Positions 1 through 35,858 of a stretch of 35,858 bases of DNA are shown in pieces (position 1 is the stretch's first letter; each line of letters starts with the position of its first letter). The translations under genes were made by a program, and so were the position numbers. The stretch spans positions 1-35,858 of the forward strand of contig JAAYCU010000244.1 in assembly GCA_012729595.1 (NCBI GenBank), given 5' to 3'. The notes under the pieces were generated by a model. That model saw only the letters and a list, made by a program, of their open reading frames with translations. It searched no databases and was not told the origin of the DNA. This DNA comes from Phycisphaerales bacterium. GTDB lineage: Bacteria; Planctomycetota; Phycisphaerae; UBA1845; PWPN01.

Positions 1-124
1 CGCAATAACGCTTCACCGTGTCCCGGTGAATGCCCAGCTCCCGGCCGATCCGTCGATAGGACCAGCCCTGCTTGCGTAATACTTGTATCGCCTGGATTTC
101 CGCCATCTTGAGATGATTCGCCAT
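1..124 (-). CDS. IS21 family transposase IstA, N-terminal fragment (HTH region)
   Basis: Manual minus-strand translation: MANHLKMAEIQAIQVLRKQGWSYRRIGRELGIHRDTVKRYC..., a helix-turn-helix start typical of IstA; truncated by the window edge. Confidence 0.75.
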   Translation of the reverse strand, partial: MANHLKMAEIQAIQVLRKQGWSYRRIGRELGIHRDTVKRYC

Positions 125-240
125 GCCTAGCCTCCGCGGTCCACCATGGACCGAGGACGGCTTTAGCACGAATCACCAACTCCTCAAGATGGCCGGTTTT
201 CACCTGCCCACCCCTGGCCGGTTTTGCCCGCCCGGCGACA
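1..240 (-). mobile_element. End of an IS21-family-like insertion sequence (partial, continues off the left edge)
   Basis: Truncated minus-strand IstA-like ORF, followed by a terminal region with two TGGCCGGTTTT repeats (190-200 and 215-225) and a putative outer end ...CCGGCGACA at 240, i.e. 5'-TGTCGCCGG reading inward, as in IS21-type ends. Confidence 0.7.
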
Positions 241-281
241 ATCGGTATTGCGGCAGCGACCGCATGGCGTGCCCGTACATG

Positions 282-1634
282 CTAATCCGCACAGCTCGGG
301 TCGGCCGGAATATTCTCGCCGCTCAGACATCTCTGCAGGATGCCGAAATCCGCCATGTCCACATCGTCGTCCATATCGAAGTCCGCCTTGAGGGCGACCG
401 TGAGGGTTGCCTCTTCGCTCAGAATCTGGCCACAGGGTGCCCGCACCACCACGTCATAGGTTCCGGCATCAACCCGCGTGGCTTGGGGAATGCGCAGAGA
501 GGCCTGGCCTGCTCCGGGCAGAGGTGCGCCGTTCTTGCGCCACTGATACCGGATGGACGTACTGCCGATGGCCGTAACTCCGAACACGGCGTCACTGCCC
601 TCGACGACCACGGTGTTGACCGGCTGCTGGAGAAGACGCAACCCGGGCGCAAATTCCCAGGTGTTTCCCAAGGAGTTGCTCCCATCCGAACCACCGAACA
701 TTACCATCGTTTCGCGTATCGTGTCGTAGGCCATGGTGTGCGTATAACACCCCGGCGGACTGGCGGCGTGTTGATATTGCGACCAGGTGGCCCCGTCCCA
801 CTCCCAGGTGTCCGCAAGACGGCCCGCCGGACAGAGCCCGCCAAAAAGTACGGTTACACCTCTAGCTCGGTCATAAGCCATCGCCGCGGCCATCCGTTCA
901 GGCGGCATGCTCGGGGCCGTTCTCTTTAACCAGTTGATACCGTTCCATTCCCAGGTGTCTACGCAGTACCCGCTTGCGCCTACTCCTCCGGATAGCACGG
1001 TGACGCCTCTTAGGCTGTCGTACGCCATGGTATGCATGCTCCGGCTAGGAGGTACAGTCGTAGGCGTACGCTTGGTCCAATTCGATCCGTTCCATTCCCA
1101 TGTCTCGGATCCTACTTGCCCCGTGCCTGTTCCGCCGAAGAGTACGGTTACGCCGCGGGACTCGTCATAGACCATAGCGTGCGCGTATCGTGCGGCGGGG
1201 ACGGTGACCGGGGTTCTTTGAATCCAGTTGACTCCGTTCCATTCCCAGGTGCCGTTTAGGAACTGCCCATTCCAGCCTCCGAAACGCACGATTACGCCTC
1301 GTGCGCTATCATACGAGGCGGCGGCCGCAAAGCATGCCGGTGGAGATGCTGAAGGTGTCGGCTGCGTCCAAGATATCCCATCCCATTCCCAGGTGTCGCT
1401 TAAATAGTGACCCGCATCGACGCCGCCATGGATTACCGTAACTCCGCGGCTTGTGTCGAATGCGATACAATTGCCCGAACGTGCGGGAGGGGTGTTTAAG
1501 TCGATTACCGCTGTCCAGGCCGGATCACACTGGGCCGAAGCCGAAGGCATGATATAAGGGCATATAGCAAGAACGGCGGTAGTTATTAACCGGACAAGGT
1601 GGGGCGGCAACGGTCGGGTGTTCATGTACAGCAT
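282..1634 (-). CDS. Kelch-like repeat secreted protein with Ig-like segment and C-terminal dockerin-like EF-hand motif
   Basis: 450 aa; signal peptide; repeated units of the form DTWEWNG..W..RTP...PP.R...MAYD..RGVTVLFGG; C-terminal DFDMDDDVDMADFGILQRCLSG. Confidence 0.75.
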   Translation of the reverse strand: MLYMNTRPLPPHLVRLITTAVLAICPYIMPSASAQCDPAWTAVIDLNTPPARSGNCIAFDTSRGVTVIHGGVDAGHYLSDTWEWDGISWTQPTPSASPPACFAAAASYDSARGVIVRFGGWNGQFLNGTWEWNGVNWIQRTPVTVPAARYAHAMVYDESRGVTVLFGGTGTGQVGSETWEWNGSNWTKRTPTTVPPSRSMHTMAYDSLRGVTVLSGGVGASGYCVDTWEWNGINWLKRTAPSMPPERMAAAMAYDRARGVTVLFGGLCPAGRLADTWEWDGATWSQYQHAASPPGCYTHTMAYDTIRETMVMFGGSDGSNSLGNTWEFAPGLRLLQQPVNTVVVEGSDAVFGVTAIGSTSIRYQWRKNGAPLPGAGQASLRIPQATRVDAGTYDVVVRAPCGQILSEEATLTVALKADFDMDDDVDMADFGILQRCLSGENIPADPSCAD

Positions 1635-1933
1635 CCTGATCGGAATTGGTTACGCCGCACGAGCAGCGCTTGCTACGTTCGCGAGCAATTCACTCAGATG
1701 CCCGTTGTTCATAACTATCGAACAGATGGACTCCGCTTGATGAAGCATTTTATATTACAATGCCCCTCCGTCCAATCTGATGTGCTCTATCTGCGAAGAT
1801 TGGGTAATATTGGTCACACGAGTCATGGGCTTTATGTCCGTTATCATCGCACAGATCGTCAGTAGAATTCTGCTATATGCGTAATAGCTCACCCATCGCG
1901 GCATTCCTGAGATTGCCAATTGTGGATGAATGC

Positions 1934-1962
1934 AAAAGGGCCAAGCATATTTTGCTTGGCCC
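1934..1962 (-). terminator. Rho-independent terminator downstream of the PEP-CTERM gene
   Basis: On the minus strand GGGCCAAGCAAAATATGCTTGGCCC followed by TTTT; lies about 30 bp past the stop of 1993..2721. Confidence 0.8.
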
Positions 1963-1992
1963 CTGTGGTGCTCTAATTTGTGATCTTTACGT

Positions 1993-2721
1993 TCAGACGC
2001 TGCGTCGTTTTCGGAACAGAGCCAAAGCGCCCAGACCCACTAATGACAAAGTCATCGGTTCGGGGACAATAACGTAGCTATATTGTACCGCACCGTAGAA
2101 CGTACCCGTGGGGGTGTTACCTTCGAAGTAACCAAGCTCACCCTTGAATGTCGCGGAGGTCAAATACAATGCATTGATGGATACTTGGAAATCGCCGGTG
2201 CCAAGATAATTGCCCCAAACCAGGTTGCTGATGTTCCCGCCGTTGCCTGCCGTGATCGTTCCCGGTTCCCAGTTGGCATAATCTCCAAGGCCTGTTGCGT
2301 TGAACTGGCCGACAGCGTCGCCGGTAGTGGGATCCAGATCAAAGTCTTCGCTGCTGGTAATGCCGAAATCACCAAGATTGATCGTGCTGAAATCGGTCTT
2401 AAGCAAGGTAACACTGCTCGCAAAAGACTGAGGGGTATTGATCACATAAGCGGTACCCCCCTGAGCATACTCAGAATCATTATCAAGCTGAACCCGAGCG
2501 TCTGAAAGACGTACCTCGAAATCCACCAAGACTCCGGTCAGCTCAACCCATTGCCCCGGCCCGACCGAAATGCTTGAAGCATCGAACTTCGGTAAGTTCA
2601 GAGTTACCACGGTTTCATTCGGCAGGTTTTTAGTGTCGGTATAAAGCGGGGTGGTGGCCGCTTGAGCAACACCGATACCTACGAATACAACCAGTACGCA
2701 TAAAAGCCTACGCAGTAGCAT
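1993..2721 (-). CDS. PEP-CTERM sorting domain-containing secreted protein
   Basis: 242 aa; N-terminal signal peptide; C-terminal VPEPMTLSLVGLGALALFRKRRSV (PEP motif, TM helix, basic tail). Confidence 0.85.
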   Translation of the reverse strand: MLLRRLLCVLVVFVGIGVAQAATTPLYTDTKNLPNETVVTLNLPKFDASSISVGPGQWVELTGVLVDFEVRLSDARVQLDNDSEYAQGGTAYVINTPQSFASSVTLLKTDFSTINLGDFGITSSEDFDLDPTTGDAVGQFNATGLGDYANWEPGTITAGNGGNISNLVWGNYLGTGDFQVSINALYLTSATFKGELGYFEGNTPTGTFYGAVQYSYVIVPEPMTLSLVGLGALALFRKRRSV

Positions 2722-3207
2722 AGTCCTCTCCTTCGTTATTTCATGAACTCCAGGAATTGGATGGATTATGTGAGAATTGCCACAAGGCTCATCTCCTCAT
2801 CCGTCCCTGATTCTACACAGAACAGGGCCAATATGTCAACGAAAAAATCTCCTAAATTCACAAATATAGTACCCGTCACGTATTGACATGGCAATTATAT
2901 GCCCTATTTTTACTTTGCCCACTCGATGTTTAAAAAAACTCTCAATATTCCTAAGGTGTTATATGGCAGGCAATTACGCTATATAGGATTGCTGTTGGCT
3001 TCCGAGCATAGGATCGGACAAGCCTCCTGCGGATGCGTAACGAATTTGCCCACAGAGTATTATTCCCCTCGCCCCCGATACGCGGCTTGCGCGTCGTGGC
3101 CAATTGGGATAATGGGGATACCCCATTTGGGATATACCACGCTAACTTGTCCAAGTTATTTGCTAGCCGCAGGGAACTACCGGGCCATTGTTTCTTGGCT
3201 GTGATTG

Positions 3208-3872
3208 TCAGTTTCGCGGCCTGCGGATCATGGCCAACGTGCCGAAAACCAGCAAAGCTAAGGTGCCCGGTTCAGGAATCACGGCGGAAGAGGTGAACGC
3301 CGCCGTCCAGGTTCTTCCATTGGGTGTTACAACTTGGTTTGCAAAACTGAATGAGAACATTTCCTCGTCAAACACAGGGAACGTAATCGCCGGTCCGGAA
3401 AACGAGACATTCTGACCTTCAAATTTGCTTGCCGCAAACACGTATGGTGCGTATAAATCGGCCGCGTCGAATACAATCTGCAGGATTGGATTATTCAGAT
3501 TATCATAGAAATCAATCTGACCGCCCGAAAGTTTAGATGGGGACGTAACCGTCAGGAGTGTCATGGTGAATGTTGCATCCTGGTAAATCGTATTGGTCCA
3601 GGGAATAACTAAATCAAGCCCGCTACCGGTCCACCCGCCGCTGAGGGTAGAACCTGGCGTTGTCGCACTCCCGCTCACGTAAATAACGGCGTGCTGCTGT
3701 TGACCGCCGGGTCCGAGAACGTCGCTACGGTTGCGACGACCGGTGTGGCCTCAACGACGGTGGCGGCAGCTCCGCAAAACAAGCTTGCCACGAATACGAT
3801 ACCCAGAGTTGATCCCGAAAACGATACTTTACCCTTCCGCATTGACGATAGCATATAACTTAACTCCCTCAT
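3208..3872 (-). pseudogene. PEP-CTERM sorting domain protein split by a -1 nt frameshift
   Basis: ORF 3675..3872 (signal peptide, ...VNSSTPLFT*) and ORF 3208..3678 (VSGSATTPGS...VIPEPGTLALLVFGTLAMIRRPRN) abut in different frames; adding one G at ACGTGAGC gives a continuous ...STPLFTVSGSATTPG.... Could also be a sequencing error or programmed shift. Confidence 0.65.
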
Positions 3873-4463
3873 CCAGTCGCCTCTTATCCCCTGACCAGAT
3901 GATCGATCCCGGGAAACGCTCCCGGGTCAAACGGCAATCGTTATATGCTTCTTAACCCCCAAGGCTGTCGACGACGCTGGGTTTGGCATGTTGAACGTAA
4001 TAAGCAACACGCCTTCCATGCGCGACGAAACCATTCCTCTGGCTCTGATATGCTTCTTATCCCGTTGATTTTCGCCGGTCCTCGGCAAGAACCGACTTTG
4101 GGCGCCCTCGCCCTGGATATGCCTCTAAACCCCACGCACGATTATAGGCTCATGGCCCGAATAAACCATGGACAGCGTCGATATAATCAGCGATCACTAA
4201 ACTATCGACTATTCGACGCTCTGAGTACCCATAATACCATGTCGAGCATTCGTCATCAAGAATAAAATGGCCATGTTTTGCGAAAATTTCGCAATAAGAT
4301 CAGGATAATTCGTATCTCCTTATTCAATATGGTATTAGAGGTTGGGATCCTGGGCAGAATGTCGTCATAATTAGGCTGATATTGATGCGTGACGGCTTTA
4401 CGGCAGAGGAATTAGTAACATCCTCCGAAGCAATGTGCGTTAAGAGCCCGCTTACGCTATATT

Positions 4464-7427
4464 TCACCAAGCCAAGCTGGATCGCCAGGCCTTGTCCAAC
4501 TCGCCTATCCCGATTTCCAGGGAATTACCATCGTCGTCTTTCATGGTGAGTTTCATGTTCGAGGTCGAAACTCCAATTCGGTAAACAACGACTCCATTGC
4601 CCGCCAGACTCGTCAACGCTGATTCGGCGGGCTTGGTTACCTGTAAAATATAGGCGCTGGTCAACGGGGCAAAAGGCCCGCGCTCAACCAGGGCGACATC
4701 GATACCGCAGCAGCCGGCGAAGGCCATCTCTGCCAGGGCGGTAAGCCAGCCGTCATGGCCGGCATCGTGGGCCGCCAGTACATGTCCCGTATGGATGAGT
4801 TGGGCCACGCTGCGATGCAAGGCTGCCGCCTCGACCAGATTCACGTCCTGCCACCGCTCGGCCTGGAGCGTCACCAGATAGAACGATGTCGGATCGGCGT
4901 TGGGACGTTTTGCGTCCATGGTAATGCATCGACTGACCTCATCGATGACCGATATCGCGCTGATCAAGAGGGTTTCGGGAATTCGGATGCGGTTATTGTA
5001 TAGCCGGATACGTTCGGCTAGACGTTGGCTGTCGGCAGGATCGAGTGCAAACTCGTTATTAAGCGAGTCTTTGCCGGAAATAAACGGCGTACCATATGCG
5101 AGCGCCGCGTCATGGCAACCCTGGCATGAGCGGACAAGACCGCCCATGGTTTGCGGATCCTCGCAGTTACCCCAGCAGAAATTATCGAGGATGGCGGTGC
5201 GGTCGGGGTTGCCGCCGACACAGACGATATTGCGGACCGCCTCATCGATGCCGGCTACGGCCATCCAGTATGGATCCTGCTCAGCTTGGTCCGAGCACAA
5301 CCCATTTGCCAATGCGACTCCGGCAGGCTTGTCCAAGTGAGGACGAATCACAGCGCCGTCCGATGGGCCTTGGCCCGGCCCTATCAGTGGCTTGATTACA
5401 CTGCCACCTTGCACTTCATGATCGTACTGGCGGATGATCCACTCCTTGCTGGCCGTGTTCAGTTCGGCCAGCTTGCCCAGTAATCGTTCGACGGGGTTTT
5501 CGGACGCCTCCTGGGTTCCAGCGGAGACGGCCGATGGTTGCCAGACGGCTTCCTTGCGGGTGCGCGGAATGCCATCGTGAAGGAACGTGGTGTTGATTTC
5601 CCCCACGGTTTGCCCCTGGTAGCGCAACACTAAACGGCCGTCGTCTCGAAACGTGCCGAGAACCGTGGCCTCGATATTCTCGGCTTGGCAGATTTTCTGG
5701 AAAATGTCCAGGTTGCCCGGTGGTACGCTGAGCACCATTCGCTCCTGGGCCTCGCTGATCCATATCTCGTCGTAGCGCAAACCAGCGTATTTGAGCGGAA
5801 CTTTGTCCAGGTCCACGGTGGCTCCGAGTTTAGCGCCCATTTCTCCGATGGCGCTGCTGAGCCCGCCGGCCCCACAATCGGTGGTTGCGGTGTAGAGGCA
5901 TCCGTCAGGATAATCACGAGCCCGCATCATCACGTCCAGGGCCTGTTTTTCTGTGATCGCGTTGCCGATCTGTACGGCATGGGAGAATTCGTCGGCGTGG
6001 GTATCGGTCAGTTCGGCAGAGGAGAAGGTTGCCCCGTGGATGCCGTCGCGGCCGGTACGGCCGCCAATGACTACTATCAAGTCGCCGGTTCGCGGCGCCT
6101 TCTCGATGCAGCGGCGGGGGATCAAGCCCAGGCAACCGCAAAAAACGAGCGGATTACCCAGATAGCGGTTATCAAACTGTACCGCTCCGTTGAGAGTTGG
6201 GATGCCCATCCGATTGCCGTAATCACGTACGCCGGCCACGATGCCTTTGAGAATACGACGCGGATGAAGGACGCCTTTGGGCAGCAGGTCCATGGGGAAA
6301 TCGGGACGGCCGACGCAAAATACATCGGTATTGGCGATAGGCTTGGCTCCCAACCCGCAACCCATCACGTCGCGGATGACCCCCCCGATGCCGGTGGCGG
6401 CTCCGCCGTAAGGTTCAATGGCGGATGGGTGATTATGGGTTTCGACTTTGAAGGCCAACCCGTACTGTTCATCGAGGACAATCACTCCGGCGTTGTCCTC
6501 AAAAACCGACAGACACCAGTCAACCCGACCGCTTTCGATCAGCTCGTGGGTTGCTTGGGCGATGGTCTCCTTGAGCAGATTGTCGTATTGCACTTCAACA
6601 GTTTCGGGATCGACCTTGTTTTGGGTGATCGGCGAGCACGCGGGGAAAGGAACGCCGCGATAGCGGACCGCGCTTTTGAGGGTTTTGTGTACGCAGTGCT
6701 CGCTCCAGGTCTGGGCCAGGGTTTCCAGTTCAAGATCGGTCGGGTCACGCTGCAGGTCGCGATAGTGGTCACGAATAACACGCATTTCCTCAGTGGAAAG
6801 GAAAAGATGACCCTCTCGTGACAGCTTGGTGAGTGCGTTATCGTCGAGGTCGCGGATCGCTACGCTGCGAAGCTCGAAAGGCCGCTCGGGGGCCACGGGC
6901 AGTTGGTTGGGTAGGGGGTCATGTCGCCCAAAACCTGAAAGATAGACTTCCTCGATACAATCATTGTAAAGCAATCGTCGGGCGATAAATTCGAGCTCCT
7001 CTTGCGCGGCGACATCATGCAATTCGTAGATCCGGGCGGTGGCCGCCTCGAGCGTTTCAGCGTCGATGCCCATATCCCGGATCGCAGAAAGCGTGGACGC
7101 GGCCACCGGGTCCATGACGCCGCCTTTCAGGTGTACTTCGATAATTGCGTGTTGCTGACTGGGCGGTTCGTCAGTGTATTGGCTGACCGGCGTAATATGG
7201 CCGACTTCCGTAATAGGATCGACCAGCAGCTCATCGGCAACACGATTAATGTCCGGCTCAGCTATGTCCCCTTGAATGAGAAAGAGCCTGCCGGAAACGA
7301 CTCGGCTGACATGAGACAGTCCGAGTTCGTGAATGTCATGCAGGACGGCCGCGGCATGGGCGTCGAGTTCGTGGCGTTTGGGGTGTATGCGGATACGCCA
7401 CAGCGGGCCCGTGGAAGTAGTACTCAT
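4464..7427 (-). CDS. purL: Phosphoribosylformylglycinamidine synthase PurL with two N-terminal PurS-like domains
   Basis: Motifs TWSEHCVHKT, FKVETHNHPSAIEPYGGAATGIGGVIRDVMG, CGAGGLSSAIGEMG. Two PurS-like segments precede the core. Start chosen at MSTTSTG (7427), overlapping the tyrA stop as ATGA. Confidence 0.93.
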   Translation of the reverse strand: MSTTSTGPLWRIRIHPKRHELDAHAAAVLHDIHELGLSHVSRVVSGRLFLIQGDIAEPDINRVADELLVDPITEVGHITPVSQYTDEPPSQQHAIIEVHLKGGVMDPVAASTLSAIRDMGIDAETLEAATARIYELHDVAAQEELEFIARRLLYNDCIEEVYLSGFGRHDPLPNQLPVAPERPFELRSVAIRDLDDNALTKLSREGHLFLSTEEMRVIRDHYRDLQRDPTDLELETLAQTWSEHCVHKTLKSAVRYRGVPFPACSPITQNKVDPETVEVQYDNLLKETIAQATHELIESGRVDWCLSVFEDNAGVIVLDEQYGLAFKVETHNHPSAIEPYGGAATGIGGVIRDVMGCGLGAKPIANTDVFCVGRPDFPMDLLPKGVLHPRRILKGIVAGVRDYGNRMGIPTLNGAVQFDNRYLGNPLVFCGCLGLIPRRCIEKAPRTGDLIVVIGGRTGRDGIHGATFSSAELTDTHADEFSHAVQIGNAITEKQALDVMMRARDYPDGCLYTATTDCGAGGLSSAIGEMGAKLGATVDLDKVPLKYAGLRYDEIWISEAQERMVLSVPPGNLDIFQKICQAENIEATVLGTFRDDGRLVLRYQGQTVGEINTTFLHDGIPRTRKEAVWQPSAVSAGTQEASENPVERLLGKLAELNTASKEWIIRQYDHEVQGGSVIKPLIGPGQGPSDGAVIRPHLDKPAGVALANGLCSDQAEQDPYWMAVAGIDEAVRNIVCVGGNPDRTAILDNFCWGNCEDPQTMGGLVRSCQGCHDAALAYGTPFISGKDSLNNEFALDPADSQRLAERIRLYNNRIRIPETLLISAISVIDEVSRCITMDAKRPNADPTSFYLVTLQAERWQDVNLVEAAALHRSVAQLIHTGHVLAAHDAGHDGWLTALAEMAFAGCCGIDVALVERGPFAPLTSAYILQVTKPAESALTSLAGNGVVVYRIGVSTSNMKLTMKDDDGNSLEIGIGELDKAWRSSLAW

Positions 7428-8320
7428 GAAGGTAAGACCTTTCTTCGGTAGCGTTCGGTCAGCCATTGATCGCGAGCCTGCTTGGAATGACTGAGCCATT
7501 GCAGGATAGCTTCCGTGTCGCCGTTACTGAGACGATCGCGAAAACGATTCAACTCGCCCATGAGGCGATCGAGGGCGGCGATCAGCGCCCGTCGATTGGT
7601 TTGAAAGATCTCCGTCCACATCTGGGGATCACCGCTGGCGATGCGCGTGGTGTCGGCGAAACCCGGACCGGCCAGATCTATGGCCGACTCGTGCAGGGAC
7701 AGGCCAACCAGGGCGGTAGCTACCGCATGAGGCAGGTGGCTGACCCGGGCGAGCAGGGCGTCATGCCGGGCTGGGGGCAAAGTCAGGGTCAATCCGCCAA
7801 GTAAATCCCAGAAGGAACATATCCACTCTACGTCCACCGCCGGGGTTTTTGGGGTTGGAGTCACCAGGCAGGGGGCATTCTCGAATAAGTCGGCGCGGGC
7901 GTATTCGACGCCGGTTTTTTCCGAGCCTGCCATCGGATGCGAGCCGACAAAATGTACGTTTTTCGGAAGTAACCGCTGGGCGAGGCGGACCACCTCGGTT
8001 TTCGTGCTGGCAACATCCGTGACATAACTTCCGGGGGCCAGGGCGGATTTCATCTCACGAAGCAATCCCTCGAATCGGCCTATGGGTGTGCATAGAATTA
8101 CCAGTTGCGCCCCAGTAATACCGGTAGCGGTGTCGCAGGTGGTTTCGTCCACCGCCTCGCAGGCTAAGGCTCGTTCGAGCGAGGACGCACGCCGGCCGAC
8201 ACCTACACGTACCCCGGAAAACCCGGCGGCACGCAATGCCAATCCGATAGAGCCCCCCAGAAGGCCTACGCCGACGATGGCAATACGGTCTAAACTGTTT
8301 ATGTCAAAGACTTTATGCAC
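7424..8320 (-). CDS. tyrA: Prephenate dehydrogenase
   Basis: IAIVGVGLLGGSIGLALRAAG Rossmann motif; GSHPMAGSEKTGVEYARADLFE motif. A GTG start at 8320 is assumed because the N-terminal part of the track ORF (to 8434) looks non-coding. Confidence 0.85.
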   Translation of the reverse strand: MHKVFDINSLDRIAIVGVGLLGGSIGLALRAAGFSGVRVGVGRRASSLERALACEAVDETTCDTATGITGAQLVILCTPIGRFEGLLREMKSALAPGSYVTDVASTKTEVVRLAQRLLPKNVHFVGSHPMAGSEKTGVEYARADLFENAPCLVTPTPKTPAVDVEWICSFWDLLGGLTLTLPPARHDALLARVSHLPHAVATALVGLSLHESAIDLAGPGFADTTRIASGDPQMWTEIFQTNRRALIAALDRLMGELNRFRDRLSNGDTEAILQWLSHSKQARDQWLTERYRRKVLPS

Positions 8321-8499
8321 TTGAATACCCGGAATAATAATGGTGATAATGTATCCGCAAGGCCATGGGGGCGTCAAATATTCTTGATTGCGGGATTTTA
8401 TCTGATAAGCTATGTAGGTTCGCCGGGCGGCCAAAGCGCGGGACTTAGCTCGGCATGGGACTATTAACCGTTAACAAACAGGGAACTCACGAAACTTAT

Positions 8500-9660
8500 A
8501 TGAGCATTGAACCTGAAATACGCCCGGCCCCACCGACCGGTTTGGATATTACCTTGGAGTTTGAAAGACCTCTGGCCCGGATTGAGCGGGAGATTGCCGA
8601 GTTGGAGGCCGCTCAGGACGAAGGTAAGCGGGATTTATCTTCCGATATTCGGGAATTGCGAAACACTCTCGAAAGCCTGACCCGACGCACCTACGCAAAG
8701 CTTACCCCCTGGGAAACTGTATTGGTTGCCCGGCATCCCCGAAGGCCGGTCTTGCAGGATTATTTGGACGGGTGTGTGCGAGATTTCTGCGAACTGCACG
8801 GAGACCGGTGTTTCGGCGACGATCAGGCCATTATCACGGGCTTCGGGCGAATCGGCGGGCAGAAAGTGATGCTGGTCGGCCACGACAAAGGCCGGACGAC
8901 CAAGGAGAAGATCGCCCGACATTTCGGCTGTGCTCATCCGGAAGGCTATCGAAAAGCGTTACACAAGATGCGGTTGGCGGAAAAATTCCGCTTGCCGGTC
9001 GTTTGTGTGATTGATACGCAGGGAGCCTTTCCCGGGGACAAGGCCGAGGAGCGGGGCATCGCCCAGGCCATCGCGGTGAACATGATGGAGATGTCCCGTT
9101 TGCGCGTACCGATCGTCTGCGTGGTGATCGGCGAAGGCGGCAGCGGAGGCGCTCTGGGCATAGGCGTGGGCGATCGACTGGCCATGTTCGAACATAGCTA
9201 CTACTCGGTGATTACGCCGGAAGGCTGTGCGGCCATCCTCTACAAGAGCGCGGAACGGGCGAACGTAGCCGCCAAATCGCTCAAGCTTACCGCCAAGGAT
9301 CTTAAGCGGCTGAACATTATCGATGAAATACTACCGGAACCAATGGGCGGTGGGCATCGCAACCCGTCGGCGTTATTCGCGGTTTTCGAGCGTTTTGTGG
9401 GCGATACGCTTCGCGAGCTGAAGCGGGTGCGAATCGATACGCTCCTGAAACGACGCTATGAGCGGTTGCGTAATCTGGGAAGCTTTTTTGAGAGCCCCTC
9501 AGCCAGGAAGGCTGCCGGTCGGAGCCGGACCCGTAGCGGGAACGGATCGGTCGCGAGCCAGGCCAACAAGGGCAAAGCATCTAACGGTAAGAAGATCGAT
9601 AATCCAGCCCAACCACGCTCCAGCGGTTCAAAAACCGGAGAGGCGGCCACCACCCGATAA
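8500..9660 (+). CDS. accA: Acetyl-CoA carboxylase carboxyltransferase subunit alpha
   Basis: ELHGDRCFGDDQAIITGFGRIGGQKVMLVGHDKGRTTKEK and VIGEGGSGGALGIGVGDRLAMFEHSYYSVITPEGCAAIL; low-complexity basic C-terminal tail. Start chosen at MSIEPE. Confidence 0.93.
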   Translation: MSIEPEIRPAPPTGLDITLEFERPLARIEREIAELEAAQDEGKRDLSSDIRELRNTLESLTRRTYAKLTPWETVLVARHPRRPVLQDYLDGCVRDFCELHGDRCFGDDQAIITGFGRIGGQKVMLVGHDKGRTTKEKIARHFGCAHPEGYRKALHKMRLAEKFRLPVVCVIDTQGAFPGDKAEERGIAQAIAVNMMEMSRLRVPIVCVVIGEGGSGGALGIGVGDRLAMFEHSYYSVITPEGCAAILYKSAERANVAAKSLKLTAKDLKRLNIIDEILPEPMGGGHRNPSALFAVFERFVGDTLRELKRVRIDTLLKRRYERLRNLGSFFESPSARKAAGRSRTRSGNGSVASQANKGKASNGKKIDNPAQPRSSGSKTGEAATTR

Positions 9661-9688
9661 GCAGCTACGCGACACAACAGTCCGATGC

Positions 9689-10582
9689 TTACCTGCCGGA
9701 CTGATATTCCATGCTTATATCCAACGCCGGGGCGGAATGTGTAATGGCCCCGACGGAAATGCGGTCGACCCCGGTTTCGGCGATGTCCCTGACCGTGTTC
9801 AAATCAATCCCCCCGGAAGCTTCCAAGGCAATCAGGTTGGCGAAGTCCCGGGTGTTGCGCCGGTGGAAGGCCTCGCGCATCTCGTCCGTGGAAAAGTTGT
9901 CAAGGAGAATGACATCGATGCCCTGTACGTCCAGGAGGGCGTCGAACTGGTCAAGCCTATCGACTTCGAACTCGATGAACGACGGACAAGGATCAAGGGC
10001 CTCGGCCTGCGCGACCATCTGCGCCGCCCGGGCGGCGAGCTGATCGAGAGGGATATCCGCTAGATGGTTGTCCTTGATAAGCACGGCGTCGGACAGGCCG
10101 AAACGATGGTTTGCTCCGCTTCCGCAATAAACGGCATATTTATCCAGCAGTCGCCAGCCGGGGATCGTCTTCCGTGTATCGTAGATTTTCGCGCTGGTCC
10201 CGGCCACCGCGTCGACGTAACGCCGGGTCAGGGTCGCGACGCCACATAGCCGTTGCAGGAAATTGAGCAGCGTGCGTTCGATACCCAGTAGAAAACGTTG
10301 CGGGCCGGAAAGGGTGGCAATGAGTGTGCCGGGCTGCAGGGTATCGCTGTCCCGGGCCGGGGCATCGAGCATCAGCCAGTCGGAATACAGTTCGGCCAAC
10401 AGATCGAAAAGGATTTGCCCGGCGAAAATACCCGGTTGCCGAGCGACCAGCCGGGCGGTGCCGGTGGCCTTTTCGTCGACTGATATCAGGGAAGTTACGT
10501 CGCGATCAGCCCCGTCCTCAATTAGGGCCTGTTCCCAGAGTCTACGAAGATTATTCTCAACTGACGAATCGGGTTTGATCAT
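9689..10582 (-). CDS. nadC: Nicotinate-nucleotide pyrophosphorylase (carboxylating)
   Basis: YDTRKTIPGWRLLDKYAVYCGSGANHRFGLSDAVLIKDNHL and EASGGIDLNTVRDIAETGVDRISVGAITHSAPALDISM. Confidence 0.95.
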   Translation of the reverse strand: MIKPDSSVENNLRRLWEQALIEDGADRDVTSLISVDEKATGTARLVARQPGIFAGQILFDLLAELYSDWLMLDAPARDSDTLQPGTLIATLSGPQRFLLGIERTLLNFLQRLCGVATLTRRYVDAVAGTSAKIYDTRKTIPGWRLLDKYAVYCGSGANHRFGLSDAVLIKDNHLADIPLDQLAARAAQMVAQAEALDPCPSFIEFEVDRLDQFDALLDVQGIDVILLDNFSTDEMREAFHRRNTRDFANLIALEASGGIDLNTVRDIAETGVDRISVGAITHSAPALDISMEYQSGR

Positions 10583-10588
10583 AGTCTA

Positions 10589-12649
10589 CTACTTTCGAAA
10601 ATGTTTGGATTTTGGTTTCCAGAAAGTCAACTGTCGTTCCTCATTATCAGTGTCGGCGGTATCGTTCGAGGTTCGGGTTAGGACCGGGACTTCGCGCAGC
10701 TCCTTAATGCGATCGCGAAGCGTGGCCGCCCGTTCGAAATCCAGCTTTTCGGCGGCTTCGAGCATCTCCTGTTCAAGTGCCGCCATCAGCTCGTCCCTGT
10801 CATATTCCGCCTCGTTGGAGTGGACCGCCTCCCGAGCCACGCGCCGGGCCGACATTTCCTGGGCCAGGCTGTTACGAATGGCCTTGCGAATTGTTTCGGG
10901 TGTAATACCGTGTTCCTGGTTATATTGCAACTGGATCGCGCGTCGGCGGTCGGTCTCGTTGATCGCACGCTCCATGCTTGGCGTGATCTTATCCGCATAG
11001 AGCACGACCTCCGCGTTTACATTGCGGGCGGTGCGGCCGATGGTCTGGATCAGGGACGTTTCGCTGCGCAGGAAGCCCTCCTTGTCCGCGTCCATGATCG
11101 CGACGAGGGATACTTCCGGGAGGTCCAGCCCCTCGCGGAGCAGGTTGACCCCGACCAATACGTCAAAATTGCCGCGCCGCAGGTCGTTGAGGATTTCCAC
11201 GCGTTCCAGTGTGTCGATTTCGCTGTGCAGGTAGCGACCCCGGAAACCCTGCTGTTGCACGTAGTCGGACAGATCCTCGGCCAGACGCTTGGTCAGGGTG
11301 GTAACTAGAACTCGTTCACCGGCCGCGGCCCGTTGCTCGACACGCTTCAGCAGGTCGGGCACCTGCCCACGGGCGGGGGCGACGTGGATGACCGGGTCAA
11401 CCAGGCCGGTCGGGCGAATAATCTGCTCGACTACTTCACCGGCGGATTTCTGAAGTTCATACGGCCCGGGAGTGGCGCTGACGAAAACGACCTGGTTCCA
11501 AAGCTCCTCGAATTCCTCGAAACGAAGCGGGCGGTTGTCCAGGCAGGAGGGCAGCCGGAAGCCATGTTCGACCAGCACTTCCTTTCGGCTGCGATCGCCG
11601 GCATACATGGCCCGCATCTGCGGGATAGTTACGTGCGATTCGTCGATGATAAGCAGGAAATCCTTGGGGAAATAGTCAATCAGGGTGAAGGGTCTGGATC
11701 CCGGCGGCGAACCGTTGAGATGCCGCGCGTAATTCTCGATTCCGCTGCAATAGCCCGCCTCCTGGATCATCTCCAGATCGTAACGGGTCCGAGCGGCCAG
11801 GCGTTGGGCTTCAAGCAGTTTTCCCAGCCGACGCAGCTCCATAAGTCGCAACTCGAGTTCCTCGCGGATGCTCTGCACGGCGGCGGCCACCCGGTCCTCG
11901 GGCATCACATAATGTACCGCTGGATAAATAAAGACAACGTCCTGGGCGGTGATAGTTTCGTTGGTCAGTGGGTCTACCAGGTCGATCCGCTCGATGTCGT
12001 CACCGAACATTTCGATCCGATAGGCAAATTCCTTGTTTCCCGGATGTACCTCGATCACATCGCCGCGCACGCGAAAAGTCCCGCGGCGGAAATCGATATC
12101 ATTGCGCGTATATTGCAGGTCCACGAAGCGTTTGAGCAGCTCATCGCGGTCCTGACGGTCGCCTACCCGCACGGTAATGATCGAGCGTTTGAAATCCTCG
12201 GGGGAACCGAGCCCGAATAGGCAGGAAACGCTGGCCACTATGATCGCGTCCCGGCGGGAGACAAGAGAGCTGGTGGCGCTTAGCCGCAGGCGATCGAGAT
12301 CGTCGTTGCGCGAGGCGTCTTTTTCTATATAGATGTCGCGCTGGGGGATGTAGGCCTCCGGCTGATAGTAATCGTAATAACTGACAAAGTATTCGACGGC
12401 GTTTTTGGGAAAAAGATCGGTGAATTCCTCGTAAAGCTGAGCCGCTAGGGTTTTATTGTGGCTGATTACCAGAGCCGGCCGTCCGAGGTTGCGAATCACA
12501 TGGGCCATGGTAAAGGTCTTGCCCGAACCGGTAACGCCGAGAAGGCATTGGTAACGGCTGTTGGAACGAAACGCCGAAGTCAGCTTTTCTATTGCCGCCG
12601 GCTGGTCTCCGGCGGGTTCATAATTGCTTTGTATACTGAATTCGCACAT
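10589..12649 (-). CDS. uvrB: Excinuclease ABC subunit UvrB
   Basis: 686 aa; [17 protein letters not shown] Walker [76 protein letters not shown]-terminal UVR motif. Confidence 0.97.
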
Positions 12650-12892
12650 CGTTCCTCTTATTCAGGCCGCGCGGTAAGGAAATCGAAGCGACCGGGATGT
12701 ATTCATACTATTGAAGGCGGGCGAAGGATTCAAATATCCAGTTGTACGCTCCGACCGCTTCGGCGGCGGGGTTGTAAAGAATCCGTGAGGATTGGATTAA
12801 GATAGCTTTTAGAAGAGTTCCCTTTCGGTTAGCATACCCGCTCAACCGTTTGGTTGGCAGACGGTTGTGGCAAGTTCGGTGGAGAACGATTC

Positions 12893-13561
12893 ATGAACGT
12901 GTTCGATCAATTCGAGGAAAAACCCTTCGGGCCTCTAGCTGAGCACATGGCCAAGGTGAAAGAGTGCGTGAGCCTGGTCGGGCCGATGTTCGAGTGCGTG
13001 CGGCAGCAGAATTACGAGGAACTTAAACGCATCAGTCAGCAGGTGTTCAAGGAGGAGCACAAGGCCGACCAGATTAAAAACCATATCCGTGAGACAATGC
13101 CGAAAAGTTTTTATCTGCCGATCTATCGGGGCGATCTGCTGGCCTACCTGAAACTGCAGGACGACATCGCCGACTCGGCCGAGGATGTTGCCGTCGTCCT
13201 GACGATCAAGCGGCTGGTCATGCCCGCGAGCATCGCCGACCACATCATGAATCTGGTCCGCCAGGTCTTGCAGGTCTGCACGAGTCTTTTTGAATGTTCC
13301 GAAAATCTTCGGGATCTCAGTGAGCGGGATTTCGGCGGCCGGCGGGTCCGGGAGATTCTCGATCTGGTCGCCCAAGCGGAACGGGAGGAGTGGGAGACGG
13401 ATAAGACCCAATTTGATCTGGCCCAAAAACTGTTCGCCCTGGAGGACGAGATGCGGGCTACGGATATCTTCCTGTGGTCCAATGTTTTTCAGAACCTGGG
13501 CAAACTGGCCAACCACGCGGACAAAACGGCGGAACGCCTTCGCCGCATGCTAATCCGTTAA
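12893..13561 (+). CDS. DUF47/TIGR00153 family PhoU-like protein (Pit accessory)
   Basis: All-helical PhoU-like sequence directly upstream of a PiT transporter; ATG at 12893 preceded by GGAGAA. Confidence 0.85.
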   Translation: MNVFDQFEEKPFGPLAEHMAKVKECVSLVGPMFECVRQQNYEELKRISQQVFKEEHKADQIKNHIRETMPKSFYLPIYRGDLLAYLKLQDDIADSAEDVAVVLTIKRLVMPASIADHIMNLVRQVLQVCTSLFECSENLRDLSERDFGGRRVREILDLVAQAEREEWETDKTQFDLAQKLFALEDEMRATDIFLWSNVFQNLGKLANHADKTAERLRRMLIR

Positions 13562-13606
13562 CAATAAAATAGTCTTCAGTTTTAAAACTACGGGGTATTC
13601 CGATCA

Positions 13607-15169
13607 ATGTGGGACTCTTTACTCGCTGCATCCGATGTGCAATCCATCATCTTCTTCAAAGGGGTGGTTGTGTTGGCGATCGGCATGCTGGTCTGGAATA
13701 CGATCGAGGTAGGGCGTAACGATGCTACCAATCTGGTGAACGCGGTGTACGGCGCCCGTATTCTGAATCTTCGGACGGCGGCGCTGGTGGCCGGCGTCGG
13801 AGTGATTCTCGGGGCGGCTACTTCATCAAGGGTCATCGGAACAGCCCGCACGGGGATTTTTGATCCAACGGAACTGGACATGAACCAGGCCCTGGCGGCC
13901 TATATTTCGGTCTATATTGTCAACACGGTTTTGTTGTACGGTTATTCAGCCTTCGGCATGCCGGTGAGTACCACGGCGTGCCTGGTTTTCGAATTGCTCG
14001 GTGTGTCTATCGCTTTAGGTGGCTTTGGAATTGTTCACTGGCAAACGGCCTTCAAGGTTATTCTGGCGATCGTGATCTCCATTTTTCTTACGGCGATTAT
14101 CGGATTCATGGTGCAACGGGCAGTGCGCGGGGCTATCGGTGACCGCGGACGGAACTTGGCCACCCTTTTGTTGCACGGAGGGTGGGCCGGCGGCGGCATG
14201 CTGGCCGGGCTGTGCTATTTCCTGATCGTCAAGGGAATGCAGGATCTGACGTTTGTCGAAGCCTTGCATCAATCCGTTCTGGAGAAATACGGGATCGGTA
14301 TGATCATCATGACGTTGTGGGCCTTGTTTGCCATCCTGATCCATGCGACGCTGGTCATCTTTCGGGAAAAAGCCGCTTATTGGTTGCTGCCCGTTCTGGC
14401 GGTGGTGGGGATGATTTCCATGGGCTTTGCCTTCGGGCAAAACGATCTAGCCAACTGTGCCGCGCCCGGCCTGGCCATATGGAATTTGTTTCGTTTCGAA
14501 AACGTCGCGAAAGCTACGGAGGTTGACATCAGTGTGTGGTTATTGTGGGTATGCGGGCTGCTTCTGGTAATCGGCATGAACACGAAGAGCGCCTTACGGG
14601 TCACGCGGGCCGCGGTCAGTGCGGGGAGCATGTCACACAACGTCGCCTTATACGCTCCAAGATGGTGCCTCAGGCTGGCCCGTTTGATGATGCGTTTTCG
14701 CGGGAAGGAACCCACCCTGGCCCCTCCGCCCATGCGTTCGGCCACTGGTCAGCGTATGCATTATGACGCGCTGCGAGCCTGCGTGATCCTGGGAGTGTCC
14801 GCCTGCGTGATTGCTTTGGCTTCGAATATGGCGTTACCGGTATCCACCACATACGTGGCTTTTGCCGCAGTGATGGCCACGGGGGCGGCGGATCGGATCA
14901 TGCAACGAGGGGATGCGGATTTGAAAATCGCCCGGACCATCTGGGTAGTGTTCAGTTGGTTTATATCGGTGATCATCGCAGCCATGGCGGCGGCCGCCGT
15001 CTGCTGGACCATTCACCACCTGGCTTTTCTCGGGATCATTCTCAGCATGAGCGTCAATATAGTCATCCGCCACTTCCTCAAGAAAAAAGCCGACTCGCTG
15101 GATGCCCGCACCCAGGAGGCGGCTCACGAGCGGATTTATCCGGAACGATATGCGGAGTACGAGGGCTAA
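13607..15169 (+). CDS. Inorganic phosphate transporter, PiT family
   Basis: 520 aa, many TM segments; duplicated PiT signatures (GRNDATNLVNAVYGARIL; FGQNDLANCAAPG) and MPVSTTACLVFELLG / LPVSTTYVAFAAVMATG. Confidence 0.9.
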   Translation: MWDSLLAASDVQSIIFFKGVVVLAIGMLVWNTIEVGRNDATNLVNAVYGARILNLRTAALVAGVGVILGAATSSRVIGTARTGIFDPTELDMNQALAAYISVYIVNTVLLYGYSAFGMPVSTTACLVFELLGVSIALGGFGIVHWQTAFKVILAIVISIFLTAIIGFMVQRAVRGAIGDRGRNLATLLLHGGWAGGGMLAGLCYFLIVKGMQDLTFVEALHQSVLEKYGIGMIIMTLWALFAILIHATLVIFREKAAYWLLPVLAVVGMISMGFAFGQNDLANCAAPGLAIWNLFRFENVAKATEVDISVWLLWVCGLLLVIGMNTKSALRVTRAAVSAGSMSHNVALYAPRWCLRLARLMMRFRGKEPTLAPPPMRSATGQRMHYDALRACVILGVSACVIALASNMALPVSTTYVAFAAVMATGAADRIMQRGDADLKIARTIWVVFSWFISVIIAAMAAAAVCWTIHHLAFLGIILSMSVNIVIRHFLKKKADSLDARTQEAAHERIYPERYAEYEG

Positions 15170-15174
15170 ACCAA

Positions 15175-15213
15175 GCCGGCCGAAGGGATCGGGCTGGTAC
15201 GCCGGCCCTTTTT
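15175..15213 (+). terminator. Putative rho-independent terminator after the PiT gene
   Basis: GCCGGC (15175-15180) pairs with GCCGGC (15201-15206), followed by CC then TTTTT. Confidence 0.5.
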
Positions 15214-15422
15214 CTTCAACCATGTGGACATATTTTCGATTCAGGCCAACACGCGGGCGAGCCATGTGTCCTATTACGATATAGTTCCGCGATTCGGCGG
15301 ACAGGCTTTCTTGACGGCCGGCCGTCAGGGTCGGTAGCATTTTCATGGCCGCGACAGGTGTGGTCCATCCAACCATAACGGAAAGCTGGTGAGCCATGTA
15401 TTGTGGGATGCATAGTCATTTC

Positions 15423-18164
15423 ATGGGGCGCAAAAAACTGTTTAGCGCACTGATTACCGTGCTGTTAGCCGTGGGTGTCATCACCGGGTGTGGGGGTGGA
15501 AGCAAACTCTACCGTCAAGGTCGTGATTTGCAGTCCGCCGGGAACTATGACGAGGCCGTCGCCCATTACCGCAAAGCCCTGGAGAAGGAACCGCGGAGCA
15601 GCCGTTATTTCGATGCCCTGGCCGAGGCGGAGGAACTGGCGGCCGAAGCCCACATCGAGCATGCCCGGAAACTATTGGAGGAACGCAAACCCGGTCAGGC
15701 AAAGGCGGAATTGGCGGTGGCCTTGGAGCAGATGCCGGCCCATCCGGAGGCGGTGGCCATGATGCGTACCGCCGAGCAGCGGACGGCCCAGTGCGAGGAA
15801 CTACTGGCCCAGGCCCGTCAGGCGTTGCGGGAAAAGACCTGGGTGGAAGCCCTGCGGCGGACCGGCGAGGCCCGGGAGATCGACACGGCCCATCCGGAGG
15901 TGGTGGAGATCGAGCGGGAAGCGCGAGCCGGAGTGGTGGCCGAGCGGTTGGCCGTCGCCGAGCAGGCGTTGGAGAACAACGATTGGGAAACAGTTCTGGC
16001 GACCTGTGGGGAGATCAAGGCCGTCGATCCCTCGAATACCCGGGCGGTCGAAATTGAGCAGGAGGCCGGCCGACGGATAGAAGCGCTGAAGTTGCATGAA
16101 AGCGCCCGGCCGCTGATGGATCAACAGGATAATCTGGCGGCGTTCCGGATGCTGCGGCAGGCCCGTCAGCTTTGGCCGGATAATGCCGCGATTACCGAGG
16201 ATTACGAGCGCGTCCAGCAGTCGGCGATCGATCAGTACACGGTGCAGGTGGGGACGCTGGTTGAGGAAGGCCGTTTCGCCAGGGCCGTTGCGGTTTTGGA
16301 CGAGGCCGAGGCTTTGTGGCCCCAACAGGAAGTTCTGGCCGCTCGCCGTCAGGAAGTCTTGCGGATGTGGGCCTTGTCCGTTCAGAGCGAGTATGAACGC
16401 TATGCCGACGACGGGCGATGGGAACTGGCCTGGCCGATTGCCGTGCAGGCGTTGGCTATGGCCGGTCCGCAAGATATGCAGGCGGTCGAGGCCAGTCGGC
16501 GGGCCGAGCAGGCCCTGCGGGACAAGATCGCTTACAACCTGAGCGTGTTGCCCTTACGTTCGGATAGCGTGAGCATGGAAAACCGGATCGAGGTCTGTCA
16601 CATACTCACCGAAGCCCTGAACCGTAGCAAACCGAAACACATTCAACTGTTGGAACGCACCGGCCTGGCTGCGGTGCTTGATGAACATGATCTTTCGCTG
16701 GCCAACATTACCGAGCCCGGAAAACTCAGGGCTCTCGGCGGGCGGCTGGAAGGCGCGGATGTATTGTTGCTGGTGGAAGTGACGGCCAGAGAGAGCAATG
16801 ATCGACGCACCGATACGCAGGCGACCGGAAAGTATGTGGCCGGCACGAAGTGGACGCCGAATCCGGATTACGCCGTCGCCGAAGAGGAATTGGCTGTCGC
16901 GAAGAAGGCTTACGACCAGGCTCGGCAGCGCGCCCAAATGACTCAGGTATTTCAGGACGCCATGGGGGGGCCGGGGCCGCGCTCGGATGCCGATTTCTTA
17001 CGGAACGCTTTGAGTGGAATGTTCGGGAGCAAGGTCCAGCAGGCCGCCGACAACTACCGATCGGCCTTGAGCAAACGGGACAGCACCCCGCAACGTTTGC
17101 AGGTGGATGACTGGCAGGAATTTAATTACCCGGTCTATCGAGTTGAGCGGAGGGTGCGGGTCACTGTGCGTATGCGGCTGGTGGAGACGGCTACTGGGCG
17201 GATTTTGTGGGGAAATAACGGCACGATCGGTGAGGCCGTCTCGGCCGACACCCAGATCGAGCCCGACCGAATGCGGGGCGTGACCGGCAAGGTGGCTCAG
17301 CTTCGCGATCCGGCTGAACTGGCGGCCGAGGCCATCGAGGGTTTGCGTTCCGAGCTGGCCGACCGGGCGATGGAAATGCTTGCCCAGCAGGCCCTTTCCT
17401 ATTGGCGGAACGCCCAGAAGAGTACCGGCGAGGCGGCCACGGCGGATTATGTGCGTTTCCTGTTTGAATGCCCGGCCAATCCTGGCTTGGCGGCGTTGTC
17501 CTCGGCTCTGGAGCAGATTTTCGGCCCAAGAGTGAACGGCCGGTTGATTGAGCAGTGCAAGCAGACGGCTTTGGAGCGGCTGGCCTTGGGTGTGGATCAG
17601 GAGGCCGCCGGGCTGCGTTCTGCGGTGGTCGTCGAAAGCGAGCCGCCGGCGCCGGTGGCCCCGATATCGGTACCGCCGACGGAGGTTGCACCAGTCGAGT
17701 TGCCGCCGGCCGTCGTTGAGCGCGCGGACGACGTGGACGATCTGATCAGGGCGGGCCTGCTCGATCCGGCCGAGGTTCCTGCGCCCCCGGCAGGTGGCAC
17801 GGCCGTGCCGCCGCCCCCGGCCCAGCCGGTACAGGCAGCGCCGGAAACGCCCCCGACGGCCGAACCCGCCCCGCCGATTGATCGGCGCGTGTTCGAGGGT
17901 GCGGTCAGCCGGAAAGATTCGCGTTACGCAAGAGAGATCGAGACGATCGACGGCATTGTCATCCGGCTGAAAAGTACCGACGACAAACCGGACCGCGCGG
18001 ATATCGAGATTCGGGTAGGCAAGGCGAAAAAGGAATACAAAGACCTGCGGCCGGGCGCGCGAATCAACGGCCGTGGCCTGTCCCGCCGGGCCTACCAACT
18101 CGTCATCCTCGAGGTCAACGACAAGACCCGCACCGTCGCCTTCGCGATCGAGACGACCGAGTAA
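15423..18164 (+). CDS. Large lipoprotein: TPR-like N-terminal region, CsgG-like central domain, Pro-rich linker and C-terminal domain
   Basis: Lipobox LLAVGVITGC; repeated YRQGRDLQSAGNYDEAVAHYRKALEKEP-type units; NLSVLPLRSD...LTEALNRSKPKHIQLLERTGLAAVLDEHDLSLANITEPGKLRALGGRLEGADVLLLVEV resembles CsgG-family sequence; later RMRLVETATGRILWGNNG. Confidence 0.7.
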   Translation: MGRKKLFSALITVLLAVGVITGCGGGSKLYRQGRDLQSAGNYDEAVAHYRKALEKEPRSSRYFDALAEAEELAAEAHIEHARKLLEERKPGQAKAELAVALEQMPAHPEAVAMMRTAEQRTAQCEELLAQARQALREKTWVEALRRTGEAREIDTAHPEVVEIEREARAGVVAERLAVAEQALENNDWETVLATCGEIKAVDPSNTRAVEIEQEAGRRIEALKLHESARPLMDQQDNLAAFRMLRQARQLWPDNAAITEDYERVQQSAIDQYTVQVGTLVEEGRFARAVAVLDEAEALWPQQEVLAARRQEVLRMWALSVQSEYERYADDGRWELAWPIAVQALAMAGPQDMQAVEASRRAEQALRDKIAYNLSVLPLRSDSVSMENRIEVCHILTEALNRSKPKHIQLLERTGLAAVLDEHDLSLANITEPGKLRALGGRLEGADVLLLVEVTARESNDRRTDTQATGKYVAGTKWTPNPDYAVAEEELAVAKKAYDQARQRAQMTQVFQDAMGGPGPRSDADFLRNALSGMFGSKVQQAADNYRSALSKRDSTPQRLQVDDWQEFNYPVYRVERRVRVTVRMRLVETATGRILWGNNGTIGEAVSADTQIEPDRMRGVTGKVAQLRDPAELAAEAIEGLRSELADRAMEMLAQQALSYWRNAQKSTGEAATADYVRFLFECPANPGLAALSSALEQIFGPRVNGRLIEQCKQTALERLALGVDQEAAGLRSAVVVESEPPAPVAPISVPPTEVAPVELPPAVVERADDVDDLIRAGLLDPAEVPAPPAGGTAVPPPPAQPVQAAPETPPTAEPAPPIDRRVFEGAVSRKDSRYAREIETIDGIVIRLKSTDDKPDRADIEIRVGKAKKEYKDLRPGARINGRGLSRRAYQLVILEVNDKTRTVAFAIETTE

Positions 18165-18355
18165 GGCGATTGAGCAACGGGCTCGCCGCGTCGAAGCCGG
18201 AGGCGAAGGCGAGAGAGGGGAGGCACGGAGACCGCTGGATCGAGATTCCCGCTGGATCGAGATTCCTATCTCGATACCATTTCGTACGGGACTCCCATCC
18301 CATGAATGTGGGACATCCCCTTTGAAAGTTCGGAGGACTTTGCAGATCTCCTGCT

Positions 18356-20539
18356 CTATTCCTTGGGTGCTGGTGGCGGGGGAGGGAAGAGACGGAGTTC
18401 GGCATATTCGTAATTGTTTGCGAGATTAATCCAGTCTTCATCTCCGTATACGCCCGCTTTCATATAGTCAAACGGCTTGAAGCCGATTTCACGTGCGGGG
18501 GAATCTGGTTTCAGTTGGAAGTTCCCCGCCTCGACGTCGACAAAGAACGGATCGGCAACCATGTCTCCATCACCCTTGCCATGCGGTAGCGCACGCCATT
18601 CATCGAGCGTCAGCCCGTTAAAATCGACGGGGCCGGATGCGTTCCAGTAAAGATTACTGTTGAACATAACGTTCGGATCGGTCGCGGGATAGAGGTGACT
18701 GAAGAGCGGACTGCCATTATTCCAATACACAATGTTGTGGCGGAAGAAAAACGAATTGTGATCCTCGATCCTGCTTCGTTGAATTTGTCCATCCATCGAC
18801 TCGGCAAAGATATTGTTTTCAATGATGTTGTCCTTGCCGTAGTGGAGGTGATACCCGCCAGTCTTGACGTTATAGACAAGATTATTCCGAATGATGTAAT
18901 CGCTCGCCCCTTCATCGTTGTAGATTCCCCAACCACCGCGTCCGTAATGGTCGTAGGAGTAGATGTCATGGATGCGGTTATTGGATATGCTGGATCCTTC
19001 AGACCTTCCCACGGCGTAAACCCCGCCCAGATCGCTCAAAACGCCTTGTCCAAAATGATGGATATGGTTAAATTCAACCACATTCTTCGGAGCAAGAGGA
19101 TCGTGGTATCCCAAGTTCCGATCGACACTAATTCCTGAATGAAACCCGTCGGAAACGTCGTTATGTGTAATCGTGTTGTACCCACTCAAGCCAATATTGA
19201 TTGCAAAGGACTGGATATGGACCCGTCCCATTCCGCGAATGATGCAGTTGTCGACGGTGATATGCGAAGTCCGCATTTCTGGGATAATGGAGTATATTTT
19301 TAGCATAGGGCCAATTTTAACACCACCTCCCCCGAGATCGTGAAGATAGCATTTCTGAATGATGGAATCTCGACACGCTTCGTGAAACCAAAATGCAAAG
19401 GTGCCGATACGAGCAACTTCACACTTCTCGAAACGAATATTACGAGCTGCATCGATTTGAATGACCGCATCGATCTCGAAGCTCGCAAGCCCATCGCAAT
19501 ACCCTTCGGGCGGAAGATCGTACCGTGCGTATTGAAAGCTCAGTCCTGAAAACGAAATGTATTCGATGTATTCAATGCTCCTACCTTCATCTTCAATCTG
19601 ACCTGTCATTTCGATGAAACGATCCGTGACAGGAACCGTGAACGCTGCATCTTCGATCGACTCCCCAGGGCGAGGGTGATAGTAGAGTGTACCTGTCCGC
19701 GAGAGATACCATTCTCCTGGTTCATCCAATGCCTTGAAATAGTTCACGATACGATAGCGCTGACGCCCACCCCAGCCCCAGTTCTGCAATGTGGCAAACC
19801 GGCCACCAGTCATGATCGGCATATTCTTTTCCCAGTCGATAAACGCAAAGCGTTGACGACTTGTTTGCCATGCATGGTACGGAACAAACACTACATCCGT
19901 GAGTTCCTCTTCGCTGAAATCCTTCAACGGGGCGATATCCTTTTGTTCTGCAATAAAGGCACGTTGGAACGGGAATTCCATTTCCTCGCCTGTGCGAGGA
20001 TCCACTGCTTCGGAAACGTGGTCAACCATGTAGAAATAGTCATTGTCAGGCTCGTATGCCCGAGTCGCTCGTCTTCCATTGACCCAAAGCTGTTCGAAAT
20101 AGTGCTTGTTCGCATCGGGAACGGCGATGACCCAAAGACCGTTTTCGATGGTGCGCGCACCGTCAAGTTCTCGACCTCCGTGAAGGAGCGGCTTTGCATC
20201 CGGTGCCGCTTCATAGATGATCGGCGATGCTTTCGTCCCGCTATCTGCGAGCGTAAAAACGACCTTTTCAGAGATCGGATATACACCGTCTGCGAAAACG
20301 ACGCGGATCGGGCCTTCGGAAACAGCGCCTTCCGATTTCAACCTGCGCACTTCGTCTTTGGCCGCCTGAAGCGATGCGATCGGTCCGTCAGGTGACACCT
20401 GAATCACCGTTTCCGCAAACGCCTTGGGCTGCGTAAACAAAACGACAAACAGCAATACGACAAGCGGCGACCCCGTACGCAAAAACCGCGGAACAGAAAC
20501 CAGTCGCCGGGCGATAAGGAAAGTCTGGTCTGATGTCAA
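18356..20539 (-). CDS. Secreted right-handed parallel beta-helix repeat protein (polysaccharide-active enzyme-like)
   Basis: 727 aa; signal peptide ...TQPKAFA; ASLQAAKDEVRRLK N-terminal motif; many NN.I......G.. coils (ENNIFAES, NNRIHDIYSYDHYGRGGWGIYNDEGASDYIIRNNLVYN). Confidence 0.8.
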   Translation of the reverse strand: MTSDQTFLIARRLVSVPRFLRTGSPLVVLLFVVLFTQPKAFAETVIQVSPDGPIASLQAAKDEVRRLKSEGAVSEGPIRVVFADGVYPISEKVVFTLADSGTKASPIIYEAAPDAKPLLHGGRELDGARTIENGLWVIAVPDANKHYFEQLWVNGRRATRAYEPDNDYFYMVDHVSEAVDPRTGEEMEFPFQRAFIAEQKDIAPLKDFSEEELTDVVFVPYHAWQTSRQRFAFIDWEKNMPIMTGGRFATLQNWGWGGRQRYRIVNYFKALDEPGEWYLSRTGTLYYHPRPGESIEDAAFTVPVTDRFIEMTGQIEDEGRSIEYIEYISFSGLSFQYARYDLPPEGYCDGLASFEIDAVIQIDAARNIRFEKCEVARIGTFAFWFHEACRDSIIQKCYLHDLGGGGVKIGPMLKIYSIIPEMRTSHITVDNCIIRGMGRVHIQSFAINIGLSGYNTITHNDVSDGFHSGISVDRNLGYHDPLAPKNVVEFNHIHHFGQGVLSDLGGVYAVGRSEGSSISNNRIHDIYSYDHYGRGGWGIYNDEGASDYIIRNNLVYNVKTGGYHLHYGKDNIIENNIFAESMDGQIQRSRIEDHNSFFFRHNIVYWNNGSPLFSHLYPATDPNVMFNSNLYWNASGPVDFNGLTLDEWRALPHGKGDGDMVADPFFVDVEAGNFQLKPDSPAREIGFKPFDYMKAGVYGDEDWINLANNYEYAELRLFPPPPPAPKE

Positions 20540-20826
20540 AGCGCATACTCCTTCTGTTTATGATATTGGCTTATGTTAGTCGCGAGCTTACGTAGGTGTG
20601 CCGCCCTCTTCCGGCAAGCACTGACTGACGACTGACTGATAGAATATTTGATTCCGCGAGGGGCGACAGCGTGGACCCGGGGGTGGGGGTATTTTGCGAC
20701 TCATGTTGACCCTTCCTAATGGATATTCCCGATTTCGTGTGACGCTTTGGCCCATTTAGCGGAATTATGCGGGTCCGGAGACCGTCTCCAGGAGACATGA
20801 GCGTATTATAAAAACTTGTCCTGGCC

Positions 20827-21066
20827 TCATGCAAGGAAACAATAGAACATATTTCGGATTTCAGGCTCCCAGGGCAGTTCGGATTGGTCCATCTCCTCGC
20901 GGCGGAGATGCTCCTGGAAGTCGGGATCGACTTCGTGTGCGATGCCCGGTTCCGAGACGGGCAGCGTGATCGACCGGACTGTATGGTAGGGTGGCAAGGC
21001 CTTGGGAGGTGCGCGTGGTGGCGGGGCAGACTGGGGGTATTTAAAGGGCGTAAGGGCGTAAGGCTT
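20827..21066 (-). pseudogene. Possible decayed coding fragment (not in ORF track)
   Basis: Manual minus-strand frame with no clear start: YALTPFKYPQSAPPPRAPPKALPPYHTVRSITLPVSEPGIAHEVDPDFQEHLRREEMDQSELPWEPEIRNMFYCFLA*; soluble, protein-like composition but no family recognised. Confidence 0.3.
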
Positions 21067-21068
21067 CT

Positions 21069-21215
21069 ATGCTCGCTTGGATCGAGAACAAGGTGGGCGT
21101 CAGCACGGTTTACGAGTACGATTACAGCCAGGGCGACGGGGTGGACAATCTCGGCCGGCGGGCAACGGCCCCGGAGGGGCCCGGGGCTACATTCCGATAC
21201 CCCTTCGGGGTTTAG
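21069..21215 (+). pseudogene. RHS/YD-repeat-like remnant
   Basis: Manual translation MLAWIENKVGVSTVYEYDYSQGDGVDNLGRRATAPEG...*; the YEYDY...LGRR pattern resembles RHS YD-repeats, but only 48 aa remain. Confidence 0.45.
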
Positions 21216-21269
21216 GTACGAAACAGGGATCGCGCCAGGCAACCTGAAAACACCCGAGAGACACCATTC

Positions 21270-21311
21270 AATCAGCAATCAGTAGTCAGCATTCAGCGAT
21301 CAGTAATCAGT
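21270..21311 (+). repeat. Heptanucleotide tandem repeat, six copies
   Basis: AATCAGC AATCAGT AGTCAGC ATTCAGC GATCAGT AATCAGT with exact 7-bp periodicity. Confidence 0.85.
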
Positions 21312-21505
21312 AATTCCGCCGCGTCGGACCTTTGGCATAAATCAGTTCTGATCCCGATTCGGTTTTCGACGGGCTTACGAGTATCGGAACTCAATGGAGA
21401 ATGAGCTTGATAGGATCATGAGGCTATCGATGGATAATCGACGCTGTACTACCATGGGAAATATACCCCGCACTGCTATGCACAATAAACGCCGCACCCC
21501 CATTC

Positions 21506-21606
21506 AATCCCAAAGGGATTGCGTATCCCAGCTCAAGGTTGCGGCAACGCCGCTACCTTGGGAACCGAGCACCGGATCCCCAGCCAACCCCAACGGGGTT
21601 GCGTAT
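21506..21606. repeat. REP-like palindromic repeat cluster
   Basis: AATCCC-AAA-GGGATT-GCGTAT (21506-), an imperfect hairpin TCCC-AGCTC-AAGGT-T-GCGGC-AAC-GCCGC-T-ACCTTGGGA (21526-21563), and AACCCC-AAC-GGGGTT-GCGTAT (21586-). Confidence 0.7.
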
Positions 21607-22094
21607 TGCCTGGATACCGCACTGGCTCCCCCTCTCCCCGCTCCACGTCTTCCCGCCCCCACGGTCCACCCCGATGTGTTATCCCTACGGACCGACGGGT
21701 TGCGCCCCGTCCCCGCGCTGGAGGAACCATCATGCCTGCGAATAGGCCACCCCACATCATCCACTCGCTGGTTTTCCCGCAACCTGGCTCCGCCGTTTCC
21801 CGACGCCTCCGTGTCGGAGCCAGCCCCGATCCGAGCACTTGTCCCGAACTCGAATCGGGATCGGGGGTGGTAAAACAAAAAAAGCGCCAAACAAAGCCAA
21901 ACTCGCCAAAAAACGTCGTAATGCCTAATGGAACAAATGGATACGATGGTTGGCGACTACTAACTTATGGGCCTTTTGTGCGGAAGAACACCGGAGAAGA
22001 CTCGATGCCTCCTCGACCAATCGGGCCCCCGCGTCGCTCCATCCCAGATCGTTCACTCGCTCGCGACGGTCTTGGCGGCCCCTTCGGAATACTC

Positions 22095-22817
22095 TTATTC
22101 CGTAATGAATTTGCTCATGGTGGTGGGGCGGCCGATGGTCTGACTGATGGTGTAATCGAGTAAGTCAAAGGTTTCGCTGACGGTTTGGTCTGGGTAATGG
22201 TTTTCGCGTAGGGCGGTCAGGACCGCCGCCAGTACGAGTCGGTTTTCGGCGACGCGGGGCAGACATCGGCGGCAGACCAGGCCGCCCTGATGGGCGGAGA
22301 AATAGCCGGCCCGCTGCTCGGGGGCCTGGCGGTTGCAGATTACGCAACGAGTAAGATCCGGCCATAATCCGGTGTCGCGTAAAAGGGCCTGTTGATAATC
22401 GATCAGTAGCAGCTTCGGGGTGACGGTATGCCGCAGGGCGTCCAGTACGGCGGTCAAGGCGTCGAACAGTGCCGGGTGCGGGTCGCCGTCCTCGGTCATG
22501 GCCGCGGTTATCTCCGCCGCGTACTGTCCGGCGTAGATCCGCCGCAGGTCTTCACGCAAGCCGAGGTAGGCATCGTTCTGGCGCCATTCGGTCAGCGTGC
22601 CCAGCCCATGGGCCTTCCGCTGGCAGGGCAGGAACATAATATCGCCCCGTTCGAGCAGGTCGATACCGACGGCCGCCTTTTTCTTCGTGCCGCGTTTGAT
22701 CCCCTTGGCAATGAGGCGTTGACGGCCATGCTCGCGTGCGAAAAATACCAGCACCTGCGAGGTTTCCGAATACTCCAGCCGCCGTAAGACGATGGCCTCA
22801 TCCTTGATTGGGGCCAT
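22095..22817 (-). CDS. recO: DNA repair protein RecO
   Basis: MAPIKDEAIVLRRLEYSETSQVLVFFAREHGRQRLIAKGIKRG OB-fold start; zinc-binding CVICNRQ...GGLVCRRC. Confidence 0.9.
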   Translation of the reverse strand: MAPIKDEAIVLRRLEYSETSQVLVFFAREHGRQRLIAKGIKRGTKKKAAVGIDLLERGDIMFLPCQRKAHGLGTLTEWRQNDAYLGLREDLRRIYAGQYAAEITAAMTEDGDPHPALFDALTAVLDALRHTVTPKLLLIDYQQALLRDTGLWPDLTRCVICNRQAPEQRAGYFSAHQGGLVCRRCLPRVAENRLVLAAVLTALRENHYPDQTVSETFDLLDYTISQTIGRPTTMSKFITE

Positions 22818-22968
22818 GAAGACATGCCTCCTGTATCCGGTTCATCTCGCCAACCTCGTTCCCCTACGCCTCAAGACGCGGTACACCCATTAGTCGTCGG
22901 AAGATTATACGCGATAGGCCTTGTGCCTGCTTGTGGTAGGGGGGGCGGATGTTTAGCATGGGGGCGGT

Positions 22969-24150
22969 ATGACGAAGTTTAAACGATCCGCGCCATTCGA
23001 TGCCGTTTTACTGATCGCCTTCGGCGGGCCGGGAGCCCGGGAGGATATCCGCCCGTTTCTGCAGAATATTCTTCAGGGTCGGCCGGTACCGCCGGGAAGG
23101 ATCGAGGAAGTAGCGCGTATTTATGAGCGATACGACGGCATTTCACCGCTGCCGGAGATCACTTTTCGACAAGCCGTGGCTTTGGCTGGACTCCTAAAGG
23201 AAAGCGGCATACCTTTGCCCGTATACGTCGGTATGCGCTGCTGGCCGCCGTATTTGACGGAGACGTTGAGCAAGATGGCCAGGGACGGTGTGCGCCGGGC
23301 GATCGGGATCGTGGCCTCGCCGTTTCATTCGCCGGCCAGTTGTTTGGTGTATAAGCAGGCCGTCGCCGAAGCCCGCCGTCGGCTGCGGGAGTCTGGTGAT
23401 CACGATATCGCCGTCACCTACGTGGACAGTTGGTACAACCATCCGGGCTTTACCGCCGCCCATGTCGAGCGGATTCGGCAGGCGCTTGCGAAACTTGCTC
23501 ACGAAGCACGACCAAATGCCCGGATCGTCTTTTCGGCCCACAGCATACCGATGGAAATGGCCAAGCGGTGTCGCTACCGGGAGCAGTTGGCCGAGGCCGC
23601 CGGACTGATTACGGATGGCCTGACGGGTGACGTTTTATGTGGTGAATTGCTGCGTTCGCCGGGCGGCACCTTCAACCGTAATCCGCCGGAGGCCGATTAC
23701 GGTTCTGGGTACCGCGAGCGGGTTGATTCGTCACACGGGGAAAGCCCCCCGGAATGCAATCAGAAGGGAGCTGTCTCGGGGCGCGGCCGCAAGAGAGCGG
23801 GGGATCGACGCTTGGGGCATGCCATTGTCTATCAGAGTCGGAGCGGCCGTCCGGAGGATCCCTGGCTCGAACCTGAGGTTTGCTCCTACCTGCGAGCGGA
23901 ACACGAAAAAGGGCTTTCCGCGGTCGTGCTTTCCCCCCTGGGTTTTCTGACCGAGCATATCGAGGTCATGTATGAACTGGACGAGCGAGCGACGGGGCTT
24001 TGTCGCGAGCTTAACATCCCCGTAGTCCGGGCCGCGGCGTTAAATGATGAGCCGGGATTTATCGCCATGTTGACCGACATTGTGCAACGTACCTGTACGC
24101 GGTACCGCGAGGCGATTCCATTACCCCTCATGGCGGTGGCCGGCAATTGA
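22969..24150 (+). CDS. hemH: Ferrochelatase with an in-frame insertion before the YQSRSG motif
   Basis: FDAVLLIAFGGPGAREDIRPFLQNIL, VVFSAHSIPMEMAKRC-type active-site motif, VYQSRSGRPEDPWLEP, SPLGFLTEHIEVMYELD. Confidence 0.9.
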   Translation: MTKFKRSAPFDAVLLIAFGGPGAREDIRPFLQNILQGRPVPPGRIEEVARIYERYDGISPLPEITFRQAVALAGLLKESGIPLPVYVGMRCWPPYLTETLSKMARDGVRRAIGIVASPFHSPASCLVYKQAVAEARRRLRESGDHDIAVTYVDSWYNHPGFTAAHVERIRQALAKLAHEARPNARIVFSAHSIPMEMAKRCRYREQLAEAAGLITDGLTGDVLCGELLRSPGGTFNRNPPEADYGSGYRERVDSSHGESPPECNQKGAVSGRGRKRAGDRRLGHAIVYQSRSGRPEDPWLEPEVCSYLRAEHEKGLSAVVLSPLGFLTEHIEVMYELDERATGLCRELNIPVVRAAALNDEPGFIAMLTDIVQRTCTRYREAIPLPLMAVAGN

Positions 24151-24200
24151 TACCTCGCTCCGTGACAGATCAGCAAGTCGCTCTGATGCACGAGGGCTTT

Positions 24201-25772
24201 TTACGGACACAGATCCTTCATATCCTCCGAGCAGGCCGAGGGGATATTGTTGTTGAGCATGATTTCCGGGGTCAATCTGGCGACCTGTTCGGGTTCGAGA
24301 ACAATCTTTTCCTCGTAATCGTTCTCGAAGCGGAAAATTATGAACGGCTTGTCGCTCGTATCTTTGACGAGCTGGATCATGTGCCGCAGGTTTTTGACCG
24401 GCTCGTCGTTTACATGGGTGACTACGGATAACGGCGAGACGCCATACCCCTTGGTCAATCGGTGGGGAAGGATCGGACTGACTAGAGCGACCATTTCGTC
24501 ATCCGTATCGGTGCGATAGTCACGAATTTTCCGGGCGAGCAGGCTGCCGCGCAGACCGAGGATGGCAAAATATCGGGCGGCCGATTGGACCAGTTCGGTG
24601 GTCACGGGTGAAAAGACCAGCCCGCCGTAAATGAAGTAGGTCGGACGCTTGCCGGTCATCCGCTGGACGAGGGTGTTTCGGTTGGTAATTGTAGGGAGTT
24701 CAACGGTTAAGGACTGCCCGTCACGGATCAGGTCGAGCTTGATCGTGCTGCCGGGCGACTTGCGGGCGATCAGGTACGGCCAATCCACGCGAACGCCATC
24801 GGCGATCGAAACCATGCCCAGGTTGTCCACATTAACCCCGTCGCAAGCGGTCACCACGTCCCATGGTTTGAGCAGGTCCGCGATTTCCGGACGATTCACC
24901 CGGTGGATGACCACGCCGGTCTGCTCGCGAGTCAGCTTGAGAAAATCGCGGAGAGCGGGGTTTTCCAGGGTCGCGCCCGCGGCGTCGATCTTGGGGAACC
25001 CGTCGTATCGCCCGTTACTGGTCCAGTCGTCGAGGAAATGGCGGATGACCTCCGCGGGGATCAGGTAGCCGATGTTCTCCGCCTCGCTGAGTTTACTGAA
25101 GACGATGCCGGTGATTTTCCCATCGACGATGCCCGGCCCGCCGCTGTTGCCGGGGTTGATGGCCGCGTCCACCTGAATACGCAAGGCCGCCGTTTCATAG
25201 TAGTACGCCCCGTATTCGATCCGGGAAACGACGCCCTCGGTGATAGAGAGGGAATCCCCGCCGGTGGGGAAACCGAGTACGTTGATCTTGTCCTTGATTT
25301 TGGGCAGGGCGTCGGCCAGGGGAACGGGCTGGCGGTCGGCGATGGCCTCCGGATCCTCCAGCCTGAGGGTGGCAAGGTCGCAATCCTCGGCGATGAATTC
25401 GATTTCCGCGTGCAGTTTTTCCGAGGATTCGTTGGGCTGAACGTAAATCTGCTGGGCGTACGCCACCACGTGGGCATTGGTCAGGATGCGCCCGCCCTCG
25501 ATGATCACGCCCGAGCCGGTGACTTCGGACGGCGGGGTGATCTGCCATGGCTGGAACATGTTGGGCGGGGACTTGCTGGCGAAAATCTTGACTACGGACG
25601 GCTTAACATCCGAGCCAACGGCCATGGCGGGTACGGCCAGCCCCAGAGACATTACCAACGTCGCCATTCGAACTCCGTAACGCGCCATCATTATGTTGTC
25701 CTCGGTCGTAAATGGATTATTTCTGCCCATCGCCACGGCATGAATCATCCACTTATTGGGCGGTAAGATCAA
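24201..25772 (-). CDS. HtrA/Deg-type serine protease (S1C) with PDZ-like region
   Basis: Triad motifs ILTNAHVV, DCDLATLRLED, INPGNSGGPGI; downstream PDZ-like sequence; signal peptide. True start may be internal (MMARYGVRMATLVMSLGLAVPAMA). Confidence 0.9.
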   Translation of the reverse strand: MILPPNKWMIHAVAMGRNNPFTTEDNIMMARYGVRMATLVMSLGLAVPAMAVGSDVKPSVVKIFASKSPPNMFQPWQITPPSEVTGSGVIIEGGRILTNAHVVAYAQQIYVQPNESSEKLHAEIEFIAEDCDLATLRLEDPEAIADRQPVPLADALPKIKDKINVLGFPTGGDSLSITEGVVSRIEYGAYYYETAALRIQVDAAINPGNSGGPGIVDGKITGIVFSKLSEAENIGYLIPAEVIRHFLDDWTSNGRYDGFPKIDAAGATLENPALRDFLKLTREQTGVVIHRVNRPEIADLLKPWDVVTACDGVNVDNLGMVSIADGVRVDWPYLIARKSPGSTIKLDLIRDGQSLTVELPTITNRNTLVQRMTGKRPTYFIYGGLVFSPVTTELVQSAARYFAILGLRGSLLARKIRDYRTDTDDEMVALVSPILPHRLTKGYGVSPLSVVTHVNDEPVKNLRHMIQLVKDTSDKPFIIFRFENDYEEKIVLEPEQVARLTPEIMLNNNIPSACSEDMKDLCP

Positions 25773-25887
25773 GTCAGGACGGTTAACGTGAAATCCGGGA
25801 CAGGGTAATCTACGACCGGGGTTCTAAAAGGGCGGCTAAATCCGGTATAAAGGTATAGGCAGAGGTTGGTAACCTCTTTATAATAAA

Positions 25888-26373
25888 GTGCGGTCAGCAT
25901 ATACGTTACCGATCAGGGGCCGAACTATGTACAGGTCAGGCATGGCGGGTAGAGATACGATATCCGCGGGCGCGCGTTACCTGCATATGCGGAGGAACCC
26001 GGTTCGGTCCAGTTCTTGGCCGGTTTTCCTGGCGGTCGTTTGCTTGCCGTTGATTGGTTGTGCGCCACCGGCAACGCCTTATCCGCGGTCGCTCATTTCA
26101 GAACGGCCTGCGGAGCGGATCGCGGCGGTCAAACACGCGGCCGAGATCGGCGACGAGTCCGTGATCGCCATTCTTGTACAACGGCTGGAGGATACCGACG
26201 AGGCAGTGCGTTTTTTCGCCATCATTGCCCTGGAAAAAATGACCGGCGAGCGTTTTGGATACCAGTACTACGATTCCGAGGTCGAGCGCGCTCGGGCCGT
26301 CACCCGTTGGCGGCGGTATCTACAGGAACGTTACCCGGTAGCATCGCAACCGGAAGGCGGGGCGGCCTTATGA
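25888..26373 (+). CDS. HEAT-repeat lipoprotein
   Basis: Lipobox VCLPLIGC; ERIAAVKHAAEIGDESVIAILVQRLEDTDEAVRFFAIIALEKMTG resembles HEAT repeats. Confidence 0.7.
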   Translation: MRSAYTLPIRGRTMYRSGMAGRDTISAGARYLHMRRNPVRSSSWPVFLAVVCLPLIGCAPPATPYPRSLISERPAERIAAVKHAAEIGDESVIAILVQRLEDTDEAVRFFAIIALEKMTGERFGYQYYDSEVERARAVTRWRRYLQERYPVASQPEGGAAL

Positions 26374-26879
26374 GCGATACCGGCAAGCAAGGTTTTGGGG
26401 AAAAGATAGACTTGCGGGTGACCAGCGAACCCGAGCATATCGCCACCGTGCGCCAAGCTGTCCAGGAAGCGGCCGCGTTTCTCGGCTTTGCCGAGGAAGC
26501 CGTTGCCGCTGTTACCCTGGCTATCAATGAGGCTATGGCTAACGTGATCCAGCATGGTTATGGTGGGCGGGCGGGCCAGCCGATCGAGGTGATCATCGAG
26601 CCGGTGCATCGCGGCTCCGCCGTTGGCCTGCAAATGACCGTCCGTGATTGTTGTCCCCACATCGATCCGAGTACTATTGTTGGCCGCGATCTGAAAGATG
26701 TACGGCCGGGCGGGCTGGGCACGCATATCATCAAGACGGCCATGGATGAGGTAGAATATACACAACGCCGTCCGCAGGGTATGTGCCTGAGAATGTTGAA
26801 AATGCTGAACACGCCGCCGACTCGATCAGGGCCGGACCGTTCTACAGACCAGGAGGATTCCGCGCATGGCCGATCATGA
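26370..26879 (+). CDS. RsbW-like anti-sigma regulatory factor / serine kinase (HATPase)
   Basis: N-box AINEAMANVIQHGYGG; GRDLKDVRPGGLGTHIIKTAMDEVEYT G2-type motif; ATG at 26370 overlaps the previous stop as ATGA. Confidence 0.88.
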   Translation: MSDTGKQGFGEKIDLRVTSEPEHIATVRQAVQEAAAFLGFAEEAVAAVTLAINEAMANVIQHGYGGRAGQPIEVIIEPVHRGSAVGLQMTVRDCCPHIDPSTIVGRDLKDVRPGGLGTHIIKTAMDEVEYTQRRPQGMCLRMLKMLNTPPTRSGPDRSTDQEDSAHGRS

Positions 26880-27213
26880 TAATTGTGTCCGGGAAGTGCG
26901 ACGAGAGGGGAACGATATAGTTGTATCCCTGGCCGGCGAAATCGATCTGCACAAGGCACCTGAGGTACACCGCGCGCTGGTGGGCGCTTGCGAGGGGAAA
27001 CCACGGAATCTCGTGGTCAATCTAGAGCAGGTGACATACATGGATTCGTCGGGAATCGGCACCCTGGTGGAAGTGTTCCGGCGGGTTAATGCCTATGAGG
27101 GCAAGCTGGGGCTCTCCGGCGTCGGTCCGCGGGTGCGCAGCCTGTTTGAAATCACCAAACTGGACAAGTTTTTCAATATTTATCCGAGCGAGGCGGAGGC
27201 CCTGCGGGCATGA
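26866..27213 (+). CDS. STAS-domain protein (anti-sigma factor antagonist / MlaB-like)
   Basis: LVVNLEQVTYMDSSGIGTLVEVFRRV with the conserved DSSG motif; AGGAGG SD at about 26851; overlaps the end of the RsbW-like gene. Confidence 0.92.
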   Translation: MADHDNCVREVRREGNDIVVSLAGEIDLHKAPEVHRALVGACEGKPRNLVVNLEQVTYMDSSGIGTLVEVFRRVNAYEGKLGLSGVGPRVRSLFEITKLDKFFNIYPSEAEALRA

Positions 27214-28067
27214 GCGACCTTGCTCCCCAACCACGGGTAAACCGGCTGGTAGCGGCGATTACCGCTTTTGGGCAAGCCGTCATTATCGGGGGACAGCACG
27301 CTCGATCCCATGTGCACTATATAGGGGGGCTGGGGTATCTGCTGTATGACACCACGGTGTGGGTATTGCGCTGCCTATTTCTTCCGCGGCAGAAAATTGG
27401 CTGGCCGGCTTTAGCTTCCCAAATGGTCCGCGTTGGTGTGCGGAGCATCGGCATCATTGTCCTTGTGCAATCCTTTATCGGAGTAATACTCGCCCTGCAA
27501 TTGGCTCCGACGCTGGAAGCCTATGGACAACTGGAACGCGTTGCGGATGTCGTGGGGATCGCCATGTTTCGCGAGTTGGGGCCGTTGCTGGCGGCCATTG
27601 TGCTCAGTGGTTTCGCCGGGGCCTCCATCGCAGCTGAAATCGGCGCGATGGTCGAGGCCGAGGAAATCAAGGCATTGCGGGCTCACGCACTGAATCCCAT
27701 CCGTTTTCTGGTCATGCCTCGTTGTCTGGCTACTGTGATTATGCTCATTGGGCTGACCGTCTTATCCGATGTCGTCGGCATACTAGGCGGGATGATCACC
27801 AGTTGGCTGGTGCTGGACATCGGCCCGCGTAAGTATCTTTATTTTACACAGGTGGCCTTGGTTTACAGGGACTTTATCACCGGGCTGGTTAAAGCCGGCG
27901 TGTTTGGTCTGCTGATTTCCATCATCGCCTGCTACGAGGGGTTGAACGTCAGCGGAGGGGCCGTCGGGGTGGGCCGAGCTACGACGGCAACCGTGGTTAA
28001 GTCAATAGTAGTTCTGATAGCAACCGACTGCGTGTTTACCGCGATGTTTTTCCTGTTCAAATTGTAG
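27210..28067 (+). CDS. mlaE: MlaE family ABC transporter permease
   Basis: QSFIGVILALQLAPTLEAYGQLERVADVVGIAMFRELGPLLAAIVLSGFAGASIAAEIGAM; ATG overlaps the STAS stop as ATGA. Confidence 0.93.
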   Translation: MSDLAPQPRVNRLVAAITAFGQAVIIGGQHARSHVHYIGGLGYLLYDTTVWVLRCLFLPRQKIGWPALASQMVRVGVRSIGIIVLVQSFIGVILALQLAPTLEAYGQLERVADVVGIAMFRELGPLLAAIVLSGFAGASIAAEIGAMVEAEEIKALRAHALNPIRFLVMPRCLATVIMLIGLTVLSDVVGILGGMITSWLVLDIGPRKYLYFTQVALVYRDFITGLVKAGVFGLLISIIACYEGLNVSGGAVGVGRATTATVVKSIVVLIATDCVFTAMFFLFKL

Positions 28068-28076
28068 GACTGGGGC

Positions 28077-28967
28077 ATGACGAACGTGGCTGTGGATGTG
28101 CCGAATAATGCGGTGATCGCGGTTCGGGATCTGGTAATGAGCTTTGCCGGACCCGACGGTCGGCTGGTACACGTGCTGGACGGGGTCAGCTTCGAGGTCT
28201 ACGCCGGCGAGACCTTGGTAATCATGGGCGGCTCGGGCTGCGGCAAAAGCACTCTGTTAAACTGCCTGATCGGCGAACTGCGGCCGACCGATGGGCACAT
28301 TTATTATCGAATCAAGGGAATGAATCAGCCGGTTGACCTGCGGGCCATGAACGAGAAAGGGCTGAACGAACTGCGCAAGCGGTTTGGTATCCTTTTTCAG
28401 AGCGGGGCGTTGTTTAATTCCATGACCGTTGCGGAGAACATAGCTCTGCCACTGCAAGAACACTCGTACGTCGATTCGTCGATCATCGACATCGTCGTTA
28501 CCCTAAAGCTTCAGCAGGTCCACATGCTCGAGCATCGGGATAAGATGCCCGCGCAACTGTCTGGCGGCCAGAAGAAACGCGCCGGACTGGCCCGGGCGAC
28601 CGCTTTGGATCCGGAGATTCTGTATTATGATGAACCATCAGCCGGATTGGATCCCGTAACCTCGGCGGCCATCGACCAGTTGATGATGGATCTGTCCAAG
28701 AAGCTGCAAGTGACCTCGGTGGTGGTGACTCATGAAATGGATTCGGCCTTTCGCATCGCCGATCGCATGGTCATGCTGGATCGCGGAAAGGTTTTGAAGA
28801 TTGGCCGTCGCGAGGAATTTGAGTCTTTGCGAGATACATCGCCCGAGAGGCTGGCCAATGACGACGAACGGTTGATACATCAATTTCTTTGCGGTGATCC
28901 GGAAGGCCCGTTGACTAAGGCCGACGGTACGAGCGAATATGAGAAGCTGATTATCGCCGGAGAGTAA
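28077..28967 (+). CDS. mlaF: ABC transporter ATP-binding protein (MlaF-like)
   Basis: Walker A GGSGCGKSTLLN; signature LSGGQKKRAGLARA; Walker B ILYYDEPSAGLDP; VVTHEM. Confidence 0.93.
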   Translation: MTNVAVDVPNNAVIAVRDLVMSFAGPDGRLVHVLDGVSFEVYAGETLVIMGGSGCGKSTLLNCLIGELRPTDGHIYYRIKGMNQPVDLRAMNEKGLNELRKRFGILFQSGALFNSMTVAENIALPLQEHSYVDSSIIDIVVTLKLQQVHMLEHRDKMPAQLSGGQKKRAGLARATALDPEILYYDEPSAGLDPVTSAAIDQLMMDLSKKLQVTSVVVTHEMDSAFRIADRMVMLDRGKVLKIGRREEFESLRDTSPERLANDDERLIHQFLCGDPEGPLTKADGTSEYEKLIIAGE

Positions 28968-29008
28968 ATTGAAATAATCGGAAGAATGTTCGGTGGAGGA
29001 CAGTGAGA

Positions 29009-29128
29009 ATGAGCGTTGTGCCGACACTCTCTATAACTCGGCCCCTCCGTCAGAAGTCATTACGGTATATGTACGTAGCGATAGAAACCAACGGACGGAT
29101 GCAGTATAGGAAGCGTAATCGGGAGTAG
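29009..29128 (+). CDS. Small ORF (39 aa) filling the mlaF-mlaD gap, unknown function
   Basis: Manual translation MSVVPTLSITRPLRQKSLRYMYVAIETNGRMQYRKRNRE*; GGAGG at 28995-28999, 9 nt before the ATG; stop lies 3 nt before the mlaD ATG. Below the ORF-track size cutoff. Confidence 0.45.
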   Translation: MSVVPTLSITRPLRQKSLRYMYVAIETNGRMQYRKRNRE

Positions 29129-29131
29129 ACC

Positions 29132-30472
29132 ATGCCCGCGGAACGAAACGCCTTCAAGCTCGGTTTGGCGATGATTCTATTTTTCGTGCTGTTCATCGTG
29201 GTCCTGGTCTATCTGGCTCCGGCCGGCGGCGGCAATCTGACTCTTTACGTGCGATTCCCCCACACTCAATTCACCACCAAGCTCCAGCCGGGTGCTCAGG
29301 TGACCTGTGGTGGGCAGCCGGCCGGGAGCATCGAGAAAATCGAACTCCGCGTGGAAACGGACGAAAACTCCGGATACGAGGAATTATTCGCGATCGTCAC
29401 CTGTCGAGTACGGTCGTCGCTTGGGTTGCGCAAGGATTGCGTGATTAGGCCGGTCGAGGCCCTGCTAGGCGGGATGGGCGAGTTGGTCATCAAGGATCGT
29501 GGTCTTGGCGACCCGGTTCAGGCCCATGATATCATTGATGGGGCGCCAACCCCCGGTATCGATGACCTGAAGGACAGCCTTGCGGGCCAATTGGACCCCA
29601 ATGACCCGTCCAGCCTGCTGGCCCTGCTCCAAGCCCAGTTGAAAGGGGAGGATCCCCGCAGCACCATCGGGCGTGTTCTGGCCATTCTCGACGATTTGCA
29701 GGCCGTCAGCCGGAACCTCCGCAACGAATTCGATCCGGGGGAACAACAGGCTCTGTTGGCCAAGCTGCATTCCATTCTGGGCGGTATCAATGATCTGACT
29801 CATAGCCTGCGGACGGAGATGGACCGGTCCGCCGATCAGGCCGCCATCGTTAAAATCCATGATATTATTGATTCGCTGAGCCGGGCCCTGCGAACGACGA
29901 CCGATATGCTGGAGGATAATCGCACTCCTATCCATGAAACCATCAAGCACGTACGGTCCACCGCCGAGATGCTGGACACTCAAATTGTCGCCCGGATCGC
30001 CAGCCAGCTCGATCCGACCGAGGCCGCCGGCCTGCTGGCCAAGGTACACGTCGCCCTGGATCGGCTTAACGGTTCGCTTAAGGATATCGGGGACATTTCC
30101 GCTGCCGGCCGGGAAGTCGTGGTACTCAACACCGAGCGATTGCATCAGATCATCGGGAACTTCAAGGAAACATCGGACCATCTGAAGGCCACCAGCAAGG
30201 AGTTGCGACGGAACCCGTGGCGTCTTTTGTATCAACCAACCCTGGTCGAGGCCGAGCAGGCCAACCTCCACGATTCGGCCACGGCGTTTGCCGAGGCGGC
30301 CACCCGGCTGGACGACGCCATTGCCCGCTTGCAAGCCTTGCAGCAGGCCGGTGGCGGAACCATCCCGGCCGACGACCGTCAGTTGGCTGAAATCATCGAG
30401 CATTTGCACAACACGTTTTCACGTTTTCACCAGGTGGAAACAGCTTTGTGGCAGCAGTTGAAGATCAAATAA
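29132..30472 (+). CDS. mlaD: MCE/MlaD domain protein with long helical C-terminal region
   Basis: N-terminal TM anchor, then LTLYVRFPHTQFTTKLQPGAQVTCGGQPAGSIEKIEL MCE motif; long coiled/amphipathic C-terminal region. Confidence 0.87.
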   Translation: MPAERNAFKLGLAMILFFVLFIVVLVYLAPAGGGNLTLYVRFPHTQFTTKLQPGAQVTCGGQPAGSIEKIELRVETDENSGYEELFAIVTCRVRSSLGLRKDCVIRPVEALLGGMGELVIKDRGLGDPVQAHDIIDGAPTPGIDDLKDSLAGQLDPNDPSSLLALLQAQLKGEDPRSTIGRVLAILDDLQAVSRNLRNEFDPGEQQALLAKLHSILGGINDLTHSLRTEMDRSADQAAIVKIHDIIDSLSRALRTTTDMLEDNRTPIHETIKHVRSTAEMLDTQIVARIASQLDPTEAAGLLAKVHVALDRLNGSLKDIGDISAAGREVVVLNTERLHQIIGNFKETSDHLKATSKELRRNPWRLLYQPTLVEAEQANLHDSATAFAEAATRLDDAIARLQALQQAGGGTIPADDRQLAEIIEHLHNTFSRFHQVETALWQQLKIK

Positions 30473-30495
30473 CGCTCGACTCGCCAGATTGACTT

Positions 30496-30744
30496 TCAAT
30501 AAATCCCCTTTGACACATATGCAACTGGCGACATTATCGTCGTGAACGAATAATCGTTTGGGATGGTTGAGAAGGGATCAATTGCCGCCGAGGATAAGGT
30601 CGGCGCGGGGTTGGTAGTTGTAATCGTGACCTTACGCAATAGAAAGCGATTAAACCACAAGGGATCGACACGCGGCTGTACCATATAGCTCTTATACCCC
30701 TCGTGATCGTTACGCGGGAACAGCAGTTCGGTACGTTTGATCAA
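30496..30744 (-). CDS. Hypothetical small protein
   Basis: 82 aa ORF with TTG start beginning 3 nt after the stop of the upstream minus-strand gene; no recognised motif. Confidence 0.25.
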   Translation of the reverse strand: MIKRTELLFPRNDHEGYKSYMVQPRVDPLWFNRFLLRKVTITTTNPAPTLSSAAIDPFSTIPNDYSFTTIMSPVAYVSKGIY

Positions 30745-30747
30745 TAG

Positions 30748-31881
30748 CTAGGTTGCCTTGCGTTGCTTGCGGGCCAGTTCCTCCACGCGAGACAGTTGGC
30801 CGCGAAGGGCTTCGGCCTGCGGACTTGTCGGGAATTCGGAAATAATATGCTTGGCTAAGGTCAGTGCCTCCCAGTATTTCTGGGCGGCCAGATACTCCTT
30901 GAATTGCCGCTCGAAATCCTGGCGGATTTGAATGTTGGCGTTGGTTTCCAGTGTTTCCATCTGGTCGCGCAGGACATCTGAATCCGCCCCGGCAGGAAAT
31001 ATCTCCAAGAAGCGGCGGGCTGAATCGAGGGCTTTGATCCAGTCCCGATTATTAACATTTTTTTGTATTTCCTCATGGCTGCGCTGGCGGTGTTCGTGGA
31101 GGTATTTTCGCGTGCGTTCCTCGACGTATTCGTGCAAGTCGCGGGCTGGCGCAGCTTCAGGATATTTCGTGATCAGTTCTTTCACCATCCTCTGGGCCTC
31201 GTCGTACTGGTCAAGGCCCATGAGATCCTCGATTTCCGCCGACACGTGGTTAATTTCAGCTTCCTGGGCTGCCTCCGCCGCTTGCACGATACGTTCCTGC
31301 GTTTGCTTAATCTGATCGTTGGTCCCGAATCGTTCTACTAGGTTGTCTAGCTCTTCGCGAGCCGATTGGAATTCTCCGATAGAGATATAATTGTCGGCTG
31401 CGGCCAATCGATGCCGAAACTCCCTTGTGACCAGACTCTTGAAACGTCGGTTCCGGGCGGTTTCTGGTAAAAGCAGGATTTCCCGGATATCCGCAAGCAA
31501 CTTGACCGATTCGGTGGGGTCGACCAAGGCGATGGTTTCGTTGGACACGTCACCCTGCCCATTGGCGATTGTGTCGGCCAGGGTAGTAGTGCGCTGATCG
31601 ATGGCGGAGAGGTTCCTGGTCAGCGTACGCAGGCGGCGAAGAAACGCGACGGCCGCCAAGCTCAGACCTACCCCGCTTAGCCCGATCACCAGCAGAACGG
31701 CCAAGGCGATCACCCCTAGGGCCAATGTATGCTGTTGACTGTCGCGCAAGAGAACGGTGCCGGCGAAAAGTCCGACCAGCGTGATCAAGGCCATCGCGAT
31801 GAGGATAGATATAAGCCCGTACGTGAGCAGCGGAGGTTGGCCTCGATTGCTATTGACCGTATCACCCGAACGAAGTTTCAT
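30748..31881 (-). CDS. Membrane protein with two TM helices and TPR-like/coiled-coil cytoplasmic region
   Basis: 377 aa; TM segments LISILIAMALITLVGLFAGTVLL and LALGVIALAVLLVIGLSGVGLSL; helical repeats such as FERQFKEYLAAQKYWEALTLAKHIISEFPTSPQAEALR. Confidence 0.7.
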   Translation of the reverse strand: MKLRSGDTVNSNRGQPPLLTYGLISILIAMALITLVGLFAGTVLLRDSQQHTLALGVIALAVLLVIGLSGVGLSLAAVAFLRRLRTLTRNLSAIDQRTTTLADTIANGQGDVSNETIALVDPTESVKLLADIREILLLPETARNRRFKSLVTREFRHRLAAADNYISIGEFQSAREELDNLVERFGTNDQIKQTQERIVQAAEAAQEAEINHVSAEIEDLMGLDQYDEAQRMVKELITKYPEAAPARDLHEYVEERTRKYLHEHRQRSHEEIQKNVNNRDWIKALDSARRFLEIFPAGADSDVLRDQMETLETNANIQIRQDFERQFKEYLAAQKYWEALTLAKHIISEFPTSPQAEALRGQLSRVEELARKQRKAT

Positions 31882-31905
31882 GTTGACTCCCGGGTTTCAT
31901 CAGAA

Positions 31906-32289
31906 TTACGTCGCATCGTTCTCATCCGTATCTTCCGGTTCCTCCGGCAAGCGGTACATTGCCCATACATCGTCGGCCGGCGTTGGGGGATGTGGCTCCC
32001 GGAATAACCAAACGCGAAAACGACGACTCCAACGTAGCCAAGCCAGACCCGCGAAGGTGAAAATAAGCACCAGCACAATCAGGGCAAGCAGAACCCGCTG
32101 AATGGCTTGGGCAAGGAGCAGTTGCTCCCGTTCCGTGTCAACGGCTGGCCGAGTAGTCGCAATAGATCGCGGCTGCTGCTTGCTGTGCCAGGCAGGCCGG
32201 ATTGCCAGGACGGCAAGAATCAGAATCCCGCTCAGTAGTAAGAGAACACCAGCGATCCGCCATCGGGATTTGTTTTCTATACCGGCCAT
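31906..32289 (-). CDS. Small two-TM membrane protein, unknown function
   Basis: 127 aa; TM segments VLLLLSGILILAVLAI and LLALIVLVLIFTFAGLAWL; just upstream of the 377-aa gene on the same strand. Confidence 0.65.
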   Translation of the reverse strand: MAGIENKSRWRIAGVLLLLSGILILAVLAIRPAWHSKQQPRSIATTRPAVDTEREQLLLAQAIQRVLLALIVLVLIFTFAGLAWLRWSRRFRVWLFREPHPPTPADDVWAMYRLPEEPEDTDENDAT

Positions 32290-32348
32290 GATAATTCACC
32301 TGCCGCGCATCGCCCTTGGTATATTGGGCGATTGTGTGCTCCAATATC

Positions 32349-33335
32349 TTACCAGCCGAGGTCTTGGCGCGGCAAGTTTTCGCCAGCGAGGCGAAATTGC
32401 TCTAACAGCTCTTTTTGCTTCGCGTTAAGGGACTTGGGGGGCACGATCCGGACTACTGCGTATAGGTCACCAGGCGACTTAGGCCCGGTCGTCCGCACCC
32501 CGCGTTCCTTGAGTCGCAACCGGGCCCCACTGGGTGTGCCCGGCGGAACGGTAAGCAGAGTTCGCCCCTGAGGGGTTGGTATATCTACCTTGGTTCCCAG
32601 GGCCGCCTCGGTCAATGATAGTGGTAATTCAAGGTACAAATCGTTGTCTACCCTCCGGTAATACGGATGTTCCCGCACCTGGCAGACGATATAGAGGTCT
32701 CCGGTCTGGCCGCGCCGTCCAGTGCGACCCTTTCCGCGAACGCGAATACGCTGCCCATTGAACACTCCCGGTGGAATCTTGACTTGAATCGTGCCCCGCT
32801 TATCCAAGCTGATCTCGACAGTCGTCCCCTGCAAAGCCTGCTCGAACTCCAGGTTCAAGGGATAGGTTATATCCAGGTCAGATGATTCCGCCTTCCCCAC
32901 CCGCCCATGGGTTCCGTGCTGCTGGAAGAACTCGTTGAAAATGTCCGGACCGCGGTCGCGCCGTCGACCGCCGGCATGGCCTGCAAAGACGTTAAACAGA
33001 TCGTCCAAATCATCGATTGGAATGTCGGGGCCGCCACCGCTTTTCCAAGTGTAGACCCGCTGGCCAGCCGGCCCGCTCCGCCATCCGCTATGGGGCTCGG
33101 CCCCCTCGGTGCCGAGCCCTGCATGACCCCATTGATCGTAGGCTTTACGTTTTTGCGGGTTACTCAATATCTCGTATGCCTCTTGAACCTCCTTGAAATG
33201 CTCCACCGCCGATGGATCATCCGGATTGTGGTCAGGATGGTACTGCTTGGCGAGTTTGCGGTAGGCTCGCTTGATCTGGTCGACGGCTGCATTTCTTGGT
33301 ATACCCAGTATTTCGTAATAATCACGTTTTGGCAT
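32349..33335 (-). CDS. CbpA-like DnaJ chaperone (J domain plus C-terminal DnaJ domains, no zinc finger)
   Basis: [40 protein letters not shown] with HPD motif; C-terminal DnaJ beta domains; no CxxCxGxG repeats. Track ORF extends upstream to 33734 but the true start is at 33335. Confidence 0.92.
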
Positions 33336-33428
33336 TGCTTGGCTCACCACTTTCCAGAAAAAACCGATTATAGTTTTGCCGATGGCTCGGTTGCAACAGG
33401 CCGCCGCGGCTTTTACGATCAACCGATT

Positions 33429-34841
33429 ATGCTGACCCCTACCCGAAAAATCACCGTCGCGGCCGGTCAGATCTCCGCGTTGCTGATGAACGAGGCGGCC
33501 GCCACCCTGGAACAGATTGAGGCGACTATCGCCACCGCAGCCGGGCTGGGGGCGGAATTGCTGGTTTTGCCGGAGTGTGCATACCCAGCGTATCTGCTTG
33601 GTTCTATACATTCCTATCGCGTTGGCGACCATCTCTCCAGTGCCGATTTCCTCGGCTGGCTTCGGAAACAGGCCGCCCGCCGAGGCCTGCACATTGTCTG
33701 CGGGTTTGTGGAGGACACGGGGGATGTTCTTCATAACACGGCCATTCTACTTGATGATCGAGGAGACGTTCTCGGGCTAGCCAGAAAGCGTTTTCTATGG
33801 CACGCCGATCATGAGTGGTACACGCCGGGCACGGAAATCAGGGTTATTAATAGTCGGATCGGCCGCATCGGCATTCTCATCTGCGCCGAGGCCCGTGTAC
33901 CAGAGATTATTGCCACTCTGGCAAACGACGGGGCGGAGTTGCTGGCCATGTCGACCTGCTGGATAAATGGGGCCCGGCAAGCCGGCCAATACGAGAACAT
34001 TCAAGTCGAATTCCTGATCGAAGCTCGAGCGAGGGAGTTTGGTATACCCTTTGTTTGTGCCGACAAGTGTGGCTTGGAGCTGCCACCCATCGGGTATGTG
34101 GGCCAAAGCCGGATAGTTGGTGCTGACGGTACATTGCTTGCCGAGGCGCCGCCCGATCGACCGGAGGTAATCGTTGCGGATTTACATCTACAACCGGCCA
34201 ATAAGACGCGGATAGCGGAATCATGGCGAAGGCGTCTTCTGACGGCCAGTCCGGCTCAGCCATCGGAAAAACGAGATACCCATCGCATCATGGTCGCGGC
34301 CACCCCGGCCCGTATGGTCGTCGAGTACTTGTCCATGGGAACCCTTGAGGCTTGGCTTGAAGGTCTGTCCCGACGTGGAGTGACCATGCTCGTATCCGAT
34401 ATCAGTCTGCCCGAACAAAGAGAGACCATTCTGGGATGGGCTCGAAGGTTCAAAATTCAGTCCGTATTGGCACCCTTGCCTGAAGGGCTTTCCGACATTG
34501 GTTGCGCGAAAGTTGGCTGCCTTTCTGGTAATGATGCGCACGGCTTTGCTCCTGCCCGCGCGATGGCCTTGGATGGAGCGGACATCCTGCTTGTCTTCGA
34601 TATGCCCGAGGATACAGCCATGTTACGTACGCGCGCGGTAGAAAATCGCGTGTTCATGATAGGGGCGGGTTGGAACACGGCCGTGCTTGTCGATCCTGGA
34701 GGAAAGATCATGTCCATGAGCCAGGGTGATCCATCGCCCGCGTCCATCGCCGAGTTTGATTTAGCTCTGGCCGCCGACAAGCTGGTTGCACCCGATACGA
34801 ATATTTTCCAGCAACGGCAGCCGTGGCTTTATAAGCTATAA
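33429..34841 (+). CDS. Tandem nitrilase-superfamily (carbon-nitrogen hydrolase) protein
   Basis: First domain has [12 protein letters not shown] (E), LARKRFLW (K), [13 protein letters not shown] (C). A second shorter domain has [29 protein letters not shown] and [16 protein letters not shown]. Start chosen at [16 protein letters not shown]. Confidence 0.85.
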
Positions 34842-34913
34842 AGCCGTATTGGTAATTGAGTGGTGTTTGGAAAGGCGTTTGGGGTTTGTCGCCATATACG
34901 TTACACTATCGGT

Positions 34914-35459
34914 ATGCGTAGCTTCTTTGCGTTGGGGTTGGTGCTAATCGTTTCCGGTTGCGGGCTGATTCCGGGTGTCCCCTGCGCCAATGAGCCGGTG
35001 GACGGAGAGCCTTACTGGTGTGATACGCATAGACTGCGCAATCAATACCAGGAAATGTACTGCCCGGACACGCTTCCACCGCCCAACTGGGTCGATCCGG
35101 AAACGGGCATATCGTTCGGAGCCCCGGCGAATTTGAATATATTTCACGGTGATAACGCTTGTGTCCGGGGACGGGGCGGGATTCTTTATACCTTGGATTA
35201 CGATTCCGATACGTTGGACATGCTTCTTGCTCTCGGAGCGAATCCGAGTACCTTGATCCCTGGTATTCAATGCTGTTATGATCGAGACACTCACGAACTG
35301 ACCGGCTCAGGCACCTTTGACTTTCAGACCCCGCCAAATCCTATGGCCTTCCTGTTCTTCCCTGTCAGGGCGACGTATGCCGCGATCAAACACATATTTT
35401 TGGACATCTGGCCGGAAGGGGAGGCGTGGGGTTATGCTTTTCACTCGGGAAACGAGTAG
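34914..35459 (+). CDS. Cys-containing lipoprotein of unknown function
   Basis: MRSFFALGLVLIVSGCGLIPG signal peptide and lipobox; no family recognised. Confidence 0.65.
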   Translation: MRSFFALGLVLIVSGCGLIPGVPCANEPVDGEPYWCDTHRLRNQYQEMYCPDTLPPPNWVDPETGISFGAPANLNIFHGDNACVRGRGGILYTLDYDSDTLDMLLALGANPSTLIPGIQCCYDRDTHELTGSGTFDFQTPPNPMAFLFFPVRATYAAIKHIFLDIWPEGEAWGYAFHSGNE

Positions 35460-35858
35460 CGATAGGGGGCAAGTATATCTGCTCTACTTTGTTCAAGGGT
35501 GTGGAAGGCCTGGCCGGACAAGACCGCCTGATCTGTTCACAGTATAAACGATTCCAATAGTCTCAACCGGTCATGCTTTGGGCCAATATGCGAGTGTAAG
35601 TGATCGCGGCAGGTTAGCCCAAGCGTATGATCGCCAATGTGCAAGGCTTTAATACGCTGGGCTGGCTTAGTCGTTGGCAACTCCTTTCCTTCGCGGATAT
35701 CAAGCCATGGTCAACCGCCTCGGGCTAATTTGTCGTCCCAGAAAAAGTAAGAAATCTCAGTATTTTGGGGCTGCAATGACGCATGGGGGCGTGTATATTT
35801 TGCAAGGAAATGACGGATGGACCGTCAGAATCTTGCAAATATGGAACGGATGCCATGA

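Follow-up and report, generated by a model that had tools for sequence, protein, structure and literature searches.

The window analysed here is a 35,858-nt stretch of a Phycisphaerales genome (contig JAAYCU010000244.1). Between positions 25888 and 30472 it carries, in a row on one strand, genes for a HEAT-repeat lipoprotein, a predicted RsbW-type kinase (KIN), a STAS protein, MlaE, MlaF and an MCE protein:

25987..26373, + strand: HEAT-repeat lipoprotein (Pfam HEAT_2, 36 bits), with a signal peptide and the lipobox LPLIGC as read from the sequence
26370..26879, + strand: KIN, predicted serine kinase of the RsbW/SpoIIAB type (Pfam HATPase_c_2, 97 bits)
26866..27213, + strand: STAS protein, the predicted substrate of the kinase and counterpart of MlaB (Pfam STAS, 89 bits)
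27043..27054, + strand: codons of D60-S61-S62-G63 in the STAS protein; S61 is the predicted phospho-acceptor from the alignment with E. coli MlaB
27210..28067, + strand: MlaE permease (Pfam MlaE, 225 bits)
28077..28967, + strand: MlaF ATPase (Pfam ABC_tran, 109 bits); the nearest solved structures are MlaF
29132..30472, + strand: divergent MCE (MlaD-like) protein (TIGR00996, 42 bits, below the cut-off)

Apart from a proposed small ORF, the gene order and reading frames are those given by the first-pass annotation, and the three overlaps it described were found at the expected junctions: 4 nt between HEAT and KIN (HEAT stop 26371-26373, KIN ATG 26370), 14 nt between KIN and STAS (KIN stop 26877-26879, STAS ATG 26866) and 4 nt between STAS and MlaE (STAS stop 27211-27213, MlaE ATG 27210). 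The DSSG motif reported for the STAS protein reads M59-D60-S61-S62-G63. The HEAT gene is present, but its GTG start at 25888 is less likely than the ATG at 25987, which yields a product with a lipobox (MRRNP...LPLIGC).

The last gene of the row, proposed as mlaD, is not recognised by the Pfam MlaD model, and its TIGR00996 score stays below the cut-off; its product is therefore described as a divergent MCE protein. It has a single membrane segment at the N terminus and an extended helical region. Homologues occupy the same place in relatives, and one of them does contain an MlaD domain (G212 C140:3781-3987, 46.7 bits, inside the MlaD-like gene of L200). The 164 nt separating MlaF from MlaD contain a short frame, the suggested small ORF. 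We rejected it as a gene because the corresponding gap in relatives is mostly shorter than 100 nt, and the stretch looks like a spacer.

The predicted model of KIN (pLDDT 84) has RsbW and SpoIIAB as its nearest folds, and the protein combines the HATPase_c_2 fold with the N-box Glu and Asn by which the RsbW/SpoIIAB type is recognised. Both catalytic residues (E54 and N58 in the window) are invariant in 146/146 relatives, the G-x-G lid is kept, and the clade carries the signature R-P-G-G-L-G-x-H. KIN scores below the equivalog models of RsbW (55.7 bits, cut-off 145) and SpoIIAB (37.9 bits, cut-off 135). In the D-x-G box the Asp is present in 141 of the 146 relatives, with Ala (74), Gly (60) or Cys (10) as the third residue; the window protein reads D-C-C, which counts against a transporter controlled by an active kinase. 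Such alterations would fit a non-catalytic KIN that sequesters the STAS protein or joins a complex without phosphorylating it, as would the acceptor serine found in lineages lacking KIN (see below). We regard this as unlikely, given the retained lid, the strict conservation of the N-box pair and the PP2C phosphatases that are linked or fused to the module in five families, the window family not among them. In three of these the PP2C gene lies directly upstream of KIN (L081, L087, L077), that of L081 encoding a SpoIIE domain protein. The other two have a PP2C-KIN fusion (L082, L083, L032), which in L082 includes a GAF-SpoIIE part. The only sensible explanation for a linked or fused phosphatase is that something is phosphorylated. 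Fusions of KIN with STAS or with MlaE were looked for among the relatives and none was found; one apparent KIN ORF of 887 aa, in L085, owes its length to an open frame running far upstream and is an artefact.

The STAS protein matches the ant_ant_sig superfamily (91 bits, cut-off 53), carries a serine of the phospho-acceptor type in its DSSG motif, and is nearest to RsbV and SpoIIAA in its predicted model (pLDDT 89.5). It shares with MlaB a STAS domain encoded with mlaE/mlaF, and it fails the MlaB family model NF033618 (22.9 bits, cut-off 90). With 115 aa and an extra strand and helix in the model (104-114), it is not of the short MlaB form; E. coli MlaB is without the last STAS strand and helix (PMC7367683). 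In an alignment with MlaB from the E. coli genome S61 is placed at T52, and the residue at this position is Ser or Thr in all 93 of 93 kinase-linked STAS proteins. For E. coli MlaB, the T52E exchange weakens MlaF binding, in favour of control through this site, while T52A impairs ATPase activity with MlaB still bound, which speaks against it (PMC7367683).

Also against such control, the serine is retained in several KIN-less lineages (13/18), so that it may have another role. The acceptor site has been lost in one family only, the KIN-less f86, and this joint loss, examined as a natural experiment, lends weak support to a kinase-substrate link. The families that keep STAS with an intact DSSG but without KIN would be expected if STAS were an MlaB-like structural subunit and KIN had another target or were a passenger gene. 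This is most improbable, as KIN and STAS are adjacent, at most 300 nt apart, in 77/77 pairs, as the acceptor disappeared in f86 alone, and as both proteins resemble known kinase-substrate partners.

The neighbourhood census covered Planctomycetota, with an 8-row alignment as the query for the genome-contig search. In the phylum-wide sample KIN and STAS occur together with MlaE in 54/392 genomes from 20 family groups, a number that rises to at least 26 once the class sample is added, and this linkage is found in most of the 80 named loci. Many planctomycete families thus keep the partner-switching module first described from the window alone beside mlaE, and often beside mlaF and mlaD as well, and the arrangement is more than chance because the identical gene order recurs across the phylum. 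In most relatives the HEAT lipoprotein gene adjoins KIN or STAS. Many Phycisphaerae have HEAT-KIN-STAS-MlaE as the conserved unit, with MlaF and MlaD encoded elsewhere; a few loci with HEAT-KIN-STAS have no MlaE nearby, which counts against a role at the transporter. After repeated loss of KIN, STAS remains between HEAT and MlaE, and this retention suggests that STAS serves the transporter itself. In the tree, the mla-linked kinases group together in a single clade, distinct from those of ordinary phosphatase-kinase-STAS triads. Matches titled Verrucomicrobia, Cyanobacteria or Vicinamibacteraceae were rejected as representatives of other phyla, since their kinases fall within the Phycisphaerae part of the tree, and were left out of the other-phyla counts.

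The C-terminal tail of the window MlaF, EYEKLIIAGE, aligns with the MlaB-contacting extension of the E. coli protein, and the planctomycete tail is gap-free in alignment with those of E. coli and P. aeruginosa, in which Tyr261, Leu265 and Leu266 are located between MlaB and MlaF (PMC7367683). An E. coli-type tail was found in 49/53 MlaF proteins encoded beside STAS versus 1/32 encoded without it, as counted by an anchored alignment and a broader pattern that was tuned after seeing the data and replaced a narrow one missing shorter-spaced variants. The usual motif is absent at the phosphatase-linked loci L081, L082 and L083, which counts against docking of STAS at this tail.

Both proteins being closest to RsbW/RsbV and SpoIIAB/SpoIIAA, KIN and STAS might instead act as a conventional partner switch on a sigma factor whose gene lies at another place, their position in the transporter operon being incidental; four proteins of the genome have sigma-70 region 3. 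This is improbable: the pair accompanies MlaE throughout the phylum, even through reordered clusters, lineages that have lost KIN still have STAS with MlaE, and the MlaF tail tracks STAS. In agreement with the earlier preference for a phospho-regulated transporter over a sigma-factor circuit, the window contig gave no match to sigma-70 region 2, and a separate STAS-KIN-STAS locus in the genome could serve sigma factors. Two of the refuting conditions named in the first-pass annotation, missing conservation of the pair beside mlaE and a cognate sigma factor, the latter sought on the window contig, were thus checked, and neither result speaks against its interpretation. A flow of information in the opposite direction, with the state of the transporter controlling free STAS or KIN and so reporting on lipid transport to some output, predicts the same genetic linkage, and the operon lipoprotein could then be an envelope sensor. 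We consider this very unlikely, because no output gene was noticed in a non-systematic reading of the loci and because KIN-less lineages keep STAS with the transporter.

With the conserved linkage, the contig free of sigma-70 region 2, the MlaF tail and the PP2C genes in its support, the locus probably encodes an MCE/Mla outer-membrane lipid transporter (MlaE-MlaF-MCE) in which a dedicated RsbW-type serine kinase controls the MlaB-type STAS subunit. Gene order, protein families, conservation, active-site and acceptor residues, the MlaF tail and the linked phosphatases are read directly from sequence, and we infer STAS phosphorylation itself, binding to MlaF, the direction of the effect and the signal. 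Unphosphorylated STAS would dock on MlaF against the C-terminal tail, giving an assembled, active ATPase. Phosphorylation of S61 by KIN, which may also hold STAS, would block docking and turn transport down, and a PP2C phosphatase would strip the phosphate upon a signal and restore transport. In some families this would be the phosphatase that shares the operon or forms a fusion with KIN, while in the window genome it is probably unlinked: there are nine SpoIIE-type phosphatases, and none of the eight whose loci were examined lies beside mla genes.

We lean towards a single recruitment, early in planctomycete evolution, of a whole kinase-phosphatase partner switch into an MCE operon, where it would directly control the transporter by phosphorylation of an MlaB-type STAS protein. 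If true, this would be a partner switch with a lipid ABC transporter as its output, an MlaB-type protein would for the first time have a kinase, and partner switching would extend from gene control to the direct control of a membrane transporter. For E. coli MlaB no kinase or phosphorylation is known; the MlaFB structure, with T52 at the MlaF interface, left its phosphoregulation open (Kolich 2020, PMC7367683). As a predicted kinase, its substrate and sometimes a phosphatase are encoded together with the planctomycete transporter, the question becomes testable with two or three purified proteins. A published census confined MlaA, MlaB and MlaC mostly to Proteobacteria (PMC10665443), and our data suggest that MlaB-like subunits occur well beyond them; that the planctomycete STAS is RsbV-like and fails the MlaB model would explain why it was overlooked.

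Compared with E. coli MlaFEDB, the module has the same MlaE, MlaF and MCE protein with a STAS protein, an MlaF extension of the MlaB-contacting type and an acceptor aligned with T52, but its STAS protein is RsbV-like, long and encoded with a kinase, and the window operon has a HEAT lipoprotein and no mlaC. With RsbU-RsbW-RsbV and SpoIIE-SpoIIAB-SpoIIAA it shares the kinase, the DSSG STAS protein, the nearest folds and the SpoIIE-type phosphatase that some of the families have, whereas the ABC/MCE transporter linkage, the missing sigma factor and the separate kinase clade set it apart. SiaB-SiaC of Pseudomonas is a non-sigma partner switch of an RsbW-like kinase and a small phosphorylatable partner, in which SiaC acts on a cyclase. 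SypE-SypA of Vibrio fischeri likewise consists of an RsbW-like kinase and a small phosphorylatable partner with a non-sigma target (PMC10120452, PMC4517449). Unlike the switch proposed for the window module, neither pair is known to act on an ABC transporter, for lipids or otherwise. The minimal MlaEFD transporters, as in Veillonella and in the second system of the window genome (G000 C222), share the MlaE-MlaF-MCE core but have no STAS protein, and their MlaF is without the docking tail motif (L070).

Re-reading the ORFs of the window recovered the operon as a single run on the plus strand, with the overlaps described in the first-pass annotation:

25987-26373, plus strand: HEAT-repeat lipoprotein (HEAT; 25987 is the probable start), clear family
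26370-26879, plus strand: RsbW/SpoIIAB-type serine kinase (KIN), clear family
26866-27213, plus strand: STAS protein, the predicted MlaB equivalent, clear family
27210-28067, plus strand: MlaE permease, clear family
28077-28967, plus strand: MlaF ATPase, clear family
29132-30472, plus strand: divergent MlaD-like MCE protein, family assignment less clear than for the other operon genes

A "small ORF" previously placed ahead of the MCE gene sits in a 164-nt spacer; this gap is mostly below 100 nt in relatives, and the ORF is not counted as a gene. Directly upstream of the operon, an HtrA/DegP-like protease with Trypsin_2 and PDZ domains is encoded divergently (24201-25772, minus strand). The HEAT lipoprotein is among the most constant operon members and is retained even after loss of KIN; its role could be that of a periplasmic part or of a sensor.

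The order HEAT-KIN-STAS-MlaE recurs repeatedly in the neighbourhoods of the best loci from a KIN search of 199 phylum genomes. At least 550 relatives came from a scan of 84,980 species genomes for the motif [VI]RPGGLG[VT]H. Among the best 80 of these, nearly all are titled Phycisphaerae or Planctomycetota. All 77 of their KIN-STAS pairs have STAS no more than 300 nt after KIN, and in 65 of 66 cases MlaE comes within the same distance after STAS. Phycisphaerae-like kinases also occur in five records whose titles name Vicinamibacteraceae, Cyanobacteria or Verrucomicrobia subdivision 6 (L107, L118, L127, L134, L145); these records are probably mislabelled or misbinned MAGs. Within the class of the window, 31 of 61 genomes match KIN strongly, at 90 bits or above; on comparison of the tables by eye, MlaE lies within about 2.5 kb for 29 of the 31, and no weaker HATPase matches were seen near MlaE in the 61 genomes. 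Neighbourhoods in 392 phylum genomes place KIN-STAS with MlaE in at least 54 genomes and at least 20 family groups (at least 26 with the class sample added), lower bounds since the weaker matches were examined in part; the pair is thus conserved beside mlaE. Two further genomes of the 392 have the arrangement MlaF-STAS-KIN. In many Phycisphaerae the operon stops after MlaE. The protein that best matches the window MlaF, at 54-72% identity, is then encoded at another place in the genome, in some cases with an adjoining MCE gene (e.g. genomes G095, G034, G002 and G172). Hence, KIN-STAS stays with MlaE even when MlaF has moved.

In a tree of 108 kinases, a short protein for which many inner branches are without resolution, the mla-linked kinases form one group (89 rows, SH-aLRT 99). 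The lone row in it labelled phosphatase-kinase-STAS, L284, belongs to this subfamily too and has KIN fused to a phosphatase, and the ordinary phosphatase-kinase-STAS triads (L271, L273, L275, L279-L283, L296-L300, L302) fall outside. The mla-linked kinases carry the signature R106 and R112-P113-G114-G115-L116-G117-x-H119, where ordinary triads mostly have P106, K113 and F119. Tree and signature argue for a single origin of the mla-linked kinases.

The N-box Glu and Asn of KIN are kept in 146 of 146 sequences and Asp93 in 141 of 146, and the folds nearest to the KIN model are RsbW and SpoIIAB. The D-x-G box is altered, which could mean weak ATP turnover. The structures closest to the STAS model are RsbV and SpoIIAA in complex with their kinases, and MlaB comes only at rank 37; the predicted acceptor, S61, is Ser or Thr in all 93 kinase-linked loci (83 Ser, 10 Thr). 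Ten kinase-linked STAS among L090-L169 and relatives have xTPG in place of DSSG, with A, N, G or S at position 60 and Thr at 61; the kinase may therefore act on threonine there. Three families encode a SpoIIE-type PP2C phosphatase immediately upstream of KIN and in the same orientation, with STAS-MlaE-MlaF-MlaD coming after:

L081, upstream of KIN: PP2C of 341 aa, 151 bits, ORFs overlapping
L087, upstream of KIN: PP2C with FHA-GAF-SpoIIE architecture, 160 bits
L077, upstream of KIN: PP2C, 127 bits

In two further families a single protein combines KIN with GAF and SpoIIE. The fusions at L082 and L083 adjoin STAS and MlaF, and their clusters also contain MlaE and an MCE gene; the L032/L284 fusion adjoins STAS, with no mla gene within the stretch read. 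Judged by sequence, the switch parts look functional, and we infer both phosphorylation and binding. A phospho-switch acting on the transporter would be expected to show just this placement of kinase and phosphatase with STAS and transporter. The component families are known already; their combination was not found in the open-access literature, where no paper on MlaB and RsbW together was found (earlier mention elsewhere is possible). The only paper there to bring together a STAS domain and an ABC transporter with phospholipid transport, a kinase and a phosphatase is the MlaFB structure paper, which itself poses the question of MlaB phosphoregulation (PMC7367683). According to a phylogenomic study, MlaA, MlaB and MlaC occur mainly in Proteobacteria (PMC10665443).

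It is possible, though unlikely, that KIN-STAS serve a sigma partner encoded in trans. Sigma-70 region 3 is present in four proteins elsewhere in the genome of the window; no sigma-70 region 2 match was found on the window contig. The only other RsbW-type kinase of its kind in this genome belongs to a separate STAS-KIN-STAS triplet (L071, G000 C268, 9111-10345). The genome has nine SpoIIE-type phosphatases, and no mla genes were found beside them at the eight loci examined.

The assignment of STAS to the transporter draws on lineages without KIN. Several keep HEAT-STAS-MlaE-MlaF-MlaD in unchanged order (L170-L188), and the STAS tree puts such lineages within or next to KIN-bearing families on at least four occasions (f5, f83/f84, f88, f91). 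KIN has therefore been lost repeatedly, with STAS kept with the transporter, and we infer that STAS behaves as its MlaB. D51-T52 of E. coli MlaB align with D60-S61 of STAS; in E. coli, T52E lowers the binding of MlaB to MlaF, and the T52A variant shows impaired ATPase activity with MlaB still bound (PMC7367683). Lineages without KIN retain the acceptor serine except for family f86, so the serine may do something else there or be the target of a different kinase. In f86 (L178-L182) the DSSG site has decayed to GGAG, HGAG or SGAC, and STAS still lies between HEAT and MlaE.

The MlaF tail, the E. coli-type C-terminal extension packing against MlaB, is present in 49 of 53 MlaF encoded with STAS and in 1 of 32 encoded without it, by a motif refined after a first look at the data and in sets that are partly paralogous clades, hence non-independent observations. 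The contig of the single exception, L173, begins just upstream of MlaE, so STAS could have been cut off there. Against the MlaF of E. coli and P. aeruginosa, that of locus L205 aligns without gaps through the tail. Veillonella MlaF, which occurs without MlaB, is reported to carry the tail in a shorter form (PMC10665443). An ordinary MlaE-MlaF-MCE system is also encoded in the genome of the window as its second one (L070, G000 C222:6923-8431); it has neither STAS nor kinase, and its MlaF is without the docking tail. The usual tail motif is absent from the phosphatase-linked loci L081, L082 and L083, and details must therefore differ between subtypes. At L082 (8599-9444) and L083 (9951-10781), a cysteine-rich, zinc-ribbon-like MlaF tail with CxxC pairs replaces the YxxDLL tail.
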